58,951 bases of DNA from a virus: positions 1 through 58,951 of IMG/VR virus record IMGVR_UViG_3300010413_000033; one strand, 5' to 3'. A program made the position numbers and the translations under genes. Positions 1-58,951 of the stretch are shown here, in pieces. Below the pieces are notes generated by a model, which was not told the DNA's origin, did no database searches, and worked only from the letters and a program-made list of their open reading frames with translations. The first letter of the stretch is position 1. Every line of letters starts with the position of its first letter.

Positions 1-2
1 TG

Positions 3-956
3 ACTGAACCACTACGTAGTTCCGATGACATCGATGGAACATGCTTTGAAGTGCCATGCTTTCTGGTAGGCGCTACGGCACAGGATGACAGTGGGGAGTT
101 TCTACCTCCTTTGGCCCCAGGTTTCCGTCGTGTCGTAGCGCCTCAATTTTTCTACAAGGTTCTAGGCGAATATCCAAGCCAGGATATAAACGTATTGATA
201 AGTGAAGACTGGATAAACGCAGCGCGTAGTAGATGGGACATGCTGTCAGCGCAGAACGGATTCAACGTCCCTCCAGAAGGAATCAGGCCACTACTAGGAA
301 TGGACGTAGCAGATGATGGAGGTGACTACAATACAGTAGTGATGCGCTACGGCGGCTACGTACAGGTGCCGTTGAAATGGCGCGGCCTTGACATAGAGCT
401 TTCAGCGATAAAGGCGGCACAGATAGTGGCACAGTGCGACGGCTTAGTCCTCAACGTGGAATCAGACGGCTTAGGCGCAAGCGTAGCTCCTACGGCTTCA
501 AGGCAGTGGTACTGGAAATGTAGTGACTGTGGAAAGACTTTCATAGAGCACGAAACAGAGGTATGTAGTGAGTGTGTAGAAGAAGGAAAACAGGGGAAAT
601 CGCTGCAAAGAAAACATGTGAATGCGAAAAAGATCAGGGTAGGCTCAAAGCCCGATTCAAAGAAAGTGATAGTGGACAACGACAGCGGAATAGAGAAGGC
701 TGAATTCGGAACACTACGCGACCTCCTCTGGTGGTCACTACGTGAATGGCTCAGGACCGATTTCTCATCCGCACTCCCTCCAAGCGAATCACTACTAGAC
801 GATCTCAGAGTCATGACATTCGAAGTCATCCAGGGCAAATTGAAAGTCCTCTCAAAGGACTGGGTGAAAAAAGAGCTGGGAAGATCGACAGACGAAGCAG
901 ACGCACTACTACAAACCTTCTACAGGATATCGGCCCCAAGAGTGAGACTGATATGA
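3..956 (+). CDS. terL: Terminase large subunit, C-terminal nuclease part (truncated by window edge)
   Basis: The frame is open from base 3 with no credible start, so the N-terminal ATPase lies outside the window. The visible part matches the RNase H-like nuclease domain of phage large terminases, which cuts concatemeric DNA during packaging. The sequence RPLLGMDVADDGGDYN (near 285-335) supplies the first metal-binding Asp, NVESDGLG (near 450-475) the second acidic site, and a late STDEADALLQTFY segment the third. Unusually, a four-cysteine zinc-ribbon-like insert (CSDC and CSEC, about 515-575) lies inside the nuclease domain, followed by a basic stretch. Its stop overlaps the next gene (ATGA), indicating translational coupling. 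The family call is secure; the role of the zinc insert is unknown. Confidence 0.9.
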   Translation, partial: TEPLRSSDDIDGTCFEVPCFLVGATAQDDSGEFLPPLAPGFRRVVAPQFFYKVLGEYPSQDINVLISEDWINAARSRWDMLSAQNGFNVPPEGIRPLLGMDVADDGGDYNTVVMRYGGYVQVPLKWRGLDIELSAIKAAQIVAQCDGLVLNVESDGLGASVAPTASRQWYWKCSDCGKTFIEHETEVCSECVEEGKQGKSLQRKHVNAKKIRVGSKPDSKKVIVDNDSGIEKAEFGTLRDLLWWSLREWLRTDFSSALPPSESLLDDLRVMTFEVIQGKLKVLSKDWVKKELGRSTDEADALLQTFYRISAPRVRLI

Positions 957-1153
957 CATTCACTACTACTACTACCAGCAACAACTTAACTACACAGGCA
1001 GGATGCTTCAAATGCGGCTACCTCATTTGCAGATGCGGAGAGAAGATGCTCTGTCATGGATGCAATCACTACAAAGAGATAGCAGTCACTACACTTGATG
1101 GAAGGTTCTGCCATGAATGCAGCACTATATTCAAGGACAGGATAGAAACATAA
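953..1153 (+). CDS. Small Cys-rich (zinc-binding type) protein
   Basis: A 66-residue protein whose ATG overlaps the terminase stop as ATGA. After a Thr-rich start it has CFKCGY, CRCGEK, CHGC and CHEC clusters, enough cysteines for two zinc-binding knuckles. I do not recognise a named family. Because it is coupled to the terminase it could be a packaging or DNA-binding accessory, but small zinc-ribbon proteins of unknown role are common in phages. No signal peptide or membrane segment is visible. An alternative upstream start in the same frame would overlap the terminase extensively and is unlikely. Confidence 0.65.
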   Translation: MTFTTTTTSNNLTTQAGCFKCGYLICRCGEKMLCHGCNHYKEIAVTTLDGRFCHECSTIFKDRIET

Positions 1154-1178
1154 ATCACTACACAAGGAGGAAATAGTA

Positions 1179-1418
1179 GTGAGAGTGGAGATCAGGTGCA
1201 AATGCGGCGGAAGCATAGTAGTGGAAGGTGATTCCACAAGCGATGATTCCACAACCGTCATGAAGGAAAGCATGGAGAGATGGGCAAAGCTGCACAAGGC
1301 ATGTACTACTATGAACAGTAGTAGTAATAATAGTAGTAGTGAAGATGAAACACAGCAGCATAAAGGGAAGCCTCACTTCAGAGACCCATACGGTGATGGA
1401 TACATTCCCTACACGTAA
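1179..1418 (+). CDS. Small protein with N-terminal CxC motif and Ser/Asn-rich linker
   Basis: A 79-residue protein with a GTG start, chosen because aaggagg at 1164-1170 sits 8 nt upstream. The N-terminus reads MRVEIRCKCGGSIVVEGD, typical of a short zinc-ribbon half with a beta hairpin. The middle is a low-complexity Ser/Asn run (SSSNNSSSEDE) encoded by an AGT/AAT triplet repeat, and the C-terminus is Gly/Tyr/Pro-rich. No family is recognised. It belongs to a run of three small Cys-rich genes after the terminase. The low-complexity linker coincides with a dense patch of the dispersed GTAGT word, so nucleotide-level expansion rather than protein function may have made it. Confidence 0.55.
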   Translation: MRVEIRCKCGGSIVVEGDSTSDDSTTVMKESMERWAKLHKACTTMNSSSNNSSSEDETQQHKGKPHFRDPYGDGYIPYT

Positions 1419-1425
1419 GCCACTA

Positions 1426-1467
1426 CGTAGTAGTAGTAGTAGTAGCAGTAATAATAGTAGTAGTGAC
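1426..1467 (+). repeat. TAG/AGT triplet microsatellite
   Basis: An almost pure array of GTA/TAG triplets with CAG and AAT interruptions. It lies just upstream of, or in the 5' part of, the small gene ending at 1644 and would encode a poly-Ser/Asn run. A shorter version lies at about 1316-1341 inside the preceding gene. These arrays are the extreme form of the GTAGT word that pervades the window. Confidence 0.85.
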
Positions 1468-1482
1468 AGTGAGGAGACAGCG

Positions 1483-1644
1483 GTGAGGAATCCTGAATGC
1501 AAGTGTAATTGCCATGACCCGTATTTCCTGGAAGCAACGGAGACGGAGGAACATGAGGACTGTGGGGAATGCAGGGAAGTGGTCAGGGATGAAAGAGGCT
1601 GGTTTGCAGAATCGGAAGCATGGCTGGACGGTTTTCTGTGGTGA
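1483..1644 (+). CDS. Small Cys-rich protein
   Basis: A GTG start is chosen because gaggag at 1471-1476 lies 6 nt upstream, giving 53 residues. The sequence VRNPECKCNCHDPYF, then HEDCGEC, supplies five cysteines and two histidines that could bind zinc; the rest is acidic and aromatic and ends in LDGFLW. The frame stays open further upstream to 1339, which would add a Ser-rich tail overlapping the previous gene; that start has no clear ribosome binding site. No family is recognised. It is the last of the three small Cys-rich genes before a long non-coding stretch. Confidence 0.5.
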   Translation: MRNPECKCNCHDPYFLEATETEEHEDCGECREVVRDERGWFAESEAWLDGFLW

Positions 1645-1672
1645 TGTTGCAGAGCGGAAGTCAAAGGAAGGA

Positions 1673-1840
1673 TGAGGTACTACATAGTATGGTAGAGAGA
1701 ATGCGTTTAATGCATTCAAATAGAGGCAGTGGTGAGAAGGGGTGAGGTACTACATAGCCTAATGAAAGAAATGCGTTTAAAAGCTTTCAGTGGAGCAAAA
1801 CGTCTGAGAGGGGGGTGAGGTAGCGGTGAATGGTGTGAAT
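1673..1840 (+). repeat. Phased direct repeats, about 70-bp period
   Basis: TGAGGTACTACATAG occurs at 1673-1687 and 1743-1757. In both copies it is followed at the same distance (28 nt start to start) by ATGCGTTTAA, at 1701 and 1771. A partial third copy, TGAGGTAGCGG, starts at about 1816. Around the first copy GAATGC and GCATTC form a 6-bp inverted repeat (1699-1717). The constant spacing suggests protein-binding sites rather than random sequence. Candidates are small-terminase (pac/cos) binding, replication iterons or tandem promoters. Confidence 0.6.
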
Positions 1841-1862
1841 AACAGCAATACAGTGCGATACA

Positions 1863-1892
1863 GCGAGAAGGGGGGTGCCGCGCACCTCTCGC
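1863..1892 (+). other. GC-rich hairpin
   Basis: The outer stem GCGAGA (1863-1868) pairs with TCTCGC (1887-1892), and the inner stem GGTGC (1874-1878) with GCACC (1882-1886), with a G-rich bulge on one side. No T-tract follows, so it is not a standard terminator. It stands out because the surroundings are moderately AT-rich. Confidence 0.5.
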
Positions 1893-1935
1893 CCCAGGCC
1901 CTCCAGATCCAGAACAACTACGTAGTGATTCCATT

Positions 1936-1958
1936 CACTACACTATGTAGTGCCTTTT
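1936..1958 (+). terminator. Possible rho-independent terminator made of the GTAGTG word
   Basis: CACTACA and TGTAGTG form a 7-bp stem with a CTA loop (1936-1952), followed within 2 nt by a run of five T. It lies downstream of the terminase and small Cys-rich genes, so it could end that transcript. The stem is not very GC-rich, so efficiency is doubtful. Confidence 0.4.
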
Positions 1959-1972
1959 TCACTACACTACAC

Positions 1973-2334
1973 ATAGTAGTGACTACGGATTAGTAGTGAT
2001 ATGGATGCCGAGCACAGGAAAAGGATTCGCTTTGTGTGGTCATGTAGTGATTATTCCCATCACAGCCACAGGTACAAATTCAATGCATGGCTGTGTGGGA
2101 GGATACAGTATGCGATAGTAGTGATTAGGAACTGGCTATGCTCTGTCAAGTCGATAGTGTAGTGATTCATTCCATAAGTGGAGGTGGATTGAAAAAGAAC
2201 GGCACAGATTCCTCCAGAGAGACCTTCCCAGGATTCCTGAGACGGTCCAGGCTGCATTTTCTCTCTGAAAAGGTACAAACGTACTGGAATGGGTTAATCA
2301 CTACGAATAGTAGTGACTACGGATTAGTAGTGAT
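1973..2334 (+). repeat. Two exact 28-bp direct repeats
   Basis: The 28-bp segment at 1973-2000 recurs exactly at 2307-2334. Each copy contains GTAGTG, GACTACGG and GTAGTG again, so each can fold on itself. A further imperfect repeat pair (actactaagtgtagtcac followed by a cgtagt) lies at 2467-2497 and 2527-2558. All are built from the dispersed word. Confidence 0.7.
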
Positions 2335-2636
2335 TCATTCATCCAGAGGCCCTGGAGAGGAGAGGGGAACTAATCACTATGTAAATGCATTCACTACTAT
2401 TAGTAGTCGATTGAAATTAGTAGTCGATGCATGGAGAGAATCTGAGGAGGCAGTGAAAAAGAAACCACTACTAAGTGTAGTCACTACTATTCGTAGTGAT
2501 TTATTTTTCCGCCCCATTTTCAATCGACTACTAAGTGTAGTCACTACTAATTCGTAGTAGTAGTGAAGTGCGTAGTGAAAACTTTTTTGAAAAATTTTGT
2601 GCGTAGTGGTACGGGGGGATCGATTTTTTCACTACG

Positions 2637-2663
2637 TTGGGGGGTGGGGGGCTGGGGAACACC
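2637..2663 (+). other. G-rich tract, possible G-quadruplex
   Basis: Runs of six, six and four G separated by one or two bases, shortly followed by a C-rich run that could compete by pairing. It lies in the non-coding region before the head genes. Whether a quadruplex forms is not shown by sequence. Confidence 0.4.
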
Positions 2664-2901
2664 CCCTCTCACAAAAGTATGAAAAACAGTTCAGAACAAC
2701 TTAGTAGTGACAAAAGCATGAAAGGCAGTTCCGCATCACTGTGTAGTGAAATCCCCCCAGCCGCATTGCTGTGGGAGGGAGGCTTGAGGGAAGAAATTTT
2801 TTATATGCACAGCAACGGGCCTGTAGGACTTAGTAGTGAAAGAAAGTAAACCGATAACTGAAAACACAAAAGAAACTACTACCTAAAGGAGGTTAGTGGC
2901 G

Positions 2902-3240
2902 ATGGCTGAGGTCAGGGTTCCAAGCGAGTACATGGACAACTTTTATTATTCCACTACTACCAACTCTTCAGCTTCAACCCTTTCGTGGGAAGGGACAGCC
3001 AGCATGACATGGGACTCAACCAGTGGCTTCACGCCTTGGCTGGATGAGAACAAAACCGGATGGACTACTACTATCTACACCTCAAATCCCGAACAGGTTC
3101 TGGAAAGGCTGGAAAAGCTGAAAGGCATCTACAACGGAGTAGTAGCGGCTAAGAAGCCTGTGTTCGAAAAGCCCAAAATGGCTGAGACGCGCAGGAAGCA
3201 GCTGAAAGAGGTTTTGAACGACAGGGAGATCGACTTTTGA
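2902..3240 (+). CDS. Hypothetical protein preceding portal
   Basis: A 112-residue protein; ATG at 2902 follows aaaggagg (2885-2892), with an in-frame GTG at 2896 as the alternative. The first half is Ser/Thr/Trp-rich and probably extended. The second half is a charged helix (NPEQVLERLEKLKGIYNGV) ending in a basic KRKQLKEVLNDREIDF-like tail. No family is recognised. Its place directly before the portal suggests a head-assembly or packaging role, such as a small terminase-like or scaffold protein, but neither can be shown. Confidence 0.6.
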   Translation: MAEVRVPSEYMDNFYYSTTTNSSASTLSWEGTASMTWDSTSGFTPWLDENKTGWTTTIYTSNPEQVLERLEKLKGIYNGVVAAKKPVFEKPKMAETRRKQLKEVLNDREIDF

Positions 3241-3301
3241 GAACTGGCATGAATCGTGCAAGGCAGGATTGCAGGAAAGACTATCCTCTGAGGTGTGGCC
3301 T

Positions 3302-4765
3302 ATGAAGATATTTGGGTACGAGCTGACCATAAGGAAAGAGAAAGACGACTACGCCAAGGCGCGTAGCCGCTACACTTCAAAGATCCTGTCCGACTTTGAC
3401 TACGATAGGCCGTTGTGGACGGAAGGGAACTACTACTCGCTGCTGCAAGCCTACAGGAGCTGGGTGTTTGTGTGCGCGAACAAAAACGCTACGTCGTTTG
3501 CCTCTGTCCCTCTCAGGCTGTACAGCGGCAAGGAAGTAGTGGGGGATGACGGTAGGCCGAAACCTGTCAAGATAAAATGGCCTACGAGACCTGTGAGCGA
3601 CAGGCAGCGGCTGAACCTGATGGAGAATAGTAGTCTGATGCAGCACAGGATGTTCAGGAAATCCGTGGACGTAGTGGAGATAACAGACCATCCGTTTCTG
3701 GAGATGATGAACAACGTCAATGGGTTCATGAACAGTTTTTCGTTGTGGGAGCTGACAGAGCTGTTTCAGGAGTTATGTGGGAATGCCTACTGGTATGTAG
3801 TGAGGGATGGAGTAGGGACTCCGGTGGAGCTTTGGCCTATCATGCCGCACATGATAAAGGTCATCCCTGACAGGGAGAAATTCATAAAGGGATATCTCTA
3901 CGAGAGCAATATGAACAGGGTGAACATGGAGGAGAAGGAAGTAGTGCACTTCAAGTTCCCTTCACCTACGTCGTTGTACTACGGGAGGGGGCCTTTGGCC
4001 GCGATTACCGATATCTACGCCATAGAGCAGAACATGAACAGGTTTGAGAATGCCATGTTTGCGAACATGGGGAGGCTGGATGGCGCTTTTGAAACGGCGG
4101 AGGAATTGAACGACGTTGAATTCGAACGGCTTAAAAAGGAGATACGCGAGAGCTTCTACGGAGTGCACAACGTTGGGAAATCCCCGTTGTTGGAGAAAGG
4201 GGTTAGCTACAAGAACTACGGTTTTGCGCCTAAAGAGCTGAACCATATACAGGGAAGGGCGAAGATAAAAGAGGCCATAGTGAATGCCTTTGGGCAGTCG
4301 ATGGGGATGTACGACAAGGACGCTACACGCGCAAACGCTGAAGTCGCTACGTTCATGTTCATGCGCGACACTATTAAGCCGAGATGCCTACGCGCCGAGC
4401 AGAAGCTGAATGAGAAATTAATACCGCAGTTCGATCCTGGCCTTTGGGTGGCATTCGATGATTGTGTGCCTGAAAACAGGGAGGTGAGGCTGAAGGAAAT
4501 TGAGGCTCACTTGAAATCTGGATATTCGACTCCTAACGAAGAGAGGCGCAAGGACAACATAGAGGATGCGGAATGGGGCGATAAGCCTATCCTTCCAGGC
4601 GGCTACGCTCCTCTTGGAAGCATTCCTCCGAACCAGACAGGGCAGGGAGCTGGGCAACAGGGCGACGCTACGGAGGAGGAGCTTGCGAAGTTTGTCGATG
4701 AGGTAGTAGGGACTATCTTGGAGAAGCTGGGCAGCCAGGATGTAGTGAAGAGGCTTGCGGCATGA
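3302..4765 (+). CDS. Portal protein (HK97 type)
   Basis: A 487-residue protein at the size usual for siphovirus portals, which form the dodecameric DNA channel at one capsid vertex. The segment YSLLQAYRSWVFVCANKNATSFASVPLRLY near the N-terminus is typical of the family (first helix and wing entry), followed by LTELFQELCGNAYWYVVRDG and VVHFKFPSPTSLYYGRGPL, which match the conserved portal core, and a long stem-helix region with QSMGMYDKDATRANAEVATFMF. The C-terminus is Gly/Gln/acidic. ATG at 3302 (MKIFGYEL) is preferred over an upstream TTG. The gene sits in the usual order terminase, portal, MuF, protease, capsid. Confidence 0.92.
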   Translation: MKIFGYELTIRKEKDDYAKARSRYTSKILSDFDYDRPLWTEGNYYSLLQAYRSWVFVCANKNATSFASVPLRLYSGKEVVGDDGRPKPVKIKWPTRPVSDRQRLNLMENSSLMQHRMFRKSVDVVEITDHPFLEMMNNVNGFMNSFSLWELTELFQELCGNAYWYVVRDGVGTPVELWPIMPHMIKVIPDREKFIKGYLYESNMNRVNMEEKEVVHFKFPSPTSLYYGRGPLAAITDIYAIEQNMNRFENAMFANMGRLDGAFETAEELNDVEFERLKKEIRESFYGVHNVGKSPLLEKGVSYKNYGFAPKELNHIQGRAKIKEAIVNAFGQSMGMYDKDATRANAEVATFMFMRDTIKPRCLRAEQKLNEKLIPQFDPGLWVAFDDCVPENREVRLKEIEAHLKSGYSTPNEERRKDNIEDAEWGDKPILPGGYAPLGSIPPNQTGQGAGQQGDATEEELAKFVDEVVGTILEKLGSQDVVKRLAA

Positions 4766-4766
4766 G

Positions 4767-6293
4767 ATGGAGCAGCATAGTCACTACATAGAAGACAGCC
4801 AGCTGAAAGGGCTGATAACGAAGGCACTACTGAGAAGCCCTGACTTCAAGGAAGCTTGCGCTAATATAGTAGTAGAGAATATAAGGAAAGGGCTGAACGA
4901 CAGGCGGCTACTCTACGAGATAGAGCTTTGGACGAAGTTCGTGGAGCGTAGCACTACGTGGGAGAGGAAATACAGGGACAGGATGATAGAGGTGCTGGGG
5001 CAGCTGGGCAGTGAAGTCTATGCCAACATGAAACGCTACGGGAAATTCCATGTGGCTAAGAAAGAGGACTTGTCCGACTGGATACCTCTTAAAGGGAGGT
5101 GGGAATCAGTACTACACAGGGAGAGCATGATCCTGAATCAGGCCATAGTTGAGGACTACGGCAAACAGGCTATGGCTGAGCTTAACGACTACTACGAAGT
5201 GAGCAAGGAGAAGAGAGTAAAGACCGCGATGGCGGAGCTTCCATTTTACAATCCGGTCACTGGGGAGGAGAGATGGTTCGATGCCAACAATCCGAACGTA
5301 GTGGCAAGGCTTCAACAACGCAGCATCAAATTCGCCAAAGAGGTAGTAGGCACTACGGAGCAGCAGATAAGGGGGATCCTCGCGGAAGGGATAGGACAGG
5401 GCGAAGGGATGCGAGAACTACGCAACAGGATTCGCAGCTACTTTGAAGGAGATTCGATAAGGAACAGGGCGGAGATGATAGCGCGTAGTGAGACGATATG
5501 GGCCTCCAATGCAGGGGCTGTATCCGCCTACAAGCAGAGTGGCGTAGTGGAAGGAAAAGAATGGATAGTGGCGGATGACGAGCGCACTTGCGACTACTGC
5601 CGTAGTATGGGAGTTCAATATGGGAAGGGCAGAGCCGTAGCGTTGGACAGGCCATTCTTGAACAAGGGAGACTACGTATTCGCTGGAGCCAGAGCGCCGC
5701 AAAGCATTCCTGGGGTGGCAGGGTTCCTGCCAAACTGCAAGGGCTACGGAGATGGAATCACAAAGGGAACACGTAGTTGCCTCACTCCGTTTGATGTGGC
5801 AAGGTCTAAAAGGGCTAAAGAAGCTTATACCGCTTGCACAAAAGAAATGACAGATAAAGGTGTCCAGTTTGAGAGGAAACTTGCAAAGAAGCTGGGCCTT
5901 ACATGGTTGAAGAACAACGAACATTGGGACTGCCTGAAAGGTGGGACGATAGCAGACTACTACGCAAGAAGTAAGAAAGTGACAGACGTAGTGGAATGTA
6001 AAAGGCTGATGGTCAGACAGGCAGATCGTATCACTTGCAAGAACATACCTAAGAGAAATGCAGAGGCGGCGGAGTTTGGGAAGCACATAAAAAAGCACTA
6101 CGTTATTTTCGATGACCGCCCTGGCATGGGTGGACAGTTGTACTACGCGGATAAATTGGGCGACTTTCGTTTTGGTACAAAGGGCAAACCTCCAAGGAAT
6201 TTAAAGAAAGTCACAATGGAAGACATAGATGGGTTTATCAATCCTGAGAAGAAACGACGACGGAGGTATTTTCATCTGGAGGTAGTGAAGTGA
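4767..6293 (+). CDS. MuF-type minor head protein with nuclease-like C-terminal domain
   Basis: A 508-residue protein directly after the portal stop. Residues about 170-300 carry the phage Mu gpF-like fold: RGILAEGIGQGEGMRELRNRI, RAEMIARSETIWASNAGAVSAY, and DDERTCDYCRS with the CxxC near residue 272. MuF proteins are minor capsid components often injected with DNA, and many carry C-terminal toxin or enzyme domains. From about residue 355 a separate domain reads GVQFERKLAKKLGL, then DVVECKRL near residue 408. An E-x-K arrangement after a hydrophobic strand suggests a PD-(D/E)XK nuclease fold, but this is inference. The usual closing motif HPxCRC is absent; only LPNCKGYGDG is present. The next large gene carries HPKCRC instead. 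The stop overlaps the next start (GTGA). Confidence 0.8.
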   Translation: MEQHSHYIEDSQLKGLITKALLRSPDFKEACANIVVENIRKGLNDRRLLYEIELWTKFVERSTTWERKYRDRMIEVLGQLGSEVYANMKRYGKFHVAKKEDLSDWIPLKGRWESVLHRESMILNQAIVEDYGKQAMAELNDYYEVSKEKRVKTAMAELPFYNPVTGEERWFDANNPNVVARLQQRSIKFAKEVVGTTEQQIRGILAEGIGQGEGMRELRNRIRSYFEGDSIRNRAEMIARSETIWASNAGAVSAYKQSGVVEGKEWIVADDERTCDYCRSMGVQYGKGRAVALDRPFLNKGDYVFAGARAPQSIPGVAGFLPNCKGYGDGITKGTRSCLTPFDVARSKRAKEAYTACTKEMTDKGVQFERKLAKKLGLTWLKNNEHWDCLKGGTIADYYARSKKVTDVVECKRLMVRQADRITCKNIPKRNAEAAEFGKHIKKHYVIFDDRPGMGGQLYYADKLGDFRFGTKGKPPRNLKKVTMEDIDGFINPEKKRRRRYFHLEVVK

Positions 6294-6481
6294 GTAGTGT
6301 CGTTTTCAAGTTGTCTCCTGCCATAGGCAGTGAGAAATGTGCTGGATGTGGGAAGCAGTCTGATAATGGCAGCTTTCCTCTGCGTTTCAACGGAAAGCCT
6401 ATTTGTTTAGAGTGCATTGAAAAGCGATTCAGCGACAACATCACGGTAGCTACTACTGAACAAGTGATAGTGATGGAGTAG
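6290..6481 (+). CDS. Small zinc-ribbon protein
   Basis: A 63-residue protein with a GTG start overlapping the previous stop; ggagg at 6278-6282 is 7 nt upstream. CAGCGKQSDNGSFPLRFNGKPICLEC forms a four-cysteine (CxxC-x17-CxxC type) zinc ribbon, and the C-terminus is hydrophobic-acidic. No specific family is recognised. It is translationally coupled between two head proteins that each carry part of the MuF signature, so it may work with them as a binding partner, immunity-type factor or regulator. None of these can be chosen from sequence. Confidence 0.65.
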   Translation: MSSVVFKLSPAIGSEKCAGCGKQSDNGSFPLRFNGKPICLECIEKRFSDNITVATTEQVIVME

Positions 6482-6485
6482 TGTA

Positions 6486-9400
6486 GTGAGTTATCATCTC
6501 TGCGATGCAAACGGTTTTCTTGATTTAGCTTGCACTACGGAAGGGTTGGGGCAGCTACATGAAGAAGTATTTGCATCAGAGGGATTTCCACTACTGAAAG
6601 ACTTTCTGGAAATGGGCGCTTGTCTAATTACAGATCAGCTATTGGAAGAAATAGACTCTTTTAAGGCACAGGACAAGTATGTCCAGAATACAGTGAAGGG
6701 ACTACGTAGGAATATTAGAAAGGCGGATCTCATAATCATTATCACAAATGGGGAAGAGACAAAGCCGAAACCACTGGTTGAATATTTGAAGGAAATAGAC
6801 TTCTCGAAGTTTGAGGAAGAGGAGCACAGTAGTTACTATGATAGTGTAGTGGAAAAGGCTGGAGGTGCACTGGAGATCACTTATGAAAAAATAGACTGGC
6901 CTCCATTGCATCCGAAATGCTTCCTTGATGGGCAAGTGCCTGTCTATACCAGCAAAGGATGGAAAGCCATAGGCACTATTGTTCCTGGCACTTTGGTTCT
7001 GACGCACGAAGGAAGATTCAGAAAAGTAAAGGAGTTGTTAGTGACTCCATTACAGACACCGGATGCTACTAAGCTATCACTACATGGCAGGAAAGACAAA
7101 ACGTTGTCCCTGACAGACGAGCATCCTGTCATGATCAATGGTAAGTGGAAAGAGATAAAGGATGTGCGTAGTGGTGACACGATCTCCTTCTTGGCTGGTA
7201 GTTGTGAAAGATGTGGAGCAGATATTCCCTACTTTAAAGACTACTGTAGTTTGTCTTGTCGTAGTAAGGACATAACAGATGGGCAATGGTCAAGACCAGA
7301 GCATAGAAAGAACATGTCTGAAAAGACTACACAGCAACTACATAGGGAGTACGCAAATGGGACGAGAGATCCTTATGTAATAACAAGGAAGGCAAATGCT
7401 AAAACAAGACTGCTAGTGAAGCAGGGACTACTGTCACTACAAAGGCCGGAAGTAATAGCTAAGATGATAGAGGCTACTAACACACCGGAACAGAGAAAAG
7501 CTAATAGTGATAGGATGAAAAGAAATAACCCTATGAAGGATAGGTCTACGGTTGAAAGGAGAACCAAGACCTATTTAAAGACACTACGTAGTAATCCAGA
7601 TATTCATCCAAATAGGATAATGGCTCAAAGGGGGTTTATGAGCAGCCTTGAAAAAAAAGTCAAGGATGTACTAGACACTATGGGCCTCAACTACGAATGC
7701 CAATATCCTATATCAAAATACTTTGTAGACTTTGCCTTGGTGAGTGACAAGATAGCGATAGAGGCGGATGGTGATTATTGGCACCAAGACAAAAAGAGAG
7801 ATAGAAAAAGACAGAAAGACATTGAGAAAAATGGTTGGGTAGTGATTCGATTTTCTGAGAGTGATATAAAGAAAGAAGCTATCCCTATGGGTATGATGTC
7901 AGAAATAAATAGAGTAGTGAACAACCATTCTGGCAACTACAAATTCATGGACGTAAAGGTCGATGTAGTTGAAAGGTGGAAAGTGAGAAAGGCTAGAACA
8001 CTATACAATCTAAATGTTGATGAGGATGAAAGCTACATAGCGGCTGGCTTTGTAGTGCATAATTGCCGTTGTACTGTTTCCCCTGTGCTCATACCGATGG
8101 AGAGATTGCTTGACACTATGCCTGTAGGTAGTATTCCACAGGTTGGGGATGTTCAAGCGCCGCCTACTCCTGCCCCTGTTCCATCACTACGCCCTGCTAC
8201 TCCAAGACCTGCTACGCCTACGCCTGTTCCTGCTACGCCTGTAGCTCCATCAGCATTAACAGAGTCAGAGATCCTAGAAGACCTTCTTGAAGGTTGGCAG
8301 AATGAGGTCAACATAGCGGCGCAGGCAGGGTTAGCAGATGTCCCTATTACTAAAATGTTTGCGGTTCAGCAATTTGAGAATGTAGTGAAGCAGGGACTAC
8401 GCAACGCTGGGATGGATGAATCATTGTATGCGGAAGTAATACGCGATCTGAAAGTAAAGTATCCGTATCTGGAATCAGCATTGGAGAATGCCCCTGATTT
8501 TCAAGGAGCATTAGGTGGAGATATGGCAGAAGCCATAGACACTACAAAAGCCTTTTTATATGGACAGAAGCTAGTAAATTCAACACGATTTTTGCCTAGT
8601 GAAATGCGTAACGTATTCAATTCAGCTGATATTGATTTAGAGCAAGGGATTATTTTATCCAAGGTGCCAGCTAGTGAAGGTGTTGCTTACAGAATCACTC
8701 ATCTTACAAGAGGGCTATCTCTTGTAGAGTATATTGATAGTGAAGAACTTGAGAGACTATGGCGTATATATGAAGATAGAGCTATGACATTTGCTACTGA
8801 AAGATATATGAATAGTGCTATTGACTACATGGGTTTGCCAGGGATGGTAATAGAAAAAGCAGCAGATGATTTATATGAATTGCTTTCAGAAGGATATAAA
8901 GACACATGGAAGGAGAGGTTCTACTACCAAAATGGGTTTTTATCTGATCCTGCTCGTTTGCATTCTGCTAGAAGGTATTTGACAGAAGAGATGGCTTCAG
9001 GGCCTAGATATGCCTTCAAAGAAATAGCTATTTTAAAGTCAGACCCCATAGGGTTAGGGTCTAGGATGATGTCGGATGTGGGAATGGTAGATCTGGTCAT
9101 TGACTTTGATGATCTGCTACGTTCGGCAAATAGTTCCATGAAAGACTACGTGGCTATAGCACTACAAAGATATCTTCCGGCAGCTGCGGTCGCTACCAGT
9201 ACGCAGGGAATGATAACATATGAGCTAACTGACTACGTAGATCAGTATGCTACTACTACGGACAATGTAAGGGCATGGAAAGCCAAAAGATCGGATCTTG
9301 ATCGCATAGTGAGCAATGGTGTTTTGGTAAATGAGGGACCGATAGGTGATCCTGGGATTAATGTCACTTTGAAATTGGATATGGATGTTGCTGGGGTAAA

Positions 9401-10106
9401 AGAAAGCTTAGTGTTTAAGCCTGTATCTGGAGAGACATATTTACATCATGGTGAAAAGGTTAGGAAGACGGTAGATGAGACAGTAGCTACACTAGCAAAG
9501 AGAGAAGCAATAAGTAGTGAGATAGGGAATATGATGGAGTTTGATCACATAGACGTAGTGACGGCTGCCTACGGAGTGAAACGTGGTGAGGCAGGAGTAT
9601 ATGTAAAGTTCATGAAAGGCTATGAGGAAGAAATAAAATATGTAGGGAGAAGACTGACAGATGAAGAAGTATTTGATATGAGCGTGTATGACTACTTGAT
9701 AGGAAATCTAGACAGGCATAAAAGAAATTGGATGCGTAGGCTTTCTGATGGACGACCACTGATGATAGATCATGGCTATGTGCTGCCGGACTACGGTCCA
9801 GTAAATGGGATGATTAGAGAGTTTAGGGCTGGTTACTACGGAAGGATTAATGACGGTCTTGATTGGAGTGTAGACTACACTTATAAGCACAAAGTGATAG
9901 AGAATCTGAAAAAATTGGATATTCCAGATTTAGCAAAACGCTATGGCCTGTCAGAAAGTAGTGGAATGATAAAAGAGCTGAAACGCAGAAGGGATAGATT
10001 AGTAACGTATTTGGAAACAGAAACATTTAACGAAGTCTTTATTGGTAGTGGCTACGATGGGTGGGGCCTGTATGAGGGACACATGGACTACCTATTTCAA
10101 CCATAG
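6486..10106 (+). CDS. Intein-containing head protein with MuF closing motif and PI3/4-kinase-like C-terminus
   Basis: A 1206-codon gene with a GTG start. Residues 1-110 resemble a small domain I associate with stand-alone proteins in other phage head operons, though I cannot prove it. A Cys1 intein (residues 145-526) interrupts the sequence so that splicing restores WPPLHPK-CRCTVSP, the closing signature of MuF proteins. After a Pro/Thr/Ala-rich linker (about 550-590) comes a helical region of about 350 residues. The end has kinase-fold features: a Lys in LVFKPVSGE (residue 978), GNLDRHKRNW with catalytic-type D1076 and N1081, and LMIDHG with D1095. This matches the DRHxxN...DxG pattern of PI3/4-kinase-like and HipA-like enzymes. 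The mature protein would be about 824 residues. If packaged like other MuF proteins, it could act in the host after injection; that is inference. Confidence 0.8.
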   Translation: MSYHLCDANGFLDLACTTEGLGQLHEEVFASEGFPLLKDFLEMGACLITDQLLEEIDSFKAQDKYVQNTVKGLRRNIRKADLIIIITNGEETKPKPLVEYLKEIDFSKFEEEEHSSYYDSVVEKAGGALEITYEKIDWPPLHPKCFLDGQVPVYTSKGWKAIGTIVPGTLVLTHEGRFRKVKELLVTPLQTPDATKLSLHGRKDKTLSLTDEHPVMINGKWKEIKDVRSGDTISFLAGSCERCGADIPYFKDYCSLSCRSKDITDGQWSRPEHRKNMSEKTTQQLHREYANGTRDPYVITRKANAKTRLLVKQGLLSLQRPEVIAKMIEATNTPEQRKANSDRMKRNNPMKDRSTVERRTKTYLKTLRSNPDIHPNRIMAQRGFMSSLEKKVKDVLDTMGLNYECQYPISKYFVDFALVSDKIAIEADGDYWHQDKKRDRKRQKDIEKNGWVVIRFSESDIKKEAIPMGMMSEINRVVNNHSGNYKFMDVKVDVVERWKVRKARTLYNLNVDEDESYIAAGFVVHNCRCTVSPVLIPMERLLDTMPVGSIPQVGDVQAPPTPAPVPSLRPATPRPATPTPVPATPVAPSALTESEILEDLLEGWQNEVNIAAQAGLADVPITKMFAVQQFENVVKQGLRNAGMDESLYAEVIRDLKVKYPYLESALENAPDFQGALGGDMAEAIDTTKAFLYGQKLVNSTRFLPSEMRNVFNSADIDLEQGIILSKVPASEGVAYRITHLTRGLSLVEYIDSEELERLWRIYEDRAMTFATERYMNSAIDYMGLPGMVIEKAADDLYELLSEGYKDTWKERFYYQNGFLSDPARLHSARRYLTEEMASGPRYAFKEIAILKSDPIGLGSRMMSDVGMVDLVIDFDDLLRSANSSMKDYVAIALQRYLPAAAVATSTQGMITYELTDYVDQYATTTDNVRAWKAKRSDLDRIVSNGVLVNEGPIGDPGINVTLKLDMDVAGVKESLVFKPVSGETYLHHGEKVRKTVDETVATLAKREAISSEIGNMMEFDHIDVVTAAYGVKRGEAGVYVKFMKGYEEEIKYVGRRLTDEEVFDMSVYDYLIGNLDRHKRNWMRRLSDGRPLMIDHGYVLPDYGPVNGMIREFRAGYYGRINDGLDWSVDYTYKHKVIENLKKLDIPDLAKRYGLSESSGMIKELKRRRDRLVTYLETETFNEVFIGSGYDGWGLYEGHMDYLFQP
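6918..8063 (+). mobile_element. Intein with Vsr-like homing endonuclease
   Basis: The element is 382 codons and starts with Cys (CFLDGQVPVYTSKGWKAIG, block A). LSLTDEHPVMINGKWKEI is block B with T-x-x-H. It ends in LYNLNVDEDESYIAAGFVV followed by HN, with Cys as the first downstream extein residue: the standard splice chemistry residues. Inside are a four-cysteine finger (CERCGADIPYFKDYCSLSC) and a basic NUMOD-like stretch. A domain with LEKKVKDVLDTMGL, YFVDFAL, IAIEADGDYWH and WVVIRFSES matches Vsr/DUF559-type nucleases known from inteins and group I introns. All key residues look intact, so splicing and homing should be possible. It inserts exactly in the HPxCRC motif of its host protein. 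Confidence 0.9.
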
Positions 10107-10114
10107 GATATAAA

Positions 10115-10399
10115 ATGGCTACAAGAAAGAAAGATTACTATCTTAATATTTGGACATTCTCTGAGAATGAAAAGGGTGATTACACGCCTACTATTTTCGG
10201 AACTATCTACTACAGAAATGGTAAAATAGAGTATGATGGTTTATCAAAGGCCATGATAGAAGAATTTGAAGAACTTGGAATTCCATTAGGTGGAAAATTG
10301 TACTATCCAAAAGATGGCTACAGGTTTTTGGAGGCGGCATCTTTGAACATAAAAGGGACGACTATGTCGGCGGATAAGATAAGACAACGAACCTTGTAG
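10115..10399 (+). CDS. Hypothetical small protein between kinase-like protein and protease
   Basis: A 94-residue protein 8 nt after the previous stop. It is beta-rich at the start (YYLNIWTFSENEKGDYTPTIFGTIYYRNGKIEYDGL), followed by a helix (KAMIEEFEELGIP) and PKDGYRFLEAA. No family is recognised. Tight coupling to the kinase-like MuF protein would fit a cognate partner, such as a chaperone, adaptor or immunity factor, but the sequence alone does not show this. No ribosome binding site is strong, so it may depend on translational coupling. Confidence 0.6.
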   Translation: MATRKKDYYLNIWTFSENEKGDYTPTIFGTIYYRNGKIEYDGLSKAMIEEFEELGIPLGGKLYYPKDGYRFLEAASLNIKGTTMSADKIRQRTL

Positions 10400-10410
10400 G
10401 AGGAACTACT

Positions 10411-13400
10411 ATGAAAGCTAATATTAAACGGCTACGCGATGTAGCAGAAGCCTTTGGTAATGGTCTGATCACAACTACTATAAAGATAGTTTCTCCTGAA
10501 GAGCAGTTTGGAAAGCTATCAAAGCACTTCACCATATCTTTGAAAGAGGCATTTAAGAGATATGGCTATGAAGCATGGGATGATGGAATAGCATTGGTGA
10601 GAAAAGGTATCTCTCCGCGTGATATGGAATTTGAGGAAGGTGAGAGGGCCAGTGTTGACTACATCACTACAAGGGACATAGACCGCGACGGTGAGATAGT
10701 AGTTCCTAAAGGGATAATCCTTGACCACTACAGACAACAGCCAGTAGTGTTGTGGTGCCACGACTATCATCAGCTGCCAGTGGGGAAATCACTATGGGTC
10801 AAGAATGATGAGCTTGGGCTGATATCGAAGACCAAATATGCATCTCATCCAAAGGCCCAAGAGATATTCGACTACAGGCGCGAAGGCTTCCCTATGGCGA
10901 AGTCCATAGGTTTTATCCCATTCGAATACGCTACGCCTGATGAGTACGACAGTCTCAATTTCCAGAAGCTGGGCATTGAGGAGGGTAGTGTAGCAGGGTC
11001 CAAAGTGATCTTCACAAAAGCACTACTCCTTGAATATAGTGATGTTCCAGTTCCATCTAACCCAAAGGCTTTGCAGATTGCCATCTCAAAAGGTCTCGTA
11101 TCTAGAGACAAGATCCTAGACTACTACGGCAAGGACACATTGGATGAGGTGGACAGGCTTGACAATGCGCTACAGACTGAAATCAAGGAATCCTTTAACA
11201 TCACAACGGAGGTGAGCGACAATGGGGAACAAGAAAAAGCAAACCAAGAAGCCGAAGAAGTCAAAGCAACAGCAGCAACCAGTAGTGACAACGGGCAAGA
11301 AGGGCAAGGAGAAGAAAAAGAAATAAAGTTTGATATTGAAGAGGTAGTAGTTGAAAATAACATAGTACAAGAAGCTCCAAAAGAGGGGGATGAATGGGCT
11401 AACTTCTACAAGGTGGATGAGAAAGATCTTGAAGAAGGAGTCCCTACGGAGAAACCTTATCCCAATGAACATGCTTGTAGACTACGTGACCCAAGCAAAT
11501 TTCAGGATGGTAGTTTCCGTAGGACTACGAGAGACCACGAAGGCAAGAAATACTCTATCATTATGGGCAAGCTCAAAGGTGAAAGCACTATGACCGAGCA
11601 AGCCTACAGATACAACAAGGCATCGTGGAGTGCCAGTGAAGCACGTAGTCATTGTAGTGGTCACAAGGGGTCGTTTGAGGCGGCTGCGAATACTGAATCC
11701 ATGTTGGATGAGGCGCTTAATAGTATTAAGGCAGTCGATGGGACATTAGTAGTGACTACTCCTAAACGTCTAACAACGCAGGAGCATGAGGTGCTGCTTA
11801 CCAGCATAGAGAAGACATTTCCGAATACTAACGTGTTGGTAGTGCAGGATGGGATAACAATTAGGAAGATAGGGGCTATTAAACAGGAATGGCAGAGCAT
11901 TAACGTAGTCAAAGACAAAGACAGTCTCACAGCCTACGTAGATGGAAAGGAACGATGGAACAGGCAGCTGTCCAAAACGTTTGATGTGGAACGTATGCGC
12001 CTTGAGCCATACAATTTTATCTATGCTCTTGCTTCAAAGTTCCTTGAGTGCAAGGTGAAAAACATTTCCATAGTTTCTCATAGCATACCATCGGCTATGA
12101 TCGGCAACTACTTACTAGGCATGGAAACTTTCCTTGGTAGTGACAACTACAAAACGCTGGATATAAGGAACATAGATAGCAGAGGTAGTGAGCTTCCTCC
12201 TATCTACGAAGACATTAGATTGAACAGCAAAACGTTTCAGCGTTTCCTTGTAGATGGAATGCGTTTTATAAAGTATGAGAACCAGAAAGAAGAGGGCAAT
12301 TTTGTAGTGAGTGTCTATCCGATATGGGGAGGGCTTGGCCTGTCTTTCTACACCGAGAAAGGGCCTATGTCCGACCATTGTGAATCACTACTTAAAGAGT
12401 TGCACGAATGGGTAGATGAAAACAACACACTACGTGGTGAGAAATTCTCACTGGGTGGCGAATTCCTGCCTATCGATAAATCAATCACATGGGAAGACAT
12501 AGTCCTTGAAGACAGGGCTATAAAAGCACTACATAAAGTAGCAGAGGCAAATCCAGCTACTTCCAGAGGCACACTTCTTGCAGGGCCTCCAGGCACAGGA
12601 AAGACTATGGGTGGTCGTGTAGTGATGAACAATACGGATGCTACCTTTATCTGGCTATCTGCAAGAGACTTTGAATATGTAGGAGCATTTGGTGGACTAC
12701 GTATGTCATTCACTATGGCTAGAAAGCTTGCTCCTACGATTCTGTTTATTGAGGATATTGACAACTGGCTTTCTGACAGGACTTTGGATCTTCTTAAAAC
12801 GGAAATGGACGGCTTGAAGCAGTCAATTGGGATCTATACGGTATTGACCAGCAACTATCCTGAGAGATTGCCCGACGCTATCATAGACAGACCTGGGCGT
12901 TTCCACGATATACTACTCATAGACCTTCCTACTAGTGGACAGCGTGGCAGGATGTTTTCCAAATGGATGGACGATGTTTTTGGTAGTGAAGTAGTGGAGA
13001 AGGAATTTGCAGATCCAGAAGACAGAAAGAAACTACTAGATGTGACTGAAGGATATAGTGGTGCTCACATAAGAGAGTTGATAGTGTTCGCAAAATCACT
13101 ACTGGATGATGGTAGTGCAACTACTGTATCGGATGCTATGAGCATGGCTACGCAGAAGATAGCAGAGCAAAAGGAGTTGATTAACAGGCTGCGCGGAGAT
13201 AGTGAGAAGAAGAAGGGAATTGATACTAGAACATTCCGTGATGAGATAGATATTACAACGTTTGCTGATATGCGAAATGAAAAAGTAGTTGATGAGGTGG
13301 AGGAGAAAGAGGGCCGCGTACTTTCCACTAAGAATCGTAGCGTAGTGAAGAAAGCCATAGATGCTATGGGGGATGCCGTAGTCGCTTTGGATGAGCTTTA

Positions 13401-13656
13401 CAACGCTACGGAACCAGCTCCAAAAGACACTGAAAAGCTTTTGGTAGTGGAGGGAAAAGAATCAACTGATGAGCTTGTTACCATTGTGGCTACACTTCCA
13501 AAACTGAAAGAGAAAAAGAACGTAGTGAGCGATGAGGAACAGGCTAAAGAGATCATTGTTAAGCAATTGAAGGAGCTTCTATCATCGCCTACGCCTTTGG
13601 ATATAACGGCGATGGTTTCAGATAGCTTGCGTAAAAAGCAAGGGAGGCTTTCGTAG
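10411..13656 (+). CDS. Prohead protease fused to AAA+ ATPase
   Basis: A 1081-residue protein with a good ribosome binding site. Residues about 60-230 match the HK97-type prohead serine protease: ASVDYITTRDIDRDGEIVVPKGI, WCHDYHQLPVG (His117) and SIGFIPFEYA (Ser165). This enzyme trims scaffold and capsid during maturation. Residues about 349-420 contain PYPNEHACRLRDP and EQAYRYNKASWSASEARSHC, a conserved block of unknown role. Residues about 690-930 form an AAA+ module: Walker A GPPGTGKT (about 725), Walker B ILFIEDID (about 777), sensor TSN (about 812), RPGRF arginine finger (about 827) and an alpha-helical lid with YSGAHIREL, closest in style to FtsH/Cdc48-type AAA. The tail is coiled-coil and acidic. 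Scaffolds are often fused to or nested in protease genes; an AAA+ ATPase fused here is unusual. The reading frame is unbroken throughout. Confidence 0.88.
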   Translation: MKANIKRLRDVAEAFGNGLITTTIKIVSPEEQFGKLSKHFTISLKEAFKRYGYEAWDDGIALVRKGISPRDMEFEEGERASVDYITTRDIDRDGEIVVPKGIILDHYRQQPVVLWCHDYHQLPVGKSLWVKNDELGLISKTKYASHPKAQEIFDYRREGFPMAKSIGFIPFEYATPDEYDSLNFQKLGIEEGSVAGSKVIFTKALLLEYSDVPVPSNPKALQIAISKGLVSRDKILDYYGKDTLDEVDRLDNALQTEIKESFNITTEVSDNGEQEKANQEAEEVKATAATSSDNGQEGQGEEKEIKFDIEEVVVENNIVQEAPKEGDEWANFYKVDEKDLEEGVPTEKPYPNEHACRLRDPSKFQDGSFRRTTRDHEGKKYSIIMGKLKGESTMTEQAYRYNKASWSASEARSHCSGHKGSFEAAANTESMLDEALNSIKAVDGTLVVTTPKRLTTQEHEVLLTSIEKTFPNTNVLVVQDGITIRKIGAIKQEWQSINVVKDKDSLTAYVDGKERWNRQLSKTFDVERMRLEPYNFIYALASKFLECKVKNISIVSHSIPSAMIGNYLLGMETFLGSDNYKTLDIRNIDSRGSELPPIYEDIRLNSKTFQRFLVDGMRFIKYENQKEEGNFVVSVYPIWGGLGLSFYTEKGPMSDHCESLLKELHEWVDENNTLRGEKFSLGGEFLPIDKSITWEDIVLEDRAIKALHKVAEANPATSRGTLLAGPPGTGKTMGGRVVMNNTDATFIWLSARDFEYVGAFGGLRMSFTMARKLAPTILFIEDIDNWLSDRTLDLLKTEMDGLKQSIGIYTVLTSNYPERLPDAIIDRPGRFHDILLIDLPTSGQRGRMFSKWMDDVFGSEVVEKEFADPEDRKKLLDVTEGYSGAHIRELIVFAKSLLDDGSATTVSDAMSMATQKIAEQKELINRLRGDSEKKKGIDTRTFRDEIDITTFADMRNEKVVDEVEEKEGRVLSTKNRSVVKKAIDAMGDAVVALDELYNATEPAPKDTEKLLVVEGKESTDELVTIVATLPKLKEKKNVVSDEEQAKEIIVKQLKELLSSPTPLDITAMVSDSLRKKQGRLS

Positions 13657-13859
13657 TGGGGCACTATGTTTGATGGAGCTGTCAGATATGACTACGCTAT
13701 TACTACGCTATTGGTTGAAGTAGTTGCTGGAGACTGTAGTCAGGCATCGAAAAGGCCATAGTGATGGGTAGTTGTTTTCATGTCGGAGATAGTAGTCAAT
13801 TTTTATTAGTGCATTATCTGGTAAATGGCATATAGTAGATACTCTAGGAGGATTTAGTT
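13657..13859 (+). other. Intergenic region upstream of major capsid gene
   Basis: About 200 nt without a credible gene. It has a tandem 11-bp repeat, actacgctatt, at 13691-13701 and 13702-13712, and several GTAGT words. The capsid ribosome binding site aggagg lies at 13849-13854. A promoter for the highly expressed capsid gene would be expected here, but I cannot point to convincing -35/-10 boxes. Confidence 0.45.
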
Positions 13860-15134
13860 ATGGAATTAACGGTTGAAAAATTGCAGGAGATAGTGACCTC
13901 TGCTGTTAAGCCTATGCTTGAAGAGCAGAACAAAACCATTTCCGATGTTCAGACTATGGTAGATGACAAGGTGAAGGAGATGGCATCGCAGTTCGGAAGA
14001 AAGCCTGTCATCACTGGCGGAGAGGACATGCTTGTGCAAGATCCTAAAGGTGGCTTCAAATCACTATCTCATTTCGCAAGGGATGTCTACCTTGCTGAAA
14101 AGACAGCTGGTAGGAGAATCTCCAAGGAACTACTGAGCTGGGAGGAAGTAGTCAGAAAGACTACGCCTGTGACAAAGGCAGCTGGAACTGGGATGAGTGA
14201 AGGAGATAGCGAATACGGCGGATTCCTGATTCCAGAGGAATTCAGAAACGACATTCTCATGGCAGTGGAGCAATCCAATGAACTACTGCCAAGATGTATG
14301 AGTGTGCCGATGGGCGCGTCCACTATCAAGATCCCCTACGTCAACGGCTTTGATGAAAGTGGTGGTCTTGTGTGGGGTGGAATTCAGTGGTATTGGACCG
14401 ATGAGGAGGCAGCGTATAGTGAAACAAGGCCGAAGCTTGGGCGTGTAACACTATCACTGAAAAAGCTCACTGGCCTTGCCTACATGTCGGAGGAAATTCT
14501 GGAAGATAGTCCGGTGTCTATGGAGCAACTACTCCGTAGGGGTTTCTCGGATGGTCTCAGTTTCCAGATCAATAAGGTGCTCATCAGAGGGACTGGAGCA
14601 GGGCAGCCTCTCGGATTCCTGAATGCGCCTTGCCTCATAAGCACTACGGCTGAAACGGGACAGACAGCTGCTACTATCGTTTATGAGAACATCCTGAAGA
14701 TGTACGCGCATAGTAGCAATCCTGGCAATTCGATTTGGATTGCAAATCAGGGAGTCCTTCCTCAGCTTGCCACTATGTCTCTCGCAGTCGGGACAGGCGG
14801 CGCTCCTGTGTTTCTCCCTGCCAATGGAGCATCTGGAACACCCTACAACACTCTGATGGGTAGGCCGATTGTGTGGAACAACCATTGTAGTGCTCTTGGA
14901 ACCGTAGGGGATATTCTCTTTGTCGATCTTTCGCAGTATCTCGTAGGCATGAAGGCAGGACAAGGGATGGGCGGAAGGTTTGATATGTCTATCCATCTCA
15001 AATTCGACTACGGGCAAGTTGCTTACCGTTTCATGTTCAGGATTGATGGTCAACCGTGGTGGCCTACGTATCTCACTCCTGCACAGGGAACCAACTATCT
15101 TAGTCCACTTGTGGCTCTTGCTACAAGGTCATAA
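13860..15134 (+). CDS. Major capsid protein (HK97 fold)
   Basis: A 424-residue protein with a strong ribosome binding site. The first about 110 residues are helical and charged (VEKLQEIVTSAVKPMLEEQNKTISDVQ), a delta/scaffold domain of the type removed by the prohead protease. The rest matches HK97-like capsid proteins: EYGGFLIPEEFRNDILMAVEQ, KKLTGLAYMSEEILEDSPV, FSDGLSFQINKVLIRGTGAGQPLGFLN, and a C-terminal RPIVWNNHCSALGTVGDILFVDLSQY with the usual P-domain pattern. Following the protease gene is the canonical order. About 310 residues would remain after processing. Confidence 0.93.
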   Translation: MELTVEKLQEIVTSAVKPMLEEQNKTISDVQTMVDDKVKEMASQFGRKPVITGGEDMLVQDPKGGFKSLSHFARDVYLAEKTAGRRISKELLSWEEVVRKTTPVTKAAGTGMSEGDSEYGGFLIPEEFRNDILMAVEQSNELLPRCMSVPMGASTIKIPYVNGFDESGGLVWGGIQWYWTDEEAAYSETRPKLGRVTLSLKKLTGLAYMSEEILEDSPVSMEQLLRRGFSDGLSFQINKVLIRGTGAGQPLGFLNAPCLISTTAETGQTAATIVYENILKMYAHSSNPGNSIWIANQGVLPQLATMSLAVGTGGAPVFLPANGASGTPYNTLMGRPIVWNNHCSALGTVGDILFVDLSQYLVGMKAGQGMGGRFDMSIHLKFDYGQVAYRFMFRIDGQPWWPTYLTPAQGTNYLSPLVALATRS

Positions 15135-15203
15135 TAAACCTTAGTGTAGTGGTCATGATGTAGTAACTGCACTACTAAATATTTTATCAGGAGGATTTGA
15201 ATT

Positions 15204-15665
15204 ATGGAACAGATGCTTACCCACACCACTAAGATAGTAACTATAGCAGTGCCCAACAACTACACGGGAGCTGCTGGGACTACTGAGTGGATTTCTTTGA
15301 AGGGCTATGACAGGGCGCGGTTTATCATTCAGACTGGCGCGTGGGCTGGTGGTACAGCTGCCGTCACACTGAATCAAGCGACTGACGTAGCTGGGACTGG
15401 GAGTGCGTCGCTGGGCTTTGCTGAGTACTACACTGGCACTGGCGACACTTTGACTCGCACTACGGCCACAAGCGACACTTTCAACCTTGCAGCTGCTAAC
15501 ACCAAATATGTCATTGAGGTGAAAGGTGCTGATCTTACCTCTCCAGATGACTGTGTAAACCTTGCTATCGCCTCCCCAGGCTCGAACGATGACTACTACT
15601 GTGCGATTGCGGAGTTGTATGGTGCAAGGTATGAGGGCAGCTTGCCTACATCAATCACTGACTAG
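15204..15665 (+). CDS. Putative capsid decoration/structural protein
   Basis: A 153-residue protein following caggagg. It is rich in beta-forming and Gly/Ala/Thr residues, with a sequence such as WISLKGYDRARFIIQTGAWAGG and later KYVIEVKGADL, YYCAIAELYGARYEG. This layout resembles small beta-sandwich proteins encoded directly after major capsid genes in siphoviruses, where they often decorate the shell or stabilise capsomers. No specific named family is certain. No signal peptide or catalytic motif is present. Confidence 0.65.
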   Translation: MEQMLTHTTKIVTIAVPNNYTGAAGTTEWISLKGYDRARFIIQTGAWAGGTAAVTLNQATDVAGTGSASLGFAEYYTGTGDTLTRTTATSDTFNLAAANTKYVIEVKGADLTSPDDCVNLAIASPGSNDDYYCAIAELYGARYEGSLPTSITD

Positions 15666-15718
15666 TGATTGATAGTGTAGTTGTGGAGTCTCTCTCCTCA
15701 CAATAGAATAGCGGATCT

Positions 15719-15751
15719 GGCCCCTTCCTGCCTGAGCAAAATGGGGCCTTT
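15719..15751 (+). terminator. Possible terminator hairpin after capsid genes
   Basis: GGCCCC (15719-15724) pairs with GGGGCC (15743-15748) across an 18-nt loop and is followed by TTT. A partial terminator here would fit the need for capsid and decoration proteins in excess. The loop is long and the T-run short, so it may only attenuate. Confidence 0.4.
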
Positions 15752-15771
15752 CCCAAAGGAGATAGTAAGTC

Positions 15772-16032
15772 ATGATAGTAGATGCCGTTCCTGAAAGGAC
15801 GATTAATAAACTTAGCTACTACAGAGTTAAACTACAATCTGAATGGATGGGAAATCCTGAAGGGAGTGAATTGACACTTATGGAACCAATAGCACAAACA
15901 CTACTTAATAGAGGAACCGCTAGACTTGTCAAAGTAGCTGAGAAGGAACCGAAAGGCAAATCGTTGGAGAGTCCACCAAAAGACAAAATGATGAAGAAGA
16001 CTAAAGTGAGAACTAAGTCTGTAACTAATTAA
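15772..16032 (+). CDS. Small hypothetical head protein
   Basis: An 86-residue protein after a ggag motif. The first half (INKLSYYRVKLQSEWMGNPEGSELTLMEPIAQTLLNRGTARLV) is a compact mixed fold. The second half is strongly basic and Lys-rich (KEPKGKSLES, KMMKKTKVRTKSV) and probably disordered. Small proteins of this kind sit between capsid and connector genes in many siphoviruses; some bind DNA or the capsid interior. No family assignment is possible. Confidence 0.6.
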   Translation: MIVDAVPERTINKLSYYRVKLQSEWMGNPEGSELTLMEPIAQTLLNRGTARLVKVAEKEPKGKSLESPPKDKMMKKTKVRTKSVTN

Positions 16033-16038
16033 CCCTTT

Positions 16039-16060
16039 CACTACACTATGTAGTGTAGTG
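16039..16060. repeat. Perfect palindrome of the dispersed word
   Basis: CACTACACTA and TAGTGTAGTG form a perfect 10-bp inverted repeat around TG, in the short gap between two structural genes. It resembles the 17-bp version at 1936-1952. It could act as a hairpin in RNA or as a two-fold protein site. It is preceded by TTAACCC, related to a motif upstream of other genes. Confidence 0.7.
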
Positions 16061-16089
16061 CTTCTCTGGAAGTGGAAGGAGATTTTAAG

Positions 16090-16836
16090 ATGGGAAAACT
16101 GAAAGCAAGTTACAATTGGCATGGTAGTGGCAAGTTCGCTATGTGGGACGGGTCTACGTTTGAGACAGTGTTCCATCAAAATCCGATTTTTTTCTACGAC
16201 GATTTCAATGGTCCCGATGTAGTTATCCCTGCCGCTGCATCGCCAGAGTCCGGTTGCAAATGGGCCAAGAAGATTGTGGGTAGTGGCCCTCCTACCGTAG
16301 CACAGGCCGCCGACACAGTCAACGGTTACATGCTTTGCTCCTTGGAAGCTACCAGTGAGAAGCAGGAAGCATTGCTCTACATGAATGATTCTCTGAATTT
16401 CTCCGTCGTTCAAGGGCTTATCTTTGAGGCAAGGGTAGCGATGACTACGCTCGGCACAGGCAACGGCCTCATGCAATTTGGTGTTGGTAGTGTATGGGTG
16501 GATGGTGCTGCTGCATATCGTGCGATCTTTAAGACAACGGCTGGCGGCGGAGTCATGAACTGCAACATCGACGACAACGCTACGGACACAGCCGCAGCCG
16601 CTGGCGTGACCATCCTGAACACAGACTACAAGGTCTACAGAATTGACTGTAGCAACTACTCCAGCATCAAATTCTTCATAGACGGCGTGAGGGTCGCTGC
16701 AAGCACTACGTTTGCATGGGCTGCATCGGCTGCGAATTCCAAGGTCCAGCCATACCTTGGGGTTTACAAATCCACAGGCACAGGCACAGGTGTTATGGCT
16801 GTTGACTACGTTAAGGTGTGGCAAGCCAGAGCATAG
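16090..16836 (+). CDS. LamG/concanavalin-like structural (decoration) protein
   Basis: A 248-residue protein; ATG at 16090 (MGKLKASYN) is chosen because ggaaggag lies just upstream. An in-frame GTG at 16072 overlaps that site. The body is beta-rich: FFYDDFNGPD, LIFEARVAMTTLGTGNGLMQFGVG, YKVYRIDCSNYSSIKFFIDGVRVAAS and MAVDYVKVWQA match a jelly-roll lectin-like sandwich seen in phage decoration proteins and fibres, where the final strand pattern VDYVxVWQ is common. It probably coats the capsid or binds sugar. No catalytic residues are visible. Confidence 0.7.
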   Translation: MGKLKASYNWHGSGKFAMWDGSTFETVFHQNPIFFYDDFNGPDVVIPAAASPESGCKWAKKIVGSGPPTVAQAADTVNGYMLCSLEATSEKQEALLYMNDSLNFSVVQGLIFEARVAMTTLGTGNGLMQFGVGSVWVDGAAAYRAIFKTTAGGGVMNCNIDDNATDTAAAAGVTILNTDYKVYRIDCSNYSSIKFFIDGVRVAASTTFAWAASAANSKVQPYLGVYKSTGTGTGVMAVDYVKVWQARA

Positions 16837-17029
16837 TAACTACTTTGGACAGTGAGGGATATATTCTCACATCCTGGGAGGTGGTAGTTGATAGTGCTAT
16901 GGTGAAACGTAGAAGATCACACATGAACGGTAATCCAGTTAAAACAAAATATAACGCAGTCATGTCTTCTGTCTATGTCCGTTGCATGTTTCAACTACTA
17001 CCTTCTATTTAATTTGGAGGACTACTACT

Positions 17030-17395
17030 ATGGCAAATATGGTGTGTACAATTACAGAGATCACTAACACAAGTCCCAAAATGGTCTTGTTCACTTGGAC
17101 CTCTGATGATACAGCTGGCACTGTTAGTGGCACTACTACTAACTACTACACTGGGAAAATACTCGGCCTTGCCACTGATCCAGGTTCTCCTGCCCCGAAT
17201 GACAACTACAATATCCGCATTACTGACTCAAATAGTTTGGATGTTCTGATAAATTCTGGTCTTTTGAGAGACACTACTACTACAGAGTACGTGGCGGAAG
17301 CAAGTTTAGGTTGTGTAGTGGGGAGCAAGCTTACCATCGCTATTGACAGCGCTGGGAATTCAAAGCAAGGGAAGACCTATTTATATATAAGGTAG
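17030..17395 (+). CDS. Small beta-rich structural protein
   Basis: A 121-residue protein; ATG at 17030 (MANMVCTITEIT) is preceded by ttggagg. The sequence alternates hydrophobic and Thr/Ser residues (KMVLFTWTSDD, YNIRITDSNSLDVLINSGLL, LTIAIDSAGNSKQGKTYLYIR), typical of an Ig-like beta sandwich. It lies between a decoration-type protein and the head-tail connector, so a virion component such as a fibre or decoration protein is likely. The 190 nt before it hold no clear gene. Confidence 0.6.
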   Translation: MANMVCTITEITNTSPKMVLFTWTSDDTAGTVSGTTTNYYTGKILGLATDPGSPAPNDNYNIRITDSNSLDVLINSGLLRDTTTTEYVAEASLGCVVGSKLTIAIDSAGNSKQGKTYLYIR

Positions 17396-17418
17396 TTCTC
17401 ATTGGTGGAGGAACTACG

Positions 17419-18231
17419 ATGGCTATAGTTACAGCAAATGAATTTCTGGCTTACATGGAGCTGCCTACTGACGGCACTGCCACTATGCTTCTGGAGATGG
17501 TGGAGAAGTTTGTCCAAGAGAACTACTGTAGGCGTTATTTTGAGGAGACTGCCTATTCCAAAGAGCGATATGATGGAACTGGGCATCGCTATCTATACTT
17601 GAAAAACTATCCACTGGTATACGTAGACAGGGTGTCAATAGGCACAAGGAATGTGATCAGAGTGAAGAACACTACTGCTACGTCTACTGCTTCTGTGTCC
17701 GTAGTCTCCACTGGAGTCAGATTGGTGGCGGATGGGGTGGCGAATTCTACCGTCTTATTTGCTACCTACACTACACTATCAGCTGTAGCTACTGCTATCA
17801 ACGCCTTGGCAGGATGGACCGCTGAGATGACATCATCCAGCTATAGTAGTTTTAAGTCCACTGAACTACTGAAAGTCATGGGCTTGAATGTTGTAGATAG
17901 CAATTGGGTAGATCTTGAAATACCAGAGGATGCAGAGGACGATTTTAGGGTATATGAGAAAGAGGGAATCATTTACTCTCCATTCAAATGGCCTATATGT
18001 AGTCAATGCATCATAGTTGACTACACTGCTGGATACACTACGGCAACTATGCCGAAAGATCTTAAAGCAGCGATCATGCTGTTTGCTAAATTCCTATATG
18101 ACAGATTGTCAGAAAACTTGGTCAATGTATCTCACTACACTGTAGAGAACATGGTGCAGATATTTGAGAAGGAAGATTTCCCCAAAGAGATTCGTCTTAT
18201 TTTAAACAAGTATAAGAGGACATTATTTTGA
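17419..18231 (+). CDS. Head-tail connector (HK97 gp6-like adaptor)
   Basis: A 270-residue protein. The start (MAIVTANEFLAYMELPTDGTATMLLEMVEKFVQENYCRRYFE) and the end (MPKDLKAAIMLFAKFLYDRLSENL ... IRLILNKYKRTLF) match adaptor proteins that dock under the portal and consist of helices. A beta-rich insertion of about 100 residues in the middle (VIRVKNTTATSTASVSVV to VMGLNVVDSNWVDLE) makes it longer than the usual 100-200 residues. Its stop overlaps the next gene, and its place between capsid and tail genes supports the call. Confidence 0.75.
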   Translation: MAIVTANEFLAYMELPTDGTATMLLEMVEKFVQENYCRRYFEETAYSKERYDGTGHRYLYLKNYPLVYVDRVSIGTRNVIRVKNTTATSTASVSVVSTGVRLVADGVANSTVLFATYTTLSAVATAINALAGWTAEMTSSSYSSFKSTELLKVMGLNVVDSNWVDLEIPEDAEDDFRVYEKEGIIYSPFKWPICSQCIIVDYTAGYTTATMPKDLKAAIMLFAKFLYDRLSENLVNVSHYTVENMVQIFEKEDFPKEIRLILNKYKRTLF

Positions 18232-18551
18232 TAGTAGGTAAAAGGACTACACTTACACTACAGAGATATTCAGAGGCTTCAGGAACCTACTCGGCTTCTG
18301 TGAAGACATGGGCGGATACTAACTACACATATACCGGAACACTTGGAGCAATTTCTGGAAATGAGAGAATGTCCTCCGATAGGACTATGCTTTATGCTGA
18401 CTACAGATTCTATACTGTGTATGATAGCGTAGCTCTGGTCACTGAGAAAGACAGGTTTAAATACGGCACAAGGATTTTTGAGATAGTGTTTGTGGACAAC
18501 GTACTACAGAAATACAAAGATCTGGTCATCTCCTTGAAGGAGATAAAGTAG
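18228..18551 (+). CDS. Head closure / head-tail joining protein
   Basis: A 107-residue protein starting with TTG inside TTGATAG, overlapping the previous stop. The pattern RTTLTLQRYSEASGTYSASVKTW ... RFKYGTRIFEIVFVDNVLQKYKDLVISLKEIK corresponds to small beta-barrel head-closure proteins (SPP1 gp16-like group) that seal the capsid exit. Size and position after the adaptor fit. Sequence similarity in this group is always weak, so the call rests on order as much as on motifs. Confidence 0.7.
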   Translation: MIVGKRTTLTLQRYSEASGTYSASVKTWADTNYTYTGTLGAISGNERMSSDRTMLYADYRFYTVYDSVALVTEKDRFKYGTRIFEIVFVDNVLQKYKDLVISLKEIK

Positions 18552-19156
18552 TGAAGCTGACATGGTATGGCAGGACGATTGCAGAATCCACATGGAAGGA
18601 CATGGTACTACGTATGCGCTACGTAGGGGCCATGCTTGAAGCTGATATGAAGCAATCCATGAAGAAGGGAACTGGGAGGGCCTATGCCAAGGGTTCTGCT
18701 TTCACTACACGATGGAGCAAATCCGTAGGTCGTAGTGGTGCCAGGATAGGAAGGAAAGTTAAGAAATCACCAAGTAGGCGTATCTGGCACATAGCGTCTT
18801 CCCCTGGTCAACCTCCAGCCGTAGATACTGGAAGACTACGCGCCTCAATTACTTGGGCGCTCAGTGATGGTAGTGGTTCTAAAGGAGGTTCAAAAGCACA
18901 GGAAGGCGATGTGTTGTCCACACCTCCTGCCAGTGGGAAAGATCTGGTATTGGTAGTAGGCACTAATGTATACTACGGAAAATATCTTGAGCTAGGAACT
19001 AGAAAGATGGCAGCTAGGCCGTTCATCAGACCGTCGTTTAATAGGAACAGGCAGAGTATAAAGTCGATGCTGGGGGGAGATGTAGGAGTAAGTGCTGGAG
19101 CTGGGGGTTTCAGTCTGGCTAGTAGTCGTAGTGGTGCTTGGTCTTCTGGAGAGTAG
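18551..19156 (+). CDS. HK97 gp10-like tail completion protein
   Basis: A 201-residue protein whose GTG start shares its G with the preceding TAG (TAGTG). It shows the gp10 family features: SPGQPPAVDTGRLRASITW, LVVGTNVYYGKYLELGTRKMAARPFIRPSFNRNR. The family links connector to tail. The first 90 residues are very basic (KKGTGRAYAKGSAFTTRWSKSVGRSGARIGRKVKK), and the last 30 are Gly/Ser-rich, both somewhat longer than usual. Translational coupling to the head-closure gene is likely. Confidence 0.8.
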   Translation: MKLTWYGRTIAESTWKDMVLRMRYVGAMLEADMKQSMKKGTGRAYAKGSAFTTRWSKSVGRSGARIGRKVKKSPSRRIWHIASSPGQPPAVDTGRLRASITWALSDGSGSKGGSKAQEGDVLSTPPASGKDLVLVVGTNVYYGKYLELGTRKMAARPFIRPSFNRNRQSIKSMLGGDVGVSAGAGGFSLASSRSGAWSSGE

Positions 19157-19158
19157 TC

Positions 19159-19560
19159 ATGCAAGTATTGTTAAATGCTATTTATGCAAAGGCCACTACT
19201 GCTGGCAATTTCAATACAAGCGTAGGTGGCAGGATTTATTTGAAAGGCACTGTGCCGCAGGAACCTACTTTCCCTTACTGTTCCTACTGGCTCGTAGATG
19301 ATACAGAAGAGCTACAATTCTCAGAGGGATATGATAGTGTATTGGTTCAATTTGATCTGTTTGATACAGCTGATGATGCTTCAGCATTAGGGCTTGTCCA
19401 GAAGTATTTGTTGCAGCTGTTTACAAGAGGCACTACACTATCTGTTACTGGCTACACGTTTTTGTACATGGTCAGGACTTTTAGCACTGGTCCCGAATGG
19501 ATTGACGAAGATGGAAGCTGGCAGTACACTACTCAATATGAGATCTATCTGCAACAATGA
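19159..19560 (+). CDS. Tail terminator / minor tail completion protein
   Basis: A 133-residue protein; ATG at 19159 (MQVLLNAIYAKATT) directly follows the previous stop. The pattern VGGRIYLKGTVPQEPTFPYCSYWLVDD ... VLVQFDLFDTADDASALGLVQKYLLQLFT resembles tail-terminator proteins of the gpU/DUF3168-like group, which cap the tail tube at the head end. Size and order (after gp10-like, before tail tube) agree. Its stop overlaps the next start (ATGA). Confidence 0.7.
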   Translation: MQVLLNAIYAKATTAGNFNTSVGGRIYLKGTVPQEPTFPYCSYWLVDDTEELQFSEGYDSVLVQFDLFDTADDASALGLVQKYLLQLFTRGTTLSVTGYTFLYMVRTFSTGPEWIDEDGSWQYTTQYEIYLQQ

Positions 19561-19793
19561 GATCAAGAGCACTACGTAGGCATTATTACTATTGGCTGAA
19601 GGAGAGAGTTAGGCATTACTGGGTGTGTAGTGCGTTGGACTGGCATAATGGAGATCATACTCCTGTAGAGGATAGTGTGTTGGCGTTTAGAGCAAATACA
19701 CCTAAAGCATGTAGTTGTTGGATGTGTGGGAATCCAAGGAAATATTTCAAAGAGAAAACCAAGCAGGAGAGGTCATGCCTACAATATCAGTAG
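19557..19793 (+). CDS. Small CxCxxCGNPR-type protein
   Basis: A 78-residue basic protein starting in the ATGA overlap. It contains KACSCWMCGNPRKYFKEKTKQE, a cysteine motif I associate with small conserved proteins found in bacteria and phages with unknown function. The N-terminal half is Arg/Tyr/Trp-rich. The three closely spaced cysteines may bind zinc. It sits at the border between tail-terminator and glycosyltransferase genes, and its last codons overlap the next gene. Confidence 0.6.
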   Translation: MRSRALRRHYYYWLKERVRHYWVCSALDWHNGDHTPVEDSVLAFRANTPKACSCWMCGNPRKYFKEKTKQERSCLQYQ

Positions 19794-20383
19794 TGCTGCC
19801 GTATGTGAGAGAGGCAGGGGCTAAGCGTTGTGCTGATGCCTTGAGAGCTGACACTACCTACACTGACTACGAACTACTTATGGAGTATGATGCGGATAGA
19901 ATCGGCTGTCCTAAGATGGTAAAGAGATTAGTGGAGAAGAGTAGTGGTGATCATATTTGCTTCTTGGCAGATGACACACTTCCTAAAAAGGGACTACTAC
20001 TAGAGGCAATGATAGTGATGTCTACATTCCCTGGTTGTTGGGGTCTTGTCGGTTTGAATAGTCATGATCTTAATTCAGGGGAATCCAGGGCATCACACTG
20101 GCTGGGCAGTAAAAAGCTTTTGCCGTTTATCGGAGGTGAGTTTTTTCACATTGGATATAATCATAGTTTTTGCGATAACGAACTGGTAGAGCGTTGTGTA
20201 GTTCTTCAAAGATACAAGTATTCGTTGAGGGCTGGGCTGTACCATCATCATCCTATCATAAGCATGGGATTGCCTATGGACGACGATAGGAAGAGAGTGT
20301 TGTCACACAGAATAATTATGGAAGACACACTACTGTTTACCAAGAGAAGAAATGAAAGCCAAGGTTGGACTAAGTTGATATAA
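19775..20383 (+). CDS. Glycosyltransferase-like protein (GT-A fold)
   Basis: A 202-residue protein; ATG at 19775 (MPTISVVLPYVRE) follows caggagagg. The start TISVVLPYVREAGAKRCADALRADTTYTDYELLMEYDADRIG and SSGDHICFLADDTLPKKGLLLEAM follow the GT-A pattern: a nucleotide-sugar binding strand, then a DD motif in place of DxD. It ends with a His-rich GLYHHHPIISMGLPMDDDRKR. It would transfer a sugar to a host surface, DNA or virion acceptor; the position inside tail genes points to virion glycosylation, which is inference. It is short for a GT2 enzyme but plausible for phage versions. Confidence 0.65.
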   Translation: MPTISVVLPYVREAGAKRCADALRADTTYTDYELLMEYDADRIGCPKMVKRLVEKSSGDHICFLADDTLPKKGLLLEAMIVMSTFPGCWGLVGLNSHDLNSGESRASHWLGSKKLLPFIGGEFFHIGYNHSFCDNELVERCVVLQRYKYSLRAGLYHHHPIISMGLPMDDDRKRVLSHRIIMEDTLLFTKRRNESQGWTKLI

Positions 20384-20384
20384 T

Positions 20385-20876
20385 ATGCATGGCGAAGTAA
20401 TAATGTTTGTAGCAGAAATCCGAATGAAATTCCCTGAGAAGTTTTCCAAGTGTCGTGTTCTGGAATTAGGGAGTCAGAATATAAATGGTAGTGTCAGGAT
20501 AGTCTTTTCAGAATGTGACTACGTAGGGGTTGACTCCTGTGCTGGTAATATGGTTGATGTAGTGTGTGAAGTCAAAGACTATGACAGTGCGGATAGGTTT
20601 GATACCGTAGTTACTACTGAACTGTTGGAGCATGATCCTGATTGGAAGGCATCTATTAGCAATGGATGGCGCTTGTTAAATTCAGGTGGCCTACTCGTAG
20701 GGACTTGTGCTGGTCCTGATAGGCCAGTGCACAATCAGGAGCTTGGGAAAGATAACTACTACAAAAATATAAGTGAGGAGGAGTTGAAGGAGTTTGGTGA
20801 ATGTAGTGGCATACCGTTTGAAACCAGATATGCCAGAGGGAGAAAAGATTTGCAATTTTGGGCGCTCAAACCATAA
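20385..20876 (+). CDS. Class I SAM-dependent methyltransferase
   Basis: A 163-residue protein. Motif I reads CRVLELGSQNINGSVR, motif II YVGVDSCAGNMVDVV and motif IV DTVVTTELLEHDPDW, followed by WRLLNSGGLLVGTCAG, typical of small Rossmann-fold methyltransferases of the type-11 group. The glycine motif is LELGSQ rather than LDLGCG. The likely substrate is a sugar or small molecule rather than DNA, since it lies between two glycosyltransferase-like genes. ATG at 20385 lacks a strong ribosome binding site; ATG at 20403 is an alternative. Confidence 0.75.
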   Translation: MHGEVIMFVAEIRMKFPEKFSKCRVLELGSQNINGSVRIVFSECDYVGVDSCAGNMVDVVCEVKDYDSADRFDTVVTTELLEHDPDWKASISNGWRLLNSGGLLVGTCAGPDRPVHNQELGKDNYYKNISEEELKEFGECSGIPFETRYARGRKDLQFWALKP

Positions 20877-20887
20877 GGAGGAGTTGG

Positions 20888-21616
20888 GTGGTGGATAAAA
20901 ATAGACTAGCAATAGCATGGCCTTTAACCGATGAGGATGTGTGGACGAACTTTTTGATATCCTACACTATGCTGGAAAAACCAGAGATGTACACACTACT
21001 AACGCCTACTTTTTACGGGCATATAGATGAGATAAGAAATGGGCTTGTATCTCAAGCCATAGGTGAAAAAGTTGACTACTTATTGATGATGGATACAGAC
21101 CAGACCTTTCCAGTGGACACTATTGTCAAACTACTATCTTGGATGGACAAGGGATATGCTTTTGTAGGTGCCGTAGTGCACAGGAGGTATCCACCTTTTG
21201 ATGCCATACTGTATAGGGGCAATGTAGGGGGGTTCGTCCATGTTCCTGATGAGGAGACATATAGTGGGGATCTTGTAGAGATAGATGCTACAGGTGGTGG
21301 GTGTTTCATAGTTAATATTGATAAGGTTCTCAGGGCTATCAATGACAGTAAATGGTTTCGCTTGGTAATCGGCCCTACTGGTAAGCCTGTGGGAGAGGAC
21401 ATTTACTTTTGTTCACTACTGCGTAGTGCAGGGGTTAAGTTGTATGTGGATACTAGCATACGATGTGGTCACAGGGCTACTATGGAGGTGAATGAAAAAA
21501 CTTATATGCTGTATAAAAAACTCAAAGGCTACAAGTGGAAAGCACCGGATGATGACCCTCACTACGTTGAGGATCTCGAAAAGGTAGAGGGTCCGATCCA
21601 ATTGAGAATGTTTTGA
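20888..21616 (+). CDS. Glycosyltransferase-like protein
   Basis: About 242 residues from a GTG at 20888, chosen for aaggag at 20875-20880. The core LLMMDTDQTFPVDTIVKLLSWMDKG gives a DTDQ metal/nucleotide-sugar motif. YAFVGAVVHRRYPPFDAILYRG, VEIDATGGGCFIVNIDKVLRAI, GEDIYFCSLLRSAGVKLYVDTSIRCGH complete a GT-A-like pattern. It is clearly related in layout to the gene at 40265-41095. With the upstream glycosyltransferase and methyltransferase it forms a three-gene sugar-modification cassette inside the tail operon. Confidence 0.7.
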   Translation: MVDKNRLAIAWPLTDEDVWTNFLISYTMLEKPEMYTLLTPTFYGHIDEIRNGLVSQAIGEKVDYLLMMDTDQTFPVDTIVKLLSWMDKGYAFVGAVVHRRYPPFDAILYRGNVGGFVHVPDEETYSGDLVEIDATGGGCFIVNIDKVLRAINDSKWFRLVIGPTGKPVGEDIYFCSLLRSAGVKLYVDTSIRCGHRATMEVNEKTYMLYKKLKGYKWKAPDDDPHYVEDLEKVEGPIQLRMF

Positions 21617-21627
21617 TCGGAAAACAA

Positions 21628-21639
21628 TTAATCTTTAAC
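21628..21639 (+). promoter_or_regulatory. TTAAYCTTTAAC element upstream of tail tube gene
   Basis: TTAATCTTTAAC lies 19 nt before the tail-tube ATG. Close relatives are TTAACCTTTAAC at 39157-39168 (20 nt before the ATG at 39189) and TTTAATCCTTTAATG at 37816-37830 (before the ATG at 37845). The recurrence at similar distances suggests a regulatory or promoter element, although it does not read as a sigma-70 -10 box. Confidence 0.4.
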
Positions 21640-21658
21640 CGCTACGGAGGAAAAACAA

Positions 21659-22111
21659 ATGGCTAAAAAAGTTGGGTATCTTTGCAGTGTGAAACTAGGG
21701 ACAGACAAGGTAGTAGGAATGGGTACATGGGCCTTGAATGGGATCACAGCTGATCAGCTGGAAACTACGGAATTCACTGACAACTGGAAAACATTCGATT
21801 TCGGGACTAAGGATGGTGGTACTATTACTTTTGCTGGTCTCCATGATCCTGCCGACACTACGGGGCAGCAAGCGCTCATGTATATGAATCTGGCGAATAC
21901 GGATGTCACTGACATTCGGCTATACGTGGATTCAACGTCGTACTACACTCCATGCTCGTCCACTGGATACTGGTCTCCTACTACCACATCCAATGCTGAT
22001 ACTATTCTCAGCTGGGCGAACATCACTACATGGAATGTACGTGCGGATAAGGCAGGAATGGTAGAGATCGACTTTTCAGCGAAGATTAGTGGTTGTATGG
22101 TCCTTATCTAG
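21659..22111 (+). CDS. Major tail tube protein
   Basis: A 150-residue protein after cggagg. AKKVGYLCSVKLGTDKVVGMGTWALNGITADQLETTEFTDNWKTFDFGTKDGGTITFAGLHDPADTTGQQAL matches siphovirus tail-tube proteins: an N-terminal strand, loop and then the conserved DGGTITFxGxxDxxD segment. The end VRADKAGMVEIDFSAKISG is the usual final strand. The product polymerises as rings along the tape measure. Its position before the frameshifted chaperones and tape measure confirms the call. Confidence 0.88.
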   Translation: MAKKVGYLCSVKLGTDKVVGMGTWALNGITADQLETTEFTDNWKTFDFGTKDGGTITFAGLHDPADTTGQQALMYMNLANTDVTDIRLYVDSTSYYTPCSSTGYWSPTTTSNADTILSWANITTWNVRADKAGMVEIDFSAKISGCMVLI

Positions 22112-22183
22112 TAGTTACTACAACCACTACATGTCACACAAAGGGGGTTTTCACTTTCATTTTCTATAAGGAGGAGCGTAGTT

Positions 22184-22642
22184 ATGCCATTTGATCTTGA
22201 CAATTTGAATCCATCTACAAGGTTCTATTGGACCGCTGGAGATCCAGAAGAACTAGTGAATAAACCTGATGCAGAATACGTTGAGATGCGACTATGTCCA
22301 GATGATATGACCGATGAGATACGGAAACAGGTAGGCATCACAAGAAAGGTTGAATATCATAGGGACAGAGGAAGGATTAACAGGATAGAGTATTTGGATA
22401 GTAGTGATGGGAAAGTGAGGAAATTCGCTGAGGCAGTGAACGACTTTTGCATCACTGGGTGGAGATTGCTCACACGTACTGGCGATGAGATCCCATGCAC
22501 TACGGAGAACAAAATCAAAATGCTTCTTGGTAGTCCTGCATTTTCAGAATGGTATGCAGATAAAATGGAGGAACTACGTAAGATAGCGCAAAACAAAGAT
22601 AGAGAGATAAAAGAAAATTTATCGAATACGCAGGGCGATTAA
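22184..22642 (+). CDS. Tail assembly chaperone G-type (zero frame)
   Basis: A 152-residue protein after aaggaggag. It has an N-terminal beta part (TRFYWTAGDPEELVNKPDAEYVEMRLCPDDMTDE) and a C-terminal helical, charged end (WYADKMEELRKIAQNKDREIKENL). It lies between tail tube and tape measure, where siphoviruses encode two overlapping chaperones made by frameshifting. Near its 3' end is A AAT TTA (22615-22621) in the correct phase for a -1 slip into the following frame. The unshifted stop is TAA at 22640-22642. Confidence 0.85.
   Translation: MPFDLDNLNPSTRFYWTAGDPEELVNKPDAEYVEMRLCPDDMTDEIRKQVGITRKVEYHRDRGRINRIEYLDSSDGKVRKFAEAVNDFCITGWRLLTRTGDEIPCTTENKIKMLLGSPAFSEWYADKMEELRKIAQNKDREIKENLSNTQGD
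22615..22621 (+). promoter_or_regulatory. -1 programmed ribosomal frameshift site A AAT TTA
   Basis: The heptamer is in frame as X XXY YYZ (A AAT TTA), one of the classic -1 slippery sequences. Slipping joins the chaperone frame to an open frame that has no stop until 22977, giving a product of about 264 residues. The shift adds IEYAGRLREKPRCDWCQALC, followed by CEKC, so the fusion gains a zinc-binding segment. This matches the G/GT arrangement of lambda-like tail chaperones. Confidence 0.85.
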
Positions 22643-22977
22643 GGGAAAAGCCCAGATGTGATTGGTGTCAAGCGCTCTGCGAATTCAATAAAAAACCGAC
22701 ACCATGCGAAAAGTGCTTACCAGAACTACTACCAGACAACGTTCCTATTATGGAGTTGTGGAACATGGTACAGACCCAGGTAATAGTGGCAGGAATGCAA
22801 GGAGTAATTCTTGACCTGAATCATCTGGCCGTTTGGGGAGCAATAGATAGATTTGGAAAAAGACTTGGAATAGTAGATCCTGAAATGGCTTTCCAGTTGA
22901 TACTACATATCTCAAGATTTTTCAGGAACAAGGAAGAGGAAGAAAGAAGAATGAATAGCATGGGTGGGAAGGAATAA
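22621..22977 (+). CDS. Tail assembly chaperone T-type extension (-1 frame)
   Basis: The extension frame is read after the slip at 22621. It begins IEYAGRLREKP, then CDWC and CEKC with LPELLPDNVPIMELWNMVQTQVIVAGMQGVILDLNHLAVWGAIDRFG. The Cys pairs followed by LPEL/LPDN and W-x-L-x-x-x-x-TQ are typical of short T-type tail chaperone segments. An internal ATG at 22750 exists but lacks a ribosome binding site and would omit the Cys region. The C-terminal helix (FRNKEEEERRMNS) is charged. The tape-measure ATG follows within 7 nt. Confidence 0.8.
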   Translation: MEYAGRLREKPRCDWCQALCEFNKKPTPCEKCLPELLPDNVPIMELWNMVQTQVIVAGMQGVILDLNHLAVWGAIDRFGKRLGIVDPEMAFQLILHISRFFRNKEEEERRMNSMGGKE

Positions 22978-22983
22978 AGCACT

Positions 22984-25900
22984 ATGGGAAGACTTGGAGA
23001 GGCATACGTAGAGGTCACGCTCAAAGGTGAAAAGTATTTTGCTGAGCTGAATTCACTTGAGAGCAAGACCTTGAAAGCAGCTACGGGCATTGAGACAGGC
23101 TTTGTGAAAAAGCTTGGTAGTGGCATACAAGGTCTTGAAAGGCAGTTGTTCAGTTTGAAGTCTGCCTTTGCCGCTACGGGTGCCGGATTCCTTGCCAAAG
23201 ATATCCTACAGCTGGGAGCTAACTTTGAGCGCACTATGAGTATGGTTCAAGTTGTTTCCAGAGCTACAGCTGAGGAATTTATTCAACTACGTGAAGCTGC
23301 ATTAGAGATGGGTGCTAGGACTGAATACTCGTCCACACAGGCAGGGAAAGCACTACACTATCTATCTATGGCTGGACTGTCTGTGCAGCAGCAATTAGTA
23401 GCACTACCACAAATGCTAGACCTTGCTACAGCTGGGCAGATAGACCTTGCCAGAGCTGCCGATATTTCTACGAATGTCATGTATCAAATGGGCCTAGCAG
23501 TCAATGAGCTGATCAGGGTAAATGATACATTCGTAGCTGTTCAATCTACATCGAATACGAACATTGAAGAATTGGCAGAGGCTTTTATATACGCAGGATC
23601 TAAAGCGAAAGAATTTGAAACAGATGTAGAGGAACTATCCTCTTTGATTGGTATGCTTGCGAATAGAGGTATCAAGGCATCTATGGCTGGTACTACACTA
23701 CGGCAAGCCATGATCGATCTTATCTCTCCATCTAAAAAGGCTCAGGAGATATTGGACAAATATGCAATTAGGATAGTAGAAGCAGATGGCAGCATGAGGA
23801 AGTTTGTAGATGTGTTGGGAGATATGGCAGATGCACAGATGAGCGTTGTAGAGACTACGGAGATATTTGGGGCGAGAGGTGGGAACATTTCACTACTGCT
23901 ATCTCAAGGGAGAATGGCAATAGAGGAATATATTTCCAGAATTCGTCACATGGAGGGAGTGAGCAAGACAGCCGCTGAGAGAATACGTAATGATATAAAA
24001 GGTATGTTTGAAGAGGTGGAGAGTGTCATTGAATCTGTAAAGCTTGAAGTTTTTGACGACTACAGAGATAGGCTGTATCAATTCCTGCTCGATTTTACGA
24101 AAGGTGTCAGGGACAACATGGGCAGGATCTCATCGTTTGTAGGAACGATAGGGAGCTTTTTACTGGATCTCAGTGAGGTAGGGCTGAAAATAGCTGGGTT
24201 GTTTGAAACTACGGTTAAGGGGTGGAATGCACTTCCAAGTGTAGTGCAAGATGTAGGCGTAGTAGGGGCCTTAGTAGGCGGAAAGAAGTTCAGGGCAGCA
24301 TTGGCACTACTGTCTACTACTGTGGGCGTAGTCACTGAGGCAATTGAAGCTGTTCAGCAATCGGAGGTATTAGCCAGCCCTAAAACGTTGGAGGAATACA
24401 ATGCAGCTGTAGAATTTCAGCTGACTACGTTGAATACTCTTTCTGCAAGGCTAGCAGAGGTGCAAAATTCTACTAGAGTACAGATGGCGATAGAGGCTGA
24501 AAGAGCTGGAGAACTACGTGGTGGTGAGTACTACAGAAAGAGTCTGATAGCAGCATTAGAGAAAGAGAAGGACAAACAGCTGGAGATAGTGAAAGGACTT
24601 GAAGCACAACGGCAACAAGTGGAGCTGTTGGATAAGAAGGAGAAGGAGCGCCTTAAATCAAAAGATGTTATGCTACGCCTAGAAATGGAGGCGGATCAGA
24701 TATATGCTATATACAAAAAGGTTTGGCAGGAACAGGAAAAAGCTATGACAGCCTTGGTCAGACCTACAGCGATGGAAATAGTAGCTGATATCCGGCCTAC
24801 TTATAGCAAAGAGGATATTAAAAAGCTAGAGAAAGAAGTGGAAGAAGCTTTCAAGTCTACATATGCAGGAGCGAAAAAACAATTAGAGGAGAAGAGAGCA
24901 GAGCTACTACTATTTACAGCTGGAGATGCAAAAGCGGCAATAGCAATAAATAAAAAATTTAATGATGATGTAGAAAAACTACAGAAGGAGCATTTTGCAA
25001 AAAGAGAGAAGAGTTTGAAGGACTGGTCTACTGACCACTACGAAACCGTTGTAGCTGCATACAACAAAGAAAAAGATTTTATGAAGTCCTTGGAGGATGC
25101 TAGAATATCTGCGATGGAGGATGGGCAGCAAAAGGAACTGGCTATTTTAGACAGGCACATCAGAGAGATGAAAGAAAAGGCTCTGGAGATAGCAGATCCA
25201 GAAGACTACAGACTGGCTATGGCGCAAATAGAAAAGATAGCGGAGGAAGCTGCCTCTACTATCTCAAAAAAATACAGAGAAAAAGCAGAGAAGGAGCGAG
25301 AGAAGGAACTAGAGAAAGCCCAAAAGCAATGGGAGCAGTTTACAGAAAGGATGTACAACACTTTAGCAGATAGTATCTATCAGTTTTTTGATAAGGGAAT
25401 AGAAAGCTTTTCAGACTTTTGGGACACTGTAGTAGACTACGGAAAGAAAGCCTTTGCTAACCTGATAGCATGGATAGGAACACAAAAGATAGTGCTACCA
25501 ATTGCCGCGCAGATACTTCCAGCAATTGGAGGTACTGGGCTAGTACCTGATGATGTGCTTAAAGCTATGGGATTGCCTACTGGCGCTGGCGGCACTACAG
25601 CTGCTGGCGGCACTACAGCTGCTGCAAATCCGTTGAAATCTGCCGGAACGTCGTGGCTTGGTAGTAAGATGGCTGGGGCTGGCGGTTTCCTGTCTACTCC
25701 GTTGTGGACTACGCCTGGGGCCTTGCCAACTACTTACGATGCCGCTACGGGTTTACCGATGTGGCTACAGACCGAGACAGCTGGTCCTACGCTTGCAGGG
25801 GCAGGAATAGCAGGAATGGCAGGGATGCTTGGCTATCAATATATCGGAGGTGCGATAGGACTACCACAAGGACAATATAGTGGGCTGGGAGCTGGCTTAG

Positions 25901-28215
25901 GTGGAGCTGGAGGATTCATTGGAGGGTCTGCGTTGGGTGCTACACTAGGTAGTGCTGCTCCAGTAGTGGGAACGATTGTAGGTGCTATCCTTGGTGGTGT
26001 TCTTGGTAGTATGCTTGGAGAAGGAGAAAAGAAGCCTAAGCTTCAGCTAGGGGCTGGTACACAGGTTCAGGAAGGTAGGCCCTACGTCACTACGCCTTTC
26101 GGAAGACTTGGAATAGATATGGCTAGCCAGATCGACACAGACCAGTTTAAACCTGTGCTGGAGAGCATCAAAGTAGTGACAGAGCTTATGGCAGATTCGA
26201 TGTCAGAAGGAATGATTAGTAGTGTCAAGGATGCCTTGTCGGATTGGAGTAGTAGTAAGATCAAAGGAGAGATGTCAGCGAAGGATATTGAAGGACTATT
26301 CAAGGAGTATTTTCAAGCTATAGGAGCCGCGTGGAATACAGAGTTTGGCGATTGGGTAGCTACGTTCAATGGTAGTATTGAAGAACTACTGAACAAGGTA
26401 CAAGCTCACATAGAAGTAGTGAAAGAGATAAATGCTATCCTAGATCCTGACACACGTAGTGATAGAGAAAAAGCGATAGATGCAGTAAATGAAAAGTATG
26501 ATGCTATGAAGACTACGTTGGAGGAGACAGGTGGCAGCATAGAAGAGCTGACAAGGTTGGAACAGGCAAGGAACATAGTTCTGGCGAATACAGGAAAGTA
26601 CTACGATGATTTGATAGTGGCACAGGAAAGCTACTTGAAATCTATAAAGATGCAACTACAGGGAGTTGAAAGTGGTGAGGCGACACTACGTCTTTTCTCT
26701 GAGAGCATAGGTTCTAGCTATGAGGATATCCTGGGCAATTGGGAGAACATAAAAAGCGCACTACTAGAAGGTAGTTTAGACGATTGGAAAGCTTGGGCAA
26801 AGGAATTGGGTATCTCCTTGGAGGATCTGACAGGCATAGTGATGAGCTTTGACGATGCCGCAAAGAGTGCTGCCGCCAGCTTGTCAAACGCTACTACTAT
26901 ACTACAGGGCATATGGAATGAGAAAACACGACAAACTAAATGGGGAGAGGAAGTCACTCCGCGATGGGGCGCTATTTATCAGACCTACGGAGAGGGAAAG
27001 ACATTCACACAATTCACTACTCAAGTTTTGGATATGGCGCGTAGTGGTAAGATAACCGCAGATATGCTGGATGTCGTAGCTAAAGAGCTTAACATAGTAG
27101 GTGTGACAGCCGAGACACTAGCTAACGATATAGCTATGGCTGCCGAATATCAGGATCAGGCAAATGATGCGCTGAAAGATTCTATCTCTTCATCTCAAGA
27201 TTTTTCATCAGCTCTAGATGATGCTACGAAAAGGCTTGAGGAACTACAGAACGTGATGAAGGGAATAGACGATCTCATAAGAGAGCTGACTATCGGCAAA
27301 TATGCGCCAGTGCAATCTTTGGAAGGATTTCAGAATGAGTATGCGAGACTACTTGATGAGGTGAAGACTAAAGGCACTACTGAAGCACTATCCGCTTTTG
27401 AGAGTTTTCTACCTGACTACCTCAATTTCCTGAACGCATATGGCATGGACTACAAAGACGTAGTTGGTGGTGTAGTGACAGATCTGAAGGGGGTCAAAGA
27501 GGCGCTCGTAAAAGATGAACAGGTTGAACTACTGAAACAGATCGAATTGAACACAAGGAACACTTCCGTAGGTGTCAGTGCTGTAGGAAGCATACTAACC
27601 AGCTCAAGTAGTGCCTCATTGAACTACACAGACATAGCAAATCTTCTTTCTGGATTTACTGAAAACAAGCTACCAGAACAGACTACTGTAGAAAATCCAA
27701 AATGGGCAGAGGACTACAAATATTTTCAAGAACAATATGGGATGTCCTTCACTCCAGAGATGGCCTCAGAGTGGGTCAAACTATACAATCAATACAAGAA
27801 CGATACAGCCACTATTGAGTACATAGCGGATCTTTGGGACATGGATGTAAATACACTACATACTGAGTTTGCCAGATTGACGGCGGCTTTAATGGACTAC
27901 AAAGATTGGATGTATCAAAGCACTACGCCTATACCGCAGTATCAATATGGTGGTGTGCAGGAGACTCCTACACTTGCCAGTATTGCAGAAGGTGGACCTG
28001 AAGCAATAGTCCCACTACGTAGAGGGATGATCCCTGTTAAGATTCTAGGAGATTCCAAACCACAGGGGGCCACTACTACTATTGTAGAGGCTAAGTCACA
28101 TGATATTCATATCCATCTTGAGGTGGATGGGAAGCAGATCGGTTATGTAGTGGCTAGGCAAGCTGCTACGAATACAGAGCTAATATCAGCGCTCAATTCT
28201 ATAAAGAAGAAGTAG
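22984..28215 (+). CDS. Tape measure protein (TP901 family)
   Basis: A 1743-residue protein that sets tail length and helps DNA entry. Residues about 70-340 match the TP901 core domain: ATAEEFIQLREAALEMGARTEYSSTQAGKALHYLSMAGLSVQQQ, TSTNIEELAEAFIYAG-like segments, and IFGARGGNISLLLSQG. Coiled coils fill about 480-860. A Gly/Ala-rich hydrophobic stretch (GGSALGATLGSAAPVVGTIVGAILGGVLG, about 970-1016) could insert into a membrane. The end has EGGPEAIVPLRRGMIPV (about 1668), typical of tape-measure C-termini. By the usual 0.15 nm per residue the tail would be about 260 nm. No peptidase or lysozyme domain is evident. Confidence 0.93.
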   Translation: MGRLGEAYVEVTLKGEKYFAELNSLESKTLKAATGIETGFVKKLGSGIQGLERQLFSLKSAFAATGAGFLAKDILQLGANFERTMSMVQVVSRATAEEFIQLREAALEMGARTEYSSTQAGKALHYLSMAGLSVQQQLVALPQMLDLATAGQIDLARAADISTNVMYQMGLAVNELIRVNDTFVAVQSTSNTNIEELAEAFIYAGSKAKEFETDVEELSSLIGMLANRGIKASMAGTTLRQAMIDLISPSKKAQEILDKYAIRIVEADGSMRKFVDVLGDMADAQMSVVETTEIFGARGGNISLLLSQGRMAIEEYISRIRHMEGVSKTAAERIRNDIKGMFEEVESVIESVKLEVFDDYRDRLYQFLLDFTKGVRDNMGRISSFVGTIGSFLLDLSEVGLKIAGLFETTVKGWNALPSVVQDVGVVGALVGGKKFRAALALLSTTVGVVTEAIEAVQQSEVLASPKTLEEYNAAVEFQLTTLNTLSARLAEVQNSTRVQMAIEAERAGELRGGEYYRKSLIAALEKEKDKQLEIVKGLEAQRQQVELLDKKEKERLKSKDVMLRLEMEADQIYAIYKKVWQEQEKAMTALVRPTAMEIVADIRPTYSKEDIKKLEKEVEEAFKSTYAGAKKQLEEKRAELLLFTAGDAKAAIAINKKFNDDVEKLQKEHFAKREKSLKDWSTDHYETVVAAYNKEKDFMKSLEDARISAMEDGQQKELAILDRHIREMKEKALEIADPEDYRLAMAQIEKIAEEAASTISKKYREKAEKEREKELEKAQKQWEQFTERMYNTLADSIYQFFDKGIESFSDFWDTVVDYGKKAFANLIAWIGTQKIVLPIAAQILPAIGGTGLVPDDVLKAMGLPTGAGGTTAAGGTTAAANPLKSAGTSWLGSKMAGAGGFLSTPLWTTPGALPTTYDAATGLPMWLQTETAGPTLAGAGIAGMAGMLGYQYIGGAIGLPQGQYSGLGAGLGGAGGFIGGSALGATLGSAAPVVGTIVGAILGGVLGSMLGEGEKKPKLQLGAGTQVQEGRPYVTTPFGRLGIDMASQIDTDQFKPVLESIKVVTELMADSMSEGMISSVKDALSDWSSSKIKGEMSAKDIEGLFKEYFQAIGAAWNTEFGDWVATFNGSIEELLNKVQAHIEVVKEINAILDPDTRSDREKAIDAVNEKYDAMKTTLEETGGSIEELTRLEQARNIVLANTGKYYDDLIVAQESYLKSIKMQLQGVESGEATLRLFSESIGSSYEDILGNWENIKSALLEGSLDDWKAWAKELGISLEDLTGIVMSFDDAAKSAAASLSNATTILQGIWNEKTRQTKWGEEVTPRWGAIYQTYGEGKTFTQFTTQVLDMARSGKITADMLDVVAKELNIVGVTAETLANDIAMAAEYQDQANDALKDSISSSQDFSSALDDATKRLEELQNVMKGIDDLIRELTIGKYAPVQSLEGFQNEYARLLDEVKTKGTTEALSAFESFLPDYLNFLNAYGMDYKDVVGGVVTDLKGVKEALVKDEQVELLKQIELNTRNTSVGVSAVGSILTSSSSASLNYTDIANLLSGFTENKLPEQTTVENPKWAEDYKYFQEQYGMSFTPEMASEWVKLYNQYKNDTATIEYIADLWDMDVNTLHTEFARLTAALMDYKDWMYQSTTPIPQYQYGGVQETPTLASIAEGGPEAIVPLRRGMIPVKILGDSKPQGATTTIVEAKSHDIHIHLEVDGKQIGYVVARQAATNTELISALNSIKKK

Positions 28216-28231
28216 TGTAGTGAGATAGGCT

Positions 28232-28651
28232 ATGTCAGATGTAAAAATGTATGACTACTTTTCAGGGACAGTAACACCGGACTACACTGGAGCCATATTG
28301 ACCTTGAATCCTACGAATACATTGGTTGAAGAAGGAGATTTCAATCAGATCACACATGTTTATGTGGATGGTAGCAGGGAGACAAAGAACCTATCATCAA
28401 CACCTGTTTTCTATGTAACACTACAATGGAAAAATCGTAGCACTTCAGATGCAGGAACTATATTTGATTTCTACTTTAGCACATCAAAGGCTTATGGCAT
28501 GGCACGTAGTTTTAAGTGGACGCATTTTGATGGATATACATACACCGTGAAGTTTGCCAGTAAGTTAGGGAGAAAATATGATGACAACATTATTTCTCTC
28601 ATGTCGCTGGAAGGAATAAAACTACTAGTGCTTGGTGTTGCACCTCCTTAA
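28232..28651 (+). CDS. Tail tip protein, paralogue 1
   Basis: A 139-residue protein after the tape measure. The pattern MYDYFSGTVTPDYTGAILTLNPTNTLVEEGDFNQITHVYVDGSRE ... FYVTLQWKNRSTSDAGTIFDFYFSTSKAYGMARSFKWTHFDGYTYTVKFASKL resembles small tail-tip proteins (DUF2460/DUF1833-like layout) that follow tape measures in long-tailed phages. It is about two-thirds identical to the next gene, showing a tandem duplication. A structural role at the distal tail is likely. Confidence 0.7.
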   Translation: MSDVKMYDYFSGTVTPDYTGAILTLNPTNTLVEEGDFNQITHVYVDGSRETKNLSSTPVFYVTLQWKNRSTSDAGTIFDFYFSTSKAYGMARSFKWTHFDGYTYTVKFASKLGRKYDDNIISLMSLEGIKLLVLGVAPP

Positions 28652-28672
28652 TAGAGCTGGGTATTTCGTGCT

Positions 28673-29089
28673 ATGGCAGATAAAGAGATCTATGATTATT
28701 TTACAGGCACAGTGGCAGCAGACTACTCGACCACTACGTTGAGTGTGCTGCCTACAAATGTGCTGGTTGAAGAGGGCGATTTCAATCAGGTTGCTCATGT
28801 CTATGATGATGGAAGCAGGGAGGTAGTGACGGAATCCGCTACTCCAGTTTTCTATGTAACACTACAATGGAAAAATCGTAGTCTGATAGATGCAGGAACC
28901 ATATTTGATTTCTATTTTGATACGGCAAAGGCTTATGGAATGGCCCGTAGTTTTAAGTGGTCTCATTTCGATGGACACACATACACGGTGAAGTTTGCCA
29001 GTAAACTACAGAGGGTCTACGATAACAATCTGACTACTCTCATGACTATTGAAGGTATCAAGTTTATTGTGTTGGGGGTCTCTCCATAA
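28673..29089 (+). CDS. Tail tip protein, paralogue 2
   Basis: A 138-residue protein aligned end to end with the preceding one (KEIYDYFTGTVAADYS, VLVEEGDFNQVAHVYDDGSRE, FYVTLQWKNRSLIDAGTIFDFYF, YGMARSFKWSHFDGHTYTVKFASKL). The two were made by tandem duplication and have diverged mostly in the N-terminal third. Having two copies may allow a hetero-oligomeric ring at the tail tip. The stop overlaps the next start as TAATG. Confidence 0.7.
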   Translation: MADKEIYDYFTGTVAADYSTTTLSVLPTNVLVEEGDFNQVAHVYDDGSREVVTESATPVFYVTLQWKNRSLIDAGTIFDFYFDTAKAYGMARSFKWSHFDGHTYTVKFASKLQRVYDNNLTTLMTIEGIKFIVLGVSP

Positions 29090-32000
29090 TGAGGACACTG
29101 AATGGGACACAACAAACTCTTGTAGATGCTGCCTACAAGGAGAAGTCTTGGCTGTTTACCGTAGTCACTGTAGGTGTTTCCACTTATAGGTGGTCGTTAA
29201 AAGCCAAGAGCTACGGAGGGCAGAGCTACACTGCGAAGATACAAGAGTTTAAAGGGATAACACTATCTGCCAACAAAAGTGAGTTTGGAATACAGGCACC
29301 TAATGACCTGAGCTTTGTAGTAGGCAATGCCGATGATGCCCTTACAGCATCCGACTTTGAAGGTGCCTCAGTCACTATCACTCCAGTTCTTGAAAGTGGA
29401 GGGACAGAGTCATCACTACCAGGGTGGAAGTTTGTAGTGAGGAAGTGCTGGGGGTACTACGGAAAGCTGTTCTTCATTTGTGAGGACTTCATTCAGCAAT
29501 ATCTGAAAGGAGAATATCCAAATACCAAACTGGTCAAAGAGCTTGCGCCATCTACACATAGTATAGAGGACAATCTTTGCGTTCCTGTAGTGTTTGCTAA
29601 TTCTACCTATAAAGCCTACATACCAATACGCCCTGTATACGTGACAGGTGATGCAAAAGCCTACTACGTTCTAGGACCATCCGGCCCTACCTACAACGTC
29701 TACGAATGCAAGTCTCCTAGAGCATGGCCTACACAATCTACTTGGATATCCACTACGGGTGGTGGTAGTTACACATTTACCCAGTCAACGAAAACGTTGG
29801 ATGGCGATTCAATGCGAGTCATTGAGCCTATCATAGCAGATGCAAATAAGGATGGGACGGTTGACTCAGCTGGCTTTTTCGAGAATGGGGATTTTCTACA
29901 CGACGTTCCGTTTAAATACTACACAAGCACCTCCGACTACACCTCCCCAGCTAATGTCATTTCACAGGTACTACAGGGATATGGTGTTGATAGTGGAGAT
30001 ATAGATACAGCTGGAAGTTTTGCAAGCGCAGCTACTACATATGCCTCATGGGGCTTAGTGTGGTATGGAGGATTTTTCTTTAAAGAGGACAGGAAGGTAC
30101 TACTGGCAAAGCTTCTTGCGATGTGCCATAGTGTGCTACGCATTACAGATAAGGTGGAGCTGCATCCACTATCTAAAACGTCACAGAAGACTTTCACCAA
30201 GGCACTACGTTTGAAAGCTACAGATGGCAGTCATGATGCAAGTGGTAGTAGTGATGGAACGTTCAGCTATGAGCCTCTGGATGATCCACTATATGATAGT
30301 GGATACATAGCACTACAAGAAGCAGGACAGCCACAAGATCAACTACTAAAAGCCCTTGTCTCTGCAAGGTCTACAGGTGAGACAGACTACATATCAAGTG
30401 AGGTAGTGGAATTCCCACTAGTAGCCGATACGCAGGACGCGCAAGCTCTTGGCACGTTGTACTTTCAGCGCAAATATAGACGTAGTGGCAGGATCTCTTT
30501 TTCAGAAGGTAGTAGTGCTATAGTGCTTGAACCGGATGACGTAGCCACTATTAACAATTCGCTTTACGGTGGAAGCACAGCGTTTTTTATTGAGGACATA
30601 AGGATAAATGAAGATTTCACCGTAGATATCACTGGCATAGTCCCAAAGGAAAGTCTGGTTGATTTTGGTGATCTCGCGCCATCAGCTATCACGTTCGGGA
30701 CAGACACTAGCAGCTCATTTTGGAAGTATGTAGTATGCGGTCCTGACACTACAGTAAGTAGTGGATCAAAGACAAACATGCTTCCAGACAGACTACGAAT
30801 AGGTAGTGGAGCAAACTACATACTTCTTGACAACACAGATCCATCCATAAAGCTCTATGAAGGGGCGCAGAAAAGAGTTGAGATAGGTGATATTGGGGCT
30901 TCTACCTATGGCATAGCTTTCTACACTCCTGGCGGAGCTACCTCCCTGATCATAGATGCTTCACATAACACTATTACAGAGATGGAATATGAGATCTACA
31001 CCTCTGGAATCATTCGCACTAATGCTAATGTAGCTGCCAGTGGTGGATGGTCCGTTGACAAGGACCACATGATAGCCTATACAAACGCTCCATTGAAAGT
31101 GTTTGAAGTAGTGTTCAGTGGTAGTGACTGGGGCGATTTCTACGTAGGTGATTATGCCAATGGAAATTCTGGATTGTTCTACGACCGTAGTGTGCCTGAG
31201 TTGTACTTTGCTGGGAATCTGACAGTAGATAGTTTTGCGCGTTTTCCAGAAGATAAGTTGATGGTGTTTTTCCTTGGAATGAATGAGGGCTATGGGATTT
31301 ATGTTCTGGACTCATCTTGTAGCAAATATAATTGTACATTTTACACAAGCTACTATCCAGCTTGGGCCGCTGCCTTTGGCATAGTGGGTGTGACAAGCCT
31401 GTGGTTCGATGGTGGAACTGCTAGTGACCTGATTTCTACAGACGACACTACTACTGCCAATCTTGAGCTTAACAATTCCTATTGGACCTTTTCCTTTTGG
31501 ATTAATCCGTATGCTAAGAGTGCTGGCACTACAACACAGGGCTGGTTTTTCCGTCGTGGAACAGGCTGGAACACAAATGGGAATATGATCCTGTATGATT
31601 ATACAAACGAAAGGCTTGTGTTTTACTCCCATAGTGCAAGTGTGAACAATGCTCATAGTATGGATGCCAATACATTCGACACTCTGGAGCTTTGGTATCA
31701 TGTAGCTATCACTTGCGACAAAAGCGATGTTATCTTTTATGTCAATGGTGAACAGGTCGGAGATCCAGTTCCTTTTGTAGCAGGAACTACTTGTAGTAGT
31801 GCTACGTTCATTGGTGGCAACAGTGGTGTTGCTGACACTGGTTTCCGTGGCTATCTGGATCAATTCAGAGTGTACCGTAGTGCTTCTAATAGTGCTGCTT
31901 GTCTTGGTGCTAATCAGGTAAAGGCCCTGTATCTCTACCCTGGCGGAAACGTAGGGGGCCGTATCACAGCCCATTCTGTAGTTGTTGGAGACAGCACAGA

Positions 32001-34104
32001 CTACTGGCGCACGAATAAATACGGCATGTTTGGAGTTGGTAGTAGTGAATCCTTGTTTGCATTCTCCATAGCTGATAGTGTTTCGTGGGACGGTGGAACG
32101 ATGGACAAGGGAGACATAGTGATAGGCCGCTACCTCTCAGACGGAGAGGGCCTGTTTTATGACCGTAGTGTCCCAAAGATGTACTATCGTGGCGATCTTG
32201 CTCTTGAGTCTGTTCCTGGCTTTCTACATAATCGCTATTGTTTTTTAGATGTAGACTTTGCTGAGCAAATTGGGAGTTTACTACACGATGGGAGCAAAAT
32301 ACGTGGAAATGGAACAATCACAGGCCCAGACTGGGTAGCATCTCCTGGCGGAATCATAGGTGGGACTCTTCAATTTATCTCAACAAATTCAGACTACGTT
32401 ACTTTTGGAACAGGAGATCATGGCTATTGGGATGTACTGGGTAGTGGCAACAGAGGAATGGGATGGTTGTTAAATATCTACATTTCTAGTGCACCATCTA
32501 CAGCACAAGTCCTTATGGCGAAAGGTGGCTACAACGTTTCGGGTTGGTACATAGTTGTTCAAGGGACAGACACAACACCTGGGGTGATCAGGCTGCAAGT
32601 AAACAAAAGTGGAAGTAGCACTAGTTGCCCTGCTACTACTGCTATAACCTACGGTGCTTGGAACCAAGTTATTTTCATTTATAACTTTGATGCGTCAGAC
32701 AATGGGACTGTGGACATTTATCTTAATGGTGAATACAACACAACTATTACAAGCGTTGTCACTATGGCGGATGCGTCTTCATACGCATTGGTATTGGGGA
32801 AACATAGTGCAGCCACTGCTTACTGCGATGCGTATTTTTGCGGTCCTCTCAAAATTTTTAATGGTCTTTCCACAGGGCAGTTCACTAAGGATCACGCAAA
32901 AGCATATTGGAAATATCCACAAGGGTCGAGAGGTGGGCAATTAACAGCAAGATCAGTAGTCGTAGGAAATCCTGTAAAGGACAGCACTCCAGGCATCAGG
33001 ATTGACGACACAGGGATCTGGACATACGGGGCAAGTGGAAATGAGCTTTTCGGCTTTTGCACTATTGCAAGTGGAACAGTTACATGGGAGGGCCTTTCTC
33101 TTTCGGCTGGGCATTTCACACTTGGCGACTACTCTGCAAGCAAAGGGCTATATTTCGATGGGTCAAGCTTCAACTTCAAGGGCAACATAGTAGCAGGGAC
33201 GATTTCATCTGGTCAGACATTGACCGTGAGCGGTGGTAGTGTCGTAGTCAATACGTCTGGATCGTTTGAGGTCACATCTGGAACAGCTGCCTTTGGTGGA
33301 ACTACGTTTGAAGTATCGGCAACTTCAGCCACAATCAATACAACTGCTGGCTTGATACTCAATACAGCTAACGGATTGATAATGAAGAATGGGGCGACCA
33401 CTCTTGCTACGTTGTACTACAGTGGGACATATGTATATCTACAGCCATCCAGTGCAACACAGCTATGGCTTGGATCTGGATCTAATAAGTACAGTTCTGT
33501 ATACATCTATACATCAGGCTTGACAGTGACAGCTGATAGTGCGGTTGATTTCACTGCTGGGACTGGCGCTATGGCTATCAGACAGACATACGTTGATATT
33601 AGCCTTAGTGGTACGTTGATCTACAATTTCTATGGAGCACAGTTTTATGCAATAGGAGCCGGAGCTGTAAATTTCGGGCAAAGCTCATCAAACTACTGGG
33701 CGTATTGCTACGGTGTCCGATGGTATGGCAAGGGTGGAGAGACAGGAGGGACATACCATGTATATCAGGCTGGCTACGATCACTACGATGATATTGGAAT
33801 TGTAGATAGCATGAGTACAGGGAGAGAGCCAATTTCACCATTCCATTTTCCAAAAGAAGTGACAAATCTGCCTGTACTACAACACGAATATGACCTGTCC
33901 GATGATGAGCTTGAGAGTGTGATATACGATGGAAATGTAGTTAAGAAAAACGGGCATCTGATAGACAAGCAATTCATTGCAGACAGGACGTTTTGGGATG
34001 GTATAAACCTTGCCCTGTTTGATCTTTGTGTATCAAAGGCAATATATCAAGAGGTGAAAGAGCTAAGGTCAAGGGTGTCAGAATTGGAAAGGAGGTTACA
34101 GTAG
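29089..34104 (+). CDS. Central tail hub/fibre protein with LamG-like domains
   Basis: A 1671-residue protein. Residues 1-560 look like a tail hub: YRWSLKAKSYGGQSYTAKIQEFKGITLSANKSEFGIQAPNDLSFVVGNAD and FIEDIRINEDFTVDITGIVPKE. Three homologous modules follow (GLFYDRSVPELYFAGNLTV, GLFYDRSVPKMYYRGDLAL, GLYFDGSSFNFKGNIV). Between them lie two LamG/concanavalin-like domains (about 735-950 and 1045-1280: WTFSFWINPYAKS, LWYHVAITCDKSDVIFYVNGEQVG, RGYLDQFRVYRSA). The C-terminus carries a fibre-like beta region and a final coiled coil (VKELRSRVSELERRL). It probably binds host surface sugars. The 32.5-33.1 kb part is poor in the GTAGT word, which suggests a later acquired segment. Confidence 0.78.
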   Translation: MRTLNGTQQTLVDAAYKEKSWLFTVVTVGVSTYRWSLKAKSYGGQSYTAKIQEFKGITLSANKSEFGIQAPNDLSFVVGNADDALTASDFEGASVTITPVLESGGTESSLPGWKFVVRKCWGYYGKLFFICEDFIQQYLKGEYPNTKLVKELAPSTHSIEDNLCVPVVFANSTYKAYIPIRPVYVTGDAKAYYVLGPSGPTYNVYECKSPRAWPTQSTWISTTGGGSYTFTQSTKTLDGDSMRVIEPIIADANKDGTVDSAGFFENGDFLHDVPFKYYTSTSDYTSPANVISQVLQGYGVDSGDIDTAGSFASAATTYASWGLVWYGGFFFKEDRKVLLAKLLAMCHSVLRITDKVELHPLSKTSQKTFTKALRLKATDGSHDASGSSDGTFSYEPLDDPLYDSGYIALQEAGQPQDQLLKALVSARSTGETDYISSEVVEFPLVADTQDAQALGTLYFQRKYRRSGRISFSEGSSAIVLEPDDVATINNSLYGGSTAFFIEDIRINEDFTVDITGIVPKESLVDFGDLAPSAITFGTDTSSSFWKYVVCGPDTTVSSGSKTNMLPDRLRIGSGANYILLDNTDPSIKLYEGAQKRVEIGDIGASTYGIAFYTPGGATSLIIDASHNTITEMEYEIYTSGIIRTNANVAASGGWSVDKDHMIAYTNAPLKVFEVVFSGSDWGDFYVGDYANGNSGLFYDRSVPELYFAGNLTVDSFARFPEDKLMVFFLGMNEGYGIYVLDSSCSKYNCTFYTSYYPAWAAAFGIVGVTSLWFDGGTASDLISTDDTTTANLELNNSYWTFSFWINPYAKSAGTTTQGWFFRRGTGWNTNGNMILYDYTNERLVFYSHSASVNNAHSMDANTFDTLELWYHVAITCDKSDVIFYVNGEQVGDPVPFVAGTTCSSATFIGGNSGVADTGFRGYLDQFRVYRSASNSAACLGANQVKALYLYPGGNVGGRITAHSVVVGDSTDYWRTNKYGMFGVGSSESLFAFSIADSVSWDGGTMDKGDIVIGRYLSDGEGLFYDRSVPKMYYRGDLALESVPGFLHNRYCFLDVDFAEQIGSLLHDGSKIRGNGTITGPDWVASPGGIIGGTLQFISTNSDYVTFGTGDHGYWDVLGSGNRGMGWLLNIYISSAPSTAQVLMAKGGYNVSGWYIVVQGTDTTPGVIRLQVNKSGSSTSCPATTAITYGAWNQVIFIYNFDASDNGTVDIYLNGEYNTTITSVVTMADASSYALVLGKHSAATAYCDAYFCGPLKIFNGLSTGQFTKDHAKAYWKYPQGSRGGQLTARSVVVGNPVKDSTPGIRIDDTGIWTYGASGNELFGFCTIASGTVTWEGLSLSAGHFTLGDYSASKGLYFDGSSFNFKGNIVAGTISSGQTLTVSGGSVVVNTSGSFEVTSGTAAFGGTTFEVSATSATINTTAGLILNTANGLIMKNGATTLATLYYSGTYVYLQPSSATQLWLGSGSNKYSSVYIYTSGLTVTADSAVDFTAGTGAMAIRQTYVDISLSGTLIYNFYGAQFYAIGAGAVNFGQSSSNYWAYCYGVRWYGKGGETGGTYHVYQAGYDHYDDIGIVDSMSTGREPISPFHFPKEVTNLPVLQHEYDLSDDELESVIYDGNVVKKNGHLIDKQFIADRTFWDGINLALFDLCVSKAIYQEVKELRSRVSELERRLQ

Positions 34105-34421
34105 TGGACAACATATTGACACAACGGTATCTGGATATAAAGGACTTGCCAACTACTATCATTGAGATACTGGACGCGAGCCACACAGACAGCAACTACG
34201 CAAAGGCAAAAGTATACTACTCCAAATGGGACGAAGCACTTGGGACTGAGACAACGGAAACCATTGAGCTTACAAAGCAAGCGGTACTACACTACAGGCA
34301 GCAACTACTGGATGAGAAAGATCGGCTGACGTTGTTGTTTAACAATCTGACGGCTTTTGCCGCTGACGCGCAAGTAGCAATTGACCAGTGGCTTATTGAC
34401 AATCCGCCAGAGGAGCCGTAG
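34104..34421 (+). CDS. Hypothetical tail-associated protein
   Basis: About 105 residues from a GTG that shares its G with the preceding TAG; aaaggagg lies at 34088-34095. It has NILTQRYLDIKDLPTTIIEILDASH, then SKWDEALGTETTETIELTKQAVLHYRQQLLDEKDRLTLLFNNLTAFAADAQVAIDQWLID: a short beta part followed by two amphipathic helices. Such small proteins after fibre genes often assist fibre assembly or attachment. No family is recognised. Confidence 0.6.
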   Translation: MDNILTQRYLDIKDLPTTIIEILDASHTDSNYAKAKVYYSKWDEALGTETTETIELTKQAVLHYRQQLLDEKDRLTLLFNNLTAFAADAQVAIDQWLIDNPPEEP

Positions 34422-34423
34422 TC

Positions 34424-34792
34424 ATGGACAGAGCAAAGATCCTGCAAGTCATCCTTGGCCTTTGCGCCTTTGCTGGCGTAGCCTTTGGTGCTACAAAATA
34501 TCTGGCTACGGCTGAGCAGCTGGCAAGCACAAGGGAGACTTTGATAAAGGAGATACAGGCCAACAAGGAATATCTGCAACTCGTAGATGTGCGTCTGGGG
34601 TTGAAAATAAACTCCGACAAGATCTACGACATACAAAAACGCATAGACAGGCTGGAGGACAAGAACGGAGGGCCTGACTGTAGTAGATGGACGGACATGG
34701 GAGACAGGGAGAGGTATCGTAGTTTGAAGGCCACATTGAAGGAACTGGAAGAGGAACGGCAACTACTTTTCAAGAAGCACAAAGGACGTTAA
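34424..34792 (+). CDS. Single-span membrane protein with coiled coil
   Basis: A 122-residue protein. Residues 6-27 (ILQVILGLCAFAGVAFGATKYL) form one membrane segment close to the N-terminus. The rest is charged and helical (STRETLIKEIQANKEYLQLVDVRL, LKATLKELEEERQLLFKKHKG) with a Cys in GGPDCSRW. The layout of short cytoplasmic end, membrane span and helical periplasmic part resembles Rz-type spanins or lysis accessory proteins, but size and context also allow a structural role. The lysis genes start shortly after. Confidence 0.55.
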   Translation: MDRAKILQVILGLCAFAGVAFGATKYLATAEQLASTRETLIKEIQANKEYLQLVDVRLGLKINSDKIYDIQKRIDRLEDKNGGPDCSRWTDMGDRERYRSLKATLKELEEERQLLFKKHKGR

Positions 34793-34812
34793 TCAAAGGA
34801 GGGAGTGTAGTT

Positions 34813-35298
34813 ATGTCAAAGAGTAGTGATCAGGAGGAGAGGAAGGAGCAATTGCAGAAGGAGCAGGAGCAAATCATAAAGATAACTTGGAGAAAGCTGG
34901 TAGAGATTTTCAGCACTGGAAAGCTTGATGCATTGGAGAAAAAACCACTACCACGGACGATCTCAATTTGGCTGGGCCGCGTAGTTGATAAGTTTGAAGA
35001 TGAAGTTAGGACATACAGAAAGGAGCACAAGAAGCTCATAGAGGAGTTTTCAGAGAGAGACAAAGATGGGAATATGGTAGTGAAGATTGACTATGGTGAT
35101 GGCAAGAAAGAATACAAAACGCAAAAGGGCAGAGAAGAGGAGAGAGATCAAGCATTGGATAGCTTGCTAGACACTGAGATCGATATTCATATTTACAGGA
35201 AAAAAATTAAGTTGTCAGAATTGCCGGAGACCATGTCAGCGTCTGAAGCTAGAACACTACTAACCATAGCTGATCTGGTGGACGACTCCACTGAATAA
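34813..35298 (+). CDS. Hypothetical helical protein
   Basis: A 161-residue highly charged protein after aaaggaggg. The N-terminus is a Glu/Lys/Gln coiled coil (DQEERKEQLQKEQEQIIKITWRKLVEIFSTGK), followed by WLGRVVDKFEDEVRTYRKEHKKLIEEF and a short beta hairpin (NMVVKIDYGDGKKEY). No family is recognised. No signal peptide or membrane span is visible. It lies in the short operon leading to the holin. Confidence 0.55.
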   Translation: MSKSSDQEERKEQLQKEQEQIIKITWRKLVEIFSTGKLDALEKKPLPRTISIWLGRVVDKFEDEVRTYRKEHKKLIEEFSERDKDGNMVVKIDYGDGKKEYKTQKGREEERDQALDSLLDTEIDIHIYRKKIKLSELPETMSASEARTLLTIADLVDDSTE

Positions 35299-35302
35299 GG
35301 AG

Positions 35303-35515
35303 GTGGTGCCGTATGGGGATTTGAAAAGTAAAATAGAGTTGGCTGAGAAGATGAAATTCTACTACTTAAAACAATATCAGAAATGGTCTAAGCTACTACG
35401 CAAATATAAACTGCAAGAACTGGAGGAGGTAGGCAATGGAACAGTTTCCAGTAACTCTGGACATGTACACGACAGTAGTCGGGTTTTTCCTTCCGATGAT
35501 CATTGCAATAATTAA
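35303..35515 (+). CDS. Small hypothetical protein
   Basis: A 70-residue frame with a GTG start close to aaggagg (35297-35303); the start is uncertain because that spacing is short and a TTG at 35321 is further away. The first part is helical and basic (SKIELAEKMKFYYLKQYQKWSKLLRKYKLQELEE). The end overlaps the holin gene by 80 nt and is Ser/His-rich, so only the N-terminal helix may matter. No family is recognised. Confidence 0.4.
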   Translation: MVPYGDLKSKIELAEKMKFYYLKQYQKWSKLLRKYKLQELEEVGNGTVSSNSGHVHDSSRVFPSDDHCNN

Positions 35516-35729
35516 CAAGGCCACCTGGGGACAAAGGCTGAAATATGGCATTAGCTTTGCCGTTGTTTGCCTGGCTGCGGCTTTTCATCTTGTATTCATG
35601 GGCCAGTTCGATCTGCTTGACATTCCAGTCACAATACTGAAAATCTTGACGCTGACAATTGGGTCTTATTTGGTATTCTGGAGGCCCAGTGGAATTTCGG
35701 ACAAGATTGAGAACAACATAAACAAGTAG
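35436..35729 (+). CDS. Holin (three membrane spans)
   Basis: A 97-residue protein; ATG follows ggaggtaggca. Three hydrophobic spans are visible: about 10-28 (MYTTVVGFFLPMIIAII), 38-56 (GISFAVVCLAAAFHLVFMG) and 62-81 (PVTILKILTLTIGSYLVFW), with a short charged tail. Size, spans and location just before an endolysin fit a phage holin, which forms the hole that starts lysis. Family classes of holins are diverse, so the exact class is not assigned. Confidence 0.75.
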   Translation: MEQFPVTLDMYTTVVGFFLPMIIAIINKATWGQRLKYGISFAVVCLAAAFHLVFMGQFDLLDIPVTILKILTLTIGSYLVFWRPSGISDKIENNINK

Positions 35730-35765
35730 TGCTGATATTGTAGTAGTAGTGGAGGTGGCTGATAC

Positions 35766-36494
35766 GTGGAAAAAACAACTACTCCTGGCGTCTGTGACTA
35801 CCATCTTGCAAATGAGCAATGCATTAAGGGGCTAAGCAATAAGATAAATGATCATAAAAGTGAAATAAGATCCCTTGCTGCTACTGTAGCTAATGTGGAG
35901 AAGGAACTCCACAAAAGGATGGATGATATGGAGCGTAGTTATTCTACATCTTTAGCCTCTACTACTAAGGATGTAACTAATGACATTAGAATGGCTGCTG
36001 TGGAATTGTCTGATGTAGTGTCAAAGTTCAAAGACGAGTTTGGTGGTAAAATAAACGGCACGAGCAAGCACTACGAAGAGGAACTGCGTAGGCACAGAAA
36101 AGAATTGACAACCGATTTAAAAGAATATAAGACAGAGACCGATAAAGAGATAAAGAGAAAAGTTCCAATTTGGATGTTCATTCCATTGCTGCTATTCATA
36201 CTTGGTGGCATAAGTGGCTTGTACTACTGGCAGTATGACAATGTGAAAGATAGAAATGCGTGGCAAGAATGTCTTGCAAAGGAACTACGGGCAAACATGG
36301 CTCAGCTGAATGACTCCGTATCTGCTATCTCTGGAGTGATGGCAGGGATTGCCAAAGATAGTGAACATAATAGAGAAGAGATAAGAAAGAATGATCAAAG
36401 CATACGTGAGCTTAAAAAGGAAATGAGGGACGATTTACATCGCTTGCAGTCCTCTTATGAACGAGAACACTACAAAGGATTTGGGGATAAATGA
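35766..36494 (+). CDS. Coiled-coil membrane protein between holin and endolysin
   Basis: A 242-residue protein with a GTG start. An N-terminal coiled-coil region (KINDHKSEIRSLAATVANVEKELHKRMDDME) continues to about 130. A single membrane span WMFIPLLLFILGGISGLYYW follows (about 138-157). A second helical region (ELRANMAQLNDSVSAISGVMAGI, IRELKKEMRDDLHRLQ) completes it. The arrangement resembles membrane-anchored coiled-coil lysis accessory proteins or second holin-like proteins, but no specific family is recognised. The stop overlaps the endolysin start (ATGA). Confidence 0.6.
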   Translation: MEKTTTPGVCDYHLANEQCIKGLSNKINDHKSEIRSLAATVANVEKELHKRMDDMERSYSTSLASTTKDVTNDIRMAAVELSDVVSKFKDEFGGKINGTSKHYEEELRRHRKELTTDLKEYKTETDKEIKRKVPIWMFIPLLLFILGGISGLYYWQYDNVKDRNAWQECLAKELRANMAQLNDSVSAISGVMAGIAKDSEHNREEIRKNDQSIRELKKEMRDDLHRLQSSYEREHYKGFGDK

Positions 36495-37156
36495 CTATGG
36501 AGTGTCTGGATTTGGAGCAGAGAAAAAAAGAGCTTGACTATTTGATAAATCATCCTATAAGGAATAACCTTGTAATAGTTCGCAGGATGATTGAAGGGAT
36601 AGAGCAATGCTGTTCGATCATGAAAGCAGGAATTTCTAACTACGAAGATCTAGGTGGTAGTGATGTTCCGCGCTGTCCCTACGTTCTAGAATGTAGTTCT
36701 ATGCCTTTGCCTAAAAGAGATGTGGCAGCACTATCTATAGTAATGGATCTGGCATGGACGATGCTGCACAGGCCCTACATTTGGGGTGGAGATGACCCTA
36801 TCAAAGGATTTGATTGTAGTGGTATGCAGATTGAACTACTTAAATCAGTCGGAATCCTGCCAAGGGAAGGAGATTGGACAGCTCAGGGCCTTTGGAACTA
36901 CTTCCAGAATAAGGTAGTGAAATTTCCTGATCGTGGTTGTTTGGTATTTTGGGGAAATAGTAGTGATAGTGTAGTGCACATAGAACTATGTTGGAATTCT
37001 AAGTTATGCATAGGTGCAAGCGGTGGAGGAAGCAAAACAAAAACTGTAGAAGATGCGATTGCTCAAAATGCTTATGTGAAGCTACGACCTATATCAAGTC
37101 GTAGTGGTGTAGTTGGGTACGTAGATCCTTTTATGCTCACAGAAGGAGGTGAGTAG
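36491..37156 (+). CDS. NlpC/P60-type endolysin
   Basis: A 221-residue protein. The catalytic domain has the NlpC/P60 signature: RPYIWGGDDPIKGFDCSGMQIELL with catalytic Cys109, then GCLVFWGNSSDSVVHIELCWNS with His163. These enzymes cut peptide bonds in peptidoglycan cross-links. The N-terminal 80 residues are helical and of unknown role, possibly wall binding. There is no signal peptide, so export through the holin is expected. The gene is coupled to the preceding membrane protein. Confidence 0.9.
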   Translation: MTMECLDLEQRKKELDYLINHPIRNNLVIVRRMIEGIEQCCSIMKAGISNYEDLGGSDVPRCPYVLECSSMPLPKRDVAALSIVMDLAWTMLHRPYIWGGDDPIKGFDCSGMQIELLKSVGILPREGDWTAQGLWNYFQNKVVKFPDRGCLVFWGNSSDSVVHIELCWNSKLCIGASGGGSKTKTVEDAIAQNAYVKLRPISSRSGVVGYVDPFMLTEGGE

Positions 37157-37160
37157 CACG

Positions 37161-37583
37161 ATGCAATTCGATGAAATGGATAAATTGAAGATTCACTATG
37201 TTAGGATATGGTGGGGCTGCCTGTTCTTTGTTGTTGCCGTAGTGGTTGTAGCACTACTAACACAGTGTGGTACGGTAAACGTAGGGGTGCAGTCGCCCAT
37301 GTCAATGTCTCCACAGGAGAGGTTGGCAACTGCAAAACGATTGTGGACATCGCAGGAACTGGACACCAAGGCGGCTGCGGAACGGGCGAAGGCTGGCACT
37401 ATCACTGAGGCAGAGGCTTCCTACTACATAGCCAAGGGCAAGCGTCTCAAAGAGATAGCCACTATGATCGACATATACGATGGCTACGTGAAGGGGCTTC
37501 CGCCTACGCCTGGGACTGACTACATATCGGCGGAGCGTATTATAATCCGATTCATTCAGGAGGCACAGAGCTATGCCAAATAA
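37161..37583 (+). CDS. Membrane-anchored protein with possible lipobox (spanin-like)
   Basis: A 140-residue protein from the ATG at 37161; aaggaggtg lies 10 nt upstream. Residues 16-37 (IWWGCLFFVVAVVVVALLTQC) are a membrane span ending in LLTQC, which is close to a lipobox, so Cys37 might be lipidated. The rest is helical and hydrophilic (ERLATAKRLWTSQELDTKAAAERAKAGTITEAEASYYIAKGKRL). It follows the endolysin, the usual place for spanins that disrupt the outer membrane. A simple N-terminal anchor is the alternative. Confidence 0.6.
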   Translation: MQFDEMDKLKIHYVRIWWGCLFFVVAVVVVALLTQCGTVNVGVQSPMSMSPQERLATAKRLWTSQELDTKAAAERAKAGTITEAEASYYIAKGKRLKEIATMIDIYDGYVKGLPPTPGTDYISAERIIIRFIQEAQSYAK

Positions 37584-37794
37584 TCCCAAATTCGATCAGG
37601 CCCTTTTCGTAGGGCAGCTTGCTCAGTTCCTTCTGTCGCTGGCTATCATGGCAGTAGAGAAGCAGGGACTTGATACACAGGAAAAAAGACTTGCATGGTT
37701 CAAGGAGCAGGACGACAACTACGTAAAGGCCAGAATTGATCTGGAGGACTCGCTGGATGTTTTGCAGCATTTTCTTGACCAGATGAAAACATAG
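37573..37794 (+). CDS. Small hypothetical protein
   Basis: A 73-residue protein overlapping the previous gene by 11 nt. It is helical throughout (FDQALFVGQLAQFLLSLAIMAVEKQGLDTQEKRLAWFKEQDDNYVKARIDLEDSLDVLQHFLDQMK). The first half is hydrophobic enough for membrane association but not a clear span. No family is recognised. It lies at the end of the lysis cluster. Confidence 0.55.
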   Translation: MPNNPKFDQALFVGQLAQFLLSLAIMAVEKQGLDTQEKRLAWFKEQDDNYVKARIDLEDSLDVLQHFLDQMKT

Positions 37795-37844
37795 ACAAGG
37801 AGGAAATTCGACACGTTTAATCCTTTAATGTAGTGGAGGGTACT

Positions 37845-38036
37845 ATGTCAAAAAAAATGATAGTGATTTTTGATGATGAGATGCCACAGGAGGATCTCGA
37901 CGCTTTGGTAAGCGCAGCCTTGAAGGTGCCGCATGTAAAGGAAGTGTCCTTGTTGAAGACCGATGAGGATGAAAAGCGCTACGCTATGAGGACATTGATT
38001 GAAGGGCTTTTCGGATCAAGGCTTACTCTGAGGTGA
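37845..38036 (+). CDS. Small hypothetical protein
   Basis: A 63-residue protein from the ATG at 37845, after gtggaggg. MSKKMIVIFDDEMPQEDLDALVSAALKVPHVKEVSLLKTDEDEKRYAMRTLIEGLFGSRLTL suggests a small alpha/beta fold of the ferredoxin-like type (strand, helix, strand, helix). No family is recognised. An upstream TTTAATCCTTTAATG resembles a motif before two other genes, so it may start its own transcript. Confidence 0.55.
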   Translation: MSKKMIVIFDDEMPQEDLDALVSAALKVPHVKEVSLLKTDEDEKRYAMRTLIEGLFGSRLTLR

Positions 38037-38044
38037 TAGTAACT

Positions 38045-38614
38045 ATGAAAAAGCGCCTACACAGGGGAAATTACGTGAGCAGGGTTTTCCTCCTCCTTTC
38101 CCTTGCTTGCCTCCTTCCGTTTTCCCTGTGTAGGTTTTCTATGGCCTCTGACATTAACGATTTGCTGAATGTTCTTAATCGTATTTCAGCCATTCAAACT
38201 ACTAAGGGTAAAATAGTTGTAGTGAATTATGAAATCTCTAGACTACGTTATCCTATATCCTTCACTGTTAAGGGGCAACTACCGAAAGGTAGTGTCGATT
38301 TGTTTGCTTTCTTCACGGCAAAAGATGGTAGTGCTTGGATGTCTCAGCCATGCACTGATAATCCATTTAAGAGGAGAGATCTGTGGACTGTTGGATTTTT
38401 CAAGTTTATGGAGAAGGATAGACTTGTAGCCTATGATAGTATGAACAACACAGCTGCCACACTTATTTTTAATGCTTACGAAAGGTGCAAGATAACGATA
38501 GAAGAGTTGACTACACATCAGATCACCACGCTGCTTTTCGGATGCGCTCCAAGTGGTGAGGTGCAAAAGTTGGATCTATCCAATGCACATATTGTGAATG
38601 TAGTTTTAAAGTGA
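38045..38614 (+). CDS. Secreted protein with signal peptide
   Basis: A 189-residue protein; ATG at 38045 (MKKRLHRGNYVSR) is preferred to the upstream frame start because it gives a standard signal peptide: basic n-region, core VFLLLSLACLLPFSLC and cleavage region RFSMAS. The mature part is beta-rich (GKIVVVNYEISRLRYPISFTVKGQLPKGSVDLFAFFTAKDGSAWMSQPC). A phage-encoded exported protein in an accessory locus could alter the host envelope, for example in superinfection exclusion, but no family is recognised. A long imperfect stem overlaps the signal-peptide codons. Confidence 0.6.
   Translation: MKKRLHRGNYVSRVFLLLSLACLLPFSLCRFSMASDINDLLNVLNRISAIQTTKGKIVVVNYEISRLRYPISFTVKGQLPKGSVDLFAFFTAKDGSAWMSQPCTDNPFKRRDLWTVGFFKFMEKDRLVAYDSMNNTAATLIFNAYERCKITIEELTTHQITTLLFGCAPSGEVQKLDLSNAHIVNVVLK
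38056..38134 (+). other. Inverted repeat flanking the signal-peptide core codons
   Basis: CCTACACAGGGGAAA (38056-38070) pairs with TTTCCCTGTGTAGG (38121-38134), giving 14 pairs with a single bulged G around a 50-nt loop. It is inside a coding region and spans the hydrophobic core codons. It could fold in the mRNA and slow translation during export, or be a trace of an insertion event. Confidence 0.6.
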
Positions 38615-38617
38615 GTA

Positions 38618-39148
38618 GTGATTGTGGCAAGACAGAGAACAAGGGAATATGAGCTTTTCGAAATATTGAAAGAGCGTTTTGCCTCTGAGCAGAGATTCAA
38701 TATGGATGACGTAGTCGCAAGTTCTGATGCGACTACTAGTAGAGCAACACTACGTGTTCTAGTAAAGCGGCTAACAGATAGTAAAGCGCTTGTCAGGATG
38801 CATAAAAATTGCTACATCATAGGCAAAACTCCAAAGCGCAAATATGTAAAAGTAGGAGGGCCATCTAGAAGACAAAAGGGGAATGGCACAGACCAGAAAA
38901 AGATAGTGACTACTGAGGAGATAATAAAAAGCGATGGCTTCCGGCACTTGTTTGAAGGTCACTACGATGTCTACGACCGTCTGGTAGAAGAGGCAAAGCT
39001 GGAGTTTCGTACTCCACTTGAGCAACTACGCTACTTTGTCTGGAAAGGATGCTGGGAGAGGAAACAGGTAAGGGATTTCAAGTTGAAGCAATACGTAGAG
39101 GACAAAAACGCCCATGAAGAGAGTAAAGCAAAGGCCACTACGCAGTAG
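38618..39148 (+). CDS. Putative winged-helix DNA-binding protein
   Basis: About 176 residues from a GTG near the previous stop. The first 75 residues suggest a winged helix: TREYELFEILKERFASEQRFNMDDVVASSDATTSRATLRVLVKRLTDSKALVRMHKNCYII, with helix-turn-helix followed by a beta wing. The rest is charged and ends in a helical Lys/Glu-rich tail (WERKQVRDFKLKQYVEDKNAHEESKAKAT). It may regulate phage late genes or the host. The alternative is a structural accessory; no exact family is known. Confidence 0.5.
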   Translation: MIVARQRTREYELFEILKERFASEQRFNMDDVVASSDATTSRATLRVLVKRLTDSKALVRMHKNCYIIGKTPKRKYVKVGGPSRRQKGNGTDQKKIVTTEEIIKSDGFRHLFEGHYDVYDRLVEEAKLEFRTPLEQLRYFVWKGCWERKQVRDFKLKQYVEDKNAHEESKAKATTQ

Positions 39149-39156
39149 TGTTTTTA

Positions 39157-39168
39157 TTAACCTTTAAC
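39157..39168 (+). promoter_or_regulatory. TTAACCTTTAAC element
   Basis: The element lies 20 nt before the ATG at 39189 and just after a T-rich stretch (gtgtttttatt). It is nearly identical to the element at 21628-21639 before the tail-tube gene. It could be a promoter or translational enhancer; the sequence alone does not decide. Confidence 0.4.
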
Positions 39169-39188
39169 GTGTGTGCGGAGGTATTGCT

Positions 39189-39698
39189 ATGGAAGAGAGA
39201 ATAAGCGGCATTCGTGGATTTTTCAGAATCAACATCACAGAGGACGACAACGGAAAGGAGAAGATTGTTGGAGACAGCGGCTGGATAGAGAACATCATCA
39301 CAAACGTAGGCGTAGAGAACTTCCTTGCTCGTAGTTTTGCATCGCAGACAGGATCACTCTATGTCAGGTATGTTTCTCTTGGCAGTGGGGCCGCGCCAGC
39401 TAGCGACGCCACTACGCTGCCAAGTGAGGTGGTTATCTCAAGCCGTCGTGTTGAGGTAACTGGCAACTATGCATTTACTCAGCGGTCGGCAAGCAATGGG
39501 ACAGCTACAGTTCAATGGACAGGTACGTTTTCAAGTGGCAATAGTTTCGTTACCACTACGTACAACATTTCGAACATCGGGCTGTTTGACAGTAGCACAG
39601 GTGGGTCTCTGATGGCAGGAAATACATACAATAGTAGTTCCTGCGCCTCAAACCAAAACGTCAATGTGACGTACCAGATCAGGATGTCTTTCGCGTAA
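39189..39698 (+). CDS. Minor tail/fibre protein
   Basis: A 169-residue protein from the ATG at 39189, after gcggagg. The pattern GDSGWIENIITNVGVENFLARSF, YVRYVSLGSGAAPASDATTLPSEV, SNGTATVQWTGTFSSGNSF, YNISNIGLFDSSTGGSLMAGNTY, VNVTYQIRMSF matches a small tail-fibre-associated protein layout common in phages (conserved GSG and GLF segments). It opens the right-hand adhesin region and probably builds the fibre or its base. Confidence 0.7.
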   Translation: MEERISGIRGFFRINITEDDNGKEKIVGDSGWIENIITNVGVENFLARSFASQTGSLYVRYVSLGSGAAPASDATTLPSEVVISSRRVEVTGNYAFTQRSASNGTATVQWTGTFSSGNSFVTTTYNISNIGLFDSSTGGSLMAGNTYNSSSCASNQNVNVTYQIRMSFA

Positions 39699-39728
39699 TC
39701 TTTTGCTTCAAAGGAGGAGCACTACTTT

Positions 39729-40268
39729 ATGGACTTGGATAAATTGATAAAAGAGAATTCAGGAATTCGATTGGACCTGGGGTGTGGAGAGAATAAGCAG
39801 GAAAATTTTATCGGCATGGACATACGACAACTACCAGGGGTGGACATAGTGCATGATATTGAAAAGTTCCCCTGGCCCTTGCCTGATAGTTGCTGCCATC
39901 TAATAATGTGTAGTCATCTGATAGAGCACATTAAGCCTTGGCTCACCATCTATTTCATGAATGAGTGTTGGCGTATCATGAAAGAGAATGGTGAACTGCT
40001 TATCTCCACACCATATCCAGGTAGTCGCGGCTACTGGCAAGACCCAACACACTGCAACGGATGCAATGAAGCTACGTTCCAGTATTTCGATCATCGTTTC
40101 CCATTGTATCAAATCTATAAGCCGAAACCTTGGGAAGTGCGACAAGGCTTTCCAACATGGCAGAGCAATGGCAATCTTGAGGTGATTTTGAAAAAGATAG
40201 TAGTGCCTGAAGATTTGTCGGTCAATGTAGCGGAAAAAATGGGAGTCAAGGGGGTGATGGGAAAATGA
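39729..40268 (+). CDS. Class I SAM-dependent methyltransferase
   Basis: A 179-residue protein after aaggaggag. GIRLDLGCGENKQENFIGMDIRQLPGVDIVHDIEKFPWPLPDSCCHLIMCSHLIEHIKPWLTIYFMNECWRIMKENGELLISTPYPGSRG shows the full Rossmann methyltransferase core: LDLGCG, acidic loop, CSHLIEH and the motif after strand 5. A Cys/His segment (DPTHCNGCNEATFQYFDH) follows. It is coupled by ATGA to a glycosyltransferase-like gene, which favours a sugar-modifying role. Confidence 0.82.
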   Translation: MDLDKLIKENSGIRLDLGCGENKQENFIGMDIRQLPGVDIVHDIEKFPWPLPDSCCHLIMCSHLIEHIKPWLTIYFMNECWRIMKENGELLISTPYPGSRGYWQDPTHCNGCNEATFQYFDHRFPLYQIYKPKPWEVRQGFPTWQSNGNLEVILKKIVVPEDLSVNVAEKMGVKGVMGK

Positions 40269-41095
40269 ACGAGATACTACAAACAGTCGATATGGGTAAG
40301 AACGTCATAACAAATACGGACCAGCCTACGAAGAGAATCCTTGTGGGCATTCCTATGACCGGACTACTACGTGCGGAGTGGGTACTTGCGCGATACGGGC
40401 AGATCATTCCTTGCAATTGGGCACAAGTGGACTGCCTACAATGGCTTGACAGCTCAAGTCCCATTGGTTTCATGGTGGCGGATGCGCGTAACATCATAGT
40501 GGACATAGCGGTCAAAGACAACTTTGAATGGCTGTACTTCATTGACCACGACACTATCCTTCCTCAAGGCACTACGATACGTCTTAACGAGCGGATGATG
40601 AAGAAAGAAATTCCAATGTGGTCAGGGTTATATTTTACAAAGTCGCGGCCAGCGGAGCCGCTTGTTTATCGTGGACGCGGCAATGGCTACTACGCAGACT
40701 GGCACTTGGGGGATGAGGTTTGGGTGGACGGCATCCCTATGGGCTGCACTATGATTCACTCCAGCATACTACGCTACATGTGGGAGCATAGTGAAGAGTA
40801 TGAAGCAAAGCCTGGGCTGGTAGTTCGCAGGGTCTTTGAGTCTCCGAGAAAGATATGGTACGACCCTGAGAGAAATTCATGGAATGCGTCTTCTGGAACG
40901 GAGGATCTGGAGTTCTGTAGTCGTATCATGAGGGAGGACATTTTCGGCAAGACCGGATGGAAGAAATATAGCGGTGTGCAATACCCATTCATGATAGACA
41001 CATCAATTTTCTGCAAACACATTGATTTTGATGGAACGCAGTACCCTACTATGGGAGAGGAACTACAGTTTGTTAAGCAGGACAACAAACAGTAG
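40265..41095 (+). CDS. Glycosyltransferase-like protein
   Basis: A 276-residue protein starting in the ATGA overlap. The core LYFIDHDTILPQGTTIRLNERMM gives a DHDT metal motif. Further segments are PMWSGLYFTKSRPAEPLVYRGRGNGYY, GIPMGCTMIHSSILRYMWEHS and GTEDLEFCSRIM. The layout matches the gene at 20888-21616 (DTDQ, hydrophobic strand, YRG, GGGCF-type segment, ED-F-C). The two are paralogues placed in separate structural regions. The acceptor is unknown; a virion protein or host envelope sugar is likely. Confidence 0.7.
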   Translation: MNEILQTVDMGKNVITNTDQPTKRILVGIPMTGLLRAEWVLARYGQIIPCNWAQVDCLQWLDSSSPIGFMVADARNIIVDIAVKDNFEWLYFIDHDTILPQGTTIRLNERMMKKEIPMWSGLYFTKSRPAEPLVYRGRGNGYYADWHLGDEVWVDGIPMGCTMIHSSILRYMWEHSEEYEAKPGLVVRRVFESPRKIWYDPERNSWNASSGTEDLEFCSRIMREDIFGKTGWKKYSGVQYPFMIDTSIFCKHIDFDGTQYPTMGEELQFVKQDNKQ

Positions 41096-41129
41096 TGAAT
41101 GCTAATATCGTTGTACTATGGAGGAAGAG

Positions 41130-41579
41130 ATGAAAAGATTTTTGGTAGTCATCGGGGCTTTGCTGCTCATTGCGTCTTTCGGCACAGCCAGTGCGGAGAC
41201 ATGGCACAGGACAAATCAGGCAACCTTTGCTTGGGATGCGGTCACTACGCTTCAGGATGGCACTACAATACCAGCGAACGACGTAGTGCGCTACAATGTA
41301 TTCATGAAGAACAAACAGACAGGCGTTGAGACACAGGTTTCTGAAAACATACTTGAGACACAGGCAACGATTACCTTTTCTCAAGAAGGTTTCTGGTATT
41401 TGGGCGCACAGGCACTACGCTATGTGTCCGTTGATGGCATGGTTCCTGATACTGAGACTCCTTACACTTCAGAGATTTCATGGTCCAGTGATCCTCTTGT
41501 GTGTTTTGAAGGCGTAGCATTTGGTATTCGTTTTCACGTACCTCCTGGGCAGATCAAGAATTTGCGCGTCACTCAATAG
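41130..41579 (+). CDS. Secreted beta-sandwich (fibronectin III-like) protein
   Basis: A 149-residue protein; ATG at 41130 is chosen because ggaggaag precedes it, while an upstream ATG at 41118 overlaps that site. A signal peptide is clear (MKRFLVVIGALLLIASFGTASAE). The mature part (RTNQATFAWDAVTTLQDGTTIPANDVVRYNVFMKNKQTGVETQVSENILETQATITF) resembles a fibronectin type III fold. Phage genes with signal peptides in adhesin regions are uncommon. It may be a periplasmic host-modifying factor rather than a virion part. Confidence 0.65.
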   Translation: MKRFLVVIGALLLIASFGTASAETWHRTNQATFAWDAVTTLQDGTTIPANDVVRYNVFMKNKQTGVETQVSENILETQATITFSQEGFWYLGAQALRYVSVDGMVPDTETPYTSEISWSSDPLVCFEGVAFGIRFHVPPGQIKNLRVTQ

Positions 41580-41588
41580 AGAAGCAAT

Positions 41589-42242
41589 ATGGCGCACTAC
41601 GTTTTTGTTACGGGCCATCACAGGGCAGGGACGCATGAATTTGCCGAGTACCTTGGCAAACAAACCGGACTGCCCTACGTGATGGAAGACCTCTACATGT
41701 TCAATAGTATGGAGATCCTTGACCTACTACTACAAGGAAAAATACGGGGTCGCACCAAAGAGGGGAAACTAGCTAATCGCTACATTCCTGCCTTGGTGGA
41801 AAAGGGCTTCATACTACAGTGTCCAGGGCTGGCCTGTTTCATTCCAAGACTTGCTGAGTTGGGCGACGTTTATTGGTGCTACAGGAATCCAGAGCACATC
41901 GCTACGAGCATGGCAAACGGCGGCTTCAATGACATGCTATGGGGCATTATGAAGTCTTTCCGTAGTGCCTATCCTGATGACCCAATATGGACTACACTTA
42001 AATACAAAGACCGAGAAGATCCGCATGCCGGATTCATCGGCTACGCTTTTCTATTGACAAAGGTGAAGGAGTATTTCTACCATCGCTATTTTGAAGGACT
42101 GGTCAAGAAGAGAGTAGTGCTTGAGGATCAGCCCTACTACATATTTGAGAACACGATCACGGCAAAGCGCCCTGCAAAGCAGAACATGATCAAACGTCTT
42201 GAGAAGGTGAAGAAAGACAATGAAGCTCTGTGCGTTGATTAA
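41589..42242 (+). CDS. Sulfotransferase-like protein
   Basis: A 217-residue protein. The start HYVFVTGHHRAGTHEFAEYLGKQTGLPYVMED has the PAPS-binding loop pattern (GxxRxGTT/S-like) of sulfotransferases, and VYWCYRNPEHIATSMANGGFNDM matches the 3'-phosphate-binding R-x-P-x-x-x-x-x-S segment. It would transfer sulfate to a sugar or tyrosine. A P-loop kinase is the alternative, since the loop is HHRAGTH. With a methyltransferase and a glycosyltransferase nearby, sulfated glycans on the virion or host are possible. Confidence 0.62.
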   Translation: MAHYVFVTGHHRAGTHEFAEYLGKQTGLPYVMEDLYMFNSMEILDLLLQGKIRGRTKEGKLANRYIPALVEKGFILQCPGLACFIPRLAELGDVYWCYRNPEHIATSMANGGFNDMLWGIMKSFRSAYPDDPIWTTLKYKDREDPHAGFIGYAFLLTKVKEYFYHRYFEGLVKKRVVLEDQPYYIFENTITAKRPAKQNMIKRLEKVKKDNEALCVD

Positions 42243-42693
42243 AGTCAAATATCATCCAAATCCCGATGGTGGTGGAGCGCAATTTGGCGACGTAGTGTCT
42301 TTTTCAAGGCCAGATCATGTCTTTTCAGAAAAGGAGTTGAAGTATTTTATCCCTATTCCTGTTGACATCAACGTGCCATGTGGCGACAACTACATGAAAG
42401 TAGTTGATGGCGGATATCCAGATTGGAACTGTAGTACCTGTCCTGACAACGACCCTGATGTGTGCGACGTTCAGAAATTTGCCCGTGGTGAATGGAGTGA
42501 AGGGGATGTTGAAAACCCACCAATGCTTTTGAAAAAGCGGCGATACCGGATTCCAATAGACGTAGTTTTAAATTCAACGATGCTTGCCCTTGCGACAAAG
42601 GACGACAAGGACATTGCAGATAGGACGGTGATCATTAATTTTATCGGGACAAACAATCTGCCTAAAACCGTAGTGGTTGATAAGGTGACGTAG
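42220..42693 (+). CDS. Hypothetical protein with Cys cluster
   Basis: A 157-residue protein overlapping the sulfotransferase-like gene by 23 nt. The start resembles a short beta segment (LCALIKVKYHPNPDGGGAQFGDVVSFS). A Cys region NCSTCPDNDPDVCDVQKF may bind metal. A basic segment KKRRYRIPIDVVLNSTML and TVIINFIGTNNLPKTVVVDKV close it. No family is recognised; the position before the beta-helix gene suggests a virion or fibre role. Confidence 0.55.
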   Translation: MKLCALIKVKYHPNPDGGGAQFGDVVSFSRPDHVFSEKELKYFIPIPVDINVPCGDNYMKVVDGGYPDWNCSTCPDNDPDVCDVQKFARGEWSEGDVENPPMLLKKRRYRIPIDVVLNSTMLALATKDDKDIADRTVIINFIGTNNLPKTVVVDKVT

Positions 42694-42695
42694 CG

Positions 42696-44018
42696 ATGGC
42701 GTGGTATGCTGACGTTCTTATAGCCCCAAGTGGTGGCGACTATACCGCATTAAATACGTTTGAAGCGGCCTATGATGGGCTGGATATGTCAGGTACGGAT
42801 GGGGTTCGTGCAAGACTACAAGGCACAGATGGCACCTCTTCAAATTTTATATACTGGGGAGATTGGGTTACTCCACTATCCGAAACTTGCAAGGTCGTAG
42901 TGCAAGCCGACGATGGTTATGAGACTGACGGCTTTGATGGCGACGGCACTACTAATGCAAGAAATGCCAAGACATGGTCTGTATATGGCACTGTTTCGGA
43001 GCCAAACTATTTTGACATTAAGAACATTGAGTTTTACAACTCATCTGTAAGCGGCGTAACATCTCCAGGGATGTGTGGAGTAGTAAGAATTTCAAAATGT
43101 GTTTTTAGAGATAGTGCAATTGCGTTAGGTAGTGTAATTCTCCAAGGGGTGTATTCCGGTGGCACAGCAACAATGTATGTTGGGGGTTGTCTAATAAAGG
43201 ATCAGACAGGCACCTACGGAATGGGCATACGCATTGCTGCTGATAATGTCAACGCTACAATAGTGGCAATCAATAACACTGTCTATGAGTGTCATTACTA
43301 TGGGATCGTAACCACTTATAGTAACCCAACGTTAAATGCCATCAACAACGCCGTTTACAGTTCAACTCATACCGACGTAGCTGGTCTTGATGTAGACACT
43401 ACAAACCTCACTGGCGACGACGCTGACATAGTGAACACGGATGGGGTTGACTGGACTGAACCGAGTACGGACGATTTTACTATTCCAGATACAGATTCTG
43501 CACTATATGAGGCAGGAACAACAGTAGTTGACTCTTGGTTCACGGAACTATGTCCGACCGACTTTGCAGGCACTACATGGAGGACACCTCCGAGTGTTGG
43601 GTGCTTTGAATATGTGTCAGGGGTTTTTGAAATACTATCTACAGAGACCGTAGCAGTCGCGGATTCACTAACGAAAATATTCATGCTTGGTTCTGTTTGC
43701 TGGGGCAATACGGACGAAGGCAATGAGGACATGTATAAGACGTTCACTACATACTGGACTGGAACAGGTTCTGTATCTGGTAGTGGTGATAGTGAAAAAA
43801 TATCCCTGGATGCAGGGGAATACATGGAGTCCGAAACGTGGAACACAGGGGCCGTAGATGTTGAGCTGACTTTGAACAAATATGAAACGGGCCTTGGCTC
43901 TTGTGTAGTGAAGTATAAGACAGGCACAACACAAGCCGATTGCGAAGGTCAGGCATGGGCTACGTATTCAAGCCCGTTTACTAGTGGCGGATGGGTGAAG
44001 GTAAGGATTGAAAATTGA
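42696..44018 (+). CDS. Beta-helix fibre protein with shared C-terminal module
   Basis: A 440-residue protein. Residues about 90-230 look like a parallel beta-helix: YFDIKNIEFYNSSVSGVTS, VVRISKCVFRDSAIAL, TMYVGGCLIKDQTGTYGMGIRI, TIVAINNTVYECHYYGIVT. The last about 110 residues (43690-44018) start GSVCWGNTDEG and include TFTTYWTGTGSVSGSGDSEKI and YMESETWNTGAV. The same module ends the proteins at 44411-47785 and 50633-52237. A tailspike-type depolymerase or binding role is plausible, but no catalytic residues are identified. Confidence 0.68.
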   Translation: MAWYADVLIAPSGGDYTALNTFEAAYDGLDMSGTDGVRARLQGTDGTSSNFIYWGDWVTPLSETCKVVVQADDGYETDGFDGDGTTNARNAKTWSVYGTVSEPNYFDIKNIEFYNSSVSGVTSPGMCGVVRISKCVFRDSAIALGSVILQGVYSGGTATMYVGGCLIKDQTGTYGMGIRIAADNVNATIVAINNTVYECHYYGIVTTYSNPTLNAINNAVYSSTHTDVAGLDVDTTNLTGDDADIVNTDGVDWTEPSTDDFTIPDTDSALYEAGTTVVDSWFTELCPTDFAGTTWRTPPSVGCFEYVSGVFEILSTETVAVADSLTKIFMLGSVCWGNTDEGNEDMYKTFTTYWTGTGSVSGSGDSEKISLDAGEYMESETWNTGAVDVELTLNKYETGLGSCVVKYKTGTTQADCEGQAWATYSSPFTSGGWVKVRIEN

Positions 44019-44036
44019 TAGTGAGAGGTATTCACT

Positions 44037-44402
44037 ATGACGATCATGTTTTATGATTCGGCGGAAAGTGATCAATATGTGACCTCAGAGACATGGACTG
44101 AGGTAGTGTCTAAGACAGGAGCACTACGCGGTGGCACTCAGAACTACATATTCCTTTATGCGGAGTATGGTGGTAGTGCTACGAACAGGGAGGTAGGACT
44201 ACGGGCACTCGTAGATGGCACTGAAAGAGGTTTCGATCATCACTTACCGTCGTTGACAAATCAGCCAAAGGCTTTCAGTGTATTTGGTATGCTACAGCCC
44301 AGCGTGGATGGGGATCACACTATCTCGCTTGAAGCTCGCGCATTAGGGTCTCCTCAGACCGTATTGATAAGGCGTATTCGCTTGATGGTCATGCAGACAT
44401 AG
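44037..44402 (+). CDS. Small beta-sandwich structural protein
   Basis: A 121-residue protein: SDQYVTSETWTEVVSKTGALRGGTQNYIFLYAEYGGSATNREVGLRALVDGTERGFDHHLP ... GDHTISLEARALGSPQTVLIRRIRLMVMQT. The strand pattern is typical of small receptor-binding or decoration proteins. The motif EVGLRALVDGTER with a following acidic/His segment resembles each of the three repeats that start the next protein (GVRAVGSSANR-like), so they may share a fold. Confidence 0.58.
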   Translation: MTIMFYDSAESDQYVTSETWTEVVSKTGALRGGTQNYIFLYAEYGGSATNREVGLRALVDGTERGFDHHLPSLTNQPKAFSVFGMLQPSVDGDHTISLEARALGSPQTVLIRRIRLMVMQT

Positions 44403-44410
44403 GGTAGTAG

Positions 44411-47400
44411 ATGGCCTTATTCACTGAAGCCATAACCGATGTAACTCCTGCCTCTGGTAGTGGATGGACTACAGGGACTTTGTCCTCTGCCTGTGCCAGC
44501 AGGGTCTGTGCCATACTATGTCTGAATACTAACGATGGGGCGGATCTTGGAGTAGGAGTTAGAGCCGTAGGGTCATCTGCTAATAGGGTTGTTACTCTCC
44601 ATGAGGCTGAAGGTGGTGGGTCAACAGCAGTAGTGCTACACGTTGTTGCAAATTCCTCTTACCAGATACAGTTTTATCTTGACCCAACAGGCAACTGGAA
44701 CTATTTTCTGCTTGGCTACTACGACACTACTGTTACCTATACAGAATTACCTACAACAACTCTCAGTCAATCAGTATCTGATGAATGGGGTCAGATAAAC
44801 GATACCATTGAGATAAGTAGGGTTTATGAGGTAGTATGCGTAAATCCTAATACATCGGCTTCAACTTATATTGGGGCAAGAGCGGTAGGGTCATCGCTTG
44901 ATCGTAGGTTTGATCTTCATGAGTCTGAGGGAAGTGGGGGCTTAACTGCTCTAACATCCTATGTCAAGTCTAATGCAAGTGGAAAGATAGAAACATATAA
45001 TGGGAATCATGTTCGGACTTATGGCTATTTTGGTTCCGATATAGATTTTGATGAGCACTTTGATTCTCTGACGTTGACTAGCGATGGTAGTTGGGAACAG
45101 CAAAATCCTGAGTCAGGTTCATCGGGCAAGGTGGCCCTTGTTTGTTGTCTTCACTACAGTCGCAATGCAGAGGATACAATAGGGGCATGTACTACTGGCT
45201 TAGGGAGTAGGTACTACATAGAGCATGAAGCTGAGTCTAATGGATATGTTGGCGCTACGTTTCCGACACAGGTTGGTGGAACGGTAGGCAGTGAATATTT
45301 CTACACATATATTAACGATGCCAGCGACGGTCTTTTTTACAATCTAGGATTTCTGTCCTACTCTGGATCTGCTACTCGTGAAGTCAACATAAATACGGAG
45401 CAGATTACAAACGTAGTTGACTACGCGCCGACGGTCAAGACCAGTGATCCTCAGATCTCCGCACTATTCAACATCTTTGAAGTAACAGACGAGCCTACAG
45501 TACAGGTTCAGGCAGCTTCACCAAGGAACATAAGCGACATTGTAGAAACTACAGGGCTGGAGGACATAGTATTTGCAGAGCTTCCAGATGCGTTGTCCAT
45601 CCCTGCCGTAGTGGACACGATGGAATGGGTTGATGACCCTACGGTTGAATTTGAGGCGCTTGCTCCGTTCGAGATAGACGTTTACGATGAGACCAATATA
45701 CAAGACGTAGTGGCCGACAAAGCCGTTTCCGTTTCGGAGGCGAATGTATATGACGATGTAGCGGTGGATGAATTCTCAGCCACTACGGTTAGCACTTCTG
45801 AGGCAAACGTAAATGAAGAAGTCGCGCTGACAGAATATGTCACCTCCGCTCTGTCCGATCTGAAACTATCCTCCTACGATGAGACCTCCCTTTACGATTC
45901 AGACGCAGCCACTATGGATGCGCTGGACGCTCAGCCCCTACCAGATAGTTTCACAATCGAAGACGTAGTTGATGGCATCTCCATTGAAGAGGCAGCTCCG
46001 CGTGTAGTCGATGTATATGATGAGTTGGCCGTTGAGGATGTAGTAGATAGTGTCTTTGTTTCAGAAGCAACGCCGCGTGTAGTTGATGTCTACGACGAAT
46101 TTCTCACTGAAGACATAGTTGACGACATTTCCGTTTCAGAGATTGGCGTATGCGAAATTGATGTATTTGACGAGATCGGTATTTCTGAAAGCACTACACT
46201 ATCTGTTCAAGACAGCTCTGTAGATGTAGACGACGAGACTGCTTTTGAGGACCAGACAACTACGGAGACAGCCAGCCTTGAGGCCACTACGTATGACGAT
46301 ATGGCCTTTGAGGACTCCACTGATGCGGAGATAGGCACCCTTGAGCTGATCGTCTACGACGATGTAGCGTTTGAAGATGATAGTAGTTGTTCGGCTGGAA
46401 TAGAGTTTGATGCAGCTGGAGATGGAGATGGTTGCAATGGATGTAGTACCCTTTCATGGTCCCACACATGTTCTGGTACTGATAGAATACTAATCGTTGC
46501 CACATGCGACAATAGCACTCTAATTGGGAATTCTAGTGTAAAGTACAATGGCGTAGATCTGAAATTGTTTGGCCGTAGTCAAGGCATAGTCAGTTCAGAA
46601 GTATGGTATCTTGTAAATCCTGACACAGGCACTCATACTGTAGATGTGATACACTCCGCTATCACGGCTGATTTTGTTGGTAATTCTGTAAGCTACACTG
46701 GAGTAAACACCGATTTTCCTTTTGGACATTGGGAGAAAGATAATTCAACAAGCGGCGACCCATCCGTTACTTTGAGTAGTGGTGTTGGTGAAGTAGTTGT
46801 AGATGCTGTCTCTGCTATTAAGGTATCAGGCCAGATAACTCCCGATATAGGACAGACGCTACGCGCTTATGCAGAAGGCTCAGATCCCAACTATGATATA
46901 GGATTTTCTGACAAGCCAGGTGACACCTCAGTTACTATGAGCTGGGATGCTGACGGTTTGTGGTCACAGATGGCTGTATCACTACGTCCTGCTGGTAGTG
47001 GCCCCAGCGATGTTTATATTCATACTCTCGTAGACAATTCAGGATATGATGAACCTTTGGAGCGTGTAGCCATCCTGAGTGCCACTACACTATCCATCGA
47101 TGACCTTGAACTATCAACCTACGACGAATTTCTCACTGAAGACATAGTTGACAATGTTTCTGTTTCAGAGATCGGTATATGTGAAGTCGATGTATTTGAT
47201 GAGGTTGGTCTTTCCGAAAGCACTACACTACTTATCTCCGACCTTGACTCATCCGTAGACGACACTACTGAACTTTCTGACACTGTATCGCTTGAGACTG
47301 AGGCACTACTATTAAGCGTGTCGGATGCTGTTACGTTTGAGGACTCCGCACAGGCTGAAGTGGAAGCCGTAGTTGACAGGGATGTGCAGATATTTGAAGA

Positions 47401-47785
47401 GGTAGTGGTCTCGGACGTAGTAGATGGCATTTCCGTCACTGGAGGGATCATATCAGGCTCAGTTTGCTGGGGCCATTCCACAGGGGTCACACAGGGCAAC
47501 ACAAGGACGTTCACTACATACTGGACTGGAACAGGAACGATCTCAGGTAGTGATGATAGTGAATCAGTGGAGCTTGAATCTGGCGAATACATGGAATCTG
47601 AGATGGTCAACATTGGAGCGATCACTGTAAGACTTCTGCCAAACAGCTACATATCTGGCAAGGGACTACCAGTCATACAGTACAAGACAGGCTCAACGCC
47701 AGAGCTTTGCGACGCGGATTCATGGACTACGTATTCAGTCCCTTTTTCTAGCGACGGCTACATAAGAATAAGGATTGAGAATTAG
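44411..47785 (+). CDS. Large multi-domain adhesin/fibre protein with acidic repeats
   Basis: A 1124-residue protein. The first about 330 residues hold three related beta domains (GVRAVGSSANRVVTLHEAEGG, GARAVGSSLDRRFDLHESEG, GACTTGLGSRYYIEHEAES). Residues about 350-655 are acidic repeats of about 20 residues built on V(Y/F)DE...(E/D)D(V/S)V..(I/V)SVSE. A beta-sandwich domain of about 208 residues (46396-47019; DRILIVATCDN, YNGVDLKLFGRSQG, GDTSVTMSWDADGLWSQMAVSLRPAG) is shared with two copies in the protein at 52237-56646. More acidic repeats and the shared C-terminal module (47456-47785) finish it. Long acidic repeats probably form an extended, Ca-binding or flexible stalk. Confidence 0.68.
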   Translation: MALFTEAITDVTPASGSGWTTGTLSSACASRVCAILCLNTNDGADLGVGVRAVGSSANRVVTLHEAEGGGSTAVVLHVVANSSYQIQFYLDPTGNWNYFLLGYYDTTVTYTELPTTTLSQSVSDEWGQINDTIEISRVYEVVCVNPNTSASTYIGARAVGSSLDRRFDLHESEGSGGLTALTSYVKSNASGKIETYNGNHVRTYGYFGSDIDFDEHFDSLTLTSDGSWEQQNPESGSSGKVALVCCLHYSRNAEDTIGACTTGLGSRYYIEHEAESNGYVGATFPTQVGGTVGSEYFYTYINDASDGLFYNLGFLSYSGSATREVNINTEQITNVVDYAPTVKTSDPQISALFNIFEVTDEPTVQVQAASPRNISDIVETTGLEDIVFAELPDALSIPAVVDTMEWVDDPTVEFEALAPFEIDVYDETNIQDVVADKAVSVSEANVYDDVAVDEFSATTVSTSEANVNEEVALTEYVTSALSDLKLSSYDETSLYDSDAATMDALDAQPLPDSFTIEDVVDGISIEEAAPRVVDVYDELAVEDVVDSVFVSEATPRVVDVYDEFLTEDIVDDISVSEIGVCEIDVFDEIGISESTTLSVQDSSVDVDDETAFEDQTTTETASLEATTYDDMAFEDSTDAEIGTLELIVYDDVAFEDDSSCSAGIEFDAAGDGDGCNGCSTLSWSHTCSGTDRILIVATCDNSTLIGNSSVKYNGVDLKLFGRSQGIVSSEVWYLVNPDTGTHTVDVIHSAITADFVGNSVSYTGVNTDFPFGHWEKDNSTSGDPSVTLSSGVGEVVVDAVSAIKVSGQITPDIGQTLRAYAEGSDPNYDIGFSDKPGDTSVTMSWDADGLWSQMAVSLRPAGSGPSDVYIHTLVDNSGYDEPLERVAILSATTLSIDDLELSTYDEFLTEDIVDNVSVSEIGICEVDVFDEVGLSESTTLLISDLDSSVDDTTELSDTVSLETEALLLSVSDAVTFEDSAQAEVEAVVDRDVQIFEEVVVSDVVDGISVTGGIISGSVCWGHSTGVTQGNTRTFTTYWTGTGTISGSDDSESVELESGEYMESEMVNIGAITVRLLPNSYISGKGLPVIQYKTGSTPELCDADSWTTYSVPFSSDGYIRIRIEN

Positions 47786-47794
47786 GAGGGAATC

Positions 47795-48022
47795 GTGGAT
47801 CTTAACTTGACCGACCAGACTACGCTACGGAACACCATTGCACCCAAGGTGCAAGATCTACATGACGCGATGGAACTACGCAAGCAGATATGGGACAGGA
47901 TTTCTTTTGAGAAAAAGAAACAATGGATTGTGTCGGACAAAGACCCAATCATGACATTGGCTTGGCAGACCTATCGGTATTTGAGGGACAACTTTTTTCT
48001 TGATGAGGAACGATATGGCTAA
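47795..48022 (+). CDS. Small helical hypothetical protein
   Basis: A 75-residue protein with a GTG start and aggaggg upstream. MDLNLTDQTTLRNTIAPKVQDLHDAMELRKQIWDRISFEKKKQWIVSDKDPIMTLAWQTYRYLRDNFFLD is all-helical with several aromatic residues. Small helical proteins between fibre genes are often fibre-assembly or anchoring factors. No family is recognised. The 3' end overlaps the next gene by a few bases. Confidence 0.6.
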   Translation: MDLNLTDQTTLRNTIAPKVQDLHDAMELRKQIWDRISFEKKKQWIVSDKDPIMTLAWQTYRYLRDNFFLDEERYG

Positions 48023-48368
48023 CTACGCATTCACTACTGGAAAGCCCTTGCCTACGGTTGAAAACGGGCACACGTTTGTAGCGGATAATTTCACACAGGC
48101 ATTGCCCCATACTACGATCTTTGAAGGCGTAACGGGCTTGACTTTCAGGAATTGCAATCTGAATAATTGCGACATCCCCGTTGATGCCGTTGAGGAGGGT
48201 TGTGGTCACATTCATCTTACCTTTTGCACAAACATCCATCCTGAATTTATTGGCAAGGGGGTCACTACATGCGATCAGGTTTGTGAACATGTAGTTGATA
48301 CGGACGTAGTGACGATTGATGGAATTCCAGTTGATACCATTTACCACTACAAAAACAAGGCGGTTTAA
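48015..48368 (+). CDS. Phage structural-region protein of conserved type
   Basis: A 117-residue protein from the ATG at 48015 (MANYAFTTGKPLPT), preceded by atgagga. TTIFEGVTGLTFRNCNLNNCDIPVDAVEEGCGHIHLTFCTNIHPEF resembles a small phage protein type with LTFRNCNLxNCxxP strands of the pentapeptide or beta-roll kind. It has several cysteines. Its position between a small helical protein and beta-helix genes fits a fibre or baseplate accessory role. Confidence 0.6.
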   Translation: MANYAFTTGKPLPTVENGHTFVADNFTQALPHTTIFEGVTGLTFRNCNLNNCDIPVDAVEEGCGHIHLTFCTNIHPEFIGKGVTTCDQVCEHVVDTDVVTIDGIPVDTIYHYKNKAV

Positions 48369-48370
48369 TA

Positions 48371-49615
48371 ATGGCTGGACCCTACTACGTTGACATAGGT
48401 AGTCCTGGCGCTTGGAATGGGCGAACGGGCCTTGACACCTCAAGCAATTGTTGGCTTGGGATTTCGGGCCTTCAGAAAGCCTTTGACTACGTTACTGCCG
48501 GAAACGGCCCTGTCTACATAAAAGGCACAGGGGATTTGAGCAAATTCTACTCCGTTGGGTACGATGCAAGTTCCGGCACTACGATGACCGATGGTGAAGC
48601 CGTTTCATGGCACGATGGGGCAGGGGTCATCCATTGTGGGGATACAAGCGGGGGTAGTGGTACGGTTGAAGTTGAAATTACAAGTGGCAATGCGCCGTCT
48701 GATAACGATGTGATCACAGGCACTACGAGTGGTCAGACTATTACATGTACGGCTTCAATTGCCCTTAGTTCGGTCATGATTAATACAAATGATGGTGACT
48801 ATGCTAATGGTTGGATAAAGTTCATTGGTGTAAATAGTAGTTGGGTATTTGATGAAACACGGGCAATTATTGATGCGAACAATGCAAATGTCCATGCTTT
48901 TAATTTAAGCAAAACCATGACTTGGTTTCATAACATTGAGGTCAAGAGAACGGGAACTGAAAATGGTTTTCATAGGGACAGTGGTGGAAGTGGAATTGTT
49001 TTTATAAATTGCTGTGCTAACAATTGCGACTATGGATGGTATCTTTCTGCAATTAATACTTTGTTCATTTGTTGTGTTGGCTATGCAAATACTATTGCTT
49101 GTTATAGTTCTTACAATATTAATCGAAAATTTTGGTGTTGTTTCAGGGATAACACATCGGTGGGGGCAAACTACACATCAAAATATATTGGTTGTATGGC
49201 TTATGATAATGGTTCAAGAGATTTTGGATCTATGACAAATTGCCTTATGCTGAATTGCGTTGCAAATGGGGGAGATGGGGATGGAATGAATATTGATACA
49301 CATACATCCAACACAAATCTTCCATTGCTCATTGGGTGCCGTTTGACAAATCACAGCCAATCAGGTAAGTCGGGCATTGATGGGAATAGTAGGCCATTTG
49401 TTGTTGGCCATAGTTATTTTGAAGACAATGATACAAACATGAGAAATGATAGTTTGTTTAATTTTATCCCTGATGATAGCAATGCTACAACTAACATGGA
49501 AGATCAAGCGGATACAAACGAAGGATATACTGACTTGACGGATGGATCAGAAAACATGAACCTGAATTCCGATGCGACTATGCGCCGCATTGCTGTATCA
49601 ATACCTACGAGTTAA
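48371..49615 (+). CDS. Beta-helix (pectate-lyase-like) fibre protein, paralogue 1
   Basis: A 414-residue protein. The start (PYYVDIGSPGAWNGRTGLDTSSNCWLGISGLQKAFDYV) is the typical cap of parallel beta-helix proteins of the pectate-lyase fold. Repeats such as HNIEVKRTGTENGFHRDSGGSGIVFINCCANNCDYGWYL and LFICCVGYANTIACYSSYNI form the helix. It shares much of its length with the next gene. No catalytic residues are identified. It could be a depolymerase or capsule-binding spike. The DNA at 49.1-49.6 kb is poor in the GTAGT word, unlike its surroundings. Confidence 0.7.
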   Translation: MAGPYYVDIGSPGAWNGRTGLDTSSNCWLGISGLQKAFDYVTAGNGPVYIKGTGDLSKFYSVGYDASSGTTMTDGEAVSWHDGAGVIHCGDTSGGSGTVEVEITSGNAPSDNDVITGTTSGQTITCTASIALSSVMINTNDGDYANGWIKFIGVNSSWVFDETRAIIDANNANVHAFNLSKTMTWFHNIEVKRTGTENGFHRDSGGSGIVFINCCANNCDYGWYLSAINTLFICCVGYANTIACYSSYNINRKFWCCFRDNTSVGANYTSKYIGCMAYDNGSRDFGSMTNCLMLNCVANGGDGDGMNIDTHTSNTNLPLLIGCRLTNHSQSGKSGIDGNSRPFVVGHSYFEDNDTNMRNDSLFNFIPDDSNATTNMEDQADTNEGYTDLTDGSENMNLNSDATMRRIAVSIPTS

Positions 49616-49618
49616 GAA

Positions 49619-50632
49619 ATGACTACTTACTACTTGGACCCTGCTGTTGGAAACGATAGTAACGACGGCTCCGATTGGGGCGCAAGCTACGCATGGGCAA
49701 CCTTGCAGAAAGCCGCTGACACGGCACAGGCTGGCGATATAGTGTATTGCCGTGGGACGGAAACCATTTCCGCACAGGTTGACTTTGACACATATGGCGG
49801 AACATACACGGCAGGGTTTATCAAATTTATAGGGTGCAACGGTTCGGGCGTAGTTGATGGCACACGCTACATAGTTGATGCGAACAATGCCAATATTCAT
49901 GGAATTTCGTTGGCGGTAAGCACCATTTGGTTTCAGAATTTTGAAGTCAAAAGAACAGGGACACAGAATGGATTTCGTAGGACAGGCGGATGGACACACT
50001 ATTTTATAAATTGCTGTGCGAATAATTGTAGCACAGGTTTTTCACTACCATCAACATCCAATTCTCTATTTTACAAGTGTGTCGCTTATGCAAATTCTAC
50101 TGGTTTTTACGTTGATGGGACATCCAACCAAACCATCTTTTGCTGTAGTCGAGATAATACGGATTATAACCATAACTACGGTATCGGTTTATATTATTGT
50201 ATATCATACGATGGTGGGGTAGCGACCATAAACAACGCGGCAACTGGGTTATTGTTTTGTTCATCCATAGATGGGATTGGAAGTAGTGGTGATGGAATTA
50301 CTCTTACATCCACTAGCAGTTCATCGCAACATTTCACAATGCTTGGCTGTCGTGTAACAAATTTTTCAACTTCTGGAAAGATAGGGTTAAATTGTGTCAA
50401 TCGTCCGGCAATTGTAGGATATTGTTATTTTGAAAATAATGATGGTGATAATATTCAAAATACTAATGTGCTTGAAATATTGGTGGACTTGGATGGCAAT
50501 ACCACCAATATTGAAGATCAAAGCGACACAGATCAAGGCTACGTTGATCCAAATAGTGAGGGATCTGAAGACTATAACCTACGTTCTGATGCGACACTAC
50601 GCAGGGTAGCAATAGCGATACCGACGAGCTAG
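49619..50632 (+). CDS. Beta-helix (pectate-lyase-like) fibre protein, paralogue 2
   Basis: A 337-residue protein: TYYLDPAVGNDSNDGSDWGASYAWATLQKAADTAQAGDIVYCRG is the standard beta-helix entry, then WFQNFEVKRTGTQNGFRRTGGWTHYFINCCANNCSTGF, nearly the same as paralogue 1. The C-terminus (SDATLRRVAIAIPTS) also matches (SDATMRRIAVSIPTS), so the pair arose by duplication. It begins a few bases after paralogue 1, so the two are co-expressed. Paralogous spikes may recognise different surface sugars. Confidence 0.7.
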   Translation: MTTYYLDPAVGNDSNDGSDWGASYAWATLQKAADTAQAGDIVYCRGTETISAQVDFDTYGGTYTAGFIKFIGCNGSGVVDGTRYIVDANNANIHGISLAVSTIWFQNFEVKRTGTQNGFRRTGGWTHYFINCCANNCSTGFSLPSTSNSLFYKCVAYANSTGFYVDGTSNQTIFCCSRDNTDYNHNYGIGLYYCISYDGGVATINNAATGLLFCSSIDGIGSSGDGITLTSTSSSSQHFTMLGCRVTNFSTSGKIGLNCVNRPAIVGYCYFENNDGDNIQNTNVLEILVDLDGNTTNIEDQSDTDQGYVDPNSEGSEDYNLRSDATLRRVAIAIPTS

Positions 50633-52237
50633 ATGGCAAACGAATTCTACATATCAGCTGGACTACCTCCCATTGACAACTCTGAGGGAGCTGCCAGCAA
50701 TACGGCCTACGTCGCCGCTGGCCTGATACCAGACGACGTAGAAACTACGTTGTCTGTTTCCGTATTTGAAACCGTAGCAGTAGAGGATTCCCCTACTACG
50801 TCAAGCCCTTATCCGGTTGATATTGAAGACGTTGTCATCAGCATTGTATCTGCCAGAACCATATCCGACATAGTTGAGACCGTAGCCGTTGTTGATAGTG
50901 CTGACGTAGTCATTTCAACCTCAGAGATTCCAGCAGTAGTTGACTCCTTGGAATTCTCTGATAGTGTCACGGTTTACGCAGTCCCTATTTCTGATCTTGA
51001 CATATCAAATGTAGTTGATTCATTTGAGACAACGGATAGTGTAGTTATTGAAGAGATAGGGATAGACTCTGGCGACATAGTTGATAGTGTAGAATTCTCC
51101 GACAACGTCACAGTGTCAGTCCCTGTAGTGGTTGAGGACATCATAGCAGAGGAGGACACTGGCGAAAATCTCAACGCGCAGCCTTTAGCTGATCCAATAG
51201 CCGTTGAGGACTCTGCAAGTGTAGTGCTTCCAGATGCCCTTGAGCTGAGCGTCTACGAAGAGATTGCCGTAAGCGACTACACATCAGCCGCACTGCCAGA
51301 CCTTGAGGTTTCAGACTACGACGTAGTGGAGTTCGAAGACTCTGGTCAAGCATCCGTCCTATCGGCGGAGGATGTCAACGTTGAACCTTTGCCAGAGTCG
51401 TTCACCTTGACCGACACGGTCAGTCTGTCCATTGACGATCTTGAAGCCAGCACCTACGACGAAACTACTATTTCAGAAAACGTAGTCGCGTCTGAGGATG
51501 CACTGGATATCAGCGTTGACGATCTGACAAACCTAGAGGACTCTGGGCAAGCATCGGTAACATCCGTCTCTGACAGGAATGCGCAGCCAGAGGCCGACAC
51601 ATTTGAGATAACGGAAAGCACTACGTTATCTATTTCTGATCTGGAAGCAGATGTATTCGACCTCACTACTATATCTGATGTCACTACTGATGCACTTTCG
51701 GATCTTGAAGCAAGCGTATTTGACACTACTGAGTTTTCAGACAGCGCGGCGGTTCTCTCTGAATCACTACAAGTAGACGTAGTTGATAGTGTTGCGTTTG
51801 AAGATTCGGGACAGGTAGAAGTAGGCGAGATTCCAGACAGGAATATTCAGCCGTTTGAAACCGTAGAGATTACCGATGCAGTCAATGTAACTACGGAGGC
51901 CATCTCAGGGACCATTTGCTGGGGTCATGATAGTGATGTGGTTGAAAACGTAGTGAAGGATTTTACGGGCAACTGGACTGGAACAGGGGATATAGTAGGT
52001 AGTGGTGACGCGGAAGCCATTGAAATAGATAGTGGAGAAACAATGGAGTCGGAGACATGGGAGACAGGAGCGGTCCCTGTCAAGATCACACCAAACAAAT
52101 ACGGGACAGGAATAGGCGTAGTTCATATTGAATACAAGACAGGAGATTCGGTAGGGAATTGTGAGGCAGATAGCTGGCATGAATACGTTGGCAGTTTTAT
52201 AAGTAGCGGCTATGTGAAGGTGAAGGTGAGTACGTAG
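50633..52237 (+). CDS. Acidic-repeat fibre protein with shared C-terminal module
   Basis: A 534-residue protein that starts directly at the previous stop. Residues about 35-420 consist of about 20-residue acidic repeats (FETVAVEDSP, VVDSLEFSDSVTV, VEFEDSGQASV). The last about 110 residues (51908-52237) are the shared module: GTICWGHDSDVVENVV, FTGNWTGTGDIVGSGDAEAIEI, MESETWETGAVPVKI. The repeats probably make an extended stalk, with the module as tip or attachment domain. The stop shares a G with the next GTG start. Confidence 0.68.
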   Translation: MANEFYISAGLPPIDNSEGAASNTAYVAAGLIPDDVETTLSVSVFETVAVEDSPTTSSPYPVDIEDVVISIVSARTISDIVETVAVVDSADVVISTSEIPAVVDSLEFSDSVTVYAVPISDLDISNVVDSFETTDSVVIEEIGIDSGDIVDSVEFSDNVTVSVPVVVEDIIAEEDTGENLNAQPLADPIAVEDSASVVLPDALELSVYEEIAVSDYTSAALPDLEVSDYDVVEFEDSGQASVLSAEDVNVEPLPESFTLTDTVSLSIDDLEASTYDETTISENVVASEDALDISVDDLTNLEDSGQASVTSVSDRNAQPEADTFEITESTTLSISDLEADVFDLTTISDVTTDALSDLEASVFDTTEFSDSAAVLSESLQVDVVDSVAFEDSGQVEVGEIPDRNIQPFETVEITDAVNVTTEAISGTICWGHDSDVVENVVKDFTGNWTGTGDIVGSGDAEAIEIDSGETMESETWETGAVPVKITPNKYGTGIGVVHIEYKTGDSVGNCEADSWHEYVGSFISSGYVKVKVST

Positions 52238-55200
52238 TGGCTCAAGTATCACTATATGTAAATGAGATTGTAAGTGCTGGCGCTTGGACACAGGTTGGGT
52301 CTACGCCCTACCTGAATGTGCAGGATCAGCCTACGTCTTACATTCACTCCACTTCTCGTAATGCGAATTCAGATGTCTACGGATTTGCTGATAGCGCTGA
52401 CCTTGGCACTATCAACTGGGTGCGACTCTACGTCTACTGTCAACATGGTGGCGCTACGAGTGACTTTGCCACTATCCTGAATGCTACGGACACTGGCCTG
52501 ACTCCTCCTGCATCGTGGACTTGGGTTTATATAGATGTCACTGCTATCATAGGCACATGGTCGGCCATCAACGCGGCCACTATGTATTTCGATAAGCCCA
52601 ACACTACTAATGACCCAGCCGTTGACTGTGCCTACCTTCTTGTTGACTACACTGAGTCATCTGATCGTAGTGTAAACAAATTTGAAACCGTAGCAATTAC
52701 GGAAAGCAGGACTGTAAGGATACAAGATGCGTTAAAGATAAACAAATCTGAAACCGTAGCAGTTACAGATACAAGAACAGTTTCAATGCCGCGAGCCGTC
52801 AATAAGTTTGAAACCGTAGCGGTCACGGACACAAAAACAGTTTCAGTTACTCGCAACATTCCTACCAAGTTTGAAACCGTAGCATTCGCGGAAAGCAGAA
52901 CCGTCACACTGCCAGATGCTTTAAAGATCAGCACCTACGACAACATAGGGTTTGAAGACATAGTGGACGATATCTCTATCCCTTCAGCTGGGATAGAGTT
53001 TGATGCGGCTGGCCCAGGTGATAGCGGAACTATTGAATCCACTATCTCTTGGTCACATACATGCACTGGCTCTGATGGAATTCTAATCGTAGCGACGTTT
53101 GACACTGGTGGCACTGACAGAGTTACGAGTGTCAAATACAACTCCGTTGATCTGAAGCTATTTGGTCGCTCCGATTATTCAGGCTCTTTTGTAAGCGAAC
53201 TATGGTATCTGGTAAATCCTGATACAGGAACAAATACCATAGAGGTTGTTCACTCCACAACGCCTGGTGTTTTGGTAGGCACTTCTGTAAGCTACGTCGG
53301 AGTCAATACAGACTTTCCTTTTGGATACTGGGCAAAGAAAGGAGGAACTGGAGAACCATCACTGACTTTAAGTAGTAGTTCAGATGAGGTAGTGATTGAT
53401 GCTCTCGGCTCTTGGCATCCTCTAGATCCAGTCCCAGATGGAGGACAGACACTACGTGCCCAAAAAGAGTGCGATACGGATGCATACTATCATGTGTCTT
53501 TCTCCGAAAAGCCAGGTGACACCTCAGTTACTATGGGGTGGAATTCACTAACTGTTTGGGCGCACACTGCCGTAGCACTACGCCCTACTGGTAGTGGTCC
53601 TAGTGAAGTCTATCTCTACGATGTTTATGACTCAACCGTAGTCAGCGATGTTCCTTCCGCAAGTCTGTCCGATCTTGAGATTTCTGTCAACGATACTATG
53701 CAGCTGGAAGACAGCGGTAGTTGTTCACTTGGAATAGTATTTGATGCGGTAGGCCCTGGCGATTTTAATGATGATTCAACTACACTATCTTGGTCGCACA
53801 CTTGCTCTGGCTCTGACAGGATTCTGCTTGTAGCGACGTTTGACGAGCTTGGTAGCGGAGGTCGGATATCAAGCGTTAAGTACAACTCCGTAGATTTAAA
53901 GCGGTTTTGTCGTATTTTTAATGCTATAGCTTCTGGCATCTGGACAGAACTATGGTATTTGGAGAATCCAGATACAGGGTCCAATACTATAGATGTTGTT
54001 TTTTCTGCAAGCGTTGGAGTTAAACTTGGCATCTCTGTAAGCTACACTGGAGTAAACACCGACTATCCTTTTGGATACTGGGCAAAAGGGTCAGGTCAGT
54101 CTTCCGAACCGTCGTTAAATTTAAGCAGTAGTTCCGACGAACTAGTAGTTGATGCTCTTGGTGCAGGTAATACATTAGATCCTGTTCCAGATGGAGGACA
54201 GACACTACGGGCGCATAGGGAAGGGGAGACAGCTACTGCATATCACATATCTCTATCAGAAAAGCCAGGTGACACCTCAGTTACTATGGGGTGGAATACC
54301 CTGGCGTTTTGGATTCATATTGCTGTAGCGCTACGTCCTGCTGGTAGTGGTCCTAGTGAAGTCTATCTCTACGATGTTTATGACAGGGTTGGAGTAAGTA
54401 GTGTTCTTAGCGGCAAAAGCCTGTCAAATTCTGAAATCTCTGTCAACGACACTACTCAATTAGAAGATAGCGGCAATGCTAGTATCGCTGATCTTGGAGA
54501 CTACGAAGTAAATGTCTATGATGAGACAGGAATCAGTGATGTTCCTGATGTTGTTATATCTGATCTTGAGATCTCTGTAAACGACACTACGCAACTGGAG
54601 GATGATGGTAGTGCTAGTGTTGCTGATCTTGGAGACTATGAGGTAGATGTTTACGATGAAATTGCAGTTAGCGATATTCCTTCTGCAAGTCTGCCTGACC
54701 TTGAAGTTTCAGTCAATGATACTACGCAACTGGAGGATAGCGACGACACAAGCCTGTCAGATCTTGAGGCATCAGTAAACGACACTACGCAACTGGAAGA
54801 CAGTGGCAGTGGGAGCTTGCCTGACCTTGAGATCTCTGTCAATGACAGTACACAATTGGAAGACAGCGGCGATGCTGGCATTGAAGGGCTTGAGGACTAT
54901 GAAGTCGATGTTTACGATGAGACGGCTGTCGATGACACTACAGCACTTGCACTTTCCGACATAGAGCCTAGCACTACTGATTCTTTTGATCTTTCGGATT
55001 ACTCCGCCGCGTCCCTCAAAGTCACTATCGATGACATTGTCATTGAGACCGGACTGCCTGAGATAGTAGCCCATGAAGACGTAGCAATAGACGACTCTGT
55101 AAGCGTGGAAGCAGAGGCCCAGCCCTACTACGACTTAGGGGTCTTGGACTCTTTCAATATTTCTGACACGCCCAGCCTTGAGATAGATCTTGAGATCACT

Positions 55201-56646
55201 ACATATGAAGAGTTTGAATGTAGTGACGCGGCTTCTGCCACACTGCCCGATGCGCTGGAGATCACTACATATGAGGAGTTTGAATGTAGTGACACTGATT
55301 CAGCCCTGCTACCGGACTCTTTGGAGATCACTACATACGATGAGGTGATATGTAGTGAGTATGTAAATGCCTATGTGCCTGAAATAGGGGTCATCCAGCT
55401 CTCTGTAGACGATGAATTAGGCGCTCAGGACTCCGCATTTGCCTCTCTGGACGATCTTGCCCTAAATGCATATGAAGAGGCAGGGTTAGAAGATCAAACG
55501 GCTGTGGAGCTTCCTGATGCATTGGAGATCACTACATATGAAGTAGTGGAATTCAGCGACACAGCACAGGCTTCACTACCAGATTCGCTTGAGATCTCTT
55601 CATACGACGAGATAGTAGTTGAAGATTCTGGATCTGCCCAAGTTGAATCAGCTCCTAGTAGATCCGTAGATGTCTACGATGAGCTTGAAATAGTAGATAG
55701 TGCTGCTGCAATCCTGCCAGACGATTTGGAGATCACTATATATGACGTAGTGACAGTGGCGGAAGCTGATCCAGAGTTGCTGGTTGAAGAAGAGGGCATT
55801 AGATATGTAAACAAATCGGAGACCGTAGAGTTTAGCGAATACGCCGCCCTGGATGTCAGTGACCCACAGGTCAGCGACATAGTTGATAGTGTAGCGTTTG
55901 AAGATAGTCCAACGGTGAGCGTGGAGTCTGTTCCTACGAGATCGGTCAGCGTATACGATGAGGTAGGGGCTTTAGATAGTGTCAATGCTGTTCTGCCAGA
56001 TGCTCTGAACATCACTACATATGAGGAGTTCGAATGTAGCGAAACGGCTTCGGCCAGTGTGTCAGTCATTCCTGTCAGGACTGTTTCGGTTGTTGATTCC
56101 TTTGAGCTTACCGATAGTGTAGTTGCTGAGCTGGAAGACCTTGAGGTCTCAGTAGTTGAAGAAGTAGCACTATCCGATCAATGCTCTTCAGCCACAGGAG
56201 ATCTGGATGCCTCAGTAGTTGACAGTGTTGGGGCAGAGGATAGCGCGACTGTAGATATAGTGCTCACTGTCAGCACCTACGATGGCCTGGAGTACAGTGA
56301 CACTGACTCCGCCACATTGCCTGATGCTTTGGTCGTCACTGTCCATGATGACGTAGCACTGGAAGATACTGGATCTGTTTTTGTAGAGGCGGAAGGGACT
56401 CTGTTTACTGGCGTAGTTGACTCCGTAGCCATAGAGGATGCTTCAACTGTCTACATAGTGAGTTTGGGCAAGATAGTAGATCCTACTATTGTTAGTAGTT
56501 CTACTGGCAGGACACTTGAGGATAGTAGTCCATCTAGGACTTTAAGTAGTGGTACTCCCACTAGGACACTTGAGGATAGTAGTCCATCTAGGACTTTAGG
56601 TAGTGGTACTCCTATCAGGACTATTACCTCTGCAAAATACGATTAA
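52237..56646 (+). CDS. Giant acidic-repeat adhesin
   Basis: A 1469-residue protein with a GTG start inside TAGTG. Residues 1-140 form a beta domain (WTQVGSTPYLNVQDQPTSYIHSTS, DFATILNATDTGL, WTWVYIDVTAIIGTWSAIN). Short FETVAV-type repeats follow. Two copies of the beta-sandwich domain seen in the protein at 44411-47785 lie at about 52987-53610 and 53729-54340. Then come dozens of acidic repeats (LEISVNDTTQLEDSG, LEITTYEEFECSD). The C-terminus has two RTLEDSSPSRTLSSGTP-type repeats. No shared CWG module is present. Such repetitive acidic proteins are typical of long flexible fibres or adhesins. Low-complexity coding may make read assembly unreliable here. Confidence 0.68.
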   Translation: MAQVSLYVNEIVSAGAWTQVGSTPYLNVQDQPTSYIHSTSRNANSDVYGFADSADLGTINWVRLYVYCQHGGATSDFATILNATDTGLTPPASWTWVYIDVTAIIGTWSAINAATMYFDKPNTTNDPAVDCAYLLVDYTESSDRSVNKFETVAITESRTVRIQDALKINKSETVAVTDTRTVSMPRAVNKFETVAVTDTKTVSVTRNIPTKFETVAFAESRTVTLPDALKISTYDNIGFEDIVDDISIPSAGIEFDAAGPGDSGTIESTISWSHTCTGSDGILIVATFDTGGTDRVTSVKYNSVDLKLFGRSDYSGSFVSELWYLVNPDTGTNTIEVVHSTTPGVLVGTSVSYVGVNTDFPFGYWAKKGGTGEPSLTLSSSSDEVVIDALGSWHPLDPVPDGGQTLRAQKECDTDAYYHVSFSEKPGDTSVTMGWNSLTVWAHTAVALRPTGSGPSEVYLYDVYDSTVVSDVPSASLSDLEISVNDTMQLEDSGSCSLGIVFDAVGPGDFNDDSTTLSWSHTCSGSDRILLVATFDELGSGGRISSVKYNSVDLKRFCRIFNAIASGIWTELWYLENPDTGSNTIDVVFSASVGVKLGISVSYTGVNTDYPFGYWAKGSGQSSEPSLNLSSSSDELVVDALGAGNTLDPVPDGGQTLRAHREGETATAYHISLSEKPGDTSVTMGWNTLAFWIHIAVALRPAGSGPSEVYLYDVYDRVGVSSVLSGKSLSNSEISVNDTTQLEDSGNASIADLGDYEVNVYDETGISDVPDVVISDLEISVNDTTQLEDDGSASVADLGDYEVDVYDEIAVSDIPSASLPDLEVSVNDTTQLEDSDDTSLSDLEASVNDTTQLEDSGSGSLPDLEISVNDSTQLEDSGDAGIEGLEDYEVDVYDETAVDDTTALALSDIEPSTTDSFDLSDYSAASLKVTIDDIVIETGLPEIVAHEDVAIDDSVSVEAEAQPYYDLGVLDSFNISDTPSLEIDLEITTYEEFECSDAASATLPDALEITTYEEFECSDTDSALLPDSLEITTYDEVICSEYVNAYVPEIGVIQLSVDDELGAQDSAFASLDDLALNAYEEAGLEDQTAVELPDALEITTYEVVEFSDTAQASLPDSLEISSYDEIVVEDSGSAQVESAPSRSVDVYDELEIVDSAAAILPDDLEITIYDVVTVAEADPELLVEEEGIRYVNKSETVEFSEYAALDVSDPQVSDIVDSVAFEDSPTVSVESVPTRSVSVYDEVGALDSVNAVLPDALNITTYEEFECSETASASVSVIPVRTVSVVDSFELTDSVVAELEDLEVSVVEEVALSDQCSSATGDLDASVVDSVGAEDSATVDIVLTVSTYDGLEYSDTDSATLPDALVVTVHDDVALEDTGSVFVEAEGTLFTGVVDSVAIEDASTVYIVSLGKIVDPTIVSSSTGRTLEDSSPSRTLSSGTPTRTLEDSSPSRTLGSGTPIRTITSAKYD
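55189..55386 (+). repeat. 66-bp tandem coding repeats
   Basis: Three 22-codon units start at 55189, 55255 and 55321. The first 36 nt of each unit are nearly the same (LEITTYEEFECSD in the protein), and the remaining part diverges. They show recent unit duplication within the acidic-repeat protein. The related unit around 56009 (NITTYEEFECSET) indicates spread by recombination. Confidence 0.8.
56509..56616 (+). repeat. 54-bp tandem repeat at the C-terminus of the adhesin
   Basis: Two 18-codon units (56509-56562 and 56563-56616) differ by only a few bases. A partial third follows. They encode RTLEDSSPSRTLSSGTPT-like sequence, Ser/Thr/Pro/Arg-rich and unlike the acidic repeats before. The short motif repeated at the very end suggests a binding or anchoring peptide. 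Confidence 0.85.
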
Positions 56647-56661
56647 ATGGAGGGAAGGGAA

Positions 56662-56982
56662 ATGGCAGTGACAGAAGTGTTTTATCTTGGAGAGGACAAT
56701 GCTTTCAAGCTGACCTTGAAAGAGGATGGTAGTGCAAAGGATTTAACGAGTGTAACTGAGGTAGTGCTCACATTCAGCGATGGCACTACCATATCATCTG
56801 ATGATTATCCACTTGCTTTTGATTTCACTACAGAAGCTGTAGATGGTAAGATCACAGTGTCGTTGAATGAGGCCGCTGCTGCTGGATTAACAAGGCAGAC
56901 CTATGTAGTGGAGATATCCGTAATCGATCCAACAAATACTGATGGAGTAGATTGGGGTGCATTTAAATTGATGGTGATATAG
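56662..56982 (+). CDS. Small beta-sandwich structural protein
   Basis: A 106-residue protein; ATG at 56662 (MAVTEVFYLGEDN) is chosen because ggaggga precedes it. FKLTLKEDGSAKDLTSVTEVVLTFSDGTTISSDDYPLAFDFTTEAVDGKITVSLNEAAAAGLTRQTYVVEISV resembles N-terminal domains of baseplate or fibre-associated proteins (BppU-type beta sandwich). It closes the plus-strand gene series before the strand switch. Confidence 0.6.
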   Translation: MAVTEVFYLGEDNAFKLTLKEDGSAKDLTSVTEVVLTFSDGTTISSDDYPLAFDFTTEAVDGKITVSLNEAAAAGLTRQTYVVEISVIDPTNTDGVDWGAFKLMVI

Positions 56983-57104
56983 TGAACTACGACGCACTAG
57001 AAGACTTGACTATGAATGCTATCCCTTCATATAGTAGTGCTGCTGGGTTTCTCTTTGTTTTCTTTTTCTCTCATAGTAGTCCACCAAGATAAAATGTAGT
57101 GTAG
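56983..57104 (+). other. Plus-strand intergenic end
   Basis: About 120 nt after the last plus-strand gene, containing a pyrimidine-rich run (gggtttctctttgttttctttttctctc at 57047-57074, given here by position) and GTAGT words. I see no clear hairpin that would end plus-strand transcription, apart from the shared stem downstream. Confidence 0.4.
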
Positions 57105-57143
57105 TAATAAAAAGGGGGCTAGGTTATCCTACCTAACCCCCTT
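57105..57143 (-). terminator. Rho-independent terminator for the minus-strand operon
   Basis: The 13-nt arms 57112-57124 and 57131-57143 pair with one C-A mismatch and a 6-nt loop. Read on the minus strand, the stem (GGGGG against CCCCC at its base) is followed by TTTTTATT. This is the standard intrinsic terminator layout. It ends a transcript carrying the homing endonuclease, the hypothetical gene and the tRNA halves. It lacks a T-run in the plus direction. Confidence 0.85.
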
Positions 57144-57146
57144 GGC

Positions 57147-57177
57147 AATGCATCCACATTGTGCTGATGTGTGCATT
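57147..57177 (-). other. Hairpin between tRNA halves and terminator
   Basis: AATGCA (57147-57152) pairs with TGCATT (57172-57177) and CACAT (57155-57159) with ATGTG (57167-57171), leaving a 2-nt bulge and a 7-nt loop. It belongs to the 3' end of the minus-strand transcript and may protect or guide processing of the RNA upstream. Confidence 0.55.
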
Positions 57178-57213
57178 AGACACGGGGTGGCTTGCTTGTT
57201 CTCAACAACTACC

Positions 57214-57338
57214 TAGTAGTTCTGATGCTGATTAGGACCGCTCGGCCTCTGAGCTACCGCACCATATAGTAGTGAATGTTTTTATTGGAGGTGCGGAGTG
57301 GATTTGAACCACTGACCTGTCCGTTATTTGAACTACTA
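57214..57338 (-). tRNA. Apparent circularly permuted tRNA (3' half upstream of 5' half)
   Basis: On the minus strand, first comes GGAC (57322-57319), then AGGTC, AGTGG-TTCAAAT-CCACT (T-arm), CCGCACC, T and CCA (ending at 57286). A 22-nt spacer follows (57285-57264), and then GGTGCGG (57263-57257), TA, GCTC-AGAGGCC-GAGC (D-arm), G and GTCC (57238-57235). The 7-bp acceptor stem is perfect, the T-arm is canonical, the variable loop AGGTC is standard, and four anticodon-stem pairs form. No 5' half lies upstream of the 3' half, and no T-arm lies downstream of the 5' half. Nine-base complements (57330-57338 and 57214-57222) lie just outside the halves. The anticodon cannot be assigned: T31/C39 mismatch and no U33 is evident. 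Permuted tRNAs are known in some algae and archaea; two broken fragments are the alternative. Confidence 0.6.
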
Positions 57339-57502
57339 CCAGTTATAGAGAACTACAATAATGCCTGACACTGTGGGGCATAACACTAAAGCTTACGAAC
57401 TACTGCACTACTTCAACTGTATTTTTGAGATACATCCATAGCGGCTTACGTAGTTAATGTAGTGAATCTTAATATGACCTTTAACTTACCCCATCGTTAG
57501 GA

Positions 57503-58264
57503 CTACACCTTTCCGTAGTTTATGTAGTCCATTATTTTCTTGCCTAGTTCTACCTTTATAGTTGATTCTTCATTGGCCCTCATTCTGGCCTTCTTGAATT
57601 CCTGAGTGAGCTTATCGATTCTTTTAAGCAGCTCCGACTTAGCAGCTGGGGAAATCATTCCAGACCATCTGGTAGTGATGTAGTTGCCTACCGGAACATC
57701 CTGACTGACCTTCTCTATCTGTGCAGGGTGTTTGTCCGTAGCGTCGTAGAGTACAACTGCTTTGATAGTCTTTTCAGTCTTCCACTTTGTTTCAGGCTCC
57801 TTTGCCTTGTATACTCCTTTGCCTTGTGATTCATCTATCTCCCATTCTATTCCTGGCTGTAGTGTAGGGATAGCCTCATACATCTTTCTCCACTGAGCAA
57901 GCCTTGTCTCCATTGCGAGTAGTAGTGTCGCTGGCAGGGTGCAAGTGAATTCCTTGCCGTCAATGTGTACCGTTGAGGATGCTACAGTATTTGTCATTTC
58001 TTTTTCCGTTGTGCAGTCGATGTGCTTTACAAGATGCTCTGCTACGTAGTCAAGCTTTGCCTCTACTGTAGTAGTAAGGGCTTTCACCTCCTCCTGCCCT
58101 GCTTCCTCCTGCTTTCTGGCATCATCAAACATGTGTAGTTGTTTGATAGAAGCCATAAAGTGATCTGCTCTTTTTGAGAAAGTAGTGATTGCCTCATCCA
58201 CTATTTTCTTTGCTGTGTTCTCCAGATCCCTGTCTACTGCTAATACTTCATGTAAGGCCGACAT
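57503..58264 (-). CDS. Conserved hypothetical protein
   Basis: A 253-residue minus-strand protein after aaggaggg. SALHEVLAVDRDLENTAKKIVDEAITTFSKRADHF, FTCTLPATLLLAMETRLAQWRKMYEAIPTLQPGIEWEIDESQGKGVYKAKEPETKWKT, KHPAQIEKVSQDVPVGNYITTRWSGMISPAAKSELLKRIDKL resembles a widespread uncharacterised family of about 250 residues in phages and bacteria (conserved L-A-V-E, PA-T-LL-LE, IPTLDP, HPAQ and WSG segments). No catalytic motif is known to me. The gene is translated from the same transcript as the upstream endonuclease and downstream tRNA. Confidence 0.68.
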   Translation of the reverse strand: MSALHEVLAVDRDLENTAKKIVDEAITTFSKRADHFMASIKQLHMFDDARKQEEAGQEEVKALTTTVEAKLDYVAEHLVKHIDCTTEKEMTNTVASSTVHIDGKEFTCTLPATLLLAMETRLAQWRKMYEAIPTLQPGIEWEIDESQGKGVYKAKEPETKWKTEKTIKAVVLYDATDKHPAQIEKVSQDVPVGNYITTRWSGMISPAAKSELLKRIDKLTQEFKKARMRANEESTIKVELGKKIMDYINYGKV

Positions 58265-58266
58265 TG

Positions 58267-58797
58267 TTAATACCCTCCTTTTCCAAAGTTCAATCTTAGA
58301 CTTAAATCATTATCAACTACATATTCATCTCTGGCTTTTGCCGCTAGTAGCGGTGTCTTGAAATAACCAATGTGCTTTCTCCTTCTATTGATATAAACAT
58401 ATGCTGACCACGGGTTTGTAAGATTTTTCAATGTAGTAGCGTATGTTACTCCTACGTAGCCACTACTATTGTTCCGCTGCCTATTTCTATTATTAGAGTT
58501 TTGTTTTGGTGTGACAAATCTACAATTCTCAGGTGCATAATTTTTATTGTTGTCCTTTCTGTCAATTTGTAGTCCTTCCTCCCATCCGTTATTCAGCGCC
58601 CAGTTATAGAAGTGTAGAAAATTGTCTCTCCATTGCTTGCATACGGTGATGCCTCTCTCTCCATATGTGTAGTATCTATTGTCTCCTTTATAGTAGCAAC
58701 GTCTTTTCATCCTTTGCCACGTAGTGTAGAGAGGATGTTTCATGGTAAGTCCATGTTTGAATTGACCATTATTAGGACCGTATGCCTTTCCACTCAT
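58267..58797 (-). CDS. HNH/AP2-type homing endonuclease
   Basis: A 176-residue minus-strand protein after aaaggagg. HPLYTTWQRMKRRCYYKGDNRYYTYGERGITVCKQWRDNFLHFYNWALNNGW is the typical N-terminus of AP2-linked HNH endonucleases. LQIDRKDNNKNYAPENCRFVTPKQNSNN is the HNH core, and SGYVGVTY ... WSAYVYINRRRKHIGYFKTPLLAAKARDEYV is an AP2 DNA-binding domain. It is a mobile, self-promoting element. It sits immediately upstream of the conserved hypothetical gene, and may have been inserted between that gene and its original leader. Confidence 0.88.
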   Translation of the reverse strand: MSGKAYGPNNGQFKHGLTMKHPLYTTWQRMKRRCYYKGDNRYYTYGERGITVCKQWRDNFLHFYNWALNNGWEEGLQIDRKDNNKNYAPENCRFVTPKQNSNNRNRQRNNSSGYVGVTYATTLKNLTNPWSAYVYINRRRKHIGYFKTPLLAAKARDEYVVDNDLSLRLNFGKGGY

Positions 58798-58951
58798 AAA
58801 TCTGAATCCTCCTTTGTGTAGTTAATATTAATCTGTAAGAGGCGAGACACTACTATCTTTCCCTCTGCTCACCGTGACCAGTGACCTCCGTTTGATAAAA
58901 GGTTAATAATAGTAGTGACAAACCAGAGCAGTGTCTCACCTCCTTTGGCAA
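58798..58951 (-). promoter_or_regulatory. Structured 5' leader of the minus-strand operon
   Basis: A 13-nt arm at 58930-58942 pairs with 58839-58851 (12 Watson-Crick pairs and one G-T). Inside, GTTTG/CAAAC and CTCTG/CAGAG can pair, and GGTCACTGGTCAC is a tandem half-repeat, so a multi-branch fold is possible. A ggagg lies at the outer edge. TTAACCTTTTA (minus) resembles the element upstream of plus-strand genes. The leader may be a riboswitch-like or intron-derived structure, but the window ends here and no known class is recognised. Confidence 0.5.

Follow-up and report, generated by a model that had tools for sequence, protein, structure and literature searches.

Does a phage gene in which the two halves of a tRNA stand in reversed order produce a tRNA, and if not, what kind of RNA does it produce? 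The question is raised by a stretch of 58,951 nucleotides from IMG/VR virus record IMGVR_UViG_3300010413_000033 (here called the window). Its minus strand carries, in gene order, a half with the T-arm, acceptor, and CCA, a 22-nt spacer, and a half with the opposite acceptor strand and the D-arm (Table 1). An earlier note on this DNA had read the layout as a permuted tRNA-type gene whose halves complement each other and whose anticodon ends are joined in the product. All of the parts it described are present: the window has a perfect 7-bp acceptor stem, a T-arm, a D-arm, and an anticodon stem of four pairs with a U31-C39 mismatch. Comparison with related phages suggests that the product is a tRNA-shaped phage RNA of a kind not described before, rather than an ordinary tRNA repaired by splicing.

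Table 1. Features of the permuted element and its surroundings in the window
Feature	Position	Strand	Remarks
DUF7873 (PF25283) protein, 253 aa	57503-58264	minus	hmmscan E 7.5e-67; directly upstream of element
Stem A, 5' strand TGGGGTA	57487-57493	minus	pairs with 57374-57380; own versus swapped partners, p = 2e-10
Stem A, 3' strand TGCCCCA	57374-57380	minus	family consensus TTGACCC/TTGCCC
Conserved segment ACAGTGTCAGG (family ACAGYTTYAG)	57364-57374	minus	motif in 39/68 versus 9% shuffled
Helix HB, 3'-half side	57341-57353	minus	extends HA in window fold
Helix HA TAGTAGTTC (9-mer of the earlier note)	57330-57338	minus	own versus swapped partners, p = 8e-24, 68 loci
Internal loop AAATAA, 3' side, at place of anticodon loop	57324-57329	minus	without conserved U33/R37
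Anticodon-stem 3' strand CGGAC	57323-57319	minus	own versus swapped partners, p = 4e-34
Both permuted halves	57314-57234	minus	together one tRNA core
Variable loop AGGTC, contains C48	57318-57314	minus	15-48 covariation, p = 2e-14
T-arm AGTGG-TTCAAAT-CCACT	57313-57297	minus	compensatory changes
Acceptor 3' strand CCGCACC	57296-57290	minus	7/7 pairs with 5' strand
U73	57289	minus	
CCA	57288-57286	minus	CCA in 71/79 elements
Spacer, CCA to G1, 22 nt, 3' end UAU	57285-57264	minus	
Acceptor 5' strand GGTGCGG	57263-57257	minus	followed by UA (U8)
D-arm GCTC-AGAGGCC-GAGC, with G15 and GG	57254-57240	minus	U8 79/79, A14 77/79, GG 79/79
Anticodon-stem 5' strand GTCCT	57238-57234	minus	faces CGGAC 57323-57319; own versus swapped test
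Internal loop AATCAGCATCA (family NNTYAGCNTGA)	57223-57233	minus	TYAK motif
Helix HA GAACTACTA	57214-57222	minus	own versus swapped partner test
Helix HB, 5'-half side	57198-57211	minus	window fold
Second tRNA-like hairpin: 6-bp outer stem, 5-bp stem, 7-nt loop CAGCACA	57147-57177	minus	
Intrinsic terminator, loop AGGATA	57112-57143	minus	

Detection and conservation of the tRNA body

In the window, ARAGORN found no tRNA and Rfam reported nothing above threshold. With a relaxed threshold, the sole Rfam match was RF04321, the tRNA domain of permuted tmRNA, at 17.7 bits against a gathering threshold of 47 bits. A permuted-tRNA scanner gave the site a score of 26, and the runner-up place in the window scored 16; the background maximum, taken from 1.0 Mb of control loci and from reversed or complemented sequence, was 19 to 20. 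A covariance search, which had been proposed earlier as a check, was made with a model built from a 49-sequence alignment (A3) and bore the element out. The window, itself part of the training set, scored 92 bits (E 3e-22), held-out elements (L145, L159, L232, L155, L154, L173, and L228) reached E values from 1e-21 to 1e-19, and the top score among 80 control loci was 20.9 bits. For each of ten complete phage genomes, the top covariance match adjoined the gene for DUF7873. Model R1 is not diagnostic alone, because tandem ordinary tRNAs score up to ∼38 bits with it and a match of 50.8 bits was obtained at L126 (9494-9630). Neither chance nor tandem ordinary tRNAs account for the element, given the scans of control and reversed sequence and the swapped-partner tests described below. 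As a side observation, a tRNA-Stop(tta) annotated in Klebsiella phage Centimanus (L215:3513-3596) coincides in part with permuted halves and probably reflects a misannotation.

Across 79 elements, acceptor pairs were 99 to 100% standard, and U8, A14, the D-loop GG (G18G19), and CCA were conserved at the frequencies given in Table 1. Compensatory changes, in which both sides are altered, were found in 15 of 16 stem pairs of alignment A3. The 15-48 tertiary pair, which spans the two halves, was G-C in 51 elements, A-U in 22, A-C in 6, and G-U in none; the P value of this covariation is nominal, the sequences being related. Together with the 7-bp acceptor, T-arm, and D-arm, these are the features of a tRNA, and the comparison indicates that the tRNA body is selected as a single unit. 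Sequence in the acceptor stems and at base 73 is free to vary among elements, so that it points to no one amino acid as the identity of the RNA.

The earlier note had named two unlinked degraded tRNAs as the finding that would speak against a permuted gene. Phages of this group do carry many tRNAs, but the compensatory changes and the covariation of 15 with 48 across the halves exclude this reading, and the control scans, the linkage to one protein gene, and protein-independent pattern scans that matched only contigs with that gene (see below) also count against it. We give next to no weight to two unrelated degraded tRNAs or to chance.

Some loci hold further tRNA arrangements. Second permuted tRNAs at L170 (∼5980-6100), L174 (∼5960-6070), and L125 (7119-7220) have the complete anticodon arm in the 5' half and are therefore broken in the variable region. 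At L127 (7797-7930), a tRNA in normal order, with its anticodon arm interrupted by ∼70 nt, lies beside two permuted ones.

Linkage to DUF7873

The gene directly upstream of the element encodes a DUF7873 protein, for which the AlphaFold2 model had a pLDDT of 89. Fold searches of this model against the PDB and BFVD gave no match; PURA, the best PDB match, was rejected as a fold relative since its E value of 0.05 is not credible. We collected 90 distinct loci with DUF7873 relatives from viral contigs, cultured phages, and five genome contigs. The element lay downstream of DUF7873 in 87 of them, and the distance from the stop codon to the element had a median of 176 nt (range, 82 to 611 nt) in these 87 loci. 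The same arrangement in related phages, which the earlier note had suggested looking for, is thus present. Of the three exceptions, one is a contig that stops 122 nt past the gene, and the other two, L171 and L219 (Microcoleus phage), are without a clear element. Cultured carriers include phages of Rhizobium, Vibrio, Klebsiella, Arthrobacter, Rhodococcus, Gordonia, and Pseudanabaena, among them Rhizobium phages RHph_TM16 and RHph_Y1_11 and Gordonia phage Phendrix.

The linkage also emerged when the protein was not used as the query. Four acceptor-specific permuted patterns were scanned against 2.9 million viral contigs, and all five contigs matched carry DUF7873; direct tblastn showed this for four, and the fifth, L236, stems from the same contig as L204. 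A pattern with the window's own acceptor matched no further viral contig. Two observations concern the surroundings: an HNH endonuclease gene lies beside DUF7873 in the window (58267-58797), and in L228 both DUF7873 and the element are on a contig binned as Lokiarchaeota, which is likely a mis-binned phage contig.

The anticodon region and the joining of the halves

The anticodon stem (27-30/40-43) strongly favors its own partners over swapped ones, and helix HA continues it past an asymmetric internal loop (12/7 nt in the window). The register of this stem was optimized per locus, with equal freedom given to the swapped controls. In the window, HA is prolonged by a second helix, HB, of 13 bp. 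The strand facing the family sequence NNTYAGCNTGA is A-rich, and the TYAK motif occurs in 40 of 68 loci compared with 15% in shuffled sequence. The two strands of HA are the complementary 9-mers that the earlier note had relied on to bring the anticodon ends together. The family supports this helix, but the 9-mers taken alone carry little weight, since the word ACTACTA is found 122 times in the window against 10.4 expected. Across the loci, the anticodon loop is replaced by a helix of 7 to 12 bp together with conserved sequence.

Joined halves would have no normal decoding loop, because U33 and a purine at 37 are rare and 31-39 is often mismatched. Among the 79 elements, splice points giving a 7-nt loop had U33 in at most 39% and U33 together with a purine at 37 in at most 24%; 31-39 was mismatched in 29 of 78 elements (37%). 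No uniform splice point with a canonical anticodon loop was found among the 79, and a decoding tRNA was rejected for want of a 7-nt anticodon loop with U33 and a purine at 37. Algal-type enzymatic splicing requires a bulge-helix-bulge, the strict form of which was found in 2 of 68 loci (0.15% in the swapped control, which refers to the strict form only). The earlier suggestion of a permuted self-splicing intron fared no better: the S element of group I introns was found in 0 of 68 loci, Rfam detected no group I or II introns, and a group I core (P3-P8, S element, Rfam Intron_gpI) was not found at the element. Permuted group I intron-exon arrangements share the permuted exon order and paired flanks; unlike them, the phage elements show no group I or II core, and the carriers' flanks are ∼200 nt with other conserved motifs.

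The search for RNA ligases covered 11 carrier records and revealed no family common to them: RtcB was present only in Rhizobium phage Y65, PF09414 in three records, and PF09511 in two. A phage-encoded ligase route was rejected on this basis. Joining of the ends by RtcB from the host or by some unknown ribozyme is conceivable. Overall, the claim that the anticodon ends are joined finds no backing in the loop statistics, the mismatches at 31-39, or the ligase content of the carriers.

If the gene did encode a genuine permuted tRNA, its outer helix would align the ends, the internal loop would be cut on both strands and joined, either by self-splicing or by a nuclease with a host or phage ligase, and RNase P would open the circle to give a decoding tRNA. 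The covarying HA and the conserved internal-loop sequences do resemble a processing site, the anticodon stem is kept, and a subset of the carriers has genes for RtcB or T4-type ligases. However, given the rarity of U33 and purine 37, the frequent 31-39 mismatch, the near-absence of the bulge-helix-bulge, and the lack of an S element, a shared ligase, or an Rfam intron, we consider this outcome unlikely. The elements resemble the permuted tRNAs of algae and archaea (Cyanidioschyzon, Thermofilum pendens) in having the 3' half first, an acceptor spacer, and complementary flanks at the break. They differ in that joining gives no canonical anticodon loop and strict bulge-helix-bulge motifs are so few, and in that they occur in bacterial viruses, fixed beside DUF7873. 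A 2014 review counted 34 circularly permuted tRNA genes in six algae and one archaeon (PMC3978253). A search of open-access PMC papers turned up no permuted tRNA-type genes from phages or bacteria; phage permuted tRNAs may have been described recently elsewhere, for instance in preprints or subscription journals.

The remaining transcript and its possible processing

Stem A is a hairpin located right after the DUF7873 stop codon, and it covaries across the family (e.g., TTGACCC with GGGTCAG). Its region contains 6-nt periodic direct repeats (NAKNNN) in the window (57490-57370) and in relatives; lag-6 autocorrelation is raised, and an identical variant recurs in several segments of one genome. 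A peptide tag encoded by the hexamers (e.g., K-L-K-L) was discarded as a candidate, the frame being neither open nor conserved. Across the family, a second tRNA or anticodon-arm hairpin lies ∼48 to 68 nt past the 5' half and before the terminator. L197, L160, L133, L191, L228, and others have here either a tRNA lacking CCA or an anticodon arm alone, the loop often being CUUGAAA or CUGAUAA, and the second hairpin of the window corresponds in position to the second, CCA-less tRNA found at other loci. CCA is encoded in 3 of 23 detectable second tRNAs, compared with 127 of the 172 remaining tRNAs of these loci (p = 2e-8), and some second tRNAs have the unusual anticodons AUA, AUG, and UUA. The terminator has an AGGNNA hexaloop in 40 of 68 loci. 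The whole RNA (57496-57108) folds better than its shuffles (z = -3.2). Separately, ordinary phage-encoded tmRNA genes are predicted at L167:7505-7895 and L172:7543-7899.

Comparison among the loci, at the level of sequence, demonstrates the tRNA-body fold, the HA-extended anticodon stem, stem A, and the linkage to DUF7873. One reading of this linkage is that the element belongs to the 3' end of the DUF7873 mRNA, where a tRNA shape would let RNase P and 3' enzymes cut, protect, or regulate the message and the downstream piece would be a by-product. This agrees with the position directly 3' of the gene in all but three loci and with the finding of no sigma-70 promoter at the window locus. The downstream half, the motif labeled dn, the second tRNA-like hairpin, and the terminator loop are nevertheless conserved as well, which makes this reading distinctly unlikely.

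Among 68 aligned elements, the shortest spacer had 3 nt and the longest 91 nt; in L122 the spacer reached 528 nt and contains an HNH endonuclease ORF (7011-7465). Because so wide a range of lengths and even an HNH ORF are tolerated, the spacer is probably discarded. The leader ends in UAU in 35 of 79 elements, with U(-1) in 56%. In L154, L159, L168, L173, L181, L207, and L217, CUA stands in place of the CCA 3' end. These 3' ends, the share of U(-1), and the free variation of the acceptor stems and base 73 count against the explanation that we favor below.

Our best explanation, held with middling confidence, is a structured noncoding RNA whose permuted tRNA body would be turned into a two-piece RNA by RNase P and 3' trimming and would act with DUF7873. 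The RNA would be ∼390 nt long, running from just past the DUF7873 stop codon to the terminator (57143-57112), with a tRNA body (acceptor, T-arm, D-arm, and elbow) in permuted gene order as its core. RNase P would cleave before G1 (57264/57263) and 3' processing would end at CCA (57286), whereby the spacer would be lost. The two pieces would then stay associated through the acceptor stem, elbow, anticodon stem, and HA/HB, like those of two-piece tmRNA, and such a product would need no ligation or splicing. Permuted tmRNA sets a precedent, as ordinary tRNA enzymes cleave it into a two-piece RNA without ligation (PMC11915505, PMC3978253). The linkage suggests that DUF7873 could form a ribonucleoprotein with the RNA that acts on translation or the tRNA machinery. 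The permuted RNA would offer a tRNA-shaped acceptor end without an anticodon, and the adjacent CCA-less tRNA-like element would provide an anticodon-type loop.

In gene layout, permuted tmRNA (RF04321, RF01849-51) is the nearest known system on our best reading of the sequences, with an acceptor piece, a spacer, and a 5' piece, an extended arm at the place of the anticodon arm, and CCA and RNase P-type termini; the phage element nonetheless appears to lack the defining features of a tmRNA. Unlike permuted tmRNA, the phage element has a full D-arm, lies below the Rfam threshold, and is linked to DUF7873 instead of SmpB. Identity as a tmRNA was rejected, the RF04321 match being that of a weak look-alike and G3-U70 occurring in 1 of 79 elements (U3-A70 in the window). 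The element might still be a degenerate permuted tmRNA or a decoy without a CDS that blocks host ribosome rescue: the layout and the weak Rfam match fit, and phage DS6A reportedly has a tmRNA-like form, devoid of a CDS, that inhibits tmRNA (PMC11915505). However, the canonical D-stem and D-loop, the missing G3-U70, the score far under threshold, and the failure to recognize a tag frame by eye or with ARAGORN make this very unlikely.

Returning to the two-piece RNA, we suggest tentatively that the family may represent a novel type of phage RNA that divides the functions of a tRNA, within one transcript, between a permuted two-piece body with an acceptor end but no anticodon and a CCA-less tRNA-like element with an anticodon loop, served by a dedicated protein, DUF7873. 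The family is widespread, occurs in cultured phages that have laboratory hosts, escapes tRNA finders, and is linked to a single protein family of unknown function. It offers a direct test of whether RNase P alone can build a two-piece tRNA body, and it suggests an unexplored phage action on translation or on tRNA-based defense.
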